Source: Pedobacter borealis DSM 19626
GTDB taxonomy: Bacteria; Bacteroidota; Bacteroidia; Sphingobacteriales; Sphingobacteriaceae
Direction: 5' to 3'
NCBI RefSeq assembly: GCF_000708285.2
Contig: NZ_JAUG01000009.1
Span: 1-64,000, forward strand
DNA: 64,000 nucleotides
Below, piece after piece: positions 1-64,000 of the stretch. The position numbers and the translations under genes are program-made. Every line of letters begins with the position of its first letter. The stretch's first letter is position 1. The notes below the pieces were generated by a model that saw only the letters and a list, made by a program, of their open reading frames with translations, did no database searches and was not told the DNA's origin.

Positions 1-56
1 GAAGAATTATCAGAGAAAAGTTAAAAGCGATTTCCCTGGAATATATAAGACATTCT

Positions 57-64
57 TATCTTTA
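57..64 (+). promoter_or_regulatory. putative -7 promoter box (TATCTTTA)
   Basis: One mismatch from the Bacteroidota -7 consensus TAnnTTTG, 15 bases before the ATG at 80. It supports transcription of the small gene from here rather than read-through, although the reading frame is open back to the window edge. Confidence 0.35.
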
Positions 65-79
65 CATTATAATTTAATT

Positions 80-436
80 ATGAACATGAGTTTTTCTAAA
101 GCAGACAACAAAGTTGCCAGAAAGTTATTCGAGGTAGCTTTACAACGGGAACTAAAAAAAGAAATGCAGGTATTCTCCGAAATTTTAGACCAATGGAAAA
201 AACAACAGCCTGAAGATAATAGGGACGATTATTATAAAATTTTTACCGCTGTAACAGATTTCGATAAACACATCGCCAGAAGATACGACGGGCTTAGAAA
301 TTCATGGTTTTTAGATACTGTAATTGCTATGCTTGTAGATAAAATCATTACACCAGCTGATTTAGAAGATTTTTCGGAAGAGGCAAAAAGTGAAATATCG
401 AGGGGACTCAAATTTAGGGAAGAAAATGAACTATAA
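80..436 (+). CDS. uncharacterised small helical protein
   Basis: This is a 118-residue soluble protein that I do not recognise. It is highly charged (many Lys/Glu/Asp), has no signal peptide, no membrane segment and no cysteines, and looks mostly alpha-helical. The first ATG at 80 (MNMSF) was taken as the start and the second at 86 is possible. The frame stays open upstream to base 2, so a longer protein starting outside the window cannot be excluded. The promoter-like box at 57-64 argues for the internal start. It stands alone, with a repeat-bearing spacer after it. No function is proposed. Confidence 0.55.
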   Translation: MNMSFSKADNKVARKLFEVALQRELKKEMQVFSEILDQWKKQQPEDNRDDYYKIFTAVTDFDKHIARRYDGLRNSWFLDTVIAMLVDKIITPADLEDFSEEAKSEISRGLKFREENEL

Positions 437-493
437 ATAAGTCCAAATTCAGGAGAGATAGAGTTCTGAGTTTACATGATAAAAGAATTGCCA

Positions 494-543
494 TTAATTC
501 TGTGTCGCTCTGTGAGCTTTCTCGGTGAACGCTGTGGTTAAAC
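494..543. repeat. dispersed repeat, CTCTGTG...GCTGTGGTTAAA type
   Basis: This segment of CTGTG-containing words ends in GCTGTGGTTAAAC. A closely related copy ends at 3507, between proB and proA, and part of the reverse complement appears at 62261-62303. All three are intergenic. It lies in the 194-base spacer between the first two genes, which otherwise holds nothing recognisable. Confidence 0.6.
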
Positions 544-630
544 AATAATTAAAAAATTACGCTTGATTGTTTAAAAATCCCATCATTTATATTACTTTAC
601 GGCTAAAGAACTTACGCGATAGATAAGAAG

Positions 631-2013
631 ATGAAGTTAACGTTTTGGGGCGCAGCACAACAGGTAACAGGGAGTATGCACCTGCTAGAAGTTGGACATT
701 ATAAAATACTGATAGATTGTGGATTAGATTATGAGAAGGAAACCTACCAGGAAGAAAACCAGCAATTCCCTTTCGATCCGGCAAGCATAAACCTGGTAAT
801 TTTAACTCATGCCCATGTCGATCACTCTGGTAATTTACCTACATTGGTTCGATTGGGTTTTGAAGGTCAGGTGCTCTGTACACCACCAACAGCCGATCTT
901 ACATCGATACTATTATTCGATTCTGTAGAACTTTTCTTAAGGAAGGCCGGCCGAAAACCCAGAACTAAACGCGGCAATTTTAGCGGACCAAAACCTTTGT
1001 ACCTGCACAAACATGTAATGGATACGATCGATCGTTTTGTAACCATTGCATTTAACAATCCTTTCAAGATCAACGGTGATATTAGTCTAACATTTGTGCC
1101 TGTTGGCCACCTACTTGGTGCCGCGGCAGCTATTTTAACCATCAATGACGATGGCGTAGAGAAGAAAATTGCTTTTACAGGCGACATTGGCAGAGAGAAC
1201 TACCCCGTATTGGTTAACCCTGAGCCGCTGCCACAGGTTGACTACCTGGTAAGTGAAGCAACCTATGGCGGGAGGATGCACACCAAAGACCAGACCTTAG
1301 AGGAAAGATTGGTTCAGGAAATTACCGAAGCCTGCATTAAAAGCCCTGGGCGATTGATTATTCCTGCATTTAGCATTGGCCGTACGCAATCGTTGGTATT
1401 TGCCTTAAACCAGATTTTCACCAAAAAACTGTTGCCACCTATTCAGATTTTTGTAGATAGTCCCATGGCCATCCAAGCTACCGAGGTTTACCGCAAACAC
1501 CATAACCTGGTAAATCAGGAAGCGAAAGATTTTTACCAGACCATGGGCGATGAATTTGAATTTGAGCATCTGGCTTACGTTCAAACAATGAAAGAAAGTA
1601 AAGATGTTTCCAATTATTTCGATCCTTGTATCATTATTTCTTCTGCAGGCATGTTAGAAGGTGGGCGGATCCAGGATCACTTGTACTACAACATTCAGAA
1701 CTATTATTGCACCATTCTTTTTATTGGCTACTGCGCCAAAGGAACACTCGGTTACAAGCTATTAAGCGGGGCACCTATTGTCCGCATTAAAGACCGGGAA
1801 ATGATGGTTTACGCCACGATACACCAAACTGATCTGCTCAGTGGCCATGGCGATCATAACGATTTAGTGAAAACAATTAAACAGACAGGGCAGCCCAAAA
1901 AAGTTTTCTTGGTTCATGGTGAAGATAAAAGCCTCAAAAGTTTATCATTGGCTTTACAAGAAGATGGCTTTAATGTTGCCGTGCCAGAAAGAGGAGAGGT
2001 TTTTGAGTTATAG
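631..2013 (+). CDS. beta-CASP family metallo-beta-lactamase-fold hydrolase
   Basis: 460 residues. The N-terminal metallo-beta-lactamase fold carries the zinc motif HAHVDH at residues 60-65, a further His at 160 in GHLLGAA, and Asp185 in FTGDIG. The middle is a beta-CASP domain, with SSAGMLEGGR and the C-terminal GHGDHND segment that supplies the last metal ligands. Members of this family (CPSF73-like/YsH1 type) are predicted nucleases acting on RNA, and the length is usual for the bacterial single-protein form. Substrate and physiological role cannot be read from sequence. It is monocistronic and convergent with proA. Confidence 0.88.
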   Translation: MKLTFWGAAQQVTGSMHLLEVGHYKILIDCGLDYEKETYQEENQQFPFDPASINLVILTHAHVDHSGNLPTLVRLGFEGQVLCTPPTADLTSILLFDSVELFLRKAGRKPRTKRGNFSGPKPLYLHKHVMDTIDRFVTIAFNNPFKINGDISLTFVPVGHLLGAAAAILTINDDGVEKKIAFTGDIGRENYPVLVNPEPLPQVDYLVSEATYGGRMHTKDQTLEERLVQEITEACIKSPGRLIIPAFSIGRTQSLVFALNQIFTKKLLPPIQIFVDSPMAIQATEVYRKHHNLVNQEAKDFYQTMGDEFEFEHLAYVQTMKESKDVSNYFDPCIIISSAGMLEGGRIQDHLYYNIQNYYCTILFIGYCAKGTLGYKLLSGAPIVRIKDREMMVYATIHQTDLLSGHGDHNDLVKTIKQTGQPKKVFLVHGEDKSLKSLSLALQEDGFNVAVPERGEVFEL

Positions 2014-2046
2014 GTTGTTCATTGGGTCAATAGTCCATGGTCTTTT

Positions 2047-2088
2047 GGATCATAGTTGATGGCCATCACGGCTAATAAACTATGATCC
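2047..2088. repeat. inverted repeat between convergent genes
   Basis: Arms of 11 bases (GGATCATAGTT and AACTATGATCC) flank a loop that itself contains the palindrome GATGGCCATC. No T-run follows, so it is not a typical terminator, but it lies between the convergent beta-CASP and proA genes. A half copy of the GTCAT-type repeat follows at 2110-2135. Confidence 0.6.
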
Positions 2089-2109
2089 ATTAACCATCAA
2101 CCAAAAAAG

Positions 2110-2135
2110 AGATTCTTCGCTACGCTCAGAATGAC
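2110..2135. repeat. half copy of the GTCAT/ATGAC palindromic repeat family
   Basis: The segment reads agattcttcgc...cagaatgac and matches the right arms of the repeats ending at 9162 and 62360. The left arm is missing here. Confidence 0.55.
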
Positions 2136-2145
2136 AATAAATCTA

Positions 2146-3393
2146 TCATCCACGTACTTGCCCGTCACCTCTTACCACCCATTTATAACTGGTTAATTCT
2201 TCCAGCCCCATTGGTCCGCGGGCATGGAGTTTTTGTGTGCTGATACCAATTTCAGCACCAAGGCCAAACTGTGCACCATCCGTAAATCCGGTAGAAGCAT
2301 TGGCATAAACCGCAGCAGCATCTACTTCGTTTAAAAATTGGGCAATATTAGCGGCATCTTCAGAAATAATGGCTTCGCTATGTTTAGAGCTATAATCGGC
2401 AATGTGGTTCAAAGCTTCAGCTAAATCAGCCACTACTTTAACAGCTAGCTTTAACGATAAAAACTCCGTGCCAAAATGTTCTGGCCTAGCCTGATTTAAC
2501 AATTGTTCAGGATAAGAAGCTTTTAATAGCTCAAAACTTTTTTCATCAGCATATAACTCAACATCACCATCAGCTAGGGGAGATAAAAGAGCAGCCAGAT
2601 CATTAAGCCGATTTTGATTAATTAGTACACAGTCAAGCGAATTACAAACACTTACCCTTCTGGTTTTTGCATTAAAAATAATTGCTTTGCCTTTCTCTAG
2701 ATCGCCCGTCTCGTCAAAATAAGTATGTACAATCCCAGCTCCGGTTTCAATAACAGGGATTTTACTGTTTTCGCGAACGTAATTAATTAACGATTGACTT
2801 CCCCTCGGGATCAAAACATCTACAAAACCTCTTGCGTTCAATAGAGCTTCGGTTGCGGCTCTTTCGGCTGGCAATAGGGTTAAAACATTGCGATTGATTT
2901 TATGCTTATCCAAAACCTCGTGTATCACCTTTGCGATAGCCAGATTCGAAAATTCAGCATCACTGCCTCCTTTAAGCACAGCAACGTTTCCAGTTTTAAA
3001 ACAGAGCGAAAATACATCAGCAGTAACATTTGGACGCGCTTCGTAAATCACACCTACAACACCTAAAGGCACACTAACTTTTTGTATATGAAGTTGGTTT
3101 TCCAGCGTTTTATCTGAGAGAATTTTACCCAATGGGCTACTTAAACCTGCAACATTTCGAAGATCGTTCGCAACATCAGCAATGCGCGTTGCACTCAACT
3201 TTAGCCTGTCGTATTTGGGATCTTCGATAGGCATTTTGGCTAAATCTTTTACATTTTCAGCAAGAATTAATGCTGTATTGGCGACCAAAGCCTCAGCCAG
3301 ATCTCTTAGAACTGCATCTGTCGTTTCTTTACCAAGGCTAACCAGGGTACGACTTGCTTGTTTTGCCTTTTCGAAGTATTGTTTATAATCCAT
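2146..3393 (-). CDS. proA: gamma-glutamyl phosphate reductase ProA
   Basis: 415 residues, the full length for the family. ProA reduces gamma-glutamyl phosphate with NADPH to glutamate semialdehyde, the second step of proline synthesis. The aldehyde-dehydrogenase fold is visible with YEARPNVTAD near 117-126, KGGSDA for cofactor binding near 141-146, and the catalytic cysteine C250 in RRVSVCNSLD. The C-terminus has the conserved LHARGPMGLEELTSYKW block. It lies downstream of proB on the same strand with a 115-base gap containing a dispersed repeat, so the pair forms a probable proBA unit. Confidence 0.97.
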   Translation of the reverse strand: MDYKQYFEKAKQASRTLVSLGKETTDAVLRDLAEALVANTALILAENVKDLAKMPIEDPKYDRLKLSATRIADVANDLRNVAGLSSPLGKILSDKTLENQLHIQKVSVPLGVVGVIYEARPNVTADVFSLCFKTGNVAVLKGGSDAEFSNLAIAKVIHEVLDKHKINRNVLTLLPAERAATEALLNARGFVDVLIPRGSQSLINYVRENSKIPVIETGAGIVHTYFDETGDLEKGKAIIFNAKTRRVSVCNSLDCVLINQNRLNDLAALLSPLADGDVELYADEKSFELLKASYPEQLLNQARPEHFGTEFLSLKLAVKVVADLAEALNHIADYSSKHSEAIISEDAANIAQFLNEVDAAAVYANASTGFTDGAQFGLGAEIGISTQKLHARGPMGLEELTSYKWVVRGDGQVRG

Positions 3394-3406
3394 TTTGTCC
3401 TTTTTC

Positions 3407-3507
3407 TACCACAGAGGCCGCCAAGCATTACACAGAGGAAAGAGAGAGAATTTGATTAACTCTGTGTCCCTCTGTGATTTTTTCTCTGTGTGCGCTGTGG
3501 TTAAACC
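3407..3507. repeat. dispersed CTGTG-type repeat between proB and proA
   Basis: An imperfect inverted repeat: TACCACAGAGG at the left and CTCTGTG...GCTGTGGTTAAA at the right. It matches the repeat at 494-543 and, in reverse, 62261-62303. It fills nearly all of the proB-proA spacer. Confidence 0.65.
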
Positions 3508-3508
3508 T

Positions 3509-4588
3509 TTAAATAGCCGAGTAAAAATAATCGTAATGTACCAGCGCTTTCTGTTTCTTCTGTCCGATGCGTTCTCTCGCTTTATCTGATCCGTATTCCG
3601 CTATTCCCAATCCTATAAGGTTATTTTCTTCGTCAATAATTTTAATAATATCGCCTTTTAAAAAGTCTGTTTGTATTTCGACAATCCCTACGGGCAATAA
3701 ACTGGTGGCTTTACCGGAGGTTAATACCGTTTTTGCGCCATCGTTTAATTTCACAATGCCTGTTGCGGCAGTTTCAGAGTGGGCAATCCATTTTTTCTTG
3801 CCCGATTTACTTTTTTCGGGAACAAAGCGCGTATGCACCAGTTCATTGTTTAGCAAAGAAGTGAGCACATCATCTTGCGTTCCGTTGGCAATATGGACTG
3901 TGATGCCCAGTTTTGCTACTTTTTGTGCCATGGTCGATTTAGTGATCATACCGCCACGGCCAAATTGCGATTTACCCGTTTGGATAAAGGACGCTAGGTT
4001 AGCAACCGAGCCATTAATTTCCTCAATAACAGCCGATCCTTCAATTTTCGGATCACCATTGTAAATCCCGTTTACATTCGATAGGATAATCAAGGCGTCA
4101 GCATTTAACATCGAAGCAATTAATCCAGCCAGTTCATCATTATCGGTAAACATCAGTTCAGTAACCGAAACTACATCGTTTTCATTCACCACAGGAATTA
4201 CCTCATTTTGAAGCAAAATCTGTAAGCAGTTTTTCATGTTTAAATAATGTGCCCGGTCACGGAAATCTTCTTTGGTAACCAAAACCTGTGCACATTGAAT
4301 TTCATGTGCTGCAAAAAAATTAGCGTAGGTATTAATCAGTTTAACCTGACCAATGGCTGCTAATAATTGTCGGGTAGTTACAGCATCTTGTTTTTCAGAT
4401 ACCTTGATCAAACTTCTGCCTGATGCTACCGCACCCGAAGAAACCAAAATAACCTCAATACCAAGTTTTTTTATATCGGCCAGTTGATTCACAAGGTGTT
4501 TAATCCTTGCTTCATCAGGTAACCCATTCGCCTGTGTAATTACATTCGAACCAACTTTAACAACTATTTTTTTGTACCCTAATTTCAT
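3509..4588 (-). CDS. proB: glutamate 5-kinase ProB, with PUA domain
   Basis: ProB phosphorylates glutamate with ATP, the first and feedback-controlled step of proline synthesis. The amino-acid-kinase domain starts at KIVVKVGSNVIT and includes ILVSSGAVASG, VNENDVVS and FGRGGMITK motifs. The last ~90 residues, beginning KKKWIAHSE, form the PUA domain seen in the long bacterial type. I chose the ATG at 4588 (MKLGYKK) because the upstream ATG at 4600 only adds MKII. ProB precedes proA on the minus strand, consistent with a proBA operon. Confidence 0.95.
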   Translation of the reverse strand: MKLGYKKIVVKVGSNVITQANGLPDEARIKHLVNQLADIKKLGIEVILVSSGAVASGRSLIKVSEKQDAVTTRQLLAAIGQVKLINTYANFFAAHEIQCAQVLVTKEDFRDRAHYLNMKNCLQILLQNEVIPVVNENDVVSVTELMFTDNDELAGLIASMLNADALIILSNVNGIYNGDPKIEGSAVIEEINGSVANLASFIQTGKSQFGRGGMITKSTMAQKVAKLGITVHIANGTQDDVLTSLLNNELVHTRFVPEKSKSGKKKWIAHSETAATGIVKLNDGAKTVLTSGKATSLLPVGIVEIQTDFLKGDIIKIIDEENNLIGLGIAEYGSDKARERIGQKKQKALVHYDYFYSAI

Positions 4589-4795
4589 TATTATTTTCAA
4601 GCAATTTGATGTGGCAATTTACCATCAATTTTTCTAATTCAGATGATTATCTATGGGCATAATGGATTTTTACAAAAATAGTAATGAGGAGAAGTCCCGA
4701 GTCGGAAGCCCTCAGTCTTGAATCCACATATCAATGAATAATAATCAATCTTCAAGCATATGCGATTTTCTTTCTGCATTATATCTACAAATGAA

Positions 4796-4935
4796 CCAAT
4801 GACAAATGAACTATTGAACCAATTAGTTTGGAGCCAATTAACCGATTTAACCAGTTAACCGCAACGTTACCAATGAACAAATGACAAGTGAACTACTGAA
4901 CCAATCGCTAATGAATTATTGAACTAATTCACTAA
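4796..4935. repeat. degenerate direct repeats before the prolyl oligopeptidase gene
   Basis: The 360-base spacer between proB and the peptidase gene holds repeated short words: ACCAATGACAAATGAACTA, AACCAGTTAACCG and ATGAACAAATGACAAGTGAA, spaced irregularly. The word AACCAGTTAACCGATTTA recurs near 14523-14540. I see no gene in the spacer. The upstream part (4620-4795) is featureless AT-rich DNA. Confidence 0.5.
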
Positions 4936-4962
4936 ATTGCATTCACCCTAACTCAAACCACT

Positions 4963-7113
4963 ATGAAACGTATCTTACCAGGCATAATATTGCTCAGTGC
5001 AATTACGGCTTGTAACCATCCTCAAAAGCAAGAAATGAAAGCAATTAAATGGCCCGATGCCAAGGCTCCTATAGCAGAGATTATTCCGCATAAAAGAACA
5101 ATACATGGCGATACCGTGGTAGATAACTACTATTGGATGATTGATTACTTTAAAAAAGGTCCTGATAGTACAAAGGTTGTCGATTATTTAAAGGCCGAAA
5201 ACACCTATCTGAACACGATGATGAAAAGTACAGATCAGTTTCAGGCCGATCTGTTTAAAGAAATGAAAGGTAGGATTAAAGAAAAAGACGAATCTGTTCC
5301 TGTTTTCAAAAATGGCTATTTCTATTACACGAGGACCGAAGATGGGCAACAGTATTTTAAGTATTGTCGTAAAAAAGGGAGCTTGTCAGCCACGGAGGAA
5401 ATACTGTTAGATGTAGATAAACTGGCAAAAGGCCATGCCTATTACAGCGCAACCGGATTTAGTGTTAGTCCCGACAATAAACTTTTAGCTTTTGGAGTAG
5501 ATCAGGTTTCGCGCCGCCAATACACCATCAATGTTAAAAATTTAGAAACCGGCGAAATGCTGAAAGATGCCATTACCAACAGCGAAGGTGGGGTAGCATG
5601 GGCGAATGACAATAAAACACTTTTCTATACTTCGAAAAACCCCATTACACTATTAAGTGAAAAAATTAAAAGACACACACTTGGCACCGATGCTAAGACA
5701 GATGCAGTTGTTTACAATGAAAAAGACAACAGCAACTATATTGGCGTGATGAAATCGAAAAACGGACGTTATATTTTTATTGGCTCGCAAGGGACATTGA
5801 CTGCTGAATACAGAATGATTGATGCCGATCATCCAGAGGCAGCGTTTAAAGTATTTTCGCCCCGCTCAAAAGATGTTTTATATGATATTTTAACCGTAGA
5901 TGATAAGTTTTACATCATAACCAACTGGAATGCCAAAAACTTCCGTTTGATGCAATGCCCGCTGGATAAAACAGAAAAAGAAAACTGGAAAGAGGTTATT
6001 CCAAACCGCAAAGATGTTTTACTCGAATATGGAGAAGAATTTAAAGACCATCTGGTATTATCAGAACGTAAAAATGGCTTAACCGAGCTACGCGTACTGA
6101 AGAAAGATGGTAGCGATTATTATATCAAGTTTGATGAACCTGTTTACGCTGCCGGTGTTGGCGCAAATCCAGAATATAACAGCAAAACACTGCGTTATTC
6201 GTACACCTCTCTAACCACACCAAACTCAGTTTACGATTACGACCTCGAGAAAAAGGATAAAAAACTAATGAAACAGCAGGAAGTTGTTGGTGGTTACGAT
6301 CCTAAAGATTATGCAACGGAACGCGTTTTCGCGACAGCAAAAGATGGCACAAAAATCCCAATTGCTTTGGTTTACAAAAAGGGGTTTGAAAAGAACGGCC
6401 ATGCACCATTGCTGCTTTACGCTTATGGATCTTATGGATCGAGTACAGACGCAAACTTCTCTTCACCAAGATTAAGCTTGTTAAACCGTGGCTTTGTTTT
6501 CGCCATTGCCAACATCCGCGGTGGACAAGAAATGGGACGCCAATGGTATGAAGACGGTAAATTGATGAAAAAGAAAAATACCTTTACCGATTTTATTTCA
6601 GCAGGTGAGTATCTTGTTGATCAGAAATATACTTCAAAAGGCCATTTGTATGCACATGGCGGTAGCGCAGGTGGTTTATTAATGGGCGCTGTGGCTAATA
6701 TGGCCCCCGATTTATGGAACGGTATTATTGCTGATGTTCCTTTTGTTGATGTAATTAACACCATGTTGGATGAAAGCATTCCATTAACGACCAACGAGTT
6801 CGACGAGTGGGGAAATCCGAAACAAAAAGCAGCTTACGATTATATGAAAAGCTACTCTCCTTATGAAAATGTAGAGAAAAAGGCCTATCCTAACATGTTG
6901 GTTACTACGGGTTTACACGATAGCCAGGTACAGTATTTCGAACCTGCTAAATGGGTAGCCAAATTAAGGGCGACCAAAACTGATAAGAATGTATTATTGC
7001 TTAAAACCAATATGGAATTTGGTCATGGCGGCGCGTCAGGCCGTTTCGATTATTTAAAAGATGTTTCGTTGCGCTGGGCGTTTTTATTCTCATTGGAGGG
7101 AATAACGAAATAA
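4963..7113 (+). CDS. secreted lipoprotein prolyl oligopeptidase (S9A)
   Basis: 716 residues. A lipoprotein signal peptide ends at SAITAC with Cys17 as the lipidation site, placing the enzyme in the periplasm or on the outer membrane. Residues ~75-420 form the seven-bladed propeller typical of S9A peptidases. The alpha/beta-hydrolase domain carries the Ser568 nucleophile in GGSAGG, Asp653 in GLHDSQ and His688 in FGHGGASGR. Such enzymes cut short peptides after proline (prolyl oligopeptidase) or basic residues (oligopeptidase B); sequence alone does not settle which. Alone on its strand, with a palindromic repeat after it. Confidence 0.92.
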   Translation: MKRILPGIILLSAITACNHPQKQEMKAIKWPDAKAPIAEIIPHKRTIHGDTVVDNYYWMIDYFKKGPDSTKVVDYLKAENTYLNTMMKSTDQFQADLFKEMKGRIKEKDESVPVFKNGYFYYTRTEDGQQYFKYCRKKGSLSATEEILLDVDKLAKGHAYYSATGFSVSPDNKLLAFGVDQVSRRQYTINVKNLETGEMLKDAITNSEGGVAWANDNKTLFYTSKNPITLLSEKIKRHTLGTDAKTDAVVYNEKDNSNYIGVMKSKNGRYIFIGSQGTLTAEYRMIDADHPEAAFKVFSPRSKDVLYDILTVDDKFYIITNWNAKNFRLMQCPLDKTEKENWKEVIPNRKDVLLEYGEEFKDHLVLSERKNGLTELRVLKKDGSDYYIKFDEPVYAAGVGANPEYNSKTLRYSYTSLTTPNSVYDYDLEKKDKKLMKQQEVVGGYDPKDYATERVFATAKDGTKIPIALVYKKGFEKNGHAPLLLYAYGSYGSSTDANFSSPRLSLLNRGFVFAIANIRGGQEMGRQWYEDGKLMKKKNTFTDFISAGEYLVDQKYTSKGHLYAHGGSAGGLLMGAVANMAPDLWNGIIADVPFVDVINTMLDESIPLTTNEFDEWGNPKQKAAYDYMKSYSPYENVEKKAYPNMLVTTGLHDSQVQYFEPAKWVAKLRATKTDKNVLLLKTNMEFGHGGASGRFDYLKDVSLRWAFLFSLEGITK

Positions 7114-7126
7114 TTTTCAACAAATT

Positions 7127-7221
7127 CGTCATTGCAAGAAGGCTTTTTCAGCCGACGAAGCAATCTTAATGCGCACGCCGGTAACGATCGTTGTAAGATT
7201 GCTTTGTACCTCGCAATGACG
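7127..7221. repeat. palindromic repeat, GTCATTGC...GCAATGAC type
   Basis: The outer arms are CGTCATTGC (7127-7135) and GCAATGACG (7213-7221), and an inner pair is GAAGCAATCTTA with TAAGATTGCTTTG. It ends in GTCAT/ATGAC like the other palindromic repeats of this window. It follows the prolyl oligopeptidase stop codon directly. Confidence 0.8.
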
Positions 7222-7313
7222 ATACTTTTATTTAAATCTATATGCAGATCTCTCCACTGCGGTCGAGAGGACGGACTTTTAAAATAATCAATCAAAACTT
7301 ATAGCATCCCACA

Positions 7314-7766
7314 ATGAACACTAAACTAAAAACACTCCAAACCATCCACCTTGCTTTATGCGCTGGCGTTTTCCTCTTTGCATTAGTAACCATTTTTCTC
7401 AACCGCGAAATCATGTTTTTTGATGCCAACCCTAAAACCACTTCGCCTTTTAACCCAATATTTCCAATTATGGGATTGATCACCATCTCGGCGAGCATCT
7501 TTTTTCACAGAAACTTAATGGCAAAAATCGACAAAAAAGCTCCTGCCGATACAAAGATTAACATGTATCAAAGTGCGTTTATCATTAGTTCGGCAATGCT
7601 GGAAGGGGGTGCTCTTTTCAATATTGTTGGTTTTTTTATAACACATAACTCTTTCTTTTTAATATTTGGTGTTGCTAATTTTATTTTTTTGGTACTCAAA
7701 AGGCCAACTAAAGATAAATTGATTTCCGCTTTACAATTGCAATACCCAGATACAGAGGCTTTGTAA
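7314..7766 (+). CDS. four-helix membrane protein of unknown function
   Basis: 150 residues with four predicted membrane segments at about 9-28, 47-65, 88-108 and 113-128, a short charged loop (KIDKKAPADTK) between helices two and three, and a polar C-terminus. I do not recognise a family with a known role. It lies 26 bases before the M16 peptidase gene, but a promoter box at 7778-7785 suggests that gene is transcribed separately. Function unknown. Confidence 0.75.
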   Translation: MNTKLKTLQTIHLALCAGVFLFALVTIFLNREIMFFDANPKTTSPFNPIFPIMGLITISASIFFHRNLMAKIDKKAPADTKINMYQSAFIISSAMLEGGALFNIVGFFITHNSFFLIFGVANFIFLVLKRPTKDKLISALQLQYPDTEAL

Positions 7767-7777
7767 GCAATTAGCCT

Positions 7778-7785
7778 TATCTTTG
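7778..7785 (+). promoter_or_regulatory. -7 promoter box TATCTTTG for the M16 gene
   Basis: An exact match to TAnnTTTG, seven bases before the ATG at 7793. The expected transcription start would fall at or just before the start codon, so the mRNA may have almost no leader. Confidence 0.55.
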
Positions 7786-7792
7786 CCCCCCA

Positions 7793-9025
7793 ATGGAATA
7801 CAATGTTCACACTTTGCCAAACGGCATACGCTTACTGCATGTGCCCTCGGCCTCTGCCATATCTCACGCATGCATCATCGTCAACACAGGATCGCGCGAT
7901 GAGCCTGAAAACAAAGCGGGTTTAGCACACTTTATTGAGCATTTGATTTTTAAGCGTACCGAAAAACGGAGCACCAACCAGATATTAAATCGTTTGGAGA
8001 GTGTTGGGGCAGATCTAAATGCCTATACTACAAAAGAATACACCTGCGTGCACGCCTCCTTTTTAAATCCATATTTAGATAGAACATTAGATCTTTTCAA
8101 CGATATTCTGTTCCACTCAACATTTCCCGAAGAGGAAATGGATAAAGAAAAAAGTGTAATCCTGGATGAAATCTCTTCTTACCTCGATCAACCGGAAGAA
8201 GCCATTAATGATGACTTTGAGGATATGCTTTTCGCTGGCCATGCCCTGGGCAATAACATTTTGGGCACAACCGAATCCGTTCAGCATTTTACCAGGGAGG
8301 ATGTAATCAATTTCATAAAGGCCAATTACCGCACAAACGAAATTGTGGTAGCCGTTTTAGGCAATTACACCCTAAATAGTGTTGTAAATAAAGGGAGTAA
8401 ACATTTTGCTGATGTTGAAGAGAATAATCCAAACAAAGAAAGGGTTAAACCAGGTATAATCGCACAAAACAATACGACTATCTACAAGCCGATTATGCAG
8501 GCACACTGTATTTTAGGCAGGCAGGCCTATTCTACACACCAATCGCAAAAAGTACCTTTAATGCTATTGAACAATTACTTCGGCGGTAACGGAATGAGTT
8601 CGGTGTTAAACCTGCAGATCAGAGAGAAATACGGAATAGCCTATACCATCGAATCTAATTTCTCACCACTGAGCGATACAGGTATTTTTTCCATTTATTT
8701 TGGAACAGATAAAGAAAAGCAGGCCAAAGCACTCTCTTTAATCTTTAAGGAGATCAAAAAGCTCAGAGAACATCCTTTAAATGAATTGCAGTTACAAAAA
8801 GCCAAAAACAAATTTATCGGTCAGATTGCTTTGGGAGAGGAAAACAGGATCGGTTTAATCATTTCGATGGCTAAAAGCCTGATCGACCATAACAAAATCG
8901 ATTCTCTGGAAACTGTTTTTGAGAAAATAAATGCAGTTACCACCAAGCAAATGGCAGAAGTTACGGATGAGATTTTAAATATCGAGCAACTGAATATCTT
9001 TACTTTCTGCCCAATAGAGGAATAA
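7793..9025 (+). CDS. M16 family zinc peptidase (single M16 pair)
   Basis: 410 residues, matching the short bacterial processing-peptidase type with one active and one inactive half. The inverted zinc motif HFIEH is at residues 46-50, and the third ligand Glu127 lies in VILDEISS, 77 residues on from H50. The C-terminal half contains the usual LREKYGIAY-like segment (QIREKYGIAYTIES). No signal peptide is visible, so it appears cytoplasmic. Substrates are unknown. The start codon follows a perfect -7 box by seven bases. Confidence 0.92.
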   Translation: MEYNVHTLPNGIRLLHVPSASAISHACIIVNTGSRDEPENKAGLAHFIEHLIFKRTEKRSTNQILNRLESVGADLNAYTTKEYTCVHASFLNPYLDRTLDLFNDILFHSTFPEEEMDKEKSVILDEISSYLDQPEEAINDDFEDMLFAGHALGNNILGTTESVQHFTREDVINFIKANYRTNEIVVAVLGNYTLNSVVNKGSKHFADVEENNPNKERVKPGIIAQNNTTIYKPIMQAHCILGRQAYSTHQSQKVPLMLLNNYFGGNGMSSVLNLQIREKYGIAYTIESNFSPLSDTGIFSIYFGTDKEKQAKALSLIFKEIKKLREHPLNELQLQKAKNKFIGQIALGEENRIGLIISMAKSLIDHNKIDSLETVFEKINAVTTKQMAEVTDEILNIEQLNIFTFCPIEE

Positions 9026-9050
9026 TTCTTATTTTTGTGAAGAATTTGCT

Positions 9051-9162
9051 GTCATACTGAGGCACGAAGTATCTCACCCGATCAGCAGTTCAAGCAAATA
9101 TAGCAGCAACTTGTTTAGCCAGAATTGCCATGTTAGAGATTCTTCATTGCATTCAGAATGAC
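9051..9162. repeat. palindromic repeat, GTCATACTGAGGCACGAAGTAT copy
   Basis: The left end has the mini-hairpin ATACT-gaggcacga-AGTAT, and the right end reads TTCAGAATGAC. It occupies the spacer between the M16 gene and def. The mini-hairpin differs from copies at 22355 and 41825 by paired base changes. Confidence 0.75.
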
Positions 9163-9216
9163 AACCTTGCATACAATTAACAAGCTCAGATCGAGATCTG
9201 AAAAAAATATAATACA

Positions 9217-9777
9217 ATGAAATTACCAATAGTAGCTTACGGCGATCCTGTTTTAAAAAAGGTAGGAACCGATATCGATAAAGATTATCCTGGATTAAAA
9301 CAATTAATCAGCGACATGTTCGACACCATGTATTATGCAAATGGTGTAGGCTTAGCTGCCCCTCAAATTGGTTTGCCTATCCGTTTGTTTATTGTTGATA
9401 CAGGTGAAGATGAAGATGGCACACCGGGCTACAAAAAGGTATTTATCAATGCCGAAATTTTGGAAGAAACGGGAGAGGCCTGGAGTTTTAACGAAGGCTG
9501 CTTAAGTATTCCTGACATCCGTGAAAACATTATGCGCAAGCCGAATGTCAAAATTACCTATTTTGATGAAAACTGGGTAGAACATACTGAAGATGTAGAC
9601 GGAATGCCTGCACGCGTAATCCAACATGAATATGATCATATTGAAGGAAAATTATTTACAGACAAAGTAAGTGTTCTTCGCAAAACCATGCTAAAAAGCA
9701 AACTGGATGCGATTTCGAAAGGAAATATCAAAACAGATTACAAAATGAAGTTTCCGAATAAGAGTAAGAAAAGATAA
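9217..9777 (+). CDS. def: peptide deformylase
   Basis: 186 residues. Peptide deformylase removes the formyl group from the first methionine of new proteins. All three signature motifs are present: GVGLAAPQIG at 43-52, EGCLS at 93-97 with metal ligand Cys95, and HEYDH at 147-151 with the two His ligands and catalytic Glu148. A short basic tail (KFPNKSKKR) ends the protein. It is monocistronic, followed by a clear hairpin terminator. Confidence 0.98.
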   Translation: MKLPIVAYGDPVLKKVGTDIDKDYPGLKQLISDMFDTMYYANGVGLAAPQIGLPIRLFIVDTGEDEDGTPGYKKVFINAEILEETGEAWSFNEGCLSIPDIRENIMRKPNVKITYFDENWVEHTEDVDGMPARVIQHEYDHIEGKLFTDKVSVLRKTMLKSKLDAISKGNIKTDYKMKFPNKSKKR

Positions 9778-9803
9778 GATAAGTTTTGATGTAAAATATC
9801 AGA

Positions 9804-9831
9804 GGGAAAATGGAAACATTTTCCCTTTTTT
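9804..9831 (+). terminator. rho-independent terminator after def
   Basis: A perfect 9-bp stem GGGAAAATG / CATTTTCCC with loop GAAA, followed by TTTTTT. Confidence 0.9.
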
Positions 9832-9866
9832 GTTTTAAGGTCTACCAGCATTAATTACTCTCGGTC

Positions 9867-9930
9867 GTCATCCTGAATTTATTTCAGGATCTTTATAGCC
9901 GCATAAATCCTGAAATAAATTCAGGATGAC
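9867..9930. repeat. palindromic repeat with 24-bp perfect arms
   Basis: The arms at 9867-9890 and 9907-9930 are exact inverse complements beginning GTCATCCTGAATTTATTTC. Each arm can also fold on itself (CCTGAA/TTCAGG). Related copies are at 39724, 48231 and 59803. Confidence 0.9.
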
Positions 9931-10017
9931 TGCTAACTAAAATAAATTAAGATAATGATTAAATAGCGTTTGGTCTTCTGCATCCAAGACTAGGGATTCC
10001 GAACTTAAGACTCCAGA

Positions 10018-10653
10018 CTAATTCGTCCTACTCTTATCCCCATCAAAAATCTGCTGCATCAGCTTACCCCAGGCGAAAGGATTAAGTAGGGGATTGGTTT
10101 GTACCATGTTTTTATTGATCATCCTATCGAAATTATACCGATAGTTTTGGCTTCCGATTTCCTGTCCATCACGCGGTAAAGTTTGAATTAAACCATCAAT
10201 TGAGGAGCGCGAAAGGTTCTTTTTGGCTATGGCCATATCATCATCCGCCAGTTTCATCGACAAAAACTCGCGGGTAAATTCTTCTGTTGTTGCCCATGGA
10301 AAAACACGCACTGATGGCAAATCGATCACGTTTGCCTTAAGTTTCACCATAATGGTGTACTTGCTATCCGGTGTACTTTCTGGAATTACTGTAGAAAATT
10401 TCTTGTAACCAATAGCGGTGAACAAGATGGTATCGCCAGGATTTACAATGAAGGTAAAATATCCTCTGTAATCAGCACCAACCCTTTTGCTCTTGGCTGA
10501 AAGATTGGTAATGGTAACGTAAGGAATCACATTTGAGCTATCAATATCGGTAATAATCCCTGAAAATTGGATAAGTTTATCCTGTGCCGGCTTTTGTTGT
10601 GCAAAAGCGGTAACAGAAAAAATAAGGCAAATTAGGGCAACACAATATCTCAT
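10018..10653 (-). CDS. secreted protein with carboxypeptidase-regulatory-like domain
   Basis: 211 residues with a signal peptide (MRYCVALICLIFSVTAFA) and a beta-sandwich of the carboxypeptidase-regulatory-like type at about 28-115, containing FSGIITD, PYVTITNL and RGYFTFIVNPGDTI. The C-terminal ~95 residues are helical and polar and are typical of Bacteroidota envelope proteins of this kind. The role is unknown; such domains often sit at the base of outer-membrane transporters, but none is encoded beside it. It lies 53 bases downstream of the Nfu-type gene on the same strand. Confidence 0.75.
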   Translation of the reverse strand: MRYCVALICLIFSVTAFAQQKPAQDKLIQFSGIITDIDSSNVIPYVTITNLSAKSKRVGADYRGYFTFIVNPGDTILFTAIGYKKFSTVIPESTPDSKYTIMVKLKANVIDLPSVRVFPWATTEEFTREFLSMKLADDDMAIAKKNLSRSSIDGLIQTLPRDGQEIGSQNYRYNFDRMINKNMVQTNPLLNPFAWGKLMQQIFDGDKSRTN

Positions 10654-10706
10654 TAAGACAAAAGTAATTTTATTAATAAAACTTCCTTGTTAAATAGTGT
10701 TAAAGC

Positions 10707-10952
10707 TTAATCTTGCTCGGCCATGTTAACGGCAACTACCGAAGTGATCTGAGGAACAGCTTTCATAATGGCTTGTTCGATACCAGATTTCATAGTCATG
10801 AAACTCATCGGGCAAGAACCGCAGTTGCCTAAAAGCTTAAGCTTTACTGTTCCTTCAGATGTAATTTCTTCAACAGAAACATCACCTCCATCAGCCTTTA
10901 AATACGGCCTGATAGTTTCCAATGCCTGTTCTACTTGTTCTGTTAAATTCAT
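10707..10952 (-). CDS. NifU-like C-terminal domain (Nfu) Fe-S carrier
   Basis: 81 residues comprising a single NifU C-terminal domain with the cluster-binding CGSC pair (Cys44, Cys47) in LGNCGSCPMS. Nfu proteins hold and pass on Fe-S clusters to apoproteins. It lies 34 bases after the Mrp/ApbC-type ATPase gene on the same strand, which fits joint work in cluster delivery. Confidence 0.93.
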   Translation of the reverse strand: MNLTEQVEQALETIRPYLKADGGDVSVEEITSEGTVKLKLLGNCGSCPMSFMTMKSGIEQAIMKAVPQITSVVAVNMAEQD

Positions 10953-10986
10953 TATATATATTTTAATTTATAAAAATAGTAATTTT

Positions 10987-12063
10987 TTAGCAATTCACCA
11001 TTTGCGCATTGTTGATGGATATCTGTTGAGCAATTTTACTTGCAATATCTCCAAATATAACATCAAGCAGAGGGTTCTGGTTTAGTGCTACCGGTTTCCC
11101 TTTATCTCCAGCTTCCGAAATGCTTTGTATGATCGGGATTTCGCCTAAAAATGGCACATCAAAACGTGCGGCAAGTTCGGTACCGCCACCTTTTCCGAAG
11201 ATATAATATTTATTCTCCGGCAATTCTGCTGGTGTAAAATACGACATGTTTTCAATAACGCCTAAAATTGGGATATTAATCCCCGGCATTCTGAACATAG
11301 CCAAACCTTTGTGCGTATCGGCCAAAGCAACCTGTTGAGGTGTCGTAACCACAACAGCTCCCGAAATTGGGAAACTCTGCGTAATGGTGATGTGGATATC
11401 GCCCGTTCCCGGCGGAAGATCTACGATCAGATAATCAAGCTCTCCCCAGTTGGTATCGTTAAACAATTGTTTTACTGCATTCGATGCCATTGGTCCGCGC
11501 CATGGCACTGGTTGCCCCGGATCTGCAAAAAAGCCCAACGATAATAATTTAATCCCGTATTTTTCGATCGGTAAAATTTTGGTTTTACCATCAGCTGTTT
11601 CTTCAGCGCCTGGCTTCGCATCAACGAGATCGAACATGGTGGGTACCGATGGCCCATAAATATCGGCATCGATAAGGCCAACTTTGGCACCATCTTTAGC
11701 CAATACAACTGCAAGGTTACTTGCTACGGTAGATTTACCAACTCCTCCTTTTCCAGATGAAACCAAAATGATGTTTTTGATGTTATCTAACGATGATGAA
11801 TTGCTTGGTTGGGTAACCCTCGAAGTTACATTGATGATTACCTCTGCCGTTGGCGATACAAAATGCTTGATGGCATTTGTACAGGCGTTTTTCAGCATTT
11901 CTTTCATCGGGCATGCCGGCGTAGTAAGCTCCAATGTAAAATTGACCTGGTTATCTGTTATCTGTAAATCTTTAATCATGTTTAAAGTAACCAGATCTTT
12001 TTTAAGATCGGGATCTTCAACATTTTTAAGCGCATCTAAAACTTGTTGCGGGCTAATCTGCAT
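10987..12063 (-). CDS. Mrp/ApbC family Fe-S carrier ATPase
   Basis: 358 residues. Residues 1-90 form a MIP18-type (DUF59) domain; then comes a MinD/Mrp P-loop ATPase with the deviant Walker A SSGKGGVGKST at 102-112. Mrp proteins load Fe-S clusters onto target proteins. The cysteine pair that many Mrp proteins carry after ENMSYF is missing here: the segment reads ENMSYFTPAELPENKYYIFG. The neighbouring Nfu gene supports an Fe-S role. The start ATG at 12063 fits the domain border. Confidence 0.93.
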   Translation of the reverse strand: MQISPQQVLDALKNVEDPDLKKDLVTLNMIKDLQITDNQVNFTLELTTPACPMKEMLKNACTNAIKHFVSPTAEVIINVTSRVTQPSNSSSLDNIKNIILVSSGKGGVGKSTVASNLAVVLAKDGAKVGLIDADIYGPSVPTMFDLVDAKPGAEETADGKTKILPIEKYGIKLLSLGFFADPGQPVPWRGPMASNAVKQLFNDTNWGELDYLIVDLPPGTGDIHITITQSFPISGAVVVTTPQQVALADTHKGLAMFRMPGINIPILGVIENMSYFTPAELPENKYYIFGKGGGTELAARFDVPFLGEIPIIQSISEAGDKGKPVALNQNPLLDVIFGDIASKIAQQISINNAQMVNC

Positions 12064-12194
12064 GGTATTAATTTAAATTCAAAATTAACAAAACATAGCC
12101 ACAAATACTTTTATTTAGGCTTTTTAACTGTAATTTTAACACGAAATAAACATTTAATTGTTACGTTTAAGCAATTAACCATTTTAACGACTAT

Positions 12195-14351
12195 ATGCGA
12201 ATACCAAAAATTAAGATCCCCAAAAAATATTTAAAAATCGGAGCCTGGATTTTAGGTGTTTTTTTAGTTGTTTGTATTGCATTGGGTGCGGTAGCCTATA
12301 GCAAAAGGGAAGCACTTCTTAAAAAAATGGTGGCCAAAGCGATTGCCAAGGCCGACAAGGATTATGGTTTGGAGGTTAAAATCGGATCGGCCGGTTTTAC
12401 AGGGCTTAGCACCGTAAAAATGACCAATATTTCTGTTGTTCCTAAAGATAGGGATACGCTTTCTAATATTGGCGAACTCAGTGTTGGTGTAAAGCTTTTC
12501 CCGCTTATTTTTGGCAAAGTAAAACTCTCAGAAGTAAAACTTAACAATGGCTTTGTAAGTGTTGTACTTAAAGATTCGACCACAAATATCGATTTCATCT
12601 TAAAGCGTAAGAAAAAAGACAGCACCCAAGCCAATGGAAAAGCCAACTTACCAGAAATAGCCAGCAACATCTTAAATCAGGTTTTATACAAAATCCCTGA
12701 CGATATGGATGTGAAGAACATGGTATTTAAATTAAATGACCACGATACAGCCAAGTTGACTTTTGCAACAACGGCTACAATTGATGGCGGCGATTTAAAA
12801 TCAACCATTGATGTAAACAATAACGAATCTACCTGGCATGTAGATGGATATGTAAATCCAGGCAGCAAAGAATTAAGCTTTACCGCTTATGCTGATGGAA
12901 AAAAACTGGAATTACCTTATTTAAACAATAAGCTCCACGCAAAAATCAATTTTGACACCTTACAAACCGAACTTAAAAATGCGAAATACAGCGGCGACGA
13001 TTATAAAATTTCTGGCTCCTGGTCGGTAAAAAACATGCTAATTAATCAGCCGCGCATCGCTTCGAACGATATCATTGTACAAAGTGCAAAACTGGATGCC
13101 GATATTTTAGTTGGGCCTAATTTCATTGCTTTAGACAGCACCTCAACAGCATACCTAAAAAATGCACAGATCCATCCTTTTGTTAAATATACTTTAGGAA
13201 AGAACAAAATATATGAGTTAAAGCTAAATGCCGAAGAACAGGATGCACAAGGGGTTTTAGATGCTTTTCCGCAAGGCCTGTTCGAATCGCTGGAAGGATT
13301 AAAAGTACAGGGAAAGGTGAAATATAACCTAAATTTTTATTTAGATACCAAAGTGCCAGACAGTGTGCGCTTTAGCTCTACCTTAACACCGGTTGATTTC
13401 AAAATTGTACAATGGGGTAAAACCAATTTGCAAAAAATAAACAGCTCATTTGTTTATACCCCTTACGAGTATGGCAAACCGATGCGCGATATTACCATAG
13501 GCCCATCAAACCCAAATTTTACACCTTTATCGTCAATTTCGAAAAACTTTATCAATGCGGTTTTAACAGCAGAAGATCCGTCATTTTTTACGCACAACGG
13601 CTTTGTTGAAGAATCGATCCGTAAATCAATCGCCGTAAACTTTAAAGAAAAGAAATTTAAACGCGGTGGCAGTACCATCAGTATGCAGCTGGTTAAAAAC
13701 GTTTATTTAAGCCGTCAAAAAACCTTGGCCCGTAAAGCCGAGGAGATATTAATTGTTTGGCTTATTGAGCATAACCACCTGGTAAGCAAACAACGGATGC
13801 TCGAAGTGTATTTCAACATTATGGAACTAGGCCAGAATATTTATGGAATAGGTGAGGCTTCGCGCTATTATTTTGGAAAACAACCTGCTGATTTAACCAT
13901 CGGTGATGGATTGTTCCTGGCGAGTATTGTTCCTAAACCAAAGGCATCGATGTATAAATTCATGGCTGATGGCAGTTTGAAGCCTTACATGTTCAACTAT
14001 TTTAGGTTTATGGGAAATATTATGGCAAGAAGAGGATTAGTGGCGAGCGATACTTCTGGCTATGGCTTCTATAATGTACGTTTAAGAGAGGGCCTCCGCC
14101 AGTATTTAGCACCTGATACGGCTGTTATTGATACTACAGCATTTGATGATGACGGAGACGGCTTACCAGTTGTAATTGTACACGATAAAAATAAAAGTTT
14201 CTTCGAACGCCTTTTTGGTGGTGGATCTAAAAAAGATACCACAAGCAAACAGATAACCACGCCAGCCGATACCACTAAAACCAAAAAACAATTGAGGCAG
14301 GAGCGTAGAGAGGAACGAAGACGACAAAAGGAATTGGAAAAGACTAAGTAG
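12195..14351 (+). CDS. AsmA-like/GT51 peptidoglycan glycosyltransferase fusion
   Basis: 718 residues. A membrane anchor at about 13-35 is followed by a long beta-rich region (about 45-420) resembling AsmA/DUF748-type envelope proteins. A GT51 transglycosylase domain (about 430-620) follows, with catalytic Glu460 in AEDPSFFTHNG, then RGGSTISMQLVKN and the EVYFNIMELGQNIYGIGEA block. There is no transpeptidase domain. GT51 enzymes polymerise lipid II into glycan strands. The last ~40 residues are Lys/Arg/Thr-rich and probably disordered. The AsmA-like label is by general pattern only. Confidence 0.87.
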   Translation: MRIPKIKIPKKYLKIGAWILGVFLVVCIALGAVAYSKREALLKKMVAKAIAKADKDYGLEVKIGSAGFTGLSTVKMTNISVVPKDRDTLSNIGELSVGVKLFPLIFGKVKLSEVKLNNGFVSVVLKDSTTNIDFILKRKKKDSTQANGKANLPEIASNILNQVLYKIPDDMDVKNMVFKLNDHDTAKLTFATTATIDGGDLKSTIDVNNNESTWHVDGYVNPGSKELSFTAYADGKKLELPYLNNKLHAKINFDTLQTELKNAKYSGDDYKISGSWSVKNMLINQPRIASNDIIVQSAKLDADILVGPNFIALDSTSTAYLKNAQIHPFVKYTLGKNKIYELKLNAEEQDAQGVLDAFPQGLFESLEGLKVQGKVKYNLNFYLDTKVPDSVRFSSTLTPVDFKIVQWGKTNLQKINSSFVYTPYEYGKPMRDITIGPSNPNFTPLSSISKNFINAVLTAEDPSFFTHNGFVEESIRKSIAVNFKEKKFKRGGSTISMQLVKNVYLSRQKTLARKAEEILIVWLIEHNHLVSKQRMLEVYFNIMELGQNIYGIGEASRYYFGKQPADLTIGDGLFLASIVPKPKASMYKFMADGSLKPYMFNYFRFMGNIMARRGLVASDTSGYGFYNVRLREGLRQYLAPDTAVIDTTAFDDDGDGLPVVIVHDKNKSFFERLFGGGSKKDTTSKQITTPADTTKTKKQLRQERREERRRQKELEKTK

Positions 14352-14573
14352 TAACCAGTTTCCAATTGGCAGTTACAGTTGAGCCAAATGATTAAACAAT
14401 TAACCAAAATTAGTTTGGGGTTTAGCGTTGGGCGTTTAGAGATGATTAGCAGATTTAAACAATTAACCATGACCAAGTTTGCAATTGGTAGTTTCCAGTT
14501 CTTAGTTAAAACCCAACGATTAACCAGTTAACCGATTTATACAATTAAACAACAATAAACTTTCAACAGCAGC
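14352..14573. repeat. degenerate direct repeats before hpt
   Basis: The spacer contains GTTTCCAATTGGCAGTT and the related GTTTGCAATTGGTAGTTTCC, three AATTAACCA-like words and AACCAGTTAACCGATTTA, which also occurs near 4846-4869. No gene is visible. Confidence 0.45.
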
Positions 14574-15116
14574 ATGCACAAAATAAAAGTAGAGGATAAA
14601 GCGTTCGAGATATTTTTAGAGAACGATACCTTAAACAAACGGATCCGTTTACTGGGCATCCAGATCAATGTTGATTATGAGGGTAAATGCCCGCTATTTA
14701 TTGGTGTATTAAATGGTAGTTTTTTGTTTATGGCCGATCTAATCAAGGAAATAAACGTACCCTGCGAAGTTGCTTTTATGCGTGTGGCCTCATACGAAGG
14801 AACAGCAAGTTCGGGAAATGTAAAAGAATTAATCGGATTGCCTGATAACATCGAAGACAGAGATATTATCATTGTGGAAGATATTGTTGATACAGGCTTA
14901 ACCTTAACGCATATTTTAAAAACGATAAAAGAAAAAAATCCTGCTTCAATTAAAGTAGCTTCTCTTTTGCTTAAACCAAGTGCTTTAAAATATGAAATTG
15001 AAGAATTGGAATACGTTGGTTTTGAAATACCTAACGAATTTGTTGTGGGTTACGGATTAGATTATAATGGCCTTGGCAGAAACCTGACTGATATTTATAG
15101 AGCAACCGAGGCATAA
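14574..15116 (+). CDS. hpt: hypoxanthine phosphoribosyltransferase
   Basis: 180 residues, the full length for the family. It salvages hypoxanthine/guanine with PRPP to IMP/GMP in the cytoplasm. The PRPP-binding loop VEDIVDTGLT is at residues 101-110 and the substrate-loop segment (LNGSFLFMADL) is near 47-57. The C-terminal FVVGYGLDYNGLGRNL is typical. The psd gene follows after 55 bases. Confidence 0.96.
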   Translation: MHKIKVEDKAFEIFLENDTLNKRIRLLGIQINVDYEGKCPLFIGVLNGSFLFMADLIKEINVPCEVAFMRVASYEGTASSGNVKELIGLPDNIEDRDIIIVEDIVDTGLTLTHILKTIKEKNPASIKVASLLLKPSALKYEIEELEYVGFEIPNEFVVGYGLDYNGLGRNLTDIYRATEA

Positions 15117-15171
15117 TTTTTAGATTGGATTAATTTATTTTTCGCACCTTTGCCCAATAATTTCTAAAACA

Positions 15172-15831
15172 ATGACCATACATAAAGAAGGCTACACCAC
15201 CATTGCCTTAAGCATATTGTTTATCTTCGTAATCAACGCGATAGTTGATTATAAATATCACGACATAACCTGGTTGCGCTGGTTCATTTATATCTTTTCA
15301 GCTGCATTATTTATTATTGTACTACAGTTTTTCCGTAACCCGAGCCGCAGCTTTTCTTCGGGCGAAAACCTGGTTATCTGCCCGGCAGATGGCAAAGTAG
15401 TCGTAATCGAAGAAACAGAAGAAGGAGAATATTTTAAAGATAAACGTTTACAGGTTTCGATTTTTATGTCGCCAATAAATGTTCACATTAACCGTAACCC
15501 CATTTCGGGAGTAGTGAAGTTCTTCAAATATCACCCAGGAAAATATCTTGCTGCGTGGAATCCAAAATCATCAACAGAAAATGAACGTACTACAACTGTT
15601 GTGGAGCATAAAAACGGTACTCCTGTATTGTTCCGTCAAATTGCCGGTGCTTTGGCCCGCAGAATTGTATGGTATGTAAAAGAAGGCGATCAGGTAGTAC
15701 AGGCTGAACAATTTGGTTTCATCAAATTCGGCTCGAGGGTTGATGTGTTTTTACCCATAGGCACAAAAGTTAACGTAGAACTTAACCAGGTTGTAAAAGG
15801 CGGCATCACTACATTAGCTACCTTAAGCTAA
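15172..15831 (+). CDS. psd: phosphatidylserine decarboxylase (short, archaeal-type)
   Basis: 219 residues. The enzyme makes phosphatidylethanolamine from phosphatidylserine at the inner membrane. Two N-terminal membrane helices (about 8-27 and 34-52) anchor it. The pyruvoyl enzyme self-cleaves at a Gly-Ser bond, seen here as G187-S188 in IKFGSRVDVFLP. The conserved SPINVHINR segment lies near 100-108. The ATG at 15172 follows a box-like CACCTTTG at 15146-15153. A strong terminator follows. Confidence 0.94.
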   Translation: MTIHKEGYTTIALSILFIFVINAIVDYKYHDITWLRWFIYIFSAALFIIVLQFFRNPSRSFSSGENLVICPADGKVVVIEETEEGEYFKDKRLQVSIFMSPINVHINRNPISGVVKFFKYHPGKYLAAWNPKSSTENERTTTVVEHKNGTPVLFRQIAGALARRIVWYVKEGDQVVQAEQFGFIKFGSRVDVFLPIGTKVNVELNQVVKGGITTLATLS

Positions 15832-15855
15832 GGTCGTATATTATAAATATAGACA

Positions 15856-15890
15856 AGCCGTCCCGATATAAAATCGGGGCGGCTTTTTTT
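15856..15890 (+). terminator. terminator after psd
   Basis: The stem AGCCGTCCCGAT / ATCGGGGCGGCT (one G-T pair) is followed by a run of eight T. Confidence 0.9.
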
Positions 15891-15917
15891 TATATCACAA
15901 ATAAGAATTAGCCCGAT

Positions 15918-16119
15918 GGTCTGTGGGTACTCAGACCAGGGCATTTGAAAAGATTTGAAACACGAAGGCTGCCAAATAAACCTGATAGTAACGGAAAGCT
16001 CGAAACGCAGTGGAGACTTGAAGTGAATAGCAGGAACAAACCTCAATAGTAGCTATGCCCTTGCTTTCCAAAAAAGAACAGCAAATTGTCTCGGTTACTA
16101 CACTTTTGCGATCTGTGAG
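15918..16119. repeat. inverted-repeat element between psd and the MscS gene
   Basis: The spacer is bounded by two related hairpins in opposite orientation: GGTCTG...CAGACC at 15918-15937, and an inverted ATCTGTGAGACACAGACC at the other end. Inner words GGGCAT and ATGCCC are also inverted. It resembles a dispersed intergenic element. The open frames across it have no protein-like character. Confidence 0.55.
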
Positions 16120-16156
16120 ACACAGACCACGGAAGTCAGCAACAGACAGACTCCAT

Positions 16157-17332
16157 CTAATCCATAGCATCATTACCTACCTCGTCATTATTACCTACCG
16201 GAGCTGGCCTATCGCTGATTAAGCGTTGTGTAGGGTAGGCAAAATCCGATTTATTACGGATAACAATATCCATAATTTGGAGATTGATTTCCTGTCTTAT
16301 TTTAAGGAATTCGGCATAATCCAGTACAGTTACAAAATAGTTAACTTCAACATTCAAACCCGAATCGCCAAAGCTTTTAAAAGAAGCATTGCCATCATCA
16401 CTTGTACCCTGATGATCGTTGATATCACTTTCTATTTCGCTAATGATTTTTCTGAGCGATGCCGAATTGGTTTCGTAAGTAAGCCCAATAATAAAGGATA
16501 CTTTCCGCGAATTCCTCAGCGAGAGATTTTCTAAAACCCCATCAATCATTCCTCTATTGGGTATGGTAGCCATCGTTTTCTCAGAAGTTCTGATCCTGGT
16601 ACTCCTGAAACCAACCTTTTCTACCGTTCCTTCTACACCGTCAACCTTTACCAGGTCGCCAACAGTAAAAGGTTTATCTAAAAAAATGGTGAATGAGCCT
16701 ATTAGGTTCTCTAAGCTCTCTTTAGCGGCCAAAGCAATGGCGATACCACCGATACCTAATCCGGTAATCAGTGTTAACACATTAACCTCGAAAACAAAAC
16801 CCAAAAGGGTGAAAAAACCAATAAAGATTACAATGGTTTTAAAAAGCTCCTTTAAGAAAGGAACCAGTTGATCGTCGGCCTTATTGTCGGTAAGCGAAGC
16901 TTTATAGAGCAAAACGTGACTAATGAAGTCGATTATCCTTAAAATAATCCAAAAAATCGACAGGATGATCCCAAACAAAAATATCCGGTCAATACAATCG
17001 CCAATTGTTACAGGTATTAATTCTTTAACTTTACCTATTAATTTGCTGTAATGGAATACGGCTACCTCCAGCGGGTGTTTTAACTGGTTGATGGAAAGGT
17101 AAAGTGTGGTTAAAAGGATAAAAACCTCAATGGGTTTTACCAATAAAGCAACAAAAGCATCGTTATGCGATTGATTTGAAAAGTTTCTGAAAAGTTTAAA
17201 CAGCAACCTGCTTAACAGCTTAGAAACAATGTTCTTAAAAACTAAGCCTAAAAAAAGTATACCTCCGAAAAGGAAATAGGCTTTTACGGTATTGCCCCAA
17301 AAAACTTGGTCGAAAAAAGCAGAATCTAACAT
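16157..17332 (-). CDS. MscS family mechanosensitive channel
   Basis: 391 residues. Several N-terminal membrane helices (about 15-215) precede the pore helix with GLGIGGIAIALAAKESLENLIGS split over 193-220, the family signature. The beta domain then shows FTVGDLVKVDGVEGTVEKVG. These channels open under membrane tension to release solutes during osmotic downshock. The C-terminus ends in a polar tail. It follows rplS by 70 bases on the same strand, separated by a terminator. Confidence 0.93.
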   Translation of the reverse strand: MLDSAFFDQVFWGNTVKAYFLFGGILFLGLVFKNIVSKLLSRLLFKLFRNFSNQSHNDAFVALLVKPIEVFILLTTLYLSINQLKHPLEVAVFHYSKLIGKVKELIPVTIGDCIDRIFLFGIILSIFWIILRIIDFISHVLLYKASLTDNKADDQLVPFLKELFKTIVIFIGFFTLLGFVFEVNVLTLITGLGIGGIAIALAAKESLENLIGSFTIFLDKPFTVGDLVKVDGVEGTVEKVGFRSTRIRTSEKTMATIPNRGMIDGVLENLSLRNSRKVSFIIGLTYETNSASLRKIISEIESDINDHQGTSDDGNASFKSFGDSGLNVEVNYFVTVLDYAEFLKIRQEINLQIMDIVIRNKSDFAYPTQRLISDRPAPVGNNDEVGNDAMD

Positions 17333-17348
17333 TTAACAAAGGTACAAA

Positions 17349-17380
17349 CAAAAAAACCTCCACGAAATTAATCGTGAAGG
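17349..17380 (-). terminator. terminator after rplS
   Basis: On the minus strand, CCTTCACGA / TCGTGGAGG (one G-T pair) is followed by a run of T (the A-run 17349-17356 on the plus strand). Confidence 0.85.
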
Positions 17381-17402
17381 CTATATCTTATAATAAGGAG
17401 TA

Positions 17403-17750
17403 TTATTTTCTCAAAGATTTGATACGAGCAGCTTTACCAGTTAAAGCACGTAAATAGAACAATTTCGCTCTACGAACTTTACCATAGCTATTCACTTCTA
17501 CTTTCTCAATGTTTGGAGAACTAAAAGGGAAAATACGCTCAACACCAACACCGTTGCTCATTTTACGAACTGTGAAAGTTTCGTTAGCACCAGCACTGTT
17601 ACGTTGTATTACAACACCTTGGTAAATTTGGATACGTTCCTTATTACCTTCGCGAATTTTATAGTGTACGCTCACTGTATCGCCAGACTTGAACGCAGGA
17701 AAATCTTTTTTCGCGATGGCCTGCTCTTCAACAAATTTTACTAAATCCAT
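17403..17750 (-). CDS. rplS: 50S ribosomal protein L19
   Basis: 115 residues, full length. L19 sits at the 30S-50S interface. Typical blocks are [16 protein letters not shown] near 20-35, [10 protein letters not shown], and the conserved [20 protein letters not shown] and KLFYLR segments. In many bacteria rplS directly follows rpsP-rimM-trmD; here a response regulator, a kinase and an LRR gene lie between it and trmD. The 285-base spacer upstream of it is AT-rich, with no gene seen. Confidence 0.98.
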
Positions 17751-18035
17751 GATTTTAAGCTATTAAATCGATATTTCATCCCGTGAAAATCGGATTGCAA
17801 TATTAGGGATTTTTTTTGAGAAAAAAAAACCTATTTTAATTTTTTCCACATTCTTTATGAATTCCACATTCGATTGCGTTAAATGCTTCTATTCCAAAAG
17901 ATCAGGAGAGCACTTATTCCCTAATATATGGCGAAATTTAGTGTTTAATATCCTGAGGTAAAATATTTACCTATTGGTGATATCAAGTGTGAATAATACA
18001 ATTAGGCAAGGTTTCTTCCGCTTTTATTATCTTTT

Positions 18036-18341
18036 CTAAATCGCATCCCGGCTTTCTTCCACCCCTTCGTCGTGAGGCGATATATGCAGTTCTTTAAGGT
18101 TTTTTAAATCTTTTAAAACCGTTATATCTTCTAAGCGGATTTTCGTCCTCCAGATATCGAGGTATTCCAGATCGGTCAGGTTGTTCAGATAAGGCAAACA
18201 CGCTTTGGTAATATCTTCATGCTTCATCAGTGTTAAATGCTTAAGCTGCTTAACATTGCTGATCAATTTCACCCCCTCATCGGTCACCCTCGTTTCTTTT
18301 AAATAAATACTCCCCATAACTGAAACTTTTGCAAAAAGCAT
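18036..18341 (-). CDS. small leucine-rich-repeat protein
   Basis: About 101 residues if the ATG at 18341 is used. A start at 18431 would add 30 residues with a hydrophobic stretch but would overlap the kinase gene by 53 bases. The body is three to four LRR units: LKHLTLMKHEDIT, LEYLDIWRTKIR and LKELHIS. No signal peptide is seen with the shorter start. It sits last in the regulator-kinase-LRR row on the minus strand and may be cotranscribed. The role is unknown; it could also be a truncated remnant of a larger LRR protein. Confidence 0.55.
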   Translation of the reverse strand: MLFAKVSVMGSIYLKETRVTDEGVKLISNVKQLKHLTLMKHEDITKACLPYLNNLTDLEYLDIWRTKIRLEDITVLKDLKNLKELHISPHDEGVEESRDAI

Positions 18342-18378
18342 GGCTAACGGATACAGAATATACGAAAACAGCTGCAGA

Positions 18379-20166
18379 CTAACAATTGGACGGGATATTA
18401 ATCTGAATAATAGCGCCTCCGTTTTTAACACTACTGATTTCGAAATTACCTTTGTAGTAATTTACTCTCTTTTCGATATTTTCTAGCCCAAAGCCCTTGC
18501 TTGTTTTCTGCAGATCGAAGCCGAGCCCATCATCTGTAAATTGAAAATGGTAATTTTTGGGATATTTATAAAGTTCAATGGTGATTAACTCAGCGCCCCC
18601 ATGTTTAATGGCATTATTTATAACTTCCAGTGCGATAAGATATAAATCGTAAATCCATTTTTCATCAATTTTATCAGGAAAATCATAACAGAAAAGTTCA
18701 ATTTTTGCATCCGTTAAACCGGCGTTCAGGCTTGAGATCTGGCTTTGTAAACTAGATATCAAAGCACCTTCATCAAGTGCTTTCGGCAGTATTTTATGAG
18801 ATATTTCTCTGATATCTTCGGCCAGTTCGTTTATTGTTTGCCTGGCAAGCTCGGCATTCTTCATGTCAAAAAGATGAATAATATGGGCAATCTTGCTCCC
18901 TACATTATCGTGAATAATGTTAGCGATGTTTCTCCGCTCACGTAGCTGAACCTCACTAATGGCCCTCAATGAGCTTTCTTTTTCGAAAATAACCTGTTGC
19001 ATCAGCTCGTTGTTCTTCAAAAAAATATCGATGTAATTTCTTGATAAAACGTAGCCGAACAAAAACACTTCATAAAGACCGATAAACAACATCCAATTAT
19101 CGCCCAGTGATTTTGGAATAATTTCAAAGGTCTTTAAAATTAAGCAAGCGCCCCATACAAACTGCGGAGCAAAGGCAAGAAGCGCATAAATAGCCTGGGT
19201 TTTTTCAATTTTTAGATGCGTTAATGCCGCCCAGAAAAGTACGACGATAGAAGCCAGGAATATGATGTAGCCCAACACAAAAAAGTAACGAAATTCAAAA
19301 CCCTTATAAAACACCAATAAGGAAATAGAGATTAAAATCAACAAAAAGTTTATGCCACCAAGCACTATGATTAACTTATGCTTAACGGGCTGGTTTTCTT
19401 TTAACTTTAAAAAATATCCAAGAAAAATACTCAGGGCAATATACCAAAGTGCTCCAGTGTAAACCCGGCCCTCGCTAAAAAACCTAAACTCGGGAAATAA
19501 AACGTGCTTGGCGAAATTGGTTGTAATTGCCGTGTAAAACGCGGTTAGTATAGAATAGCCAATGTAATATCCGTATAACTTGTTTTTAGTCATGAAAAAC
19601 AATATCCCATTGATCATGAGCAGCAAAAATACCATACCGATAAAAAAAGATGTCAATGCTGTTTTTTGAGATGATTTGCTTTCTAAATAAGCTTGATCTT
19701 CCAAACTATAAGAAAAATCTAAAAAGGAAGTCTCTTTTTTAACCCGTACCCAAAGTAATTTTTCTTCACCTGGCTGCAGATTAAGCTCAAATGCCAGGGT
19801 TTCAATAAATGGGCTCCGACCGACAGTTCTATCGCCAATGGTTTTAATTAATCTATCTTCATAAAGGCTAAGGCTATCGATATGGTTGTTGTTAAAACAC
19901 AACCATGTTTTAGCACTTTGTGAAGTGTTTATATTTTTTACAATAAATCTGCACCATACCGCCGCATCTTTGTTGTAGCCGATATTAACCTTGCTATTCT
20001 GCTTAAACGGCTGAAATTTTTGTTGTTGGAGTATCCCGCTCGTCCACGATGAGTTTTGATCTACAGCATAGCCGGATACTACCGATATTGATTTGTTTGT
20101 GCTTTGTGGCCAGGAGAGTAGCGGGAATAGCAGAAAGCTAATCAAATAGATTATTCTCATGAGCAA
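18379..20166 (-). CDS. 7TM-DISM sensor histidine kinase
   Basis: 595 residues. The order is signal peptide (to about 22), 7TMR-DISM extracellular domain (about 30-165), seven membrane helices (about 180-385), then a cytoplasmic HisKA_3 dimerisation region with the phospho-acceptor His419 in IIHDNVGSK, and a GHKL ATPase domain (about 500-595) with EVINNAIKHGG and DDGLGFD. Kinases of this class pair with LuxR-type regulators, and the gene overlaps its partner regulator by 29 bases. The extracellular ligand is unknown (carbohydrate-like ligands are suggested for DISM domains). Confidence 0.93.
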   Translation of the reverse strand: MLMRIIYLISFLLFPLLSWPQSTNKSISVVSGYAVDQNSSWTSGILQQQKFQPFKQNSKVNIGYNKDAAVWCRFIVKNINTSQSAKTWLCFNNNHIDSLSLYEDRLIKTIGDRTVGRSPFIETLAFELNLQPGEEKLLWVRVKKETSFLDFSYSLEDQAYLESKSSQKTALTSFFIGMVFLLLMINGILFFMTKNKLYGYYIGYSILTAFYTAITTNFAKHVLFPEFRFFSEGRVYTGALWYIALSIFLGYFLKLKENQPVKHKLIIVLGGINFLLILISISLLVFYKGFEFRYFFVLGYIIFLASIVVLFWAALTHLKIEKTQAIYALLAFAPQFVWGACLILKTFEIIPKSLGDNWMLFIGLYEVFLFGYVLSRNYIDIFLKNNELMQQVIFEKESSLRAISEVQLRERRNIANIIHDNVGSKIAHIIHLFDMKNAELARQTINELAEDIREISHKILPKALDEGALISSLQSQISSLNAGLTDAKIELFCYDFPDKIDEKWIYDLYLIALEVINNAIKHGGAELITIELYKYPKNYHFQFTDDGLGFDLQKTSKGFGLENIEKRVNYYKGNFEISSVKNGGAIIQINIPSNC

Positions 20167-20773
20167 ATTTAATGAGCGAACTGCTATTATTGATTTCCAG
20201 CTTTCGGTGGATGTTCTTCCGATGGGTAGTTACGGTTGTGATGCTGATAAAGAGTGCTTCAGCGATTTCCTTACTGGTTAATCCTTTGATGATTAATTTA
20301 ATGATCTCTTTTTCCTGTCTAGATATCCGGAATTTATTGACAATTGAACCATCAATGGCGCTATACACACTCTCGCCTTTTTTATAACTCTTATTGGTAT
20401 AAAACGCTGTGTTTTTATTTGATTCGATAATACTGATAAGCTCTTCGGCAGGTGTTTCCTTTTTCAGGAAAGCATTCACACCTAGTTTCTTTGCTTTTTG
20501 AATCAGAAAATCTTCGTAATAAGCAGTGAGAACAATTATTTTGGTGTTTTTTAATTGAGATTTGAGTTCTTCGATCAATACAAACCCATCAAAGTGGTTA
20601 ATATTTAAATCACAGATGAAAACATCAGCAACGTTTTGCATTAAATGGTTTCTGCAAGAATGCGCATCGCTAAATTTAAAAATTCCATAGTTGTTCCCGG
20701 TATTTTTAAGCAATTCAGAAATGCCGTTTAAAAAAAGTAAATGGTCATCACAAATAACGATCTGTTTGGGCAT
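20138..20773 (-). CDS. LuxR/NarL-type response regulator
   Basis: 211 residues. The receiver domain (about 3-120) has the acidic pair D9/D10, phospho-acceptor Asp55 in VFICDLNI, Thr near 83 and Lys near 105. The C-terminal LuxR helix-turn-helix (about 145-205) contains EKEIIKLIIKGLTSKEIAEA. It is the first gene of the regulator-kinase-LRR row and overlaps the kinase gene by 29 bases, so the two are very likely a cognate pair. Target genes are not evident. Confidence 0.94.
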   Translation of the reverse strand: MPKQIVICDDHLLFLNGISELLKNTGNNYGIFKFSDAHSCRNHLMQNVADVFICDLNINHFDGFVLIEELKSQLKNTKIIVLTAYYEDFLIQKAKKLGVNAFLKKETPAEELISIIESNKNTAFYTNKSYKKGESVYSAIDGSIVNKFRISRQEKEIIKLIIKGLTSKEIAEALFISITTVTTHRKNIHRKLEINNSSSLIKFAHENNLFD

Positions 20774-20837
20774 ATTATCGGGAACTAGAAGCGTTTCTCC
20801 TAAAATAGAATTTACCTTTATAATTTACAAGGAAATT

Positions 20838-21512
20838 TTACTCTAAAAGATCAGGACGGCGGGTTTTAGTCCGCTCCAATGCTTGTTCATGCCTCCATTC
20901 GTTCACCTTAGCTTCATGACCACTTAATAAAACATCGGGCACTTTATGTCCACGCCAATCTGCCGGGCGGGTATAAACAGGAGCATCAAGCAGTTCTCCC
21001 TGAAAACTATCAGACAGGGCAGAAGTTTCATCATTTAAAACACCAGGGATTAAACGCACAACAGCATCTACCACAATTGCAGCAGGAAGCTCCCCACCGC
21101 TTAAAACATAATCACCAACCGATATCTCCCTCGTAACAAAGATATCCCGTATACGCTGATCTATGCCTTTGTAGTGGCCACACAAAATAATGATATTCCT
21201 TTTAATAGATAATTCGTTGGCCGTGCTCTGGTTTAAAGTAACACCATCGGGGCTCATGAAAATAACCTCATCGTATGCTCTTTCTGCCTGAAGTTTTTCG
21301 ATACAGGCCGCAAAAGGCTCAATACTCATTACCATACCGCTCCCGCCGCCATATTGGTAATCGTCAACACTTTTTTGTTTGTTGGTTGCATAATCCCTCA
21401 GGTTATGCACAACAATTTCGGCTATGCCTTTTTTTTGCGCACGTTGCAAAATAGAATGAGCAAACGGACTTTCTAATAAAGCGGGCAAAACTGTTATAAT
21501 ATCGAAACGCAT
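20838..21512 (-). CDS. trmD: tRNA (guanine37-N1)-methyltransferase TrmD
   Basis: 224 residues, full length. TrmD methylates G37 next to the anticodon and prevents +1 frameshifting. The knotted SPOUT fold is shown by [11 protein letters not shown] near 53-63, [12 protein letters not shown] near 110-121, and [12 protein letters not shown] near 132-143. It belongs to the rpsP-rimM-trmD row on the minus strand, with a 300-base gap to rimM that contains a broken HTH gene. Confidence 0.97.
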
Positions 21513-21576
21513 GGTGCAAAGGTAAGCCTTTAGTCCGAAGTCTTTAGTCCGAAGTAGAATTTTTGAAGGCGAATCA

Positions 21577-21726
21577 TTAGTCTCCTTCTTCTAAATCGAA
21601 TATTTCCTCAACCGGTTTATCAAAAACCTTCGCCATTTTTAAGGCCAATACTGTTGATGGGACATACTTTCCTGATTCAATCGTACTGATTGTCCGCCTG
21701 GAAACCTGAATTAAGTATTTTTGATA
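21577..21726 (-). pseudogene. remnant of an XRE-type HTH regulator gene
   Basis: On the minus strand a 49-codon frame with no usable start codon encodes the C-terminal two thirds of a short XRE regulator: VSRRTISTIESGKYVPS, then LALKMAKVFDKPVEEIFD, ending at TAA. The family's first ~25 residues (helix 1 and the LSQE region) are missing. Just upstream a stop codon lies in frame, and the word AAATACTT occurs twice (in what was probably the promoter), suggesting a deletion joined the promoter to mid-gene. Confidence 0.8.
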
Positions 21727-21815
21727 TTAATGTCAAGTATTTTTTACTAAAAGATTGTTTTTTTTACAAAAACACACTTAGCAATAGCAAAAACAAGAAA
21801 ATATTTTTGATTATT

Positions 21816-22343
21816 TTAACCTCCCAGATAAACATCCAGCAAACCTTCAGGTAAATCGAGGGTTAATGTTTTTTCATCCTCATCGTATTCTACAATAAAA
21901 TCTTCATTTAGCGGGAACAGGATTTCGGTTTCTTTATACATCACTGTAGCCACAAATTGCTGCGGATATTCGTTTACTTCCAAAATTTCGCCCAATTCGC
22001 CCAAGGTTTCATCTATTGCTAAATAGCCTTTAAAATCGGTATAGAAAAATTCTCCTTCTTCGCGTTCGGGCATTTGTGATAGGGGCAGGTATAGCTTCTT
22101 TTTTAATAGCGGCTGCACTTTATCAATATGATCTGCATCATCAAAGTTAAAATAGCCGGTTTTATTGGCCTGTAGTTTTGCCGAAGCCACGAAATATGGA
22201 ACAAGCTTTCCATTCATATCGGCAAATACCACATCAAATTCGAGTTGTTCGTATTCATCAAATTCGAAAAATACCTGAACTTCTCCCTTTAAACCCCTCG
22301 TTTTGGTAACGTAACCAATATAAAATGCTTCTTCGTGTTTCAT
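21816..22343 (-). CDS. rimM: ribosome maturation factor RimM
   Basis: 175 residues from the ATG at 22343 (MKHEEAFYIG). An ATG at 22370 would add nine residues encoded by a palindromic repeat, so it was rejected. RimM binds S19 and assists 30S maturation. The family start FYIGYVTKTRGLKGEV and the C-terminal PRC-barrel (LGEILEVNEYPQQFVATV, ILFPLNEDFI) are clear. It lies between rpsP and trmD as in many bacteria. Confidence 0.93.
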   Translation of the reverse strand: MKHEEAFYIGYVTKTRGLKGEVQVFFEFDEYEQLEFDVVFADMNGKLVPYFVASAKLQANKTGYFNFDDADHIDKVQPLLKKKLYLPLSQMPEREEGEFFYTDFKGYLAIDETLGELGEILEVNEYPQQFVATVMYKETEILFPLNEDFIVEYDEDEKTLTLDLPEGLLDVYLGG

Positions 22344-22354
22344 ATAATTGTATT

Positions 22355-22418
22355 TGTCATCCTGAGGCACGAAGGATCTGCTAATGATGAGACAGATCCT
22401 TCGTGCCTCAGGATGACA
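22355..22418. repeat. palindromic repeat with 26-bp perfect arms
   Basis: The arms at 22355-22380 and 22393-22418 are exact inverse complements starting TGTCATCCTGAGGCACGAAG. Each arm contains the mini-hairpin ATCCT-gaggcacga-AGGAT. It lies in the rpsP-rimM spacer. Confidence 0.92.
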
Positions 22419-22432
22419 TTTTTAGTTAAAAA

Positions 22433-22462
22433 AATAGCGTTCCGAATATCCGGAACGCTATT
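22433..22462 (-). terminator. terminator after rpsP
   Basis: The perfect stem AATAGCGTTCCG / CGGAACGCTATT is followed on the minus strand by a T-run. It would separate rpsP from rimM transcription at least in part. Confidence 0.85.
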
Positions 22463-22484
22463 TTATGAGACAAAATAATTAAAA

Positions 22485-23057
22485 TTATTCTGCTCCTTCT
22501 TCTTTAGTAGCTTCTGCTGCAGGAGCCTCTTCAGTTGCTTCAGCTTCAACAGCTGGTGCTTCTTCAGTAACCTCTTCTTCAACAACTTCTTCTGCAACTG
22601 GTGCATTTTTAGCTGCGATAGCTGCTGCTTTATCTTCTTTTTTCTTAGCTTCTGCTGCTAATGCCGCTTTACGCGCATCCGCTTTAGAAGTAGCTAAACC
22701 TTCTGATTTACCAGAAATTTTACCTGCTTTAGCATCTAACCAAGCTGCAAATTTTTCATCTGCCTGTTCTTGAGTTAAAGCTCCTTTTTTAACACCACCT
22801 TCTAAGTGTTTTTTGTACAAAACACCTTTGTAAGAAAGGATAGCACGAGCAGTATCAGTTGGTTGTGCACCACTGTTTACCCACGCTAAAGTTTTTTCGA
22901 AGTTAATTTCGATGGTTGCAGGATTGGTGTTTGGGTTGTAAGAACCTAAACGCTCAATAAATTTACCATCACGTGGAGAGCGAGAATCTGCTACCACAAC
23001 GTGGAAAAAAGGTTTTCCTTTTTTACCGAATCTTTGCAATCTGATTTTAGTTGCCAT
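22485..23057 (-). CDS. rpsP: 30S ribosomal protein S16 with long acidic tail
   Basis: 190 residues. The first ~85 are the S16 core ([35 protein letters not shown]). The rest is a tail: residues ~86-140 are Lys/Ala-rich and helical, and ~145-190 are dominated by Glu/Ala/Val with repeated [15 protein letters not shown]-like runs. S16 is usually 80-100 residues, so half of this protein is extension; extended S16 is seen in Bacteroidota. The tail's role is unknown. It is the first gene of the trmD cluster. Confidence 0.96.
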
Positions 23058-23200
23058 TTCTTTTTGTATTTATGTATTCAACATAGTTCCCGGAGCTTCA
23101 TGCTGCGGGGCTGCAAAGATAACTAAAATACTGTAAATTAAAAACATAGTTTAATTTCTTTGTTTTCAGGATATTTGCGCCGAAATATTTGCAGGTACAA

Positions 23201-23722
23201 ATGGAAAGAATTGCGATTGATATGGACGAGGTAATTGCCGATGCCCTTGGAAAATTTATTAAACTATATAACCGGGATTTTAACATTCCTTTAGATTTAA
23301 AAATTGATGCCGGAAACGAAATCTATCACCATGTCCCGCAAGAGATTAACCAGAAATGGTTCGAATACATCAATGAACCTGGTTTTTTCCGAGATCTTGA
23401 AGTTATCGAAGATAGTCAACGCGTAATTAAGGCCTTACAGGAGAAATATGATGTTTATATTGTTTCGGCGGCGATGGAGTTCCGAAATTCATTAGTTGAT
23501 AAGTACGACTGGATGGCCGAACATTTTCCTTTCATCGATTGGCAGCACATTATGTTCTGCGGAAATAAAATTGTGAATGTTGATATTATAATCGACGACC
23601 GCACTAAAAACTTTGTCAATTTTGCTGGCCGCCCTTTATTATTTACATCGCCACATAATTTGCTTCTAACAGAATATGAGCGCGTAGATACATGGGAAGA
23701 AGTAGCTGATTTGTTGCTATAA
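23201..23722 (+). CDS. 5'(3')-deoxyribonucleotidase family phosphatase
   Basis: 173 residues from the ATG at 23201 (MERIAIDMDEV); a start at 23189 would add only four residues. The HAD fold shows the nucleophile and acid/base Asp pair in IDMDEV (D7, D9), VSAAMEFRN as the second motif, and DDRTKNF with the metal-binding acids. Relatives (NT5C type) remove phosphate from deoxynucleoside monophosphates. It is divergent from rpsP and convergent with the VIT gene. Confidence 0.87.
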   Translation: MERIAIDMDEVIADALGKFIKLYNRDFNIPLDLKIDAGNEIYHHVPQEINQKWFEYINEPGFFRDLEVIEDSQRVIKALQEKYDVYIVSAAMEFRNSLVDKYDWMAEHFPFIDWQHIMFCGNKIVNVDIIIDDRTKNFVNFAGRPLLFTSPHNLLLTEYERVDTWEEVADLLL

Positions 23723-23726
23723 TATT

Positions 23727-23762
23727 ATTCATAGGGGTCGACTTAAGTCGACGCCCATGAAT
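23727..23762. repeat. palindrome around GTCGACTTAAGTCGAC
   Basis: A perfect 16-bp core (23737-23752) lies within a longer near-perfect inverted repeat bounded by ATTCAT and ATGAAT. It lies between the convergent nucleotidase and VIT genes. No T-run follows. Confidence 0.8.
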
Positions 23763-23781
23763 GCAATTAATCAATATAATC

Positions 23782-26700
23782 CTAAAAATTAAATTCGCCT
23801 ACCAGGTTTCCGCCACTACTTCCAGCCGCCATAGGCAATACAATTACTTTTCTTTGTTGTTTACCTGTGGCATATCGGGTATAAATCTCGGCAGTTACGG
23901 TTGTTGGTCCGCTAATGTTAATCTGCCGATCTCCGTAATAATTGACTTCGATTTTATATTTTCCCTTTATTGCTTTTTTAATCATAAATTGTTCGGGACC
24001 ATAACCTGAAGTAAAATCGTTGCTGATCCTGCCGCCTATTTTTGTTCTTGAATTTCCATAAAACCCTTTTTCACCAGTTGGGTCGGTTAGCCACAGATCG
24101 ATATCCGTATCATTTTTATTCCAGTTGAGCACCACGCGCACATCTACTGGCAAAGGCTGGATTAACCTTTTATCAATCCCTTTGGTACTTAAGCTATTGT
24201 TATGTTTTGCAATCAGGTTATTGATTTCGGATATCACAATCTCCTCGATTCCTTGATCTCGATCGGCAATCTGACTATTATAACTTTGGGTGAGTACCTT
24301 ATATAAATGATCAAGTGCAGCCTGGTATTGCCCGTTATCTGCTAGTGCCAAAGCATAATCGCGGTAACTCTGCGCATCCATAGGCCTCCATTGCAAAACC
24401 TTCTGCGTAATAAAAAGTTCATCTTTATAATTTCCGGTCTGCTTTAATTTATAGGCCAATGTTTTATATAAATCGGCATTTTCGAGGTCCAGATCGGCAA
24501 TATTACTTAAAATGGTGAGTGCCTTAACACTATCTTTCTGCTGATAAAACCAATTGGCCACATCAAAATAAAACATTGGTGTTGAAACGTATTTCGAGCG
24601 CATTTTCAAATAAGCCTGATAAGCACTGTCTGGTTTTCCAACCAGGTTTTTCATATAATCTTTATCACTTTTAAATTCGGGGATAACGATGGCGGGCTGG
24701 GTTTCTACCGTTCCTGTGGATCGTGTAACATTAAGCCCCGCTAATTTTCCCTGCGACGGACTCATTATTTCATTTGATGAACCTCGTTGTAAAACTTTTC
24801 CACTAATGGTTACTGCTGAGCCTATAACGGATGATTTTCGCTGAGTACCGTATCCCACGACCACAACTTCATTAAGGGCGTTGTTTTCGCTAGCGGCCAA
24901 TTCCTGCTTCGCAGCCGCAGCGGGCATTCTCATCTGACTTGCCGATTCTGCTCTTCTTCTCTCGCGTATTTGCTCAGCAACAAGTGCGCTTCTTCTTCCT
25001 TCCCCAACTGGATCAGAAATTGCAATATTACCTGCAGGATCTCCATGTACATCCCTTTGCCCTGGATCAGGATATCTCTCTTTCTTTTTCCCTGGTTCTT
25101 TATAGTAGAAATCGGTATTCCACCAGGTTTTCAGTTCTTTGGTCATGGCTATCGCAGCATTGATTAAATCCTGCTTACGTTCCAGAATTGCAGTTCTGCG
25201 CTGCTTTAAAACCGCATTGTAGGCCTGTTGCAATTCAACAGGAGGTACAATATCATAACGCAGGTAATCATCAAGATTTTCTAACACGATGAGGCTGGTA
25301 TTACGGGTAACAATGCCAAACTGTTTGCTCAAAACACTAATATCATCCTTATTATCTTCATACTGAATGTCCATTTCAGCAATTTTCTTCTGTGCCCAAA
25401 CACGGCTAACATCAATGCTGCTCAAAGTATGCTCCGTAGCATTTAACCGAACAATTTGTTCTGAAATAACAGTATTTCCAAAACCAAACTGCAACGTAAA
25501 TTCCGTATTAAACGCATTCATAATACCGGCTAAAGAGAAATGTCCGTTTACATTTACTTTCATTGAAGGATAAGTCTGCCTTACATCTGTTCCATTTTTA
25601 ATCCCTAAAAACTGAAGGTTGTGCTGGTTCAATTGTTTAAAAGCCTCGGCAACCGAAGTGGAATTGAGGTTTACAAATTGTCCGCCAGTTTTCATACTGA
25701 TAAATTTCAAGGTGCTATAATCAGCTTTAAACGCTGTGTTGATACAATGAACCGGTTTATTTAAGCTGACCGTATTTTTTCCGAATGTCGAAAGTCCATC
25801 AGTAAATAAAATATATTCGTCGGCCTGCAGGCTTTTAGTGTTTATGGCGCTGAAATTTGTTCCCCCATCATACACCAGATTCTTCAGTTTATCTTTTAAC
25901 TGTGTCCAGTTACCATTTGAGATGACAAAAGTTCCTGCGTTTTTAAAACCATTATTAACTAAGCCCAACTGTATGGTTAAATTTTGTTTTTGCCTGATGA
26001 TTAAATCCAACAGTTCTATTTCCTTCTCGTTATTGCGCTGCAGACCACTTAAAGATGTATCCCAGATTAAACCAATTTGGTTCGCCCATTGCTTTTGACG
26101 GCTTTCAGTTTTAGGAAAAACATTAACCAGAAAATAATAACCTGTTGATGCTTTTTGCATTTGCACTTCAGTCAGATCATTTCGTTTTGGAAGATTAATA
26201 GTCAAACCGTTTTTAGGCTGATAGTTGGTTTTATCGATCTGTCCAACATAGGTATTTCCATTGGCTTTTAAATCAAAACTGCCGTCTGGCTGTTCACCAA
26301 GTTCTGGTTTTATGATGCTTTCGAAAACGGTAGTTTTTAACGAAAATTTTTCAATGGCCTGGTTATAATCTAATGGCAAATGATACTTTAAAACATTCTT
26401 ATTATTAAAACTTAACTCTTCTTCATAACCTACAATTATGGTTCTGCTGCCATTTGCAGGTAGGGGATAAATCCTGGTACGGAAATTATTTCCTTCAACT
26501 TTTTCCAACAATCCCGGATCTATCCTACGGCGCTCAATACTTTCGAAAACCTCCGTTGCTTTTGCTTTTTCTACTGGAACGGCTTCGCGCATCTTTCCGT
26601 TTATATCTAAAGCATAACGGCTAATGCTTACCCCTTCAGGCATAGGGAATGTTAGTTCGCCTTCTAAAATGCGGTTACTGTTATTGTGGAAGGTCATTGT

Positions 26701-26880
26701 CATTACCGTTGTGGCCACATTTCCCGTAATCTGCACATCAATATTTAACTTTTTAAGTTTAACTGCCTCTTTTTGCTCATTGGTTTCGGCCTGCTGTACT
26801 TTTAAGACTGGCATTTGCGCCTGAACAAAAAACATGGCCAATAATAGGGGAAGGGTGAGTAAGATTTTAGATGGTCTCAT
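23782..26880 (-). CDS. VIT/vWA/TPR/DUF2135 protein with SusC-plug-like insert
   Basis: 1032 residues with signal peptide (MRPSKILLTLPLLLAMFFVQAQ). VIT domain about 40-165 (EGELTFPMPEGVSISRYALD). The vWA domain (about 265-420) starts at LIWDTSLSG with the metal-site DxSxS. A low-complexity linker rich in Arg/Ala/Pro follows (about 595-660). Around 663-720 is a segment like the start of a SusC/RagA plug, with NEVVVVGYGTQRKS. TPR-like helices span about 770-890, and a DUF2135 domain (VRVVLNWNKNDTDIDLWL) ends it. The likely role is a periplasmic or surface scaffold; function unknown. Confidence 0.87.
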   Translation of the reverse strand: MRPSKILLTLPLLLAMFFVQAQMPVLKVQQAETNEQKEAVKLKKLNIDVQITGNVATTVMTMTFHNNSNRILEGELTFPMPEGVSISRYALDINGKMREAVPVEKAKATEVFESIERRRIDPGLLEKVEGNNFRTRIYPLPANGSRTIIVGYEEELSFNNKNVLKYHLPLDYNQAIEKFSLKTTVFESIIKPELGEQPDGSFDLKANGNTYVGQIDKTNYQPKNGLTINLPKRNDLTEVQMQKASTGYYFLVNVFPKTESRQKQWANQIGLIWDTSLSGLQRNNEKEIELLDLIIRQKQNLTIQLGLVNNGFKNAGTFVISNGNWTQLKDKLKNLVYDGGTNFSAINTKSLQADEYILFTDGLSTFGKNTVSLNKPVHCINTAFKADYSTLKFISMKTGGQFVNLNSTSVAEAFKQLNQHNLQFLGIKNGTDVRQTYPSMKVNVNGHFSLAGIMNAFNTEFTLQFGFGNTVISEQIVRLNATEHTLSSIDVSRVWAQKKIAEMDIQYEDNKDDISVLSKQFGIVTRNTSLIVLENLDDYLRYDIVPPVELQQAYNAVLKQRRTAILERKQDLINAAIAMTKELKTWWNTDFYYKEPGKKKERYPDPGQRDVHGDPAGNIAISDPVGEGRRSALVAEQIRERRRAESASQMRMPAAAAKQELAASENNALNEVVVVGYGTQRKSSVIGSAVTISGKVLQRGSSNEIMSPSQGKLAGLNVTRSTGTVETQPAIVIPEFKSDKDYMKNLVGKPDSAYQAYLKMRSKYVSTPMFYFDVANWFYQQKDSVKALTILSNIADLDLENADLYKTLAYKLKQTGNYKDELFITQKVLQWRPMDAQSYRDYALALADNGQYQAALDHLYKVLTQSYNSQIADRDQGIEEIVISEINNLIAKHNNSLSTKGIDKRLIQPLPVDVRVVLNWNKNDTDIDLWLTDPTGEKGFYGNSRTKIGGRISNDFTSGYGPEQFMIKKAIKGKYKIEVNYYGDRQINISGPTTVTAEIYTRYATGKQQRKVIVLPMAAGSSGGNLVGEFNF

Positions 26881-26966
26881 AATGGTAATTTTAAATAGTG
26901 ATGCAAAAGCATTAGCGATTACATAAATTTATTTTCGGAGCCTCATCTTTTTTTGGTTTTGGGAGT

Positions 26967-27031
26967 AAAAGCCCTTTTTAGAAAATCTAAAATGGGCTTT
27001 TCTAAAAAAATGTAACATTTCTAAAAAAATT
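26967..27031. repeat. hairpin and direct repeat before ybjQ
   Basis: An inverted repeat AAAAGCCC...GGGCTTTT, with inner TTTTAGA/TCTAAAA, lies between the divergent VIT and ybjQ genes. Two copies of TTTCTAAAAAAAT follow, 20 bases apart. The hairpin could act in the ybjQ leader or as an operator. Confidence 0.5.
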
Positions 27032-27056
27032 TGTTCTAATTATTAAAACTGAAACT

Positions 27057-27380
27057 ATGTTAGTAACCACAACGCCTTCAGTTGAGGGCAGAAAAATTGT
27101 AAAATATATAGGTCTTGTTACCGGAGAAACCATTATTGGTGCAAATATTTTTAAAGATTTATTTGCTGGCATAACAGATATAGTAGGGGGCAGATCGAGT
27201 TCTTACGAACGCGTTTTAAGAGAGGGAAAAGATACAGCAGTTAATGAAATGCAACAATACGCAGCCGCATTAGGTGCAAACGCAATTGTTGGTGTAGATT
27301 TAGATTATGAAACTGTAGGCAGCGGGGGCAGCATGTTAATGGTGAGTGCCAATGGTACTGCTGTTATTTTAGAAGATTAA
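27057..27380 (+). CDS. YbjQ/UPF0145 family protein
   Basis: 107 residues, full length. The family forms pentameric beta/alpha rings of unknown function and was once called heavy-metal-binding. Typical blocks are [20 protein letters not shown] near 15-35, GGRSSSYE, and [14 protein letters not shown] near 75-90. The C-terminus (GTAVILED) is the normal end. It stands alone and convergent with pfkA, sharing a hairpin terminator. Confidence 0.92.
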
Positions 27381-27415
27381 GAAATTGCTTATTGCGAAAA
27401 CTAAGCAAAAACAAG

Positions 27416-27448
27416 AAAGTCTTTCCGGTGCGGGAAAGACTTTTCTTT
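27416..27448. terminator. bidirectional terminator between ybjQ and pfkA
   Basis: The perfect stem AAAGTCTTTCC / GGAAAGACTTT has a GGTGC loop and is followed by TTTCTTTTT. Confidence 0.85.
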
Positions 27449-27465
27449 TTATATCCTGTTTTTGA

Positions 27466-28449
27466 TTAAAACGAAAGTATATCGATTAATTTAAGCCATT
27501 TAGAACTCACTTTTTCAGCATTAATGTGTTTAATGGCATGATCAAAGGGCGTAAAAACAATTTCACGGTTAATCTGGCCAGCCATCACACCGCTTTCGCC
27601 ATTAATTAAACCTTCTACAGCAGCAACACCTAATCTACTGGCCAGCACACGATCCATACAGGTCGGTTTTCCACCACGCTGAATGTGCCCTAAAACTGAA
27701 ACTTTAGTATCGTAATGCGGGTATTTTTCCTGCAGAATTTCGCCAACCTTAAATGCGCCACCGGTATCGTCACCTTCGGCAACGATAATAATTTTCGAGG
27801 CTTTATCTTTACGGCTATGCTCCAGTTTATGCAAAATGTCGTTTGCATTCATGTTTGCTTCCGGAATCATAATGGCTTCGGCACCCACACCAATTCCACT
27901 TCTTAAAGCAATTAACCCAGAGTCGCGGCCCATTACCTCCACTATAAAAAGCCTATCGTGCGATTCGGCCGTATCTCTGATCCTATCCACCGCGTCGATA
28001 ACAGTATTAATGGCAGAGTCGTAACCAATGGTAAAATCTGTTCCCGCTAAATCGTTATCAATAGTGCCAGGCAAACCAACAATTGGGAAATCGAATTCTT
28101 TTGAAAAAATATTTGCGCCTGTAAATGTTCCATCACCACCAATTACAACCAAGGCATCAATTCCATTGGCTTTTAGATTTTCGTAAGCTGTTTTTCTGCC
28201 CTCAACGGTTTTGAAAGCTTCGCTGCGTGCGGTTTTTAAAATGGTTCCTCCGCGCTGAATAATATTCGCTACAGATTTGCGGTCCATAGGGATAAAATCA
28301 TTGTTGATCAGCCCTTCGTACCCACGGATAAACCCGGTTACTTCGATATCATAATAAATTGAGGCTCTTACTACGGCCCTGATTGCGGCATTCATGCCTG
28401 GCGAATCTCCGCCAGAGGTTAAAACACCAATATTCTTAATCTTATTCAT
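27466..28449 (-). CDS. pfkA: ATP-dependent 6-phosphofructokinase
   Basis: 327 residues from the ATG at 28449, which overlaps the last codons of dsbD (ATGAATAA); an ATG at 28482 lies deeper inside dsbD. The enzyme phosphorylates fructose 6-phosphate in glycolysis. The ATP site TSGGDSPGMNAAIR is at 11-24, GGDGTFTG at 104-111, and catalytic Asp131 in PGTIDND. Length and motifs match the bacterial allosteric type. The overlap with dsbD suggests translational coupling to the upstream gene. Confidence 0.97.
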   Translation of the reverse strand: MNKIKNIGVLTSGGDSPGMNAAIRAVVRASIYYDIEVTGFIRGYEGLINNDFIPMDRKSVANIIQRGGTILKTARSEAFKTVEGRKTAYENLKANGIDALVVIGGDGTFTGANIFSKEFDFPIVGLPGTIDNDLAGTDFTIGYDSAINTVIDAVDRIRDTAESHDRLFIVEVMGRDSGLIALRSGIGVGAEAIMIPEANMNANDILHKLEHSRKDKASKIIIVAEGDDTGGAFKVGEILQEKYPHYDTKVSVLGHIQRGGKPTCMDRVLASRLGVAAVEGLINGESGVMAGQINREIVFTPFDHAIKHINAEKVSSKWLKLIDILSF

Positions 28450-30136
28450 TTGTTTGTTTCTTAGCAAATTCTGATAATCCATTGTCCAGATATTGCAAAT
28501 ATTTATCTATATTAAATTCTACTCCGATAGGAGGCGAAACTAATTCTTTTTCATCAGTACCCAAAAGTACATAATATGGTTGCGAAATGGTATTAAATCT
28601 TTCGGCCTGCAAATGTTTAAATTTTTTACCGACCGTATTCACTTTTGTGCCTAAAATTTTAGAATCAAATTGTTCAGCAACTGGTAAATCAGTTTTATCA
28701 TCCGTATAAAGCGACACAACAATATAGTCTTCTTTCAATTTTTTAAGCACTCTCGGGTCAGACCAAACCCTGGCTTCCATTTCTCTACAATTTACACAGC
28801 CATGGCCTGTAAAATCAAGGAATAACGGTTTTTTCACCTCTTTAGCATAAGCAAGTGCTTCCTGGTAATCGAAGAACCCATCAATATTGTGCGGAATGTG
28901 CAGGAATTCTGAATATTTCCGCTTTGGGTGGCTAGGAGTATTGGCTTGACTGGCGCCACCACCATTATCTTGTCCGATTACAAAATCCTGGGTTGACAAA
29001 GGAGGCACCAATGCGCTTACCCCTTTTAAAGGTGCTCCGAATAGTCCTGGCACTAAATATAATGCAAATACGAAAGTTGCTGTTGCAATAAATAATCTCG
29101 TCACAGAAACATAGGGAAGGTCACTGTCGTGAGAGAACTTAATTTTTCCTAGTAAATAAACGCCCAGGATGAAGGCAAGTACAATCCAGATTGCCAGGAA
29201 AATCTCACGGTCTAATATTCCCCAGTGATATGCCAAATCGGCTGTTGAAAGGAATTTTAAAGATAAGCCCAGCTCTAAAAAGCCAAGAAAAACTTTAATT
29301 GAGTTTAACCATCCGCCAGATTTTGGCAATCCCGTCATTAAACTAGGGAAAATGGCAAACATGGTAAAAATTACCGCTAGCGATAATGAGAAACCAAACA
29401 TTACCACAACAGGTGTTAGCAAATCGGTATTAATGGCGACTAAAGAGGTTCCGATCAGTGGACCCGTGCAAGAGAAGGAAACAACCGCTAAGGTTGCTGC
29501 CATGAAAAAGATCCCGCTTAAACCTTTAGCATCCGATTTTGCGTCAAGTTTATTTACAAAGGAACTTGGTAAGGTAATTTCGAAAGCTCCTAAAAATGAT
29601 ACGCCAAAAACAATCAATATAAGAAAGATGAAAATATTAAAAAATCCATCGGTAGATATTTCATTTAATGCACTGGCGCCCCAGATCAAGGTAATAATTA
29701 CGCCTAAACCAACATAAATTACAATGATCGATAAGCCGTAAATAATGGCACTTCTGATTCCTTTTGCTCTGCTTTCGGCTCTTTTGGTAAAAAAACCAAC
29801 AGTAAGCGGAACCATGGGAAAAATACATGGAAGAAAAAAAGCGGCAATACCGGCCAAAAGGCCTAAACCAAGGGTTACCCAAAGCGATTGTTTCGGGGCA
29901 TCCTTACCAGCTACCGCAGCTTTTTCTACTTTGTCTGTATCCTTTTTTAGGGTATCTTTTCCCGTTTTTACCTGGCTATTGGCTGCACTATCCTGTGCAG
30001 AACCTACTTCGGTAAAAACAATATCATCGGGAGGAGCAGTTGCTGTGGTATCTTGTGTTACAATAGCATAACTCTTAACAGCTGGCAATGTGATAAACAT
30101 TGTAGCCATTAACAACAATAATAAAACCTTTTTCAT
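28442..30136 (-). CDS. dsbD: DsbD-type thiol:disulfide reductase, lacking its alpha domain
   Basis: 564 residues with signal peptide, an Asp/Lys-rich linker (about 26-82), then eight membrane helices (about 85-375) carrying the redox Cys104 (FFLPCIFPMVP) and Cys223 (SFSCTGPLIGT), and a C-terminal thioredoxin domain with HGCVNC at 445-450. DsbD passes electrons from cytoplasmic thioredoxin to periplasmic partners. The N-terminal alpha domain of E. coli DsbD is absent; a matching protein is encoded separately at 31265-31729. The start codon of pfkA overlaps its end. Confidence 0.93.
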   Translation of the reverse strand: MKKVLLLLLMATMFITLPAVKSYAIVTQDTTATAPPDDIVFTEVGSAQDSAANSQVKTGKDTLKKDTDKVEKAAVAGKDAPKQSLWVTLGLGLLAGIAAFFLPCIFPMVPLTVGFFTKRAESRAKGIRSAIIYGLSIIVIYVGLGVIITLIWGASALNEISTDGFFNIFIFLILIVFGVSFLGAFEITLPSSFVNKLDAKSDAKGLSGIFFMAATLAVVSFSCTGPLIGTSLVAINTDLLTPVVVMFGFSLSLAVIFTMFAIFPSLMTGLPKSGGWLNSIKVFLGFLELGLSLKFLSTADLAYHWGILDREIFLAIWIVLAFILGVYLLGKIKFSHDSDLPYVSVTRLFIATATFVFALYLVPGLFGAPLKGVSALVPPLSTQDFVIGQDNGGGASQANTPSHPKRKYSEFLHIPHNIDGFFDYQEALAYAKEVKKPLFLDFTGHGCVNCREMEARVWSDPRVLKKLKEDYIVVSLYTDDKTDLPVAEQFDSKILGTKVNTVGKKFKHLQAERFNTISQPYYVLLGTDEKELVSPPIGVEFNIDKYLQYLDNGLSEFAKKQTNE

Positions 30137-30236
30137 TTGTGTGTTTTGTGTGTGTATTTTTTGAAACCGTGAAATTAAGAATAATTTTAGAAACGATTTT
30201 TTTTAAACCACCACACCACGTAGATTTTACTTTAAA

Positions 30237-30270
30237 AAGAAACACTCCCGAAAATTCGGAACTGTTTCTT
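30237..30270 (-). terminator. terminator after the XRE regulator gene
   Basis: The arms AAGAAACA / TGTTTCTT with inner TTCCGAA/TTCGG pairing lie 24 bases past the regulator's stop codon. On the minus strand a short T-run follows. Confidence 0.7.
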
Positions 30271-30293
30271 TTGCTTGACTTTATATATTTTGT

Positions 30294-30716
30294 TTACTTT
30301 TCAACTGCTATATTTCTTAATTTCTCCTCTAATTCAATAATGTGTCTTTCTTGCTGAAGAATTATCTTATTCATTAAATCAAATTCTCTTGCCGAAATAG
30401 TTATCTTATCTGCATTTACATCATTATTATCCAGTTTTTTACTTTTATCTCCATCATTAATAAAAACCTCAATGGGTTTATCTAAAATGTTAGCTATTTT
30501 AATTAAACGTTCGATAGAAATTTTAACCTCGCCAGCCTCTATTTTTTGATAAGCACTTTGCCCAATACCTAGTTCATTTGCGACATAAGCTTGGGTATAA
30601 CACTTCTCGTCTCTATACTTGCGAATATCTTCACCAGATATAAATTTTAACTCGTTTCGGGTTAGAATTTGCTCGTTTTTAAAAGCATTGCGCAGATTTT
30701 CTGATTTTAAACTCAT
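30294..30716 (-). CDS. XRE-type HTH regulator with leader-peptide-like N-terminus
   Basis: 140 residues. The XRE helix-turn-helix spans about 29-87 (YTQAYVANELGIGQSAYQKI). Residues 105-140 form a probable coiled coil for dimerisation (ILQQERHIIELEEKLRNI). Residues 1-29 are not part of the fold and match the leader of the divergent peptide gene: AFKNEQILTRNELKFISGE against AFQKGEVLTRAQLKKVMGG, 8 of 19 identical and in register. The Gly-Gly processing site is changed to Gly-Glu. A 34-bp palindrome lies just upstream, the probable operator. The inferred job is repressor of the divergent peptide gene and of itself. Confidence 0.85.
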   Translation of the reverse strand: MSLKSENLRNAFKNEQILTRNELKFISGEDIRKYRDEKCYTQAYVANELGIGQSAYQKIEAGEVKISIERLIKIANILDKPIEVFINDGDKSKKLDNNDVNADKITISAREFDLMNKIILQQERHIIELEEKLRNIAVEK

Positions 30717-30740
30717 GACTTAAAATTAATCTGTTTTTGT

Positions 30741-30774
30741 TTATTAATTGGAATAAATTTATTCCAATTAATAA
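30741..30774. promoter_or_regulatory. 34-bp perfect palindrome, probable operator
   Basis: The left arm at 30741-30757 and right arm at 30758-30774 are exact inverse complements (half-site TTATTAATTGGAATAAA). It lies 25 bases upstream of the regulator start and about 100 upstream of the peptide gene. Size, symmetry and position fit binding of an XRE dimer or tetramer. Confidence 0.7.
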
Positions 30775-30838
30775 TAAATTGATTCATGTTTAGCATAAAG
30801 CTATTCTCATAAAAATAGCTGATTTATCTCTGTCTGTT

Positions 30839-30846
30839 TACCTTTA
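30839..30846 (+). promoter_or_regulatory. putative -7 box of the peptide gene (TACCTTTA)
   Basis: One mismatch to TAnnTTTG, 27 bases before the ATG at 30874. Confidence 0.4.
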
Positions 30847-30873
30847 TAACAGTTTAAATCTTAAAAAATAACA

Positions 30874-31113
30874 ATGAAAAAGTTAACTTTAACATCACCA
30901 GCCTTTCAGAAAGGCGAAGTGCTAACTAGAGCACAATTGAAAAAAGTAATGGGTGGGGTAGGTAGTGGAGGAAGTGATGACGCTTGCTCTTCACAGTGCC
31001 TCGCTATTGGTAGTCACTGTGGAACAGCTGAAAATCCAGGCACATGTGGCTGGGTATCAGACGCAAATTGCCCTGGCGGAGGCTTCGGTATGTGTTTTAT
31101 TCCATTTGGATAG
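30874..31113 (+). CDS. double-glycine leader peptide with six cysteines (bacteriocin-like)
   Basis: 79 residues. The leader (1-28) is of the Bacteroidota natural-product type, with EVLTRAQLKKVMGG ending in the Gly27-Gly28 site that C39 peptidase/ABC exporters cut. The 51-residue core is Gly/Ser/Cys-rich, with cysteines at 38, 41, 49, 58, 66 and 74 and little charge. Six cysteines fit three disulfides or thioether-type changes; no modifying enzyme, exporter or immunity gene is adjacent. It lies divergent from the XRE regulator and between two DsbD-related genes. Activity unknown. Confidence 0.82.
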   Translation: MKKLTLTSPAFQKGEVLTRAQLKKVMGGVGSGGSDDACSSQCLAIGSHCGTAENPGTCGWVSDANCPGGGFGMCFIPFG

Positions 31114-31233
31114 TCCTTCAATATATGCATGATTACTATTGAAGACTTTATATTAGTGTTAGTCTAATGCGTTCCAAAATGATGGCTTTATATCAAAATA
31201 GGGACAAGTTTTACACAATCATTAGTTAAAAAA

Positions 31234-31258
31234 GAAAGCTCTCGAATCGAGAGCTTTC
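31234..31258 (-). terminator. terminator after the DsbD alpha-domain gene
   Basis: The perfect arms GAAAGCTCTCGA / TCGAGAGCTTTC are followed on the minus strand by TTTTTT. The 120 bases between the peptide gene and this hairpin hold nothing recognisable. Confidence 0.85.
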
Positions 31259-31264
31259 AAATCA

Positions 31265-31729
31265 TTATTGCTTTTTCTTATCTTTAACTGGAATACTAAA
31301 CTCTACCTCTTCTGGTGGAAGACACTGTTTATCGTTACAAACCATAAACTCTACCTTGCCTTTAACAGCTGTTATACCTTTATTTAATTTTACTTTTTGC
31401 GTAAAAATTACCGCTTTTTCGAAATAACTTACGTTCATTTTAAAAGTGCTTTCGTATTTAACAATTGCTTTTGGCTCGATTGTTTTGCCAACAAGGCTAA
31501 AATCTTTGGAAGGTGCAAAAGTAAATGTAGTTTTTACCGGGCCACCGTCTTTCACATTTTGCGAATAGATATGCCATCTATCCTCGATTGTCGCCTTTAA
31601 ATATACAATTGCTTCATCTTTGCTAATTTTCTCTGCATAATAAGCCCAGGTAACCGGTTTTTCGATTTGGGCAAATGCACCGGCGATGGTAAAAAGTACC
31701 ATCGAAAGCACTAGTGTGATTTTTTTCAT
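31265..31729 (-). CDS. stand-alone DsbD alpha domain protein
   Basis: 154 residues from the ATG at 31729; a longer frame from 31759 would run into birA. Signal peptide to about residue 20 (FTIAGAFAQ). The rest is the immunoglobulin-like N-terminal domain of DsbD, with cysteines C121 and C126 in CNDKQCLPPE, the pair that in E. coli DsbD hands electrons to periplasmic partners. It complements the truncated dsbD at 28442-30136. The XRE/peptide island separates the two. It starts 8 bases after birA ends on the same strand. Confidence 0.9.
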   Translation of the reverse strand: MKKITLVLSMVLFTIAGAFAQIEKPVTWAYYAEKISKDEAIVYLKATIEDRWHIYSQNVKDGGPVKTTFTFAPSKDFSLVGKTIEPKAIVKYESTFKMNVSYFEKAVIFTQKVKLNKGITAVKGKVEFMVCNDKQCLPPEEVEFSIPVKDKKKQ

Positions 31730-31736
31730 TATGTGT

Positions 31737-32513
31737 TTATTTTGTGTGTGTAAATTCAATTTCTTTAAAATTAAAGACTTTTAAGCCATTCTTTGTATCA
31801 ACCGTTAGCCTACCATCATCTTCAACTCCTGTTATAGTACCTTCAAAAACCGCTCCATTTTGCATATACAACGCTGGAATGTTAAAGTTGTAAAGCCTTG
31901 AAAGGTAATCATTTTGTAAAATACTATATTTTCCAGTCCTCAAAATTAAGTAGTATTTTTCCATAAATATGAATAATTTATCCATAATATCCATTAAAAA
32001 CACATCTCTTTGTAAAATTTGAATGACTGAAGTAGCACGTTGGCTAATACTATCCGAAAATTCGGATTGATTAATATTTAAACCAATGCCAATTACTGAT
32101 GATTTAATAGAATTGCCTGTCAGTGTATTTTCGATTAATATTCCGCCTAATTTCTTATTTTGGTAATACATATCATTAGGCCATTTTACTTTTACCCCTT
32201 CTGGTACAAAGCAAGATAAAGCATCACTAACGGCTAAACTAACGGCCATATTTAAATAAAACTGTTTATTAAGTGGCAAAAAAGAAGGTTTTAAATAAAT
32301 GCTTGTACTTATATTTTTCCCTGCCTGCGTTTCCCAAACGCTTTCCTGCTGTCCTCTTCCGGCAAACTGATTATCTGCCATAATTACAGTCCCTTCGGCT
32401 AATGGCTCGGATTTTGACACCAAATCTTTTAAAAAGTTATTAGTAGAATCAACTTCTTTTAATTTGATTAAATTTTGACCAACAAATAGTGTCGAAAAAG
32501 TGTTATTTTGCAA
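31737..32513 (-). CDS. birA: biotin--protein ligase BirA
   Basis: 258 residues. It activates biotin with ATP and attaches it to carboxylase carrier domains. The catalytic domain shows EVDSTNNFLKD near 20-30, the biotinyl-AMP loop GRGQQ at 52-56, KWPNDMYYQNKKLGGILIE near 110-128 and IGIGLNIN near 141-148. A C-terminal SH3-like cap ends it. There is no N-terminal DNA-binding domain, so it is not a biotin repressor. It is divergent from rsfS, with only a 44-base gap. Confidence 0.94.
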   Translation of the reverse strand: MQNNTFSTLFVGQNLIKLKEVDSTNNFLKDLVSKSEPLAEGTVIMADNQFAGRGQQESVWETQAGKNISTSIYLKPSFLPLNKQFYLNMAVSLAVSDALSCFVPEGVKVKWPNDMYYQNKKLGGILIENTLTGNSIKSSVIGIGLNINQSEFSDSISQRATSVIQILQRDVFLMDIMDKLFIFMEKYYLILRTGKYSILQNDYLSRLYNFNIPALYMQNGAVFEGTITGVEDDGRLTVDTKNGLKVFNFKEIEFTHTK

Positions 32514-32557
32514 GTGTTGAATTTATAATATTGTAATTCCAAAATTAAAGCATTTTA

Positions 32558-32932
32558 ATGGTAAAAAAGAAAATAGTAGCCCTTTCTACATACCTTTCTG
32601 AGTTAGCCGTTCACGGCATACAGGAGAAAAAAGGAGAAGATATAGTGCGGTTAGATCTTAGAAATATTCATACCTCAGTGGCTGATTACTTTATTATTGC
32701 GAGCGCCAACTCCAGTACTCAGGTAAAAGCTATTGCTGATAGTGTAGAAAAAGAAATATACAAAGCCACTCAGACCGATCCAAGACATAAAGAAGGTTTT
32801 GAATCAGCAGATTGGATTATTCTTGATTATTTCGATGTGGTTGTGCACATTTTTAAAACCGAAAAGCGCCACTTTTATGGCATAGAAGAACTTTGGGGGG
32901 ATGCAGAAAGCACAAATTATCAAAGCGCATAA
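32558..32932 (+). CDS. rsfS: ribosome silencing factor RsfS
   Basis: 124 residues. RsfS binds L14 and blocks subunit joining when growth slows. Typical segments are KKGEDIVRLDLR, ADYFIIASANSSTQVKAIAD, and WIILDYFDVVVHIF near 85-100, followed by FYGIEELWGDA. It is followed by ftsH after 27 bases on the same strand, a common Bacteroidota order, so the two are probably cotranscribed. Confidence 0.96.
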   Translation: MVKKKIVALSTYLSELAVHGIQEKKGEDIVRLDLRNIHTSVADYFIIASANSSTQVKAIADSVEKEIYKATQTDPRHKEGFESADWIILDYFDVVVHIFKTEKRHFYGIEELWGDAESTNYQSA

Positions 32933-32959
32933 CCTATAGAACCATTTTGACAAAGACAA

Positions 32960-34978
32960 ATGAACGACAATCAAAATACCAACGAAAAACAAGGAAAAAG
33001 AATTCCAAATATTCCTAAAAAACCACAAAAAGGATCAAAATTTAATATTTTCTGGGTTTATGCAGCCATTATCATTGCGATTATAGCAGCACAGTTTTTA
33101 TTTACTACCGATGGCGGTAAAGAAGTTACCTACCAAAAGTTTGAACAACAGATGTTACTTAAAGGCGACGTGCAAAAAGTTGTTGCCTATAAATCAGACG
33201 ATTTGGTTCGTGTAGAGGTTTACATCAAAAAAGATAGTTTAGAAAAAAAGAAACTATACGATGCCTATAAAAGCAATAGTACCTTTAGTGTAAATAACAC
33301 CGCTAGCCCTGTTGTATATTTCAATGCCGGCACAATGGATGGCCTTGATAAACAACTTGCCGATTCGCAAAAAGACCTTCCTGCTAACCAACCAAGGGTA
33401 TTGGCAGAAAAAACCAGTCGCAGCAATCCGTTAGCAAGCTGGTTCTTAAGTATCATTTTACCCGTGTTGCTTTTAATCGGTTTCTGGATTTTTATGATGC
33501 GCAGAATGGGCGGAGGTGCCGGCGGTGGCGGTCAGATTTTCAGTATCGGAAAATCAAAAGCAACTTTATTTGATAAAGAAAGCCAGGTAAACATTACGTT
33601 CAACGATGTTGCAGGTTTAGAAGAAGCAAAAACAGAGGTAATGGAAATTGTAGATTTCCTAAAAAACCCTAAAAAATATACCGATTTAGGTGGAAAGATC
33701 CCTAAAGGTGCTTTACTTGTAGGTTCGCCAGGCACCGGTAAAACCTTATTGGCCAAAGCTGTTGCAGGCGAGGCTCAGGTTCCTTTCTTCTCGCTGTCAG
33801 GATCAGATTTTGTGGAGATGTTTGTAGGGGTAGGTGCATCTCGTGTCCGCGACTTATTTAAACAAGCAAAAGATAAATCGCCATGTATCATTTTTATTGA
33901 TGAGATTGATGCTATTGGTCGTGCGCGTGGTAAAAACGGTGTAATGGGTGGAAATGATGAACGAGAAAACACCTTAAATCAACTTTTAGTTGAAATGGAT
34001 GGTTTTGGCACAAATACACATGTTATTATTTTAGCCGCTACTAACCGTGCTGATGTTTTAGATAAGGCCTTATTAAGGGCGGGTAGGTTCGACAGACAGA
34101 TTTATGTTGATTTACCGGATGTTATCGAGCGTAAACAAATTTTCGAAGTTCACATCACTCCACTTAAAAAATCAGAAGAGCTTGATACGGAATTTTTAGC
34201 AAAACAAACGCCTGGGTTCTCAGGAGCAGACATTGCAAATGTTTGTAACGAAGCGGCATTAATTGCTGCCCGTAAAAATAAATCGGCAGTTGATAAACAA
34301 GATTTCTTAGATGCAGTTGATAGAATTGTAGGTGGTTTAGAAAAGAAAAACAAAATCATTACACCAGCCGAAAAACGCGCTATTGCGATCCACGAGGCTG
34401 GTCACGCCACAGTAAGCTGGTTGTTAGAACATGCGGCGCCTTTAGTTAAGGTTACCATTGTTCCACGTGGACAGAGCTTAGGTGCGGCCTGGTATTTACC
34501 AGAAGAGCGCTTAATTGTTCGTCCTCACCAAATGCTTGATGAAATGTGTGCAACTATGGGTGGTAGGGCAGCTGAAAAAGTGATGTTCGATACCATTTCT
34601 ACCGGTGCACTTAGCGATTTAGAGAAAGTGAACAAACAAGCCAGAGCAATGGTTACCATTTATGGTTTGAACGATAAATTAGGAAACATTACTTATTATG
34701 ATTCATCTGGTCAGAATGAGTATAATTTCTCTAAACCATATTCAGAGGATACCGCTTTAACTATCGACAAAGAAATTTCGGCATTAATTGAAGGCCAGTA
34801 CCAAAGAGCAATTAGTTTATTAGAAGAAAATAAAGATAAATTGATCCAATTGGCCGATATCCTGATCGAAAAAGAAGTTTTATTTAAAGACGATTTAGAA
34901 GTGATTTTTGGTAAACGATTATTCGAAAACCAAGGAGAAAGCGGAACTCCCGGACATATTACTCCGGTAGAAGCATAA
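32960..34978 (+). CDS. ftsH: ATP-dependent zinc metalloprotease FtsH
   Basis: 672 residues. FtsH degrades misfolded or regulated membrane and soluble proteins. Membrane helices lie at about 30-47 and 155-176. The AAA domain has Walker A GSPGTGKT near 255-262, Walker [12 protein letters not shown] and the SRH region ([20 protein letters not shown]). The peptidase zinc motif HEAGH is at 478-482. The C-terminus is short. It follows rsfS by 27 bases and ends with a strong hairpin terminator. Confidence 0.98.
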
Positions 34979-34996
34979 ATAAATAATTTCTATTAT

Positions 34997-35004
34997 TACA
35001 TTTG
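34997..35004 (+). promoter_or_regulatory. -7 box TACATTTG inside the ftsH terminator region
   Basis: An exact TAnnTTTG box that ends on the first base of the terminator stem. The predicted start of transcription for the LUD gene would fall within the stem's left arm. Confidence 0.5.
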
Positions 35005-35039
35005 CTACCCTAGTTTAATTATTAGGGTAGCTTTTTTTT
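35004..35039 (+). terminator. terminator after ftsH
   Basis: The 9-bp perfect stem GCTACCCTA / TAGGGTAGC with a 10-base loop is followed by eight T. It ends only three bases before the next start codon (35043). Confidence 0.9.
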
Positions 35040-35042
35040 ATA

Positions 35043-35687
35043 ATGAAGGATAATACGACAGCGAAAGAACAAATACTAAAAAAGATAAGGAAAGCACTAT
35101 TAGAGAAGCGCGAAAACCCTTATCCTAATTTAGAAGAAAGTCAATTGTATAAAAAAAATACAGATGAGCTAGAGGTATTATTTGCCGAACAGCTCACCGC
35201 TATATCTGGCAACTTTATCTTCTGCGAAGACGGGATCGATTTTTTTGAAAACATGCTACAGTTGGCCGACAAGTTTAAATGGCGAAAAATATACTGCTGG
35301 GAACCAGAACTTCAACAGTTTTTAAGCAAATACGAATTTCCCTTTTACCAAACTGATAAAGATTTTGAACAGGCCGAGGTAGGCATTACCCTTTGCGAAG
35401 CCTTAATTGCCCGTAATGGAAGTGTAATGGTAACGAACCAGGGTGCTGCAGGAAGAAGGCTTAGTATCTTTCCACATCATCACATCGTGATCGCCAAAAC
35501 CAGTCAGTTGGTTTTAGATCTTAAAGATGCTTTTCTGTTATTGAAGAATAAATATGGCAATCAAATCCCATCAATGATCAGCAACATTACAGGCCCAAGC
35601 AGAACTGCCGATATCGAAAAAACTTTGGTTTTAGGTGCGCACGGACCTAAAGAGCTTTTTGTGTTTCTGATTGATGATTTTAGTTAA
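35043..35687 (+). CDS. LUD domain protein (LutC-like)
   Basis: 214 residues of the LUD family, whose LutC member is part of a lactate-use complex. Seen are an N-terminal helix, the central WRKIYCWEPELQQFL region, and the conserved GITLCEALIARNGSVMV block followed by FPHHHIVIAK and ISNITGPSRTADIEKTLVLGAHGPKEL. lutA and lutB are not adjacent, so a lactate role here is unproven. It begins right after the ftsH terminator, so it probably has its own promoter (box at 34997-35004). Confidence 0.88.
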   Translation: MKDNTTAKEQILKKIRKALLEKRENPYPNLEESQLYKKNTDELEVLFAEQLTAISGNFIFCEDGIDFFENMLQLADKFKWRKIYCWEPELQQFLSKYEFPFYQTDKDFEQAEVGITLCEALIARNGSVMVTNQGAAGRRLSIFPHHHIVIAKTSQLVLDLKDAFLLLKNKYGNQIPSMISNITGPSRTADIEKTLVLGAHGPKELFVFLIDDFS

Positions 35688-35814
35688 GACTTTATTAATT
35701 TTGACAAATACTGCTCAGAACTAAAAATGGCAGCAACTACTTTGCTACTGCCATAATCATAGTTTCTGTACTGCACACTTAAATTGCCCAATAATGATTG
35801 ACTGTTGGACGTTG

Positions 35815-36807
35815 TTACCTATCTGCTTTTAGTATTTTCTTAACCACCATTTCCCTATTCGCATTAAGGCAATATACATCTTCGTCATAATTGATATATA
35901 CACGTGAAAGAAAGGGGATAAGATCAGGTTCACCAGGCATTTTTCTGCCACCAACATAAATGGATATGCTTACAAAGCGGCCAGCATCTTTATCCAGTTT
36001 TATACTTTTCTTGGTTTTGAGATTGTAAATTTCAACATTTTCGTAACCGGTATAATTATTTCCATAAGAGCGCCATTCTGGAAGGGTTGGGCTTTTACAT
36101 ACCACAAAATAATCATCAGCCAGGTGAAAAATGGTACTAATGGTGTTATCGTTGAAATATCTTTTTCCTTTAATGTCTACTATATCGGCAACATTTAGTT
36201 CTCTTCCGTTTGATATTTTATTGGTTTCCTTTAAAAGTACGATTCCAATGTTCTTTGGAAAATTATTTTTGTTTTCGCCCATTACAGCATAAGCCTCTAA
36301 ATAATCGTTACTCTTTAGCACAGTATCTTTATTCTCGTTTAAAAAACAATTAGTCCGGCCATTGTGGGTAAACATTCCCATTCCCCAACCAGCATAGAGC
36401 TGTATATCTTTGCCCAATTTAACTGGTCCTTTCTTTACAGGTGGCTCTGGTTTTTTACTATCGGTTACAGGTGTTTTGCCCATGCTAACATGCACTTCAG
36501 TTACTTTATTCTTAGCTGCGTATTCTGCCTGTTTCTTTTTAAAGGCAATTGCATTTTCTGCTTTAAGTTTTTCATTTTTTAAATTATGTGCAGCGGAAGC
36601 AGCTTTATCATCCGCAATCTTCTTTTTGCGGGCATCCTCATTTTCTTTGTCACATGCAGGGCACATCAGCTTTCCCTCAGCATTATTCCAGCCTTTAGGT
36701 GCAAATCTGCAGTTATAACGGGCATATTCACTCTTCGAAACATGTGATTGTGCATTTACCACCTGTACCATAAACAGGAGCAAAACAATGGTCAAGAAAC
36801 TTTTCAT
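35815..36807 (-). CDS. secreted protein of unknown function
   Basis: 330 residues with signal peptide (MKSFLTIVLLLFMVQVVNAQS). A possible metal-binding start (YNCRFAPKGW...LMCPACDKEN) is followed by a charged Lys/Ala-rich helical stretch (about 60-115) and then a predominantly beta C-terminal part (about 130-330). I recognise no family. It is divergent from the KAS III-like gene across a 266-base spacer with palindromic sites. Confidence 0.7.
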   Translation of the reverse strand: MKSFLTIVLLLFMVQVVNAQSHVSKSEYARYNCRFAPKGWNNAEGKLMCPACDKENEDARKKKIADDKAASAAHNLKNEKLKAENAIAFKKKQAEYAAKNKVTEVHVSMGKTPVTDSKKPEPPVKKGPVKLGKDIQLYAGWGMGMFTHNGRTNCFLNENKDTVLKSNDYLEAYAVMGENKNNFPKNIGIVLLKETNKISNGRELNVADIVDIKGKRYFNDNTISTIFHLADDYFVVCKSPTLPEWRSYGNNYTGYENVEIYNLKTKKSIKLDKDAGRFVSISIYVGGRKMPGEPDLIPFLSRVYINYDEDVYCLNANREMVVKKILKADR

Positions 36808-36856
36808 TTTATTTCGTTTAATTTGTTGTAAAAATAACCGATCAACTAAACGATTT

Positions 36857-36878
36857 ATATACCCTTTACTGGGTATAT
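36857..36878. promoter_or_regulatory. operator-like inverted repeat ATATACCC-N6-GGGTATAT
   Basis: Perfect 8-bp arms with a 6-base spacer lie in the divergent spacer, about 50 bases upstream of the secreted-protein gene. A second site with similar half-sites (ATACCG/CGGTAT) occurs at 37045-37066. Confidence 0.45.
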
Positions 36879-37044
36879 TTAGTACACGACTTATATACTA
36901 TACTTATGAAAAAATAGGTAAATAGGCCGCAGAAGCTAAACGTGACCGGAAAAGCAGGATTATTAAAATTCGTACTTGAAAATAAGCGCTGCTAATATTT
37001 AATTTATTTTCGTTTCTCGAATATAATTGATATTTTTATACTAC

Positions 37045-37066
37045 ATACCGTTTTAGTATGCGGTAT
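37045..37066. promoter_or_regulatory. inverted repeat ATACCG-N10-CGGTAT before the KAS III-like gene
   Basis: It ends eight bases before the ATG at 37074. An overlapping CATAC/GTATG pair also occurs. It may be the binding site of a regulator not encoded nearby. Confidence 0.4.
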
Positions 37067-37073
37067 TATAATT

Positions 37074-38150
37074 ATGAGCAAAGCAATAAATACGGTAATA
37101 ACCGGTACTGGAAGTTATATCCCACAGAATATTATTTCTGGTAGTGAATTCCTAAATTCTACGTTTTTTGAGAATGGGAATCTATTGGAGAAAGAGAATT
37201 CGGAGATCATTGATAAATTCTCTGAGATAACGGAAATCGTAGAAAGACGCTACGCCTGCCCCGAGCAGTTAAGCAATCATATTGGTGCAAAGGCTGCAGA
37301 AAAAGCCATTGAAAATGCAGGAATTGATAAAGAAACTCTAGACTATATTATATTCTGTCATAATTTTGGCGATATCCCTTTAGGTAGCAACCGCATAGAT
37401 ATTTTGCCTTCTTTAGCTTCAAAGGTAAAACAACAGTTAGGCATTCAAAATCCAGACTGTGTTGCCTACGACATCATTTTTGGTTGTCCGGGATGGGTTC
37501 AAGGTGCAATACAGGCAGATTATTATATTAAAAGCGGAGATGCGAAACGTGTTATGGTTATTGGTGCAGAAACCTTGAGCCGCATTATCGATCCGCACGA
37601 CCGTGATAGCATGATCTTTTCGGATGGTGCAGGCGCTGTAATTTTCGAGGCTGAACAATCAGAAGAAAAAAGAGGAATACTAGCACATAAAACAGAAACG
37701 CATGCCGTAAACCATGGCAATTTATTAACCATGGGCAAGAGCGCTCATCCTGATGAAACCAATGGAAACCTCTATTTAAAAATGAATGGGCGTAAGCTGT
37801 ACGAGTTTGCGGTAGTTCAGGTGCCTCAGGTGATTAAAAAGGCTATTGATAAAGCAGGCTTAAGTGTTGAAGATGTAAATATCGTATTTGTTCACCAGGC
37901 CAACGGGAAAATGGATACGGCCATCATGAAGCGTTTATTTAAGCTTTATGGCAAAGATACAGTGCCAGAAAACTTAGTCCCGATGACGATTTCATGGTTA
38001 GGAAACAGTTCAGTTGCCACCATACCAACCTTATTAGACCTGGTATTAAAAGGCGAAGTTAAAGGTTATAAAGTTAAACCTGGCGATGTAGCTATTTTTG
38101 CTTCAGTAGGAGCAGGGATGCACATTAATGCATTTATACACCGCTTCTAA
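37074..38150 (+). CDS. ketoacyl-ACP synthase III-like enzyme
   Basis: 358 residues with the thiolase fold of FabH-type enzymes. The catalytic triad is complete: Cys138 in FGCPGWVQG, His274 in FVHQANGKM and Asn311 in LGNSSVAT. Canonical FabH joins acetyl-CoA to malonyl-ACP. This one differs from FabH (GCPGW around the Cys, HQANGKMD rather than HQAN.RI), so a different acyl substrate is plausible. No fatty-acid genes adjoin. Its stop codon overlaps the stop codon of the convergent TPR gene by three bases. Confidence 0.88.
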   Translation: MSKAINTVITGTGSYIPQNIISGSEFLNSTFFENGNLLEKENSEIIDKFSEITEIVERRYACPEQLSNHIGAKAAEKAIENAGIDKETLDYIIFCHNFGDIPLGSNRIDILPSLASKVKQQLGIQNPDCVAYDIIFGCPGWVQGAIQADYYIKSGDAKRVMVIGAETLSRIIDPHDRDSMIFSDGAGAVIFEAEQSEEKRGILAHKTETHAVNHGNLLTMGKSAHPDETNGNLYLKMNGRKLYEFAVVQVPQVIKKAIDKAGLSVEDVNIVFVHQANGKMDTAIMKRLFKLYGKDTVPENLVPMTISWLGNSSVATIPTLLDLVLKGEVKGYKVKPGDVAIFASVGAGMHINAFIHRF

Positions 38151-39634
38151 TTCGCTAACCGTTTTAATCCAGCCCTGGCCTGGCTTTCAATACTGCTTTC
38201 AAATTCATGATTTTTCATGGCAATGGCTGTATTGAAAGCCTCTTTCGCTTTCGCATTATTTTTCTGTCTTTCGTAAACCTTACCCATCTGCACTGCAGCG
38301 TTGGCAGCAAAATAATATTTTAGGTTTTTGCCTTCATTAATTGTCTCCTGATAAGCTGTTAATGCTTGATCGTCTTTTCCTAAATCATCATAAATTCTAC
38401 CCAAACGATAATTCAGTTCTGTTTTGTCTTTATCGTTGGTGTAATCCGTTACTTTCTTATCATCAAGAATCTGTAAGGCCCTGTTCAAATAACCACCATC
38501 AAACAGTAACCGGGCTTTTAACAGATCAATTGTTGGCGTTCCTGAAGCAGCTTCGGCTTTCGCCTGTTTGTCTTTTTCCATATAAGTATATCCGTTTTTA
38601 ACTGCCTTGGCTGCAAACGCCGCGTAAGCCGCTTTATCTCCCTTCAGAAGAGAGATCCAGCCCAAATGAAGGTAAGCGTCCTTCACAAAATTTACGCCCT
38701 TGGTTGCCTGCAAAAAGCGGTTAAAATAGGTTCCTGAATTAAGATCTAGTTTATTTAGATGTGCAATGCCTTCCAGGTAATCCAAATAGGGAAAAGGTTG
38801 ATAAACCCCTCCTTCAGGTCGTTTGGCCAAAATGGCGATAGCTTCTTCACTATGCCCGTTTTTGATGCATACATAACTCTGCAAATAACTTTTTAATAAA
38901 CTGGTATCAGCAATCCGTTCGGTATATTTTATGGTTTTTGCATAGGCCTGTGGGCTATGCGCCACATCTGTTAATACATAGGCATAATAAAACACCACTT
39001 CTTCGTAAAAAGGCTCGTAGGAAGATTTCGGTAGATTATCGGCCAGTTTTTCGAACATATTCAATCCATTCTGGAGGTTTCCTTTGACTCCAAAGGTAGA
39101 TAATGCCGTTTTTAATGCCCCATCCGGAAGATTGCCCAAAACCGCGTTAATCAAACCCAAACCTTTAAGGTTAAGGTGAAAGTTTGGGAACTTCTTATTG
39201 TTCTCCTGCAAAAGGCTGTTAGCCTTTTTAACCTCCATTGCAGCATTAAAATATTCACCAAAACGCCCGCGGATCAGCGCCCACTGCAAATTAATTTCTG
39301 CCTGCGCATACAGGTAGTACGGCGAACTTTTATCATCATCACTTATCTGATCTAACCTTGCAGATTTATTGCCTTTTAAGCGATCAAAATCAGCTTTGCT
39401 CTCAGAAGTTAAAACCGTAAAATAATCTACATAGTTTTCTAAAAGCGGAATAATGGAATTATTGGGGTGCTGCTTTTTTTCAGTAGAGATATAAGCCCTT
39501 GCATTGCCTAACTTAAGTTCGAATATACTTTTATAGGCATTTAAGCAGTTGCTGTTAAAATCGAAATTTGCAAATAAAGTAAGGGGTGAAGCCAACAGAA
39601 AGAGCGCAGAAAAAAAACGGAATCTTTTAAACAT
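38147..39634 (-). CDS. secreted TPR-repeat protein
   Basis: 495 residues with a signal peptide (to about 22). The chain is almost wholly helical with TPR units, clearest at the C-terminus (ELNYRLGRIYDDLGKDDQALTAYQETI, then AAVQMGKVYERQKNNAKAKEAFNTAI, split by short turns). TPR proteins act as scaffolds. No enzyme domain is seen. It stands alone on its strand, with a palindromic repeat upstream. Confidence 0.88.
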   Translation of the reverse strand: MFKRFRFFSALFLLASPLTLFANFDFNSNCLNAYKSIFELKLGNARAYISTEKKQHPNNSIIPLLENYVDYFTVLTSESKADFDRLKGNKSARLDQISDDDKSSPYYLYAQAEINLQWALIRGRFGEYFNAAMEVKKANSLLQENNKKFPNFHLNLKGLGLINAVLGNLPDGALKTALSTFGVKGNLQNGLNMFEKLADNLPKSSYEPFYEEVVFYYAYVLTDVAHSPQAYAKTIKYTERIADTSLLKSYLQSYVCIKNGHSEEAIAILAKRPEGGVYQPFPYLDYLEGIAHLNKLDLNSGTYFNRFLQATKGVNFVKDAYLHLGWISLLKGDKAAYAAFAAKAVKNGYTYMEKDKQAKAEAASGTPTIDLLKARLLFDGGYLNRALQILDDKKVTDYTNDKDKTELNYRLGRIYDDLGKDDQALTAYQETINEGKNLKYYFAANAAVQMGKVYERQKNNAKAKEAFNTAIAMKNHEFESSIESQARAGLKRLAN

Positions 39635-39723
39635 TAAATTGTGTTCTAAATTTTACCTGAAGTATAATAAGGCTATAAATTAATCTAATAACGCAGGTTC
39701 AATGAAATTTAGATTAAGGCGAT

Positions 39724-39789
39724 CGTCACCCTGAATTTATTTCAGGGCCTTTATTACATGAAAGATGCTGAAATAAATTCAGCAGGACG
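39724..39789. repeat. palindromic repeat, GTCACCCTGAATTTATTTCAGGG copy
   Basis: Imperfect arms; the left arm folds with CCCTGAA/TTCAGGG and the right arm with GCTGAA/TTCAGC. It belongs to the family at 9867 and 59803. Upstream spacer of the TPR gene. Confidence 0.8.
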
Positions 39790-39895
39790 ATACGACCAAT
39801 AAAAAATATTAATCGAACTTGAGTTAATAATACTAACCTTAACGCAAAATAGCAACTCTTGTTTTGTGTAAACGCCAGAAAATAGGTCTAAACAA

Positions 39896-39924
39896 AGAAC
39901 GTCCCGATTAAATCGGGACGTTCT
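39896..39924 (-). terminator. hairpin after the zinc-ribbon gene
   Basis: The stem AGAACGTCCCGATT / AATCGGGACGTTCT is 14 bp and perfect with a one-base centre. On the minus strand a TTTGTTT follows, weaker than a classic T-run. Confidence 0.75.
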
Positions 39925-39943
39925 AATAATTTTATGATGCGAA

Positions 39944-40687
39944 TTAAGCTTCTGCCACTTCGTGAGTTAAAGCTTCATCAACCAAAATACGGCCGCAGTG
40001 TTCACAAACGATAATTTTTTTACGTTGACGGATATCTAACTGACGTTGAGGTGGAATCTGGTTAAAACAACCTGAGCAAGAATCGCGATCGATTGTTACC
40101 ACGGCTAAACCATTTACAGCATTTTTGCGTAAACGTTTGTAGGCAACCAATAAACGCTCGTCAATTTGAGGCTCGGCTTTATCAGCTTTCTTTTGTAAAT
40201 CTTGCTCTTCTTTTTCAGTTTCAGCAGTAATTACATCAAGCTCGCCTTTTTTAACTTCTAAATCTTTCTTTCTGCCATCTAACTCGGCTTTAGCAGCTTC
40301 GTAGATTTCAGTTTTAGAAGTGATTTCGAAACCATGCTCTTTAATTTTCTTTTCAGAAACCTGAATATCTAAACCTTGAATCTCAATTTCTTTCGTTAAA
40401 GCATCGTATTCACGGTTGTTTTTAACTTCTTTTAATTGAGTATCGTATCTTTTGATGGCAGCTTGCGCATCTTTAATTGTATTTTTACGGGTTACGATTG
40501 AATCCTCAAGATCATCAAGTTCGCCTTTGATTTTTGCAATTCTAGTTTCTAATCCTAAAACGTCATCCTCAAGATCGGCAACTTCCATTGGTAATTCACC
40601 ACGTACCTGGCGGATCTTATCAATTTTTGTGTGGATATTTTGTAATTCGTATAAAGCTTTTAGCTTTTGTTCTACGGTTTGTTCCAT
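39944..40687 (-). CDS. C4 zinc-ribbon coiled-coil protein
   Basis: 247 residues. Residues ~10-185 form a long coiled coil with regular heptads; the C-terminus is a zinc ribbon with Cys204, Cys207, Cys228 and Cys231. This is the CT398-like family of unknown function. Its ATG overlaps the stop codon of the nif3 gene by one base (TAATG), so translation is probably coupled to nif3, a very common pairing in Bacteroidota. Confidence 0.9.
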   Translation of the reverse strand: MEQTVEQKLKALYELQNIHTKIDKIRQVRGELPMEVADLEDDVLGLETRIAKIKGELDDLEDSIVTRKNTIKDAQAAIKRYDTQLKEVKNNREYDALTKEIEIQGLDIQVSEKKIKEHGFEITSKTEIYEAAKAELDGRKKDLEVKKGELDVITAETEKEEQDLQKKADKAEPQIDERLLVAYKRLRKNAVNGLAVVTIDRDSCSGCFNQIPPQRQLDIRQRKKIIVCEHCGRILVDEALTHEVAEA

Positions 40688-41784
40688 TAAAACAAGTAAT
40701 TTATGGGGTTTGTATTTTGCTCCGTTAAACGGATTGCAAAGTTAGTAAATTTTTTCTGAATAATTTCAAGCAATAAATTTGAGGTAAATTGTTCAGTTTC
40801 AAAGTGTCCGATGTCGGCAATGATCAATTTTTCTTCTGCATCAAAAAACTCGTGATATTTAAAATCTGCGGTAATAAAAGCATCTGCTCCGGCAGCAATG
40901 GCTTCTTTTAACAGGAAGCTTCCCGAGCCGCCACAAACCGCCACTTTTTTGATCCTTTTACCAATTACCCCGGTATGCCTAACCACTTTAGCCTGCATTC
41001 TATCTTTTACCAAGTGCAGAAAATCGTAGGCATCCATATCATATTCCAACCAACCTACCATACCCGAACCCACCAATTGGTGTTTATTTTCGAGTTTGTA
41101 AATATCGTAAGCCACTTCTTCGTAAGGGTGATTTTCGAACAAAGCAACCAGAATTTTGCGTTCGGCTTGTGTAGGGTAAACCATTTCAATCCGCACTTCG
41201 GCCTCACGGTGGCGAACGCCCCTCTCACCTACAAAAGGATCAGCATCTTCGTTGCCTTTAAATGTGCCAAAACCATCAGCATTAAAACTGCATTCGCTAT
41301 AGTTCCCAATATTGCCTGCACCCGCATAAAATAATGCCGATCGCAATTGCTCTGCCTGTGCCTGCGGGCAATAGGTAACCAGTTTTTTCAATAGACCTGT
41401 TTTAGGTGAAAGTACTTTGGTTCCTGTTAAACCTAAGCGTTCACAAATTCGAGCGTTTACACCAGTATGGATACTATCCAAATTGGTATGGATGGCATAA
41501 AGTGCTATATTATTTTTGATTGCCTTAAGCACTACCCGTTCCACATAATTTTTACCGTTAAGTTTTTTTAAACCTTTAAAAACAATTGGGTGATGGGTAA
41601 TAATCAGGTTGCAACCTGTTGAAATCGCCTCGTCTACAATCTTTTCTACACAATCTAAAGCCACCAAAGCACCATGGATTTCCATATTTGGATCGCCTAC
41701 AATAAGACCAGAGTTATCGTAATCTTCCTGATAATTAAGTGGCGCTATGCTTTCTAAATAATTGGTAATTTCAGCTAATTTCAT
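40687..41784 (-). CDS. Nif3-like dinuclear metal-centre protein
   Basis: 365 residues from the ATG at 41784 (MKLAEITNYLE); an ATG at 41820 adds 12 residues. The Nif3 fold is present, with THHPIVFKG near 65-73 and the C-terminal GHFETEQF segment supplying ligands for two metals. The length (365 versus about 250) shows the longer YqfO type with an inserted PII-like domain (about 130-230). The exact role is unresolved; GTP cyclohydrolase-type activity has been proposed for the family. It is translationally coupled to the zinc-ribbon gene. Confidence 0.92.
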   Translation of the reverse strand: MKLAEITNYLESIAPLNYQEDYDNSGLIVGDPNMEIHGALVALDCVEKIVDEAISTGCNLIITHHPIVFKGLKKLNGKNYVERVVLKAIKNNIALYAIHTNLDSIHTGVNARICERLGLTGTKVLSPKTGLLKKLVTYCPQAQAEQLRSALFYAGAGNIGNYSECSFNADGFGTFKGNEDADPFVGERGVRHREAEVRIEMVYPTQAERKILVALFENHPYEEVAYDIYKLENKHQLVGSGMVGWLEYDMDAYDFLHLVKDRMQAKVVRHTGVIGKRIKKVAVCGGSGSFLLKEAIAAGADAFITADFKYHEFFDAEEKLIIADIGHFETEQFTSNLLLEIIQKKFTNFAIRLTEQNTNPINYLF

Positions 41785-41824
41785 TTGATAAATATAGAAA
41801 ATTTGAGGTTTTGTTTTCAATTTT

Positions 41825-41888
41825 TGTCATGCTGAGGCACGAAGCATCTTCAAGCTATGAAAGAGATGCTTCGTGCCTCAGCATGACA
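41825..41888. repeat. palindromic repeat with 25-bp perfect arms
   Basis: The arms at 41825-41849 and 41864-41888 are exact inverse complements starting TGTCATGCTGAGGCACGAAG. The mini-hairpin reads ATGCT-gaggcacga-AGCAT, a paired change relative to 22355 and 9051. Confidence 0.92.
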
Positions 41889-41909
41889 GCTTACTCGATA
41901 GAAACAATA

Positions 41910-41940
41910 AGTCCGTCTCGATGTAAAACCGAGACGGACT
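41910..41940 (-). terminator. hairpin after the TM2 gene
   Basis: The stem AGTCCGTCTCG / CGAGACGGACT lies downstream of the TM2 gene on the minus strand. No long T-run is seen, so termination is likely but weak. Confidence 0.65.
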
Positions 41941-41986
41941 ATCTATTTGACTCAAAGAATGTTAAAATTATAATTTAAAAGGTTGT

Positions 41987-42355
41987 TTACTGAAAACCGC
42001 CCATTCTTACCATCTGCAAGCTTTCGAAAACCATTTTCTGGTTATGTTCAAAAGCTAGGGTTTTGTGGTTTACGACATCGATGATCGATCCGATAAAACA
42101 TAAACCTGCCGTTAAGAGGTATAAAATACCCATTCCGATCTGTCCGATGATAAACCTTTGCAATCCTGGGACAGCAAATAAACCAATTAAACAGAAAATT
42201 AGCATATCTGATGGATTTTTCCTTTTGCTGCTGTAAACCATTAAGAAGTTACGCAATTGTTGTTCAGTTAATCCGGTGGTAGCTTGTTGTAAGTATGAGA
42301 ATTCTTCTGGCGTTATACCTGGTAACGACATTAGAGGTGATTGAAATATATCCAT
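41987..42355 (-). CDS. TM2 domain-containing membrane protein
   Basis: 122 residues. A polar N-terminal part (about 1-50) precedes two membrane helices (about 54-70 and 75-95) of the TM2 type, with LQRFIIGQIGMGILYLLTAG. The role of the TM2 family is unknown. It lies five bases after the DUF2752 gene on the same strand, a frequent pair in Bacteroidota, so the two are probably an operon. Confidence 0.85.
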   Translation of the reverse strand: MDIFQSPLMSLPGITPEEFSYLQQATTGLTEQQLRNFLMVYSSKRKNPSDMLIFCLIGLFAVPGLQRFIIGQIGMGILYLLTAGLCFIGSIIDVVNHKTLAFEHNQKMVFESLQMVRMGGFQ

Positions 42356-42360
42356 GGTTG

Positions 42361-42663
42361 CTATGTATTTGTGGTTGAAATTTTAAACGTTTTTTTATTT
42401 TTTATCAATGTGTAAATTCTATAAACTATAATCAAAAGTGCCGGAAACCCAAACCAGTGTTCAGAAAAGCTTTCGGTAAACTCACCATGTAAAATATGAC
42501 TGATCGACCTGCCTATACCACATCCCGGACACCAATCCTCAAAACCTAAATTGGCTAGCGGACAAAGTGTGAAGTGATGCTCGTGGCCATTCGTTGTTGC
42601 CAGTAATACTAAAGCTGCTACCCAGAAAAAAAGTTCTAGTGGAAAGCTTTTAATGTACTTCAT
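42361..42663 (-). CDS. DUF2752 membrane protein
   Basis: 100 residues with helices at about 8-22 and 68-88. The conserved DUF2752 centre CPLANLGFEDWCPGCGIGRS lies at 34-53, with its Cys/Gly cluster. Function unknown. It is followed at five bases by the TM2 gene. The start ATG at 42663 fits the first helix. Confidence 0.88.
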   Translation of the reverse strand: MKYIKSFPLELFFWVAALVLLATTNGHEHHFTLCPLANLGFEDWCPGCGIGRSISHILHGEFTESFSEHWFGFPALLIIVYRIYTLIKNKKTFKISTTNT

Positions 42664-42881
42664 TGTTTCACTTTTTATATAATTTAGAGGTTATAACACC
42701 ACCTTTGTTACATCAATCTGCCTCTAATCGACGAATGGGGGATATATTTCGACAAAACGAGTAATGGAATCTAACAATAGATCTTATTTATTTTGCTTTT
42801 TGTTTTTCAACACCCTAACCCGGCCAAAAATAGTTAAAAAAACCTTTACACAAATTGCAGGTTAATATTAAAAGATAAGCT

Positions 42882-42889
42882 TATTTTTG
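42882..42889 (+). promoter_or_regulatory. -7 box TATTTTTG at the mfd start
   Basis: An exact TAnnTTTG box ending five bases before the TTG start codon at 42894. Confidence 0.55.
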
Positions 42890-42893
42890 TGCC

Positions 42894-45800
42894 TTGAACA
42901 TTCGCGATTTAATAAACAGATACAAAACCGACGATAGGGTAACTCAATTTACCAAAGCGTTGAACAGCAGCAAAAACCCAAAGATACAATTAAAGGGATT
43001 GGTGGGTTCGGCAGATGCTATTGTTGCCCTGTCTTCTTACTTTATATTACATAAACCTATACTATTCGTTTTACCAGATAGAGAAGAAGCTGCTTATTTT
43101 CAGTCTGACCTGGAAAGCGTTTTGGATAAACAGGTTTTATTGTTCCCTTCCTCTTACCGTAAATCATTTGATTTTACACAGGTAGATACAGCCAACGTTT
43201 TGGCCCGTGCAGAGGTTTTGAACGAACTGAATCACGACTCTGAATACGGAAAAATTGTGGTTTCTTATCCCGAAGCCATCGCCGAAAAGGTTATTGACCG
43301 CTCAGCCTTAGAAAAAAACACTTTAGAAATTAGTTTAGGCGCCAAATTGGGCATTGATTTTATCAACGAATTTTTAATTGATTATGATTTCGACAGAAGA
43401 GATTTTGTTTACGAACCAGGCCAATTTTCTATCCGTGGCGGTATTGTAGATATATTCTCTTTTTCATCTGATTTGCCTTACCGCATTGAGTTTTTTGGCG
43501 ATGAGGTAGAAAGTATCAGGAGTTTTGAAATTGAAAGTCAATTGTCGGTCGAAGATGTCAAATCGTTAACCATTGTGCCAAACGTTCAGGCAAAATTTTT
43601 GACCGAAAGCAATATCAGCATCCTCGATTATATCGATCAGGACACACATCTCTGGTTTAAAGATGTAGAATTTACCCTCGATATTGTTAAAGCAGGCTTT
43701 AAAAAGGCTGTTGAACTGTGGAAAGCATTGCCAGCAGCAGATAAAATCCAAAACCCCGAATGGATTGATCCGAAGTTCGCCTTTACTGACGAAAAGTTAT
43801 TAGGCGATCATCTTCAGGATTTTCCTTTGATAGAATTTGGAAAGCAGTTTTTTTATAAAACGGATAACCGTTTTGAGTTTGAAACCAAGCCACAACCCTC
43901 ATTCAATAAAGATTTCAATCTACTCATTCACAACCTTAAGGAAAATGAAAAAGCCGGCATTGTTAATTTTATTTTTACCGACTCGCCAAAACAGATCGAG
44001 CGGTTATATGCCATTTTAGAGGATATTGATAAAACGGCCAAGTTTACGCCAATTAACAGCATGCTGCGCGAGGGTTTTATAGATCCACAGATCCAGACGG
44101 CATTTTATACCGATCACCAGATTTTTGATCGTTACTATAAATACAAGCTTAAAAAAGGCTATCAGAAAAGCCAGGCCATTACTCTAAAAGATCTTCGAGA
44201 ACTAAAATCAGGCGATTATGTTACCCATATTGATCATGGGATCGGCAAATACGCCGGGCTTGAAAAGGTTGAGGTAAATGGCAAAACACAGGAAATGATC
44301 CGTTTAATCTATGCGGATAACGATCTGCTTTATGTAAACATCAACTCGTTAAACCGCATTGCCAAATACAGTGGCAAAGAGAGCGGAGTACCCAAGATGA
44401 ATAAGCTGGGTACCGATGCATGGGATAAGCTAAAAAAAACTACTAAAAAAAAAGTTAAAGATATCGCCCGGGATTTGATCAAGCTTTATGCTTTGCGCAA
44501 AACCCAGGCTGGAACGGCATTTTCGCCAGATAGCTATTTACAAACTGAACTGGAGGCTTCTTTTATTTACGAGGACACCCCCGATCAGTTAAAGGCTACC
44601 CAAGACGTGAAAAAGGATATGGAATCACCACATCCAATGGACCGTTTAGTGTGTGGTGATGTTGGCTTCGGAAAAACAGAGATTGCCGTACGTGCTGCAT
44701 TTAAAGCAGTAGCAGAAGGTAAACAGGCGGCGATCCTGGTGCCTACAACCATTTTGGCCTTACAGCATTTTAAAACCTTTTCGTCGCGTTTAAAAGATTT
44801 CCCGGTTACGGTTGATTATATTAACCGTTTTAAAACCAGTAAACAGATTAAGGACACATTGGCCGAGGCCGCAGCAGGTAAAGTTGATATTTTGATCGGT
44901 ACACACCGTTTGCTGAGCAAGGATGTAAAGTTTAAGGATCTCGGCATCATGATTATTGATGAAGAGCAGAAATTTGGCGTTACTGCAAAAGAAAGGTTAA
45001 AAGCCGTAAGGGTAAATGTTGATACTTTAACGCTTACGGCGACTCCGATCCCGAGAACGCTGCATTTTTCTTTAATGGGCGCAAGGGATTTATCCATCAT
45101 CAGTACGCCACCACCAAACCGGCAACCGGTTAACACCGAATTGCATGTTTTTAATGATAAACTGATTCAAGAGGCCGTTCAGTTCGAGTTAGACCGCGGC
45201 GGACAGGTTTTCTTTATCCATAACCGCGTAAATGATCTGATGCAGTTAGGTGGATTGATTCAGAAACTGGTTCCAAAAGCGAGGATCGGTATTGCGCACG
45301 GGCAGTTAGATGGCGATCAACTCGAAGATGTAATGCTCGATTTCATTAATGGTGAAAAAGATGTTCTGGTGGCTACCACGATTATAGAAGCAGGTTTAGA
45401 TATTCCGAATGCCAATACCATCATTATTAACCATGCGCACATGTTTGGCTTGAGCGATCTCCACCAGATGCGTGGCCGGGTAGGTAGGAGCAACAAAAAA
45501 GCTTTCTGTTATTTACTTTCACCGCCATTATCTACTTTAACTTCTGAAGCCCGGAAGCGTTTAAGTGCCATTGAAGAGTTTTCTGACTTGGGAAGCGGCT
45601 TTAACGTGGCCATGCGCGATTTGGATATCCGGGGAAGTGGAAATTTATTGGGCGCCGAACAAAGTGGTTTTATTGCCGAAATCGGGTTTGAGATGTACCA
45701 CAAGATATTGGATGAAGCTATTCAGGAATTAAAAGAAGCTGAGTTTAAAGGTCTGTTCGAAAATGAACCTGCCCGTCCGTTTGTAGGCTTTACGCAGGTA

Positions 45801-46232
45801 GATACCGACTTGGAATTATATATTCCTGACGCATACATTACCAATATTACCGAGCGTTACAATTTATATACCGAGCTTTCTAAACTCGATAACGAAGCGG
45901 AATTAGCCATTTTTGAAAAACATTTGGCCGACCGTTTCGGTCCGGTCCCGCCACAGGTGAAAACCATGCTGAGTGTGGTGCGCTTGCAATGGCTGGGCAA
46001 GAGATTGGGTTTCGAGAAAATTAGTTTCAAGAAAAATAGTTTGCGCGGATATTTCTTAAGCGATAAACAATCGGCTTATTTCGATTCGAATACCTTTACC
46101 AAGATTTTAACTTTTGCACAAAACCATCCACGTATGTGCAATTTAAAAGAGGTAAAAAATACCTTAAGAATTGCTTTTGATAACATAAGTACTGTTGAAG
46201 AAGCAATTGAAACTTTAGAACTTATCGATTAA
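42894..46232 (+). CDS. mfd: transcription-repair coupling factor Mfd
   Basis: 1112 residues. Mfd frees stalled RNA polymerase and recruits UvrA to the lesion. Residues ~1-330 are UvrB-like, ~430-520 the polymerase-interacting CarD-like domain (GDYVTHIDHGIGKYAGLEKV), ~540-900 the RecG-like motor with Walker A GDVGFGKTE (about 586-594) and DEEQ near 687-690. The TRCF C-terminal domain follows. The start appears to be TTG at 42894, since no ATG lies near and the NIRDLINRYK start matches the family. Two tandem hairpins follow it. Confidence 0.95.
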   Translation: MNIRDLINRYKTDDRVTQFTKALNSSKNPKIQLKGLVGSADAIVALSSYFILHKPILFVLPDREEAAYFQSDLESVLDKQVLLFPSSYRKSFDFTQVDTANVLARAEVLNELNHDSEYGKIVVSYPEAIAEKVIDRSALEKNTLEISLGAKLGIDFINEFLIDYDFDRRDFVYEPGQFSIRGGIVDIFSFSSDLPYRIEFFGDEVESIRSFEIESQLSVEDVKSLTIVPNVQAKFLTESNISILDYIDQDTHLWFKDVEFTLDIVKAGFKKAVELWKALPAADKIQNPEWIDPKFAFTDEKLLGDHLQDFPLIEFGKQFFYKTDNRFEFETKPQPSFNKDFNLLIHNLKENEKAGIVNFIFTDSPKQIERLYAILEDIDKTAKFTPINSMLREGFIDPQIQTAFYTDHQIFDRYYKYKLKKGYQKSQAITLKDLRELKSGDYVTHIDHGIGKYAGLEKVEVNGKTQEMIRLIYADNDLLYVNINSLNRIAKYSGKESGVPKMNKLGTDAWDKLKKTTKKKVKDIARDLIKLYALRKTQAGTAFSPDSYLQTELEASFIYEDTPDQLKATQDVKKDMESPHPMDRLVCGDVGFGKTEIAVRAAFKAVAEGKQAAILVPTTILALQHFKTFSSRLKDFPVTVDYINRFKTSKQIKDTLAEAAAGKVDILIGTHRLLSKDVKFKDLGIMIIDEEQKFGVTAKERLKAVRVNVDTLTLTATPIPRTLHFSLMGARDLSIISTPPPNRQPVNTELHVFNDKLIQEAVQFELDRGGQVFFIHNRVNDLMQLGGLIQKLVPKARIGIAHGQLDGDQLEDVMLDFINGEKDVLVATTIIEAGLDIPNANTIIINHAHMFGLSDLHQMRGRVGRSNKKAFCYLLSPPLSTLTSEARKRLSAIEEFSDLGSGFNVAMRDLDIRGSGNLLGAEQSGFIAEIGFEMYHKILDEAIQELKEAEFKGLFENEPARPFVGFTQVDTDLELYIPDAYITNITERYNLYTELSKLDNEAELAIFEKHLADRFGPVPPQVKTMLSVVRLQWLGKRLGFEKISFKKNSLRGYFLSDKQSAYFDSNTFTKILTFAQNHPRMCNLKEVKNTLRIAFDNISTVEEAIETLELID

Positions 46233-46234
46233 AA

Positions 46235-46308
46235 AACGTTAATTCAGTCAGTTCGTTGACTGAATTAACGTTAATTGAGTCAGTCTATTGACTGAATTAA
46301 CGTTTTTT
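46235..46308 (+). terminator. tandem overlapping terminator hairpins after mfd
   Basis: The first hairpin has 16-bp perfect arms (AACGTTAATTCAGTCA; 46235-46250 and 46257-46272). The second (46267-46282 and 46289-46304) shares AACGTT with the first and has one mismatch. A T-run ends it at 46303-46308, and an A-run precedes the first, allowing termination in both directions. Confidence 0.85.
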
Positions 46309-46310
46309 CT

Positions 46311-46318
46311 TATATTTG
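46311..46318 (+). promoter_or_regulatory. -7 box TATATTTG before the DUF4143 ATPase
   Basis: An exact TAnnTTTG box ending six bases before the ATG at 46324 and starting three bases after the terminator's T-run. Confidence 0.55.
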
Positions 46319-46323
46319 ACTAA

Positions 46324-47460
46324 ATGGAAAGTCAAATTATTAGATCTTTACAGCCAATTATCCTCAACAAGATTGGGAAGAATAAAGTAATCCTAATTTT
46401 TGGTACTAGGAGGGTAGGGAAAACCTGGCTGGTAGAAAATATCGTCAAAGATACCAATATCGATTATCTCTCTTTAAATGGAGAAGATCAGGATGTACAG
46501 ATACTATTATCAACACGAACTGCGGCCAATTACAAAAGAGTATTGGGAAATGCCAAACTACTCATTATTGACGAAGCACAGGTTATCCCTGAAATCGGAA
46601 AAATATTAAAGTTACTTATTGATACTTTCAAAGAACTGACAATAATAGCAAGCGGATCGTCTACTTTTGATCTTTCGAACCAAACAGGAGAGCCACTAAC
46701 GGGAAGAAGTTTAACCTATTATCTTTATCCTATAGCACAGGTTGAATTGGATGAACAGGAAAATGCTTTGCAAACCACCCAAAATCTTGAAGAAAGATTA
46801 ATTTTCGGCTCTTATCCGGAGTTGTTTCATTTGAGCTCATTGGCAGATAAAGCGCAATATTTGACTGAATTAGTTAAATCATATCTATTAAAAGACATTT
46901 TGATGTATGAGAACATCCAAAATAGCGCAAAATTACTGGAGTTACTAAAACTTATCGCCTACCAGGTAGGTTCGGAAGTTTCAATTGATGAAATTTCGCG
47001 CACCTTGGGTATCAGTAAAAACACGGTAGACCGTTATCTCGATTTGCTTTCAAAGGTTTTCATCATCTATAAAGTTGGTGGATATAGTAACAATTTAAGG
47101 AAAGAGGTTACAAAATCATCCAAATGGTATTTTTACGACAATGGGATCCGGAATGCAATCGTTAATGATTTCAGGTTATTAGCCTTACGTAATGATCAGG
47201 GTATTTTATGGGAAAATTACTGTTTTAGTGAGCGCATCAAAAAAATGGAGTACGAACAGCAAAATGCCAGTCACTACTTTTGGAGAACTTATGACCAGCA
47301 GGAAATAGACCTTATTGAAATTAATAACGGAGAAATTTTAGCTGCCGATTTCAAATGGGGAAACCAAAAGAAGAAGATACCTGGTTTTTTTGCTAAAAAC
47401 TATCCTCAGGCCACCTTTTCTGTAATTAACAAAGAAAATTATTTAGATTTTATATTATAA
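46324..47460 (+). CDS. AAA ATPase with DUF4143 domain
   Basis: 378 residues. AAA-type ATPase with Walker A GTRRVGKT at 27-34 and Walker B LLIIDEAQ at 79-86; a winged-helix region (about 220-250, EISRTLGISKNTVDRYLDLL) and a C-terminal DUF4143 domain with an endonuclease-like YFWRTYDQQEIDLIE segment near 320-335. Family members are often described as predicted ATPases of unknown role and recur in bacterial genomes as isolated genes. The start codon lies right behind a promoter box, so the mRNA may be leaderless. The DUF3820 gene follows with no gap. Confidence 0.9.
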   Translation: MESQIIRSLQPIILNKIGKNKVILIFGTRRVGKTWLVENIVKDTNIDYLSLNGEDQDVQILLSTRTAANYKRVLGNAKLLIIDEAQVIPEIGKILKLLIDTFKELTIIASGSSTFDLSNQTGEPLTGRSLTYYLYPIAQVELDEQENALQTTQNLEERLIFGSYPELFHLSSLADKAQYLTELVKSYLLKDILMYENIQNSAKLLELLKLIAYQVGSEVSIDEISRTLGISKNTVDRYLDLLSKVFIIYKVGGYSNNLRKEVTKSSKWYFYDNGIRNAIVNDFRLLALRNDQGILWENYCFSERIKKMEYEQQNASHYFWRTYDQQEIDLIEINNGEILAADFKWGNQKKKIPGFFAKNYPQATFSVINKENYLDFIL

Positions 47461-47682
47461 ATGTTAGACCCAACCTTATTGCTCGATTTAGTGAAAATGC
47501 AAATGCCTTACGGAAAATACAAAGGTTACCTGATCTGCAATATCCCCGAAAGTTATTTGCTTTGGTATAAGGATAAAGGTTTCCCAAAAGGGAAATTGGG
47601 CGATTTAATGGCTACGATGTTCGAGATACGGGTGAATGGATTGGAATACCTGTTGACGCCATTGAAGAATCAAAATCGGTAG
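47461..47682 (+). CDS. DUF3820 family protein
   Basis: 73 residues with the DUF3820 core: MPYGKYKGYLICNIPESYLLWY at 14-35 (split around the GKYKG turn), then GFPKGKLGDLMATMFEI. Function unknown. Its ATG immediately follows the stop codon of the ATPase gene (TAAATG), so translation is probably coupled. Confidence 0.85.
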   Translation: MLDPTLLLDLVKMQMPYGKYKGYLICNIPESYLLWYKDKGFPKGKLGDLMATMFEIRVNGLEYLLTPLKNQNR

Positions 47683-47840
47683 TTATGAATGATAGGTTAA
47701 TGCGAACATTTATTACCAGCGATTGTCTTCCCGAACCAAAAAGTGATGGCGGCAGGTATAGAGGAATCGTCATTCCCAACTTGATTGGGAATCGTAATGC
47801 CGTAGTAGGGTCGCAGGTTGCATTAAGATTCCCGCCTGCG

Positions 47841-48318
47841 CCTATCGTGTGGACACATCTTTTAGTTTGGGTTTTTATGCGTTTTGCTAACCAATTTTAA
47901 TAAAGCAAAGGTTTTACAGAAGATCGCCGTCAATCCCAAGTGGCGGAGAAATCAAAAAAACAGTTGCACAAAAGAAAAAATAGCACTACCAAACCTTAAA
48001 CGCAGTGGTTTTGTGTTCATAAACGCTGCTTCAAAATGTTACGAAAATTGAACACAAAACGAAGTGCCGCTGTTTTTTTGATGTGCTTGGATTGTGCTGA
48101 GCCGCCTTGCTGGATTGACAAAGCGCTTTGGGTACTTTGGAGCGCCAAAGTACCATGCCCCGCGGCAAAGAGCGAAAAAAAATGACATTTGTGTTTTCTT
48201 AAGGAATCAAGGCAGTTAATAGCAGGAAAGATGCTGAAATAAATTCAGCATGACGATCGCCTTAGGCAAAGGAACTAGAAACAAATCTAGATTAAAAAAG
48301 ATGTGTCCACACGATAGG
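47841..48318. mobile_element. MITE-like element, 23-bp inverted repeats, 6-bp target duplication
   Basis: The terminal inverted repeats at 47841-47863 and 48296-48318 are perfectly complementary over 23 bases (outer end CCTATCGTGTGGACAC). Both ends are flanked by the direct repeat CCTGCG (47835-47840 and 48319-48324), the hallmark of a transposition target duplication. The 478-bp interior has two hairpins (TTTTGTGTTCA/TGAACACAAAA and GGTACTTTGG/CCAAAGTACC), a half copy of a palindromic repeat at 48231-48255, and no convincing gene. It would need a transposase supplied elsewhere. Confidence 0.8.
48231..48255. repeat. half copy of palindromic repeat inside the MITE-like element
   Basis: The segment reads ATGCTGAAATAAATTCAGC followed by ATGACG and matches the right arm of the copies at 39724 and 59803. 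Confidence 0.7.
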
Positions 48319-48462
48319 CCTGCGCTGGAAAGACGACCGTTTTGAATAGATCTCTCCATTGCACTGCGCTCCAGGAGATGACGACTAATCTGTAAAAACC
48401 GCAGATCAAAATTTATAGCAGAAAAAACCTGCGTTGATCAGCTTAATCTGCGGGAAACAAAT

Positions 48463-49179
48463 CTATATCTCACAACCATTTTCATCGCAAACCGCACCAT
48501 CATTTTTATTTAATGAAGTTAGCGTTGTTTTGGGTTGAGTTTCTTTCCACTCCGTAAAACTTTGGGTAAGCGCATCGGTAAAAGCCTGCACGGGTTGAGC
48601 ACCTGAAACACCGTACTTGCGGTCCATTACAAAATAAGGCACACCACGGATTCCTAAATTCTGGCTTTCATAAATATCATAACGAACAGCTTCAGCAAAC
48701 TCATTCCCATTCAGAACTGATTCGGCCTCATCTTTATCCAAGCCAATTTCTACGGCAAGATCAACCAAAACACTCGTTTCACCGATATTTTTACTGTTTA
48801 CGAAATGTGCTTCAAACAGTTTTTCTTCGGCTAAATCCTGAAGGTTATGTTTTGCCGCCAAATGGATCAAACGATGAGCATTGAAGGTATTGGCAGGGAT
48901 ATTCGTATCAAAATCTATCTTCAAACCAGCATTTGCAGCCATATCAACAACCTGTTTGGTCATTTGCTTAGCTTGCTCGATTGGCATTCCCTTACTCCGC
49001 GAAAGGTAATCGTACACCGATTCGTTATTGGTATTGTGATACTCTGGATTGAGCTGATAGCTCTTCCAATCCACCTCAATTTCATTTTTGAAAGGTAATT
49101 TTTCTATTGCCTGTTCAAAATGTCTTTTCCCGATATAGCAAAACGGACACATTACGTCCGACCAGATTTCTACTTTCAT
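48463..49179 (-). CDS. DsbA/FrnE family oxidoreductase
   Basis: 238 residues with a thioredoxin fold interrupted by a helical domain, as in FrnE/2-hydroxychromene isomerase-like proteins. The active site CPFC is at 11-14, so it keeps the disulfide-type pair. No signal peptide is seen, so it appears cytoplasmic. RGVPYFVMDRKYGVSGAQP near 180-200 holds the cis-Pro. A cysteine pair near the C-terminus (CDENGCEI) could be an extra metal or redox site. It stands alone. Confidence 0.9.
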   Translation of the reverse strand: MKVEIWSDVMCPFCYIGKRHFEQAIEKLPFKNEIEVDWKSYQLNPEYHNTNNESVYDYLSRSKGMPIEQAKQMTKQVVDMAANAGLKIDFDTNIPANTFNAHRLIHLAAKHNLQDLAEEKLFEAHFVNSKNIGETSVLVDLAVEIGLDKDEAESVLNGNEFAEAVRYDIYESQNLGIRGVPYFVMDRKYGVSGAQPVQAFTDALTQSFTEWKETQPKTTLTSLNKNDGAVCDENGCEI

Positions 49180-49229
49180 AACACAAAATTAAGGTGATTA
49201 AAGTTGAGTAAAGTAAGGCTAAAGTAAAA

Positions 49230-49255
49230 AGCCGCTATCGTTTAGGATAGCGGCT
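49230..49255 (-). terminator. terminator in the M14-FrnE spacer
   Basis: The stem AGCCGCTATC / GATAGCGGCT has a CTAAAC-type loop and is followed on the minus strand by TTTTTA. Confidence 0.75.
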
Positions 49256-49287
49256 CTCATGTCTCAATAAAGATTATATCTAGATAT

Positions 49288-49390
49288 CGTCATTTCGACC
49301 GCAGTGTTCCAAAGGAATTCCTTTGGAGGAGAAATCTTTGGACTATGTTAAAAGATTTCTCCATTTCGCTACGTTTCAGTCGAAATGACG
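49288..49390. repeat. palindromic repeat, GTCATTTCGAC...GTCGAAATGAC
   Basis: The outer ends CGTCATTTCGAC and GTCGAAATGACG are complementary and enclose AAAGGAATTCCTTT and paired GAGAAATCTTT/AAAGATTTCTC. It lies after the M14 gene. Confidence 0.8.
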
Positions 49391-49422
49391 ACCTTTATAT
49401 TAGATTTGTCAATCAATTATAA

Positions 49423-52119
49423 TTACTTGTACAACTGGTTAAATATCAGTTTAAAAGTACCGTGCGTTTGCGCTCTAAATGCAATTTCTGGCCCAAAAGC
49501 AAGCAGTTTGCCTTTACCAACCTTCGCTTCGAAGGCCGTTACACCATCTTGCAGGTAAGCCTGCCCCCAGGCCCAGCCGCTACGCAATGGTGTCGCATTT
49601 TCGAACCACATTAAAGGTTTAATCTTTCCAGAAACAATGGCGTCGCCTGTGAGCTTAAAAACGGGGCTGTTGTCAAAATATATGTCAGCTTCCTTTTTCA
49701 TGCCCCAGGTTGTTGGCAAAGTTGTATCAACACCAACATTTAAAACACTTCCCGGAACATAATATTTTTCAGCAGGTAATCTCTTTTCCTCTCCGTTTAC
49801 GATTTCAACCATTGCATTCCGAACTGGAAGATTTAAGTGATAAGCTAAATTGGTGCTACTGCCAATGGCTACAATATTGCCCCCGACTTCCAAAAATTTC
49901 TTTAATTCAGGGATCGATTTGTCTGCAGTGATCCTTCCCAAACGGTTTCTAAACTCTTGAGGAACTTCTTCTGCCTTTGGTCCGAAAGACCTGTTTCCAC
50001 CCCCCCCTCCTTGTACCGATGGTATTGCGCCACCCACAAAAACAATTACATCGTATTTAGATTTTAAGTTTCCGGCATCTATATCCTGTGGATAAATTAC
50101 TGTTGCGTTATAATGGTATTGCTCCATTAAAAATCGCACCCACCCTGAGGCCATAGAACCTCCATAGGTATCCCAAAGGGCAATTCTTCCGGCAGAGATT
50201 TTAATTTTATCTTTTGGTGCAGCAGCACTTTTCAGTTTGATGTTTGCTTTTTCCAATATTGATTTCCCCGCTGACGAAACATAAAAATCGCCATTTTCAG
50301 TCGACCGGTAAACTTCAACCTTGTTTTTCAATAAGTCATTTACTGCGGTATAGGAATCATTTTGTGCTGCGCTTAACATATAGCTAGATCCGTTAGGTAA
50401 TTTATTATCTGACTTTAATAAAGCACCGTACGGATTTTTCTCAAACGGCCCTGAAAAATCATCCAGAATCTGATCGAATTTCACATCCATTAAATAAGCT
50501 AAGGTCCATCCTGCAGCATCATATGGTGGAATTGGCGCACCTCCTTCATATTTAAAATCATTTGGGTGATCTTGGGGTTCGAACATATCTAAAACATGCG
50601 GACGAAAAGACTGATCGGTTTTTACGACATAACTTCCGGCAGGATAATTTTTCCCTGCAACGGCAAATGAAGTGGTTGCTTTTTGAACCACAATACCCGT
50701 TCTGATCAAAGCGTTTAAAAATTTAACGGCAGAATTAAAATCCGGCTGATCGGCACTTAAAATGTATCCGCGAGGATCTCTGTTTATCGGAGCCTTCATC
50801 ACCGTATCAAAGGCTTTCATGCTAAGCTGACGCCGGGAGCCAAAATCGGCATCTCCGCCTGCTACAGTCGTACTTTTTTCGCCTTTTGCCGCATTATTAA
50901 TGGCTTCTATTTTTTTAGGAGAAAAAGACCAGGTGTCTTTTTTACCACGTTCTATCGAATTTCTACCCATCTGGTAAATGTTGTACAACAATTCGTCGCG
51001 GTAACGTTGTGCATAGTTTAAAACGGCATAGTTTAACGATACTGAATAATCGATAGAGTTTTTAAAGTACCATTTCCTCGGGGTAATCGGGTTTGGCGAA
51101 TCGCCGTTCGGCAATAATCTCGAAGGAACTAACGGAATTTCAGAAGGCGTAGGGTTCCCGATGATTTCGGTCAAGAGCCCAATCATATTATGAAAATAAG
51201 TGGTGGTTCTTAAACCGCCATTGTACCAGGTGGAGTAAACCGATCCTCCACGTTGGGTATAACCAGGTTTGTTTTCTACATTCATACGGTTGTGCATGGC
51301 CGCGCCAACGGCATCTAAACTGGTTAACAGCGTTGGGTCGAAAACATAATTGAAAGGATCGCGATAAGGTGGGCCAGCAACAACGGTTCCTGCCGGACCG
51401 GCCTGATGATGGTTGTACATAATCTGCGGAATCCATTCCACAAAAAGCTGTCGCCCGATATTCTGCGTTTCTTTAAGGTTTAACATAAAAAAATCGCGGT
51501 TGTTATCATGTCCTGCATATTTTTCATACAAAACAGGCAAGCCCGAGGTTGTTCTTTTCTTGGGGTCTTTCTCTCTCATGTACCAATTGCTCACCAGTTC
51601 TTGCCCATCAGGATTCGCATGGGTAAACAAAATGATCACGTTATCCAAAATACGTAAGGTTTCAGGGTCTTTTCTGGAGGCAAACTCATAAGCGGTTTCG
51701 ATCAGCTGATGTGCACCCACTACCTCGTTTGCGTGCAAGCCACCATCTATCCAAACTACTGCTTTACCTTCCTGGGCTAATGCTTTCGCCTGCTCAGGTG
51801 TAATTTCTGCATGTGCCAACTGTTGCGAAATTTCCTTGTAACGCGCTAATTTCTTCAGGTTTTCTGGTGAAGAAACAATCAACATATATTGACTTCTACC
51901 TTCTTCGGTTTTGCCGATATCAACCAATTTAATGCGGTCAGAACTTGTCGCGAGTTTCTTAAAATAAGCTTCTGTTTGGGTATAATTGGCCAATTGGTAA
52001 TCGTCGCCGATATCAAAACCGAAATGCGATTTTGGCGTTGGCACTTCCTGCGCCAGCACCGCACAGCTATTTACCATTAAAAAAGCAAAGCAAAGCCATT
52101 TAAAGTAGATTTTTATCAT
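49423..52119 (-). CDS. secreted M14 zinc metallopeptidase
   Basis: 898 residues with signal peptide (to about 23, SCAVLAQE). The M14 domain has zinc ligands His129 and Glu132 in LHANE and a likely third His in MYNHHQAG near 240, with GHDNNRDFF supplying the substrate-binding Asn-Arg. M14 enzymes are carboxypeptidases, but large Bacteroidota members are poorly characterised. The C-terminal half (about 450-898) resembles a glutamine-amidotransferase-like fold (YDVIVFVGGAIPS, VGGNIVAIGSS). It is divergent from metE. Confidence 0.9.
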   Translation of the reverse strand: MIKIYFKWLCFAFLMVNSCAVLAQEVPTPKSHFGFDIGDDYQLANYTQTEAYFKKLATSSDRIKLVDIGKTEEGRSQYMLIVSSPENLKKLARYKEISQQLAHAEITPEQAKALAQEGKAVVWIDGGLHANEVVGAHQLIETAYEFASRKDPETLRILDNVIILFTHANPDGQELVSNWYMREKDPKKRTTSGLPVLYEKYAGHDNNRDFFMLNLKETQNIGRQLFVEWIPQIMYNHHQAGPAGTVVAGPPYRDPFNYVFDPTLLTSLDAVGAAMHNRMNVENKPGYTQRGGSVYSTWYNGGLRTTTYFHNMIGLLTEIIGNPTPSEIPLVPSRLLPNGDSPNPITPRKWYFKNSIDYSVSLNYAVLNYAQRYRDELLYNIYQMGRNSIERGKKDTWSFSPKKIEAINNAAKGEKSTTVAGGDADFGSRRQLSMKAFDTVMKAPINRDPRGYILSADQPDFNSAVKFLNALIRTGIVVQKATTSFAVAGKNYPAGSYVVKTDQSFRPHVLDMFEPQDHPNDFKYEGGAPIPPYDAAGWTLAYLMDVKFDQILDDFSGPFEKNPYGALLKSDNKLPNGSSYMLSAAQNDSYTAVNDLLKNKVEVYRSTENGDFYVSSAGKSILEKANIKLKSAAAPKDKIKISAGRIALWDTYGGSMASGWVRFLMEQYHYNATVIYPQDIDAGNLKSKYDVIVFVGGAIPSVQGGGGGNRSFGPKAEEVPQEFRNRLGRITADKSIPELKKFLEVGGNIVAIGSSTNLAYHLNLPVRNAMVEIVNGEEKRLPAEKYYVPGSVLNVGVDTTLPTTWGMKKEADIYFDNSPVFKLTGDAIVSGKIKPLMWFENATPLRSGWAWGQAYLQDGVTAFEAKVGKGKLLAFGPEIAFRAQTHGTFKLIFNQLYK

Positions 52120-52211
52120 AATAAAGTTTAGTTAGGTAATCAAATATAATAGAGAATAGGCTCCAAAAACGGCTTGCTGTAAATTTGTTACAAGTTTTAA
52201 ATCCTAATCCA

Positions 52212-52219
52212 TACATTTG
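52212..52219 (+). promoter_or_regulatory. -7 box TACATTTG of the metE transcript
   Basis: An exact TAnnTTTG box about 37 bases before the riboswitch aptamer, well placed to start a transcript carrying it. Confidence 0.55.
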
Positions 52220-52255
52220 TCCTGATGTAAGTTCTTAACTTTATTTTTCATCAAC

Positions 52256-52440
52256 CGATACAGGTTCCCGGAATACAACCGGGATTAATAGGGAATCGTG
52301 TGCAAATCACGAGCTGTCGCGCAACTGTAAATTCTGTCTTTTGTTAAAAAAGACAACGGTCATATCATTCATGCCACTGTGCCGTTTACCGGGATGGGAA
52401 GGCGATAAGATCGGGAATAAGTCAGGAGACCTGCCTATAT
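52256..52440 (+). ncRNA. cobalamin (B12) riboswitch
   Basis: The cobalamin aptamer landmarks are in order: ACAGGTTCCCGG start with AACCGGGATTAATAGGGAA, GTGCAAATCACG, the GCGCAACTGTAA core, the B12 box GCCACTG at 52373-52379, and the closing GGGAAGGCGATAAG...GTCAGGAGACCTGCC. It lies 211 bases before metE on the same strand. Known logic: with B12 bound, expression of the B12-independent synthase is shut off. The expression platform between 52440 and 52650 is not clear to me. Confidence 0.93.
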
Positions 52441-52650
52441 TGAATTGACGGTGCTTTCGCGTTATAAAGTAATTGGTCAGGTATGATTGTACACCATAAA
52501 ATTAACCATTTTATATGCTTGCTTTAAGCTTTTTGCTGATGAGTAGGCTGTTTGTGCGCTAACCTTTCCTTTTTTATTTCTAACAAAAAACATTATAAAA
52601 TATTGCTTTAAGGGCTTTTAAACGATTTATTTACTTAATCTTTAAAAGAG

Positions 52651-54984
52651 ATGCTAACGCAAAATCTGGGCTATCCGCGAATAGGTAGCCAAAGGGAATT
52701 AAAGAAAATCTGCGAAAATTACTGGGCAGATAAAACTGGGTACAAAAATGTACTTCAGGTGGGAAAAAACATTCGCCACGAAAACTGGAACCTTCAAAAA
52801 GAAGCTGGAATTGATATCATTCCTTCGAACGACTTTTCTTTTTACGATCATGTGCTCGATCATTCTTTAACTTTTGGGGCCATCCCGAAAAGGTACAACG
52901 AAGTGATCCTGAAAAAAGGAAATTCAGAGCTTGATCTCTATTTTGCCATGGCAAGAGGTTATCAAAAAGAGGGATTGGATGTGGTAGCGATGGAAATGAC
53001 TAAATGGTTCGATACCAATTACCATTATATCGTTCCCGAGTTTTACAAAGACCAGCCTTTTAAACTTTTTTCTACCAAAATTATCGATGAGTTTTACGAG
53101 GCAAAACAATTGGGCATTACTACAAAACCTGTTTTAATCGGCCCTGCATCTTACCTTTTATTAGGAAAAGAAAAAGAAGCTGGTTTCGAAAAAATCGATC
53201 TGATCAAAAATCTCCTTCCGGTTTACATCGAGATTTTATCCCGATTAGATGCTTTGGATGTAGAATATGTTCAGTTTGATGAGCCCTTTCTGACTTTAGA
53301 CCTTACCGAAAAAGACAAGAAGGCTTACGAATATGTTTATAAAGAGATCAGAAAGGCTTTTCCAAGGTTAAAAATTGTTTTGGCCACCTATTTCGAAGGC
53401 TTGGGTAATAATTTAGCACTAACTACTTCATTGCCGGTAAATGTTCTACATATCGATCTGGTACGTGCTGAGGGTCAATTAGCAGATGTTTTAGCTTCAT
53501 TAAATGAAGATACCATTCTTTCGTTAGGTTTGGTAGACGGAAGAAACATCTGGAAAAATGATTTCGAGAAATCTGTTTCAATCATTAATCAAGCTGTAGA
53601 AAAAAGAGGCTTGGATAAAGTGTGGGTCGCCCCGTCTTGTTCCCTGATCCACTCACCGGTTGATTTAGACAATGAAACCAATGCACAAAACCTTTCAGCC
53701 GAAATTAAACAGTGGCTGGCTTACGCGAAACAAAAAATTGCAGAGGTAGCTACCTTAAAAAAACTGATCACCAACGAAAGCCCTGCATCTACCCTGCAAA
53801 AACTTGAGGAAAATAAGATCGCAATTGCTAACCGTAAAATTTCTAAAATCATCCACAATCCTGAAGTTAAACAACGAGTTTTAGGATTAAAAGAGCAGGA
53901 TGCAGAACGTTTAAGTCCATTTTCGAGCCGAAAAATTAAACAACAGGAACTCAATCTGCCAAGTTACACCACTACAACCATCGGATCGTTTCCGCAAACG
54001 GCAGAGGTAAGAAGCTGGAGGGCCAAGCTTAAAAATGGAACTTTTACCGTTGAAGAATATGATGATCTCATTGCGAAAGAAACTGCAAAAGCCGTAAACT
54101 GGCAAGAAGAAATCGATCTGGATGTTCTGGTTCATGGCGAATTTGAGCGTAATGATATGGTTGAATACTTTGGTGAGCAGTTAGATGGTTTCGCTTTCTC
54201 TAAAAATGGCTGGGTTCAGAGTTATGGCTCGCGCTGCGTAAAACCGCCTATTATTTTTGGTGATGTTTCACGCCCAAAACCCATGACCGTAAAGTGGACT
54301 GCCTATGCGCAGTCGCTTACCTCGAAATACATGAAAGGTATGTTAACAGGGCCGGTAACCATTTTACAATGGTCGTTTGTACGTAATGATCAACCGCGAT
54401 CAGAAACCTGCACTCAAATTGCCCTGGCTATCCGCGATGAGGTTTGTGACCTGGAAAATGCAGGAATAAAAATCATTCAGATTGATGAGCCAGCCATTAG
54501 AGAAGGTTTACCATTACGCAAAGCTGATTGGCAAACTTACCTGAACTGGGCGGTTAAAGCCTTTAAAATTTCGGCAAGTGGCGTGAAAGACGATACGCAG
54601 ATCCACACGCACATGTGTTACTCGGAGTTTAACGATATCATCCAAAACATTGCCGATATGGATGCCGATGTAATCACGATCGAAACTTCACGTTCGCAGA
54701 TGGAGTTATTAGACGCATTTGCCGATTTTAAATATCCAAACGAAATTGGTCCGGGGGTATACGATATTCACTCTCCAAGGGTTCCGAAGAGGGAAGAAAT
54801 GGTTCAGCTACTCAAAAAAGCAAAGGCCGTTATTCCCTCCGAACAACTCTGGGTAAACCCCGATTGTGGTTTAAAAACCCGCGGCTGGGACGAAACCAAA
54901 AAAGCTTTAATAGAAATGGTAGAAGCCGCTAAAGAAATGCGTAAAGCCGAAGAGGTACTTGCTGCAGATCTTCAGGTGAATTAA
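52651..54984 (+). CDS. metE: cobalamin-independent methionine synthase MetE
   Basis: 777 residues, full length. MetE makes methionine from homocysteine and methyl-tetrahydropteroyl-glutamate without B12. The catalytic zinc site is complete: His654 and Cys656 (HTHMC), Glu678 (ITIETS) and Cys739 (NPDCGLKTRGW), each shifted by 13 from E. coli numbering. The N-terminal half begins TQNLGYPRIGSQRELK. The B12 riboswitch ahead of it implies the organism can import or make B12 and then uses a B12-dependent MetH encoded elsewhere. Confidence 0.98.
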   Translation: MLTQNLGYPRIGSQRELKKICENYWADKTGYKNVLQVGKNIRHENWNLQKEAGIDIIPSNDFSFYDHVLDHSLTFGAIPKRYNEVILKKGNSELDLYFAMARGYQKEGLDVVAMEMTKWFDTNYHYIVPEFYKDQPFKLFSTKIIDEFYEAKQLGITTKPVLIGPASYLLLGKEKEAGFEKIDLIKNLLPVYIEILSRLDALDVEYVQFDEPFLTLDLTEKDKKAYEYVYKEIRKAFPRLKIVLATYFEGLGNNLALTTSLPVNVLHIDLVRAEGQLADVLASLNEDTILSLGLVDGRNIWKNDFEKSVSIINQAVEKRGLDKVWVAPSCSLIHSPVDLDNETNAQNLSAEIKQWLAYAKQKIAEVATLKKLITNESPASTLQKLEENKIAIANRKISKIIHNPEVKQRVLGLKEQDAERLSPFSSRKIKQQELNLPSYTTTTIGSFPQTAEVRSWRAKLKNGTFTVEEYDDLIAKETAKAVNWQEEIDLDVLVHGEFERNDMVEYFGEQLDGFAFSKNGWVQSYGSRCVKPPIIFGDVSRPKPMTVKWTAYAQSLTSKYMKGMLTGPVTILQWSFVRNDQPRSETCTQIALAIRDEVCDLENAGIKIIQIDEPAIREGLPLRKADWQTYLNWAVKAFKISASGVKDDTQIHTHMCYSEFNDIIQNIADMDADVITIETSRSQMELLDAFADFKYPNEIGPGVYDIHSPRVPKREEMVQLLKKAKAVIPSEQLWVNPDCGLKTRGWDETKKALIEMVEAAKEMRKAEEVLAADLQVN

Positions 54985-55052
54985 TTCAATTTTGCCAGGG
55001 GATAGGAGAGCACAGATTTTTTGCTAAACCCTGTCATCCTGGCCAACTTTTT

Positions 55053-55101
55053 ACTTTGGCAATTTTCTACTAAAACAGCTGGAAAGTTGCCAAAGTTTTT
55101 T
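55053..55101 (+). terminator. terminator after metE
   Basis: The arms ACTTTGGCAA / TTGCCAAAGT enclose a 24-base loop and are followed by TTTTT. Confidence 0.75.
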
Positions 55102-55121
55102 ACAGAACCTATATTTAACCC

Positions 55122-55511
55122 ATGACGACCCTAGAAGAAAGAATAGAAAACTCTAAAACCAGCATTTTTAAAGCCGTTTTCCCAAATACAACAAACCATT
55201 ACGATACCCTTTTCGGCGGAACAGCCATGCATTTAATGGACGAGGTTGCTTTTATTACTGCAACCCGCTTTAGTCGTCAGATTATGGTTACCGTAAGCAG
55301 CGACAGGATAGATTTTAAAAAACCAATCCCAGCAGGTACAATCGTAGAGCTTATCGGCAAAGTGAACCATGTGGGTAATACCAGTTTAAAGGTTAATGTT
55401 GAAATTTATATCGAGCAGATGTATGCCGAAGGAAGGGAATTGGCCGTTCATGGCGATTTTACTTTTGTGGCGATCGATGAAAATAAAAAGCCGGTTCAGG
55501 TGATTAAATAA
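55122..55511 (+). CDS. acyl-CoA thioesterase (YciA-like hotdog fold)
   Basis: 129 residues, a single hotdog domain. Seen are NHYDTLFGGTAMHLMDEVAFI near 22-42 (with the Asp/Asn catalytic region), and RIDFKKPIPAGTIVELIGKV near 64-83. Such enzymes release free CoA from acyl-CoAs. A box-like TATATTTA at 55110-55117 ends four bases before the ATG. The methyltransferase gene follows. Confidence 0.9.
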   Translation: MTTLEERIENSKTSIFKAVFPNTTNHYDTLFGGTAMHLMDEVAFITATRFSRQIMVTVSSDRIDFKKPIPAGTIVELIGKVNHVGNTSLKVNVEIYIEQMYAEGRELAVHGDFTFVAIDENKKPVQVIK

Positions 55512-55561
55512 TCTTATAAGCTTTCGCCAAAAAGATGTAAAAATCATAATGCCTAAATCTT

Positions 55562-55569
55562 TAAATTTG
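55562..55569 (+). promoter_or_regulatory. -7 box TAAATTTG before the methyltransferase start
   Basis: An exact TAnnTTTG box ending three bases before the ATG at 55573. It lies inside the extended frame from 55549, favouring the later start. Confidence 0.5.
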
Positions 55570-55572
55570 ATT

Positions 55573-56238
55573 ATGGAACAGCAACTTTCTGAGGAAGACT
55601 TAAAAAATATTGCCAGGCAATTGGGTTGTCCTGAAGGCGAACACGGCATTAAAACAGGTGAAATGATGCATGCCAATAATATCGGCATGACTACTTCTGC
55701 AATTGAGGCATTAAACCTTCAAAGCGATGAAACTATTTTAGAAATCGGCCATGGAAACGGGGGGCATATTGCTCAACTCTTATCACAAGCCGAAAACCTC
55801 CATTATTTTGGTGCCGATATTTCTGCAACCATTATTGCCGAGGCTGAAAAGATCAATCAGGATTTCATAACAAAAGGAAAGGTTCACTTTCAACTAACAG
55901 ATGGCCTTACATTGCCTTTTGATGATGATCAGTTCGATAAAATTTTTACGGTAAATACGATTTATTTTTGGACAAATCCAAGCGGATACCTTAACGAAAT
56001 TAAGCGAACACTAAAACCTGACGGCACTTTGGCTGTATGTTTTGCTGATAAAAATTTCATGAAAAATCTCCCGTTTACGCCCTATGGTTTTACACTTTAT
56101 GAAATAGAAAATGCAATGCGATTACTAGAAGAAACCGGTTTTACAATTAAAGATTCCATTAAAAAATTAGAGCGAATTCAAAGTAAAACAGGTGAGCAGG
56201 TAGAAAGAGAATATTACGTTGTAACGGCTACTGCTTAA
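55573..56238 (+). CDS. class I SAM-dependent methyltransferase
   Basis: 221 residues from the ATG at 55573 (MEQQLSEEDL); a start at 55549 adds eight residues that cover a promoter box. Motif I LEIGHGNGG is near 61-69, then a FGADI acidic strand end near 86-90, and the LPFDDDQFDKIFTVNTIYFW segment near 114-133 (split by the catalytic loop). The substrate is unknown. It follows the thioesterase gene but with its own box. Confidence 0.85.
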   Translation: MEQQLSEEDLKNIARQLGCPEGEHGIKTGEMMHANNIGMTTSAIEALNLQSDETILEIGHGNGGHIAQLLSQAENLHYFGADISATIIAEAEKINQDFITKGKVHFQLTDGLTLPFDDDQFDKIFTVNTIYFWTNPSGYLNEIKRTLKPDGTLAVCFADKNFMKNLPFTPYGFTLYEIENAMRLLEETGFTIKDSIKKLERIQSKTGEQVEREYYVVTATA

Positions 56239-56251
56239 GAAACAACATCAT

Positions 56252-56301
56252 AATCCTCGTTTGCAAACGAGGATTGACGAGGCTAGCGATTGTATCGCTA
56301 G
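56252..56301. repeat. palindromes between methyltransferase and cdsA
   Basis: A perfect 24-bp palindrome (56252-56275, half-site AATCCTCGTTTG) is followed by a second inverted pair CTAGCGAT / ATCGCTAG (56283-56301). It lies between convergent genes and may act as terminator or dispersed repeat. Confidence 0.75.
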
Positions 56302-56336
56302 TAGCATAACCACATTTGTGTCTTTCTAGTAAAATC

Positions 56337-57146
56337 TTAATACAAAATCAGATACAGATAGGCATAAACCACTGGGGCAGAAAGCAACAAGCCATCAAAA
56401 CGATCTAACAAACCACCATGCCCTGGTAATAAACCACCACTATCTTTCGTATCCAAACTGCGCTTAAGCATCGATTCTACTAAATCGCCCAGTGTACCAA
56501 AGCTTGCAATTAATATGGCCATACCGATCCAAACCCAAGCTGGACTTTCGGTAAACAGAAATGATAAGCCAAAAGCAACCAAAACGCTGGTAAGCATCCC
56601 TCCGAAAAATCCTTCCCAGCTTTTCTTTGGCGAGTGGCGCTCGAACAACTTACGTTTACCGTATTTTACACCAAAAAGGTAAGCGCCTGTATCATTTGCC
56701 CAAAGCATCAGTAAAAATGCCAGCGGAAGATGAAAGTTATATTCGTTCCAGTTTTTCAAAAAGCCCAGGGCATGAAAAAAACAGAAAGGGATGGTTACAT
56801 AAACAAAGCCAACAAAAGTGTACGATATGTTGGCGAATGGAATTTTGTTCTTTTTGTATAACTCCGTAATAAAAACCGAGAAAATTAGCGGGATACAAAG
56901 CAACAGGTACTTCACATCGTATTTGAGGTAGTGTAAGCCTGCGGCCATTAAAAACACTAATGAGCCAGCTGCCAAACCGATATTTCGGTGTGGCCTGATG
57001 CCAGAATTTTTAATCAGCTTGTAAAATTCGAACAAAGCCAAAACACTTAAAACAAGATAAAAGATGGTAAAAGTATAGCTCCCCAGAAGGATAGAGCCAA
57101 GCATTACAATGGTAAAAAAGAAAGCGGTTATTGCCCTGGTTTTCAT
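56337..57146 (-). CDS. cdsA: phosphatidate cytidylyltransferase CdsA
   Basis: 269 residues with about eight membrane helices. CdsA makes CDP-diacylglycerol, the precursor of all membrane phospholipids, at the inner membrane; psd at 15172 acts later in the same pathway. The family signature lies near the C-terminus: SMLKRSLDTKDSGG followed by LPGHGGLLDRFDGL. It ends a minus-strand row with the DUF2007 and CPBP protease genes upstream. Confidence 0.95.
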   Translation of the reverse strand: MKTRAITAFFFTIVMLGSILLGSYTFTIFYLVLSVLALFEFYKLIKNSGIRPHRNIGLAAGSLVFLMAAGLHYLKYDVKYLLLCIPLIFSVFITELYKKNKIPFANISYTFVGFVYVTIPFCFFHALGFLKNWNEYNFHLPLAFLLMLWANDTGAYLFGVKYGKRKLFERHSPKKSWEGFFGGMLTSVLVAFGLSFLFTESPAWVWIGMAILIASFGTLGDLVESMLKRSLDTKDSGGLLPGHGGLLDRFDGLLLSAPVVYAYLYLILY

Positions 57147-57189
57147 TTAAGGTAAGCGGTAAAGGGTGTAAGGTTTAAGGTCATTATCA

Positions 57190-57396
57190 CTATTCAATTT
57201 CGTTTTCAACGATGTATTCTATGGCTTTATCGAAATCTACCTTATTCACCAAAACATTTATTTCGCCAATATTATATGCCGAGAGCTGTTTATTTATCGT
57301 TACTGCCGGAATTCCGGCTTCTGTTAATCCCTGTTTTAATACCTCGGCCGCAAAGGCATCGCTGGTGGTATATACTTTAACCCAATTTTCGCTCAC
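57190..57396 (-). CDS. DUF2007 small protein
   Basis: 68 residues matching the DUF2007/putative signal-transducing protein fold: WVKVYTTSDAFAAEVLKQGL at 5-24, then EAGIPAVTINKQLSAY. The family is of unknown function. It overlaps the end of the CPBP protease gene by 20 bases, so it is probably cotranscribed with it. Confidence 0.85.
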   Translation of the reverse strand: MSENWVKVYTTSDAFAAEVLKQGLTEAGIPAVTINKQLSAYNIGEINVLVNKVDFDKAIEYIVENEIE

Positions 57397-58303
57397 GTGT
57401 TGCGCTATCTTTAAAAATTTTGAACAAAGCTATGGTAATTATTGCACTAATTAAATAGCCATACCATGGAAAACCGATCGGTTCATCCGCTTTATCAAGT
57501 GGCATATGGTGTTTTTGCATATAAAAAGCTGCACAAACCGCATAGGCATTGTTTATGAAGTGCGCCAGCATAGCATACCAGATGCTTCCACTGTAATAAT
57601 ACAGGTAACCAAAACCTGCACCCAACAACATGCGTGGTACAAAACCATAGAACTGCACATGGATGGCACTGAAAATTATGGCCGATAACCAAATAGCTAG
57701 ATGTGGATTTTCAAAAGCCCTATTTAACGATCGTTGCACACCTCCACGGAACATTAATTCTTCGCCAATTGCAGGTAAAACTGCAATAATAATCAGATTT
57801 GCTATAAAATCAAGATTACTACGAACCGTAACCAGTTTAAGAGTAATCCCCATTGTTGCATTTTCTTTTTCCTTCATCCACTTCTCTATACCTTTCAGAA
57901 AATCAGGTAACACCATTTTTTGGTTCCAGAGCATTGTCCATTCCATGAAAGGCATACTTACAAGCATAATGATTAATACAAGAATGATTAATACAGACCT
58001 CGTATTTTTAAAACCATAAAAATCGCTTACCTTTTTATGTTCTGTTAATGCTAGGACAATAGCCGGCACAGCCATCATTCCTATAGAGGTTCCAAGAGCT
58101 TGAAAAATCTTAAAGGCACTTATATTTGCATCTGTGATCTGCCCTCCCATGACTTCTCCTGCAGTATTTACCCCATAAAAAACAGCAATTATTACTAAAG
58201 ACAATGTAATAAATACGATTGTACCAATAACTGCGTAAAATAAAAGTAAAAGTAATTGTAAGAAAGGATTGATTTCCTCCTTGTTAGGTGTTACAAAATT
58301 CAT
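57377..58303 (-). CDS. CPBP-family intramembrane metalloprotease
   Basis: 308 residues with about eight membrane segments. The CPBP (CAAX-protease/bacteriocin-processing) motifs are EE..R at Glu181, Glu182 and Arg186 (GEELMFRG), His215 (SAIHVQFYG) and His248 (LAHFINN). Prokaryotic members are linked to peptide processing or self-immunity, but the substrate here is unknown. It lies upstream of the DUF2007 gene and is divergent from dus. Confidence 0.92.
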   Translation of the reverse strand: MNFVTPNKEEINPFLQLLLLLFYAVIGTIVFITLSLVIIAVFYGVNTAGEVMGGQITDANISAFKIFQALGTSIGMMAVPAIVLALTEHKKVSDFYGFKNTRSVLIILVLIIMLVSMPFMEWTMLWNQKMVLPDFLKGIEKWMKEKENATMGITLKLVTVRSNLDFIANLIIIAVLPAIGEELMFRGGVQRSLNRAFENPHLAIWLSAIIFSAIHVQFYGFVPRMLLGAGFGYLYYYSGSIWYAMLAHFINNAYAVCAAFYMQKHHMPLDKADEPIGFPWYGYLISAIITIALFKIFKDSATRERKLG

Positions 58304-58309
58304 TATTTG

Positions 58310-58317
58310 TACCTTTG
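58310..58317 (+). promoter_or_regulatory. -7 box TACCTTTG before dus
   Basis: An exact TAnnTTTG box 29 bases before the ATG at 58347, a normal leader length for comparison with the near-leaderless genes. Confidence 0.55.
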
Positions 58318-58346
58318 TATGTTTTATTAATCGTTGAAGATAGAAA

Positions 58347-59354
58347 ATGTCTGTTAAGATAGGAAATATAGATTTAGGTGAGTTCCCGTTATTACTGGCT
58401 CCAATGGAGGATGTGAGCGATCCGCCGTTCCGTTATGTATGCAAAAAAAACGGGGCCGATATGATGTACACCGAATTTATTTCTTCGGAAGGTTTGATCC
58501 GCGATGCTGCAAAAAGCAGGCAAAAGCTTGACATTTTTGAATACGAAAGGCCAATTGGCATCCAGATTTTTGGTGGCGATATCGATCATATGCGTGAAGC
58601 CTCAGAAATTGCTTCTGCAGCAGGACCCGATCTGGTTGACATCAATTATGGCTGTCCGGTTAAAAACGTTGTGTGTAAAGGCGCAGGCTCTAGTCTTTTA
58701 CAGGATATTGATAAAATGGTAAAAATGACCGAAGCCGTAGTTAAAGCTTCACATTTGCCCGTTACCGTTAAAACCCGCCTTGGTTGGGATGATAACACCA
58801 AAAATGTTTACGAAGTGGCCGAGCGGCTTCAGGATGTAGGCATTCAGGCACTTACCATTCACGGCAGAACAAGAGCGCAGTTATATAAAGGCGAGGCCGA
58901 TTGGTCACTTATCCGGGAGATTAAACGCAATCCACGCATCAAAATACCGATTTTTGGTAACGGCGATGTAGATAGTCCTGAAAAAGCAGCGGCATGGCGT
59001 ATGGAATATGAGATAGACGGCATTATGATTGGCCGTGCCGCAATCGGTTATCCATGGATTTTCCGCGAGGTAAAACACTTTTTTAAAACAGGCGAACACC
59101 TTGCCGGACCAACTATTGAAGAACGTATTGAAGTTTGCCGTACACATTTAGATAAATCGTTAGAATGGAAAGGCCCTAAAACCGGAATTTTCGAAATGCG
59201 CCGCCATTATGCAAACTATTTTAAAGGCCTGCCAGATTTTAAACCTTACCGCATGCGTTTGGTGGCCGAGCCAGATATCAACAACATTTACAGTATTTTA
59301 GAAGAAGTGGCAGAAAAATTTGCCGACTATGATGCCACTAAAGTACTGGCTTGA
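58347..59354 (+). CDS. tRNA-dihydrouridine synthase (DusB-like)
   Basis: 335 residues, an FMN enzyme reducing specific tRNA uridines. The family start LAPMEDVSDPPFR is at 17-29, catalytic Cys103 in NYGCPVKNV, KTRLGWD near 142-148, and GNGDVDSPEKA and MIGRAAIGYPWIF near 223-240. The closest subgroup appears to be DusB-like, but substrate position is not readable from sequence. It is followed by apaG after 36 bases on the same strand. Confidence 0.95.
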   Translation: MSVKIGNIDLGEFPLLLAPMEDVSDPPFRYVCKKNGADMMYTEFISSEGLIRDAAKSRQKLDIFEYERPIGIQIFGGDIDHMREASEIASAAGPDLVDINYGCPVKNVVCKGAGSSLLQDIDKMVKMTEAVVKASHLPVTVKTRLGWDDNTKNVYEVAERLQDVGIQALTIHGRTRAQLYKGEADWSLIREIKRNPRIKIPIFGNGDVDSPEKAAAWRMEYEIDGIMIGRAAIGYPWIFREVKHFFKTGEHLAGPTIEERIEVCRTHLDKSLEWKGPKTGIFEMRRHYANYFKGLPDFKPYRMRLVAEPDINNIYSILEEVAEKFADYDATKVLA

Positions 59355-59390
59355 TTTTTGAAAGGTTTTTTTATACATTCGTAAATCATC

Positions 59391-59777
59391 ATGGTTACAG
59401 CTATTACAGACGGGGTTAAGGTTTCGGTAGAAACAGTGTACCAGCCAGAATATTCAAATCCGGCCAACGAGCATTATATGTTCGCTTATCGCGTAGAAAT
59501 TTCTAATCTTTCTGATTATGCTGTTCAATTAATGCGCCGCCAGTGGTTTATCTTCGATTCTAACAGTAGCCGAAGAGAGGTAGAGGGTGAGGGTGTTGTT
59601 GGTTTACAGCCCATTATTCAACCTGGCGAAACACATGTATATGTTTCAGGCTGTAATCTAAAAACCGATATGGGCAGCATGAAGGGTGCGTACTTAATGA
59701 AACGTGATATAGATGGATCTGAATTCGAGGTTGATATTCCAGAATTTCAGTTAATCGCTCCTTATAAACTGAACTAA
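59391..59777 (+). CDS. apaG: ApaG (DUF525) protein
   Basis: 128 residues of an immunoglobulin-like fold. Typical blocks are FAYRVEISNLSDYAVQLMRRQW near 31-52 (split at the turn), then VEGEGVVGLQPIIQPGETHVYVSG near 65-88. ApaG is linked to Co2+/Mg2+ efflux in enterics, but the biochemical role is unknown. It follows the dus gene on the same strand, perhaps cotranscribed. Confidence 0.93.
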   Translation: MVTAITDGVKVSVETVYQPEYSNPANEHYMFAYRVEISNLSDYAVQLMRRQWFIFDSNSSRREVEGEGVVGLQPIIQPGETHVYVSGCNLKTDMGSMKGAYLMKRDIDGSEFEVDIPEFQLIAPYKLN

Positions 59778-59802
59778 TCCTACTAATATTAAATCTCTAG
59801 TG

Positions 59803-59899
59803 TCGTCACCCTGACCTGTAGCGCAGCGGAAAGCTACGCAGTAAATTTATTTCAGGGTCTATCTTTCAGTAAAGATGCTGAAATAAATTCAGCATGACG
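59803..59899. repeat. palindromic repeat with internal insertion
   Basis: It begins GTCGTCACCCTGA and ends AGATGCTGAAATAAATTCAGCATGACG. The left arm is split by about 30 extra bases (59815-59842) that contain GTAGCGCAGCGGAAAGCTACGC, itself a hairpin. Same family as 9867 and 39724. Confidence 0.75.
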
Positions 59900-59991
59900 T
59901 GCGCGTGAGAGAAGAAGCTAAAAACCTATCAACTTAGCTTATTAAATTATATGTAGGTAGAAATCAATTTCAGCATTTTATTTTAATGTTA

Positions 59992-60204
59992 GCCCTGCTT
60001 TTTGTTTCAAGTCCTCGCTGCCGCTGTGGGCTTTTCACGTCAACCAGGTTTAACCGCAGTTTTGCTGCAACGATTAAAGGTTTATCAGCATGATGCCTAC
60101 AAATTTTTGCGCACCCTGCAACCCAAAATAGTACAACTAGCTTAGCCACCTAAACCTGATTGATGTGAAGCCCGATTCTTCATCGGCGTAACAAAAAGCA
60201 GGGC
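59992..60204. repeat. 213-bp inverted-repeat element after apaG
   Basis: The ends GCCCTGCTTTTTGT (59992-60005) and ACAAAAAGCAGGGC (60191-60204) are perfectly complementary. A second nested pair links 60028-60052 with 60151-60173. No flanking target duplication is seen, and I find no gene in the apaG-to-peptidase stretch (59778-60339). Confidence 0.65.
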
Positions 60205-60283
60205 CGGAGCTTACCCATTTACCACAAAATTGCTTTCCAAAAAAACGCTCAATTATTTCTGTTGGAAAGAACAGTTCTATAAA

Positions 60284-60311
60284 CCAAAAACGGCCAGGAT
60301 TACCCGGCCGT
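60284..60311 (-). terminator. terminator after the zinc peptidase gene
   Basis: The stem ACGGCC / GGCCGT has inner GG/CC pairing and is followed on the minus strand by TTTTT. Confidence 0.7.
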
Positions 60312-60339
60312 TCTGTGTTTTTCATAATTAGATATCTCT

Positions 60340-61035
60340 TTAATCTCTGCTTCTTCCAAAAAGCATCGATGCGTAATACAATAAATTGGCTAATGCACCA
60401 ACAGCCGCTACCACATAAGTCATGGCTGCCCACCAAAGTGCATCCTTAGCCTGCGCATTTTCTTCTTGTGTTTGCATTACACCATTATTATTTTTTAGCC
60501 AGGCCAATGCGCGGTTACTGGCATCAAATTCGACCGGTAGGGTAATGATACTAAATATGGTTACCAGTGCTAAACCTACTACACCAATTGCCAAAACAAT
60601 TGGATTTCCGGTAAAGCCTATTAACAATACACCAATTAATAATACCCACTGTAAAAGATTAGATGATATACTTACCACCGGAACCATACTGCTTCTTAAA
60701 TTAAGCCAGTTATACGATTTCGCCTGTTGCACCGCATGACCACATTCGTGGGCCGCTACAGCCGCTGCAGCTACGCTTCGGCTATAATATACATCTGTAC
60801 TTAAATTAACGGTTTTATCTGATGGATTGTAATGATCTGTTAGTTGTCCTTCGGTACTCATCACCTTCACGTCGTATATCCCATTATCATGTAGCATTCT
60901 TTCTGCCACCTCTTTGCCCGATAAACCAGAGCTAAGTTGCATTTCGGCATACTTAGAAAACTTATTTCTAAATCGCCATTGTACAAACATGCTCAGCAAT
61001 AATACCGGGATGATTAATATTAAATAAACTCCCAT
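60340..61035 (-). CDS. membrane zinc metallopeptidase (YugP-like)
   Basis: 231 residues. An N-terminal helix (about 2-20), the zinc motif HECGH at 96-100 preceded by AAAAVAA, and membrane helices at about 112-160 and 200-224. It matches the Zn_peptidase_2/YugP family of unknown substrate. The start is the ATG at 61035 (MGVYLI). It stands alone and divergent from the FAD oxidoreductase gene. Confidence 0.88.
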   Translation of the reverse strand: MGVYLILIIPVLLLSMFVQWRFRNKFSKYAEMQLSSGLSGKEVAERMLHDNGIYDVKVMSTEGQLTDHYNPSDKTVNLSTDVYYSRSVAAAAVAAHECGHAVQQAKSYNWLNLRSSMVPVVSISSNLLQWVLLIGVLLIGFTGNPIVLAIGVVGLALVTIFSIITLPVEFDASNRALAWLKNNNGVMQTQEENAQAKDALWWAAMTYVVAAVGALANLLYYASMLFGRSRD

Positions 61036-61118
61036 TTTCTTCTGTATGTTTTTCGTTTAACATATATCAAAAAGCGTTCCCATATTATTTCACTGTTAAA
61101 AAATGATACATTTATACT

Positions 61119-62255
61119 ATGCCAGCAGCGTTTTCATATTGGGAGAAGGAGTCGTTTTTTACTTACGATACCATTGTTATCGGTAGTGGAATTGTGGGTT
61201 TAAATGCTGCCATCCAACTTAAAAAAACTGCTCCAACTTTAAAAATTGCAATCCTCGAAAGGGGCTTTTTACCAACAGGCGCAAGCACCAAAAATGCGGG
61301 TTTTGCATGCTTCGGTAGCATTTCTGAACTGATTGAGCAAGAAGAATGTGCTGGTTTAGATGGCCTGGCACTGCTTATAGAAAAACGCTGGAAGGGCCTA
61401 CTTAAACTACGCAATTTATTAGGCGATAAAACCATTGATTACCAATGTTTAGGCGGCTACGAATTATTTAAAAATGATGACATTTTTCTGGCCGACACAT
61501 GTGTATCCAAAATTGAACATTATAACCATCTCATTAACGATGTTGTTGGCCCCAAGGCCTTTGGCCTTGCCAATAAGAAAATTACTTCCTTTGGTTTTAA
61601 AGGCATCAGCACCTTAATCGAAAACCAATACGAAGCACAGATTGACAGCGGTAAAATGATGTCTGCTTTAATTCAATATGCACAAAAACTCGGCATTAAC
61701 ATATTTAATAATTGTACAGTAGATCAGATTCAGGAAGAAAACAAGCGTATGCAATTGCTAACCAAAAACGGAAACTTTTTCTGTAAACGGCTAATTGTAA
61801 CCACTAATGCCTTTGTAAAAGATTTATTGCCTGATGTTGATATTAGCCCCGGTCGTGGCCAAGTTTTAATTACCAAACCCATTAAAGCACTAAAAATAGC
61901 AGGCACCTTCCACTACGATAAAGGTTATTATTACTTTAGAAATATAAATAATAGAGTTTTATTAGGTGGTGGCAGAAATATCGATTTTAAAGCCGAAGAA
62001 ACCACCGAATTTGGCCAAACAGAACCCGTTCAGCTAGCACTTGAAGATTTATTAAAAAACGTACTCCTTCCTGAATTGAATTATGAAATCGATTATCGAT
62101 GGAGCGGTATTATGGCTTTTGGAAAAATTCTGGAATCACTTGTAGAAGAGATTAAGCCAAATATCTTTTGCGCTACGCGGTGCAACGGCATGGGCATAGC
62201 AATTGGTTCGCAAACAGGAGAAGATGTTGCAAATCTGCTGCTGAAAAGCTTATAG
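61119..62255 (+). CDS. FAD-dependent oxidoreductase (DAO family)
   Basis: 378 residues. The N-terminal FAD site GSGIVG is at 22-27 with LERG at about 47-50 ending strand two; GASTKNAGFACFGS near 54-67 is typical of the DadA/glycine-oxidase-like group. The C-terminus has GGGRNID and ATRCNGMGIAIGSQTGE. Members oxidise amino acids or amines; the substrate is unknown. A box-like TACATTTA ends four bases before the ATG. Confidence 0.88.
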   Translation: MPAAFSYWEKESFFTYDTIVIGSGIVGLNAAIQLKKTAPTLKIAILERGFLPTGASTKNAGFACFGSISELIEQEECAGLDGLALLIEKRWKGLLKLRNLLGDKTIDYQCLGGYELFKNDDIFLADTCVSKIEHYNHLINDVVGPKAFGLANKKITSFGFKGISTLIENQYEAQIDSGKMMSALIQYAQKLGINIFNNCTVDQIQEENKRMQLLTKNGNFFCKRLIVTTNAFVKDLLPDVDISPGRGQVLITKPIKALKIAGTFHYDKGYYYFRNINNRVLLGGGRNIDFKAEETTEFGQTEPVQLALEDLLKNVLLPELNYEIDYRWSGIMAFGKILESLVEEIKPNIFCATRCNGMGIAIGSQTGEDVANLLLKSL

Positions 62256-62260
62256 TTTTT

Positions 62261-62303
62261 TTACCACAAAGAACACAGAGAAAAAATCACAGCGGACGCT
62301 GAG
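62261..62303. repeat. CTGTG-type dispersed repeat, inverted copy
   Basis: The segment ACCACAAAGAACACAGAGAA with AATCACAGCGG is the inverse of the elements at 494 and 3407. It lies after the FAD oxidoreductase gene. Confidence 0.55.
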
Positions 62304-62333
62304 TTCAATTTACTTTTATATTTCTGTTTTTTA

Positions 62334-62408
62334 AAGATCCTTCATTGCATTCAGGATGACATTTTTCGAATATATTTCTCAGTTGAGTTGCGTTTTACCC
62401 AAAATGAC
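62334..62408. repeat. two half copies of the GTCAT/ATGAC repeat family
   Basis: AGATCCTTCATTGCATTCAGGATGAC (split at the T-rich turn) is followed by a degenerate TCTCAGTTGAGTTGCG...AAAATGAC. They lie in the purU downstream region. Confidence 0.55.
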
Positions 62409-62445
62409 AACCATATCAATCAATCGTCAAACGCGGATCACTTAT

Positions 62446-63285
62446 CTACTTAAACACAATCGTCTTATTCCCGCTTACAAAAACCCGATCTTCAAAAATA
62501 AATTCTAAAGCTTCTAATAACACCTTTTTCTCTATTTCTTTTCCTGCCCGAACCATTTCTTTTACACCGAAATTATGATCTACATGATTGGTATGTTGCG
62601 TAATAATCGGGCCTTCATCGAGGTTATCGGTAACAAAATGGGCGGTAGCACCTATAATTTTTACCCCGCGATCAAAAGCCTGACGATAGGGGTTAGCACC
62701 TATAAAAGCAGGTAAAAACGAATGGTGGATATTAATGATTTTTCCCGCATAGTCTTTTACAAAATCGGCAGAAAGGATTCTCATAAATTTAGCCAACACT
62801 AAATAGTCTACCTCAAACCGGTTAATAATAGTTTTAATTTCAGCCTCAAATTCACTTTTATCCTTATTGGTATGATCGACATAAAAATAAGGAATGCCCA
62901 ATTTTTCGGTAAAATCTCTCAGGCTTTCGTAATTGCCTATTACACATTGTACGTTGGCCCCTAAAGTTTTGAATTGATTTTTGATCAGTATTTCAGCCAG
63001 GCAATGATACTCTTTGGTTACCAAAACAGCAATCTGTTTTTCCTGTTTGGTAATTAAATTTACCTCAGCAGCATTTGGTAGGTTTTCTAAAAGTTTTTCC
63101 TTTAATTTTTCTGCATCCTCCAGGTTTCCGGTACAGGCAATGCGGGTAAAAAACGATTTATTGGCCTCGTCTACAAACTCGCGCATGGCAACAATATTCA
63201 ATTGGTGTGCAGCCAGTACGCGTGTAATATTTGTAACTAAACCAACTTGATCGGGGCAGGATATAAGGACTGTTAATGCGTTCAT
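62446..63285 (-). CDS. purU: formyltetrahydrofolate deformylase PurU
   Basis: 279 residues. PurU hydrolyses formyl-tetrahydrofolate to formate, supplying purine synthesis and balancing one-carbon units. An N-terminal ACT domain (about 4-80, CPDQVGLVTNITRVLA) precedes the formyltransferase fold with N185-I-H187-H188 in INIHHSFLP and Asp223 in NLDEGPI. The length and start fit the family. Confidence 0.96.
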   Translation of the reverse strand: MNALTVLISCPDQVGLVTNITRVLAAHQLNIVAMREFVDEANKSFFTRIACTGNLEDAEKLKEKLLENLPNAAEVNLITKQEKQIAVLVTKEYHCLAEILIKNQFKTLGANVQCVIGNYESLRDFTEKLGIPYFYVDHTNKDKSEFEAEIKTIINRFEVDYLVLAKFMRILSADFVKDYAGKIINIHHSFLPAFIGANPYRQAFDRGVKIIGATAHFVTDNLDEGPIITQHTNHVDHNFGVKEMVRAGKEIEKKVLLEALEFIFEDRVFVSGNKTIVFK

Positions 63286-63403
63286 TTATAAAATACTAAT
63301 GGCCAATTATAGAAATTTTTTTCCGTTATTTTCTGTTCACAATAACTAAAATTTTTTGGTATATTTATTTTAAATCTTCATTTTTGCTAAAATTTTTATC
63401 ATT

Positions 63404-64000
63404 ATGGAGATTGCGGGTGTTGCTTTACTAATCGTTATTTTAATAGTCCTGGTTGTTTTATTATTGAAGAAACCACAGGCTGCTCTTTCTATTATCTCGG
63501 TAGAAGACTTCGACAGAACAAAAAGTGAAAATGAATCTTTAAAGATCAGCCTGGCTAAAGCCGACGAACGCGTTTCTAATTTATCTGCCGAAAAAGAGCA
63601 TATTACTACACTGCTTAAGCAGGAACAGCAACGTTTGATTAATGAATTGCAGGCTGAGCGCGACCGGCTTGCCGACGCCAACCGAGAACTGGAAAGCACC
63701 AGGTCTTTTTACCTGGCCGAAAAAGAAAAACTTGCCGAACAAAAGCTAAGTTTTGAGCAGTCGCAAGAAAAATTAAACAAAGACTTTGAATTAATCGCCA
63801 ATAAAATACTGGAGGAAAAATCGAGCAAGTTTATTGAACAGAACCGAACTAATTTGGATATCATCTTAAATCCCCTGAAAGAAAATATTAAAGCTTTTGA
63901 AGATAAAGTAGAAAAGGTTTACAAAGCCGAATCGGATGAAAGAAATACACTGAAAGGTGTAATTTCCCTATTGATGGATCAGAGTAAACAGATTCAGGAA
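63404..64000 (+). CDS. rmuC: RmuC-like DNA recombination protein, 5' part only
   Basis: The first 199 codons, running off the window end. A short N-terminal membrane helix (about 5-25, AGVALLIVILIVLVVLLL) is followed by a long coiled coil (about 45-140) and the start of the RmuC domain (FELIANKILEEKSSKFIEQN, then LNPLKENIKAFEDKVEKVY). RmuC limits inversions at short repeats by unknown nuclease-related activity. The rest lies beyond base 64000. Confidence 0.88.
   Translation, partial: MEIAGVALLIVILIVLVVLLLKKPQAALSIISVEDFDRTKSENESLKISLAKADERVSNLSAEKEHITTLLKQEQQRLINELQAERDRLADANRELESTRSFYLAEKEKLAEQKLSFEQSQEKLNKDFELIANKILEEKSSKFIEQNRTNLDIILNPLKENIKAFEDKVEKVYKAESDERNTLKGVISLLMDQSKQIQE

What the first reader, a model, noticed from the sequence alone, without database searches (positions are those of the whole stretch)
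30294..31113. XRE regulator whose N-terminus mimics the leader of the divergent secreted peptide
Residues 11-29 of the regulator align without gaps to residues 10-28 of the peptide leader with 8 of 19 identities (A, F, LTR, LK, G) and several conservative changes, but the GG cut site is GE. The regulator's HTH fold begins only after this segment. I infer the tail lets whatever binds the leader (C39 peptidase, modifying enzyme or exporter) also bind the repressor, coupling peptide load to repression. The two DNA stretches differ strongly, so this is shared protein sequence, not a recent copy.
Basis: partly seen in the sequence, partly recalled or inferred. Interest (0 to 1): 0.82.

Follow-up and report, generated by a model that had tools for sequence, protein, structure and literature searches.

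The report
Gene switch wearing its peptide's leader
In Pedobacter and close kin, small DNA-binding proteins that sit back to back with genes for secreted peptides begin with a look-alike of the tag that sends such peptides out of the cell, usually without the place where the tag is cut, which suggests that the switch senses how busy the export machine is.

Summary
In detail: regulator residues 11-29 match the divergent peptide's leader at 8 of 19 positions; ungapped score 42 against 15.5±3.0, 0 of 2000 shuffles as high. It recurs: 18 high-scoring relatives in 14 of 145 same-genus genomes all face a GG-leader ORF, and 17 carry leader-like sequence before the HTH (15 unbroken). NCBI's leader model hits 7 of 16 regulator N-termini, 0 of 10 controls. 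Arms resemble their own neighbour's leader more than others' (18 pairs, p=5e-5; nearest-relative tests weak), without codon-level copying. They keep residues read by C39 peptidases (-12, -7, -4), but only 5 of 20 keep GG. Recognition helix and operator agree by class in 18 of 18 loci, so the regulator very probably controls the peptide. In the window the pair is a roughly 1-kb insertion missing in relatives. Best model: the arm is an uncleavable pseudo-substrate docking on an exporter's C39 domain, coupling repression to export capacity; docking is inferred, not shown. A covarying 5'-UTR RNA without Rfam match precedes many GG-peptide genes of the genus.

The parts
30294..30716 (-). Cro/C1-type (HTH_3) regulator, 140 aa: N-terminal leader-mimic arm, HTH, C-terminal helix (109-139 in the model)
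30630..30686 (-). leader-mimic arm, regulator residues 11-29; core LTRNELKFISGE = residues 18-29 (30630-30665), leader positions -12 to -1, GE in place of GG
   Evidence: NF047798 leader model matches residues 13-27, E 0.14, below its curated cut-off
30874..31113 (+). double-glycine-leader peptide precursor, 79 aa, six Cys in the core
30874..30957 (+). leader MKKLTLTSPAFQKGEVLTRAQLKKVMGG (28 aa, ends in GG)
30741..30774 (.). operator: perfect 34-bp palindrome; core GGAATAAATTTATTCC at 30750-30765
   Evidence: the exact core was found once in the 5.5-Mb genome
30781..30785 (.). putative second half-site GATTC at the offset where 13 of 20 loci have ATTC or ATGC
   Evidence: no chance estimate was made
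30265..31282 (.). approximate extent of the insertion that carries only these two genes; ends taken from alignment with empty sites

Best explanation
A two-gene module: a GG-leader peptide and a divergently encoded Cro/C1-type repressor that binds the palindrome between them and controls both promoters. The repressor's N-terminus is a leader mimic that keeps the helix read by C39 peptidase domains of peptide exporters (PCATs) but has mostly lost the GG cut site. It acts as an uncleavable pseudo-substrate. When the exporter is idle its C39 domain holds the repressor by the arm and the peptide gene is on; when precursor peptides fill the C39 domains the repressor is displaced, returns to the operator and shuts synthesis down. 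Shown by comparison: the arm, its recurrence, resemblance to the neighbour's leader, loss of GG, operator/recognition-helix match. Inferred: repression as the sign of control, C39 as partner, competition as the signal.
For: Arm recurs beside GG-leader ORFs. A matrix made from peptide leaders (GG not used) gives 6.2 bits or more to 15 of the 18 family frames that the script's HTH pattern caught; the best of 36 other XRE frames is 3.5; best unrelated class-level frame 5.8. NCBI leader model NF047798: 7 of 16 N-termini at E up to 1, best 6.7e-5; 0 of 10 control N-termini. Own-leader preference: p=5e-5 at 12 residues, 18 pairs; p=0.002 within leader-length class, 16 pairs; no codon-level excess. 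Of 20 arms: -12 hydrophobic 20, -8 E/D/Q 19, -7 hydrophobic 17, -6 K/R 20, -4 hydrophobic 19, GG 5. LahT and PCAT1 read -12, -7 and -4, and their cleft is narrow at the cut site (passages). Operator class follows recognition helix in 18 of 18 loci. Five C39 hits in the genome. Leader-profile matches occur in 68 of 145 genus genomes, arm-family regulators in 14, so the leader is shaped by something other than the regulator and the regulator is the mimic.
Against: No binding data. No C39 gene lies in the insertion, and the peptides beside the genome's own C39 genes have other leader types. Three of 20 arms have a polar or charged residue at -7. K-6 is as conserved as the C39 contacts and is not named as a contact in the passages I read; E-8, also conserved, was dispensable in LahT. 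The regulator on C7 ranks its own neighbour's leader 16th of 18, the window's 6th at 12 residues though 1st at 20; the test against the nearest relative's regulator is flat (8:7). Five arms keep GG and might be cut. One regulator (G103 C110, first copy) has all but lost the arm.
Confidence: 0.42

Rival explanations
1. SinI-like antirepression. The precursor, or the leader left in the cytoplasm after C39 cleavage, binds the regulator itself by pairing with or displacing its own leader-like arm, so the peptide reports its own synthesis directly; no exporter is needed.
For: Shared sequence between small partner and regulator arm, and own-neighbour preference. The top Foldseek match of the model is the SinR/SinI complex entry 1b0n, but through the common HTH fold.
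Against: The same leader type occurs without an arm-bearing regulator within about 1.5 kb in 22 of the 29 leader loci L123-L151, so its sequence is not set by regulator binding. Dimerisation is better explained by the C-terminal helix (inference). The arm is not part of the confident HTH in the model, though the model is weak there.
Confidence: 0.2
2. The arm is a true substrate signal: the repressor is cut, or exported, by the C39 exporter, and export-dependent removal of repressor opens the promoter (like secreted anti-regulators of flagella, recalled).
For: Five of 20 arms keep GG, among them three regulators that look intact (G084, G046, G057).
Against: Fifteen of 20, the window's included, lack GG; the narrow cleft described for LahT and PCAT1 makes GE, CG, AE, SC, SY and the like poor sites.
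Confidence: 0.1
3. Relic: the pair arose when a leader-coding 5' end was fused to an XRE gene, and the arm persists as a structural or DNA-contacting extension (compare the arm of lambda repressor, recalled) with no leader-reading partner.
For: Two arms are cut off from their HTH or start by a stop (G117) or an apparent frameshift (G123) and one is nearly lost (G103 C110), so the arm is not indispensable; the family was found in one genus only.
Against: Leader positions are kept although codons show no shared history; arms track their own neighbour's leader; the junction to the HTH varies in length.
Confidence: 0.2
4. Chance or short-motif convergence of a basic amphipathic helix before an HTH.
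For: The segment is short and the window pair alone rests on 8 of 19 identities.
Against: Recurrence, control XREs and an independent leader model.
Confidence: 0.03

Closest known systems
Cro/C1-type HTH_3 (XRE) repressors (434/lambda, SinR, RstR, restriction-control C proteins)
   Same: HTH_3 domain at 53.8 bits, 434/SinR/C-protein fold, palindromic site in the divergent intergenic region and, in 13 of 20 loci, a half-site at fixed offset
   Different: An N-terminal double-glycine leader mimic before the HTH; the window regulator passes the cut-off of two general HTH models (HTH_3, HTH_19) and of no NCBIfam family
Double-glycine leader peptides exported by PCATs (NCBIfam TIGR04149, NF047798)
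   Same: Partner peptides have L-12, E/Q-8, L/M-7 and GG; 12 of 18 touch TIGR04149 and 10 of 18 NF047798 at E up to 1
   Different: The window peptide itself hits no family; the regulator arm mostly lacks GG and is followed by a DNA-binding domain, not a core peptide
SinR/SinI (general knowledge; one search gave only a listing)
   Same: XRE repressor and a small partner that share a stretch of sequence
   Different: Shared part is an N-terminal export leader here, not the C-terminal oligomerisation helices; no interaction shown
Export-coupled regulators such as FlgM (recalled; one search gave only a listing)
   Same: Would couple gene expression to the state of an export machine
   Different: Different exporter class; most arms lack the cut site, so the regulator would be held, not exported

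Membership tests
Cro/C1 HTH_3 regulators | HTH_3 domain above Pfam gathering score | tested here: met
   53.8 bits against 23
Cro/C1 HTH_3 regulators | binds a palindromic operator of its own | tested here: inconclusive
   recognition-helix class and operator class agree in 18 of 18 loci, classes drawn by eye after seeing the data and not independent of ancestry; no binding experiment
GG-leader PCAT substrates (the peptide) | L-12, E/Q-8, L/M-7, V/I-4 and GG at -2/-1 | tested here: met
   LTRAQLKKVMGG
GG-leader PCAT substrates (the peptide) | match to a curated leader family | tested here: not met
   0 NCBIfam and 0 Pfam families for the window peptide, though 12 of 18 sister peptides touch TIGR04149 at E up to 1
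GG-leader PCAT substrates (the regulator arm) | C39 recognition positions -12, -7, -4 | tested here: met
   L, L, I in the window; hydrophobic in 20, 17 and 19 of 20 arms
GG-leader PCAT substrates (the regulator arm) | cleavable GG/GA/GS | tested here: not met
   GE in the window; 5 of 20 arms have GG, none GA or GS
GG-leader PCAT substrates (the regulator arm) | binding to a C39 domain | not testable with these tools
   five C39 candidates known
SinR/SinI-type antirepressor pair | partner binds the regulator through the shared sequence | not testable with these tools
   no interaction data
Export-coupled regulators | regulator activity depends on exporter state | not testable with these tools
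   no expression data

The most novel reading that the evidence does not exclude
A new kind of transcriptional control: repressors that wear the secretion leader of the very peptide they regulate and use it as an uncleavable bait for the exporter's C39 peptidase domain, so that export occupancy sets transcription. The two genes travel together as a small insertion, the arm adapting to the partner's leader.
Probability: 0.38. Interest if true: 0.9.

Novelty: new variant of a known kind. Interest (0 to 1): 0.8.

Why it matters
How bacteria match peptide synthesis to export capacity is, to my knowledge, worked out mainly where sensor kinases or peptide receptors do it. Here a two-gene module appears to do it with one short motif shared between cargo and repressor. 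That makes a direct test possible (does the arm bind C39, and does leader compete?), suggests portable feedback switches for peptide production, and would be a rare case of a transcription factor carrying the targeting signal of its own target's product.

Tried and rejected
Recent DNA duplication or gene conversion as the source of the likeness: rejected, no codon-level excess and a non-significant nucleotide test (own 368 against 356.9±8.1, p=0.09). Vertical inheritance alone: off-diagonal arm-leader similarity does not follow HTH identity (r=-0.03), but the nearest-relative tests are weak (11:3, p=0.06; 8:7), so pair-specific matching is moderately, not strongly, shown. Spread beyond the genus: searches of 399 genomes of the family, 395 of the phylum and 395 of the class (sampled, overlapping, some genus members included, only top candidates of each genome scored) gave no high-scoring relative outside the genus, and the N-termini that I could read, those with loci, carry no arm; one IMG/VR scan gave none; plasmid and phage hits are six and three records of distant HTH proteins, mostly Clostridioides, whose N-termini I did not compare. 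Other leader-tagged regulators near the 29 leader loci L123-L151: above 11 bits only the known family and further GG peptides. A wide regulon: pattern GGAATNNATTNATTCC with up to one mismatch gives 7 forward hits against 12 for the reversed control, so none is evident. Published description: listings showed no paper on a leader-tagged XRE; passages of PMC8939145 and PMC10352776 mention HTH genes near RiPP loci but no leader arm; subscription journals are mostly not held. Rfam for the RNA element: no match at gathering in nine sources, not all of which hold the element, and none overlapping the element among four hits at E up to 1 in six loci.

Rows dropped or chosen before counts: the 18 pairs are not the 18 high scorers; they include three degenerate regulators (G000 C7b, G065 C8, G065 C5b) and leave out G027b (near-duplicate), G026 C1 and G117 (broken peptide ORFs); for G075 the nearer of two peptides was used. 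One search also drops G000 C7b and G065 C8. The 20 arms include the three degenerate ones, G117, G123, G026 C1 and the second XRE of G103 C110, and leave out G027b and the first XRE of G103 C110. One search missed two family frames (L027, L031) because its HTH pattern did not fit them. Profile A1 was built from 16 family members, so these score high by construction; most were first found with the window protein alone.

Full report
What is in the window. Between a dsbD-like gene (28442-30136, minus strand) and a small neighbour (31265-31759, minus strand; both named by eye from the translations) lie two divergent genes: a 140-aa regulator (30294-30716, minus) and a 79-aa peptide (30874-31113, plus). 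The regulator has a Pfam HTH_3 domain at residues 31-84 (53.8 bits). The peptide has a leader MKKLTLTSPAFQKGEVLTRAQLKKVMGG and a core with six cysteines, and matches no curated family.

The likeness. Regulator residues 11-29 and peptide residues 10-28 share 8 of 19 residues without gaps. The best ungapped segment scores 42 against 15.5±3.0 in shuffled N-termini, none of 2000 as high. In the AlphaFold model (12 sequences, mean pLDDT 74) the HTH starts at residue 28; residues 1-27 are mostly of low confidence, with one short helix at 20-24 inside the leader core. This fits a separate arm, though low confidence also means that its structure is unknown.

It recurs. In the same genome contig C7 carries two more divergent pairs: regulators beginning MDTKKLTRSEMKQIFCG... 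and (degenerate) MNVRKLSRSEIKQISCG..., each facing a GG-leader peptide gene. A search of the genome with a leader profile finds just these three peptides and then, fourth, a regulator arm (E 0.22). In the genus (145 genomes) the regulator profile gives 18 hits of 139 bits or more in 14 genomes; the next are at 88 bits or less: two truncated family members with arms (both G065) and two ordinary XREs. Of 13 family loci found in a collection with names, 12 are labelled Pedobacter and one Sphingobacteriaceae. Each of the 18 faces a GG-leader ORF; two of these ORFs look broken, G026 C1 (stop soon after the leader) and G117. 17 of the 18 have leader-like sequence ahead of the HTH, 15 of them in an unbroken frame with a start; in G117 a stop separates arm and HTH, and in G123 the frame breaks upstream of the arm. 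In the eighteenth (G103 C110) only the arm's end is left, but a second XRE gene just downstream has LSANEMKAFKPH.

It is leader-like by independent measures. A matrix from 19 peptide leaders (first ten core positions, GG not used) was run on 54 distinct XRE frames. Of 18 family frames among them 15 score 6.2-24.8 bits; the others are G066 at 2.9, G103 C110 at -5.5 and G117, whose frame starts after the arm, unscored. The best of the 36 other frames is 3.5. Leaving each pair's own leader out changes little. Among class-level XREs the best unrelated frame scores 5.8. NCBI's leader model NF047798 hits 7 of 16 regulator N-termini at E up to 1 (best 6.7e-5; the window's 0.14, 12.4 bits against a cut-off of 23.5, and its only hit) and none of 10 control XRE N-termini that I picked.

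It follows its own neighbour. Over 18 pairs the summed 12-residue BLOSUM score of arm against own neighbour's leader is 533; shuffled pairings give 474±15 (p=5e-5, the floor); with 20 and 28 residues p=8.5e-4 and 3.7e-3. With 16 pairs p=2e-4, and p=0.002 when shuffling only within long- or short-leader classes. Against it: the C7 regulator ranks its own neighbour 16th of 18, the window's 6th (1st with 20 residues), and nearest-relative tests are 11:3 (p=0.057) and 8:7. Codons do not share the signal (0.48 against 0.47). I read this as selection on protein sequence, of moderate strength as evidence.

What is kept and what is lost. In 20 arms: position -12 hydrophobic in 20, -8 E/D/Q in 19, -7 hydrophobic in 17, -6 K/R in 20, -4 hydrophobic in 19; GG in 5. 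Passages of two papers on C39 domains (PMC6363468; PMC6959990) say that leader residues -12, -7 and -4 pack on a hydrophobic groove of the protease, that charged residues at -7 or -4 and most changes at -12 harm processing or binding, that E-8 was dispensable in LahT, and that the cleft at the cut site is narrow. The arm thus looks like something a C39 domain can bind but in most cases not cut.

Control of the pair. The intergenic regions are 139-281 nt long (20 loci). Each of 18 tabulated loci has a palindrome-like site whose class goes with the recognition helix: QSAY..K with GGAAT...ATTCC-like sites (9), QSTYQR with GCATAA..TTATGC-like sites (5), QSTY.K with GAATAATTTTATTC (4); 18 of 18 agree, with classes drawn by eye and not independent of ancestry. 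ATTC or ATGC follows at one fixed offset in 13 of 20 loci (no chance estimate), as two adjacent dimers would want. In the window the palindrome is 34 bp (30741-30774) and its exact core was found once in the genome. So the regulator very probably acts on its own and the peptide's promoter; repression is inferred from position and family.

An insertion. In nine relatives (L183-L190, L192) the two flanking genes lie about 127-153 bp apart by their aligned ends; in the window about 1.13 kb (the more distant loci L191 and L193-L196 were not measured cleanly). Alignment with three empty sites (L183-L185) places an insertion of about 1 kb after the hairpin at 30235-30272. G066, which has an empty site here, carries such a pair elsewhere. 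The pair is therefore gained or lost as a unit; how is unknown.

Partner. The genome has five C39 hits. None is next to these pairs; small GG ORFs near them have other leaders, two with similar hydrophobic spacing. Leader-profile matches occur in 68 of 145 genus genomes, far more than the regulators, so the leader is evidently constrained by a common reader such as an exporter, and the regulator imitates it. From this I favour the pseudo-substrate model, at 0.42; SinI-like antirepression, relic and true-substrate models remain.

How new. No curated family in the searches made describes the architecture, and the literature searches named under Tried and rejected listed nothing on it. As a system it would belong with export-coupled regulation, by a route I do not know from elsewhere; hence 'new variant of a known kind', with the bolder reading in the section on the most novel reading.

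A second finding. Many GG-peptide genes of the genus have a structured 5'-UTR element: two hairpins, the second usually with loop GCGTGA, and a third conserved hairpin GGGGCAGC...CTGCCCC upstream, seen in the alignment only. In 19 sequences all 14 pairs of the two-hairpin model have changes on both sides, 80.5% of cells pair (shuffles 61.4±1.9), and the covariation score is 0.618 against at most 0.297 when slid (the structure was drawn from these sequences). The model, which includes those 19, finds 74 places in 41 of 145 genomes; 61 of 74 lie within 29 nt (median 25) upstream of one of the 150 leader matches copied from the capped list, and 13 do not. Rfam has no overlapping match in the loci searched. 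The window's genome has none at E up to 0.01.

Noticed in passing
L208-L230 (5'-UTRs of GG-peptide genes), e.g. L208:1436-1567:+; also L018, L022, L023, L014, L028: Conserved, covarying hairpin RNA element about 25 nt upstream of GG-leader peptide genes in the genus (74 places in 41 of 145 genomes), without an Rfam match in the loci searched; candidate riboswitch or translational regulator.
   Followed up: partly
window 30265-31282: The pair is a roughly 1-kb insertion after the hairpin at 30235-30272; close relatives have an empty site; another hairpin (arms 31234-31245 and 31247-31258) lies near the far end.
   Followed up: partly
L009 (G000 C7), 7394-9036: Two tandem divergent regulator/peptide pairs, one with a degenerate regulator: duplication and decay of the module.
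   Followed up: partly
L022 around 1504 and L097 around 3940-4010: Regulators broken between arm and HTH by a stop (G117) or upstream of the arm by an apparent frameshift (G123, a metagenome assembly).
   Followed up: no
L095:4001-4695: Two consecutive XRE genes; the first has lost most of the arm, the second keeps LSANEMK.
   Followed up: no
regulator residue 39 (window 30600-30602): A cysteine in ..RDEKC.. is invariant in all 16 aligned regulators; possible redox or structural role.
   Followed up: no
L118:10728-10967 and L120:9263-9490: C39 and HlyD-like secretion genes with GG ORFs of another leader type nearby; candidate exporters for the pairs.
   Followed up: no
window 52245-52452 (+): Cobalamin riboswitch, 101.8 bits.
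   Followed up: no
L022:124-242 (-): Match to Rfam group-II-D1D4-2 intron, 79.1 bits, near the module of G117.
   Followed up: no
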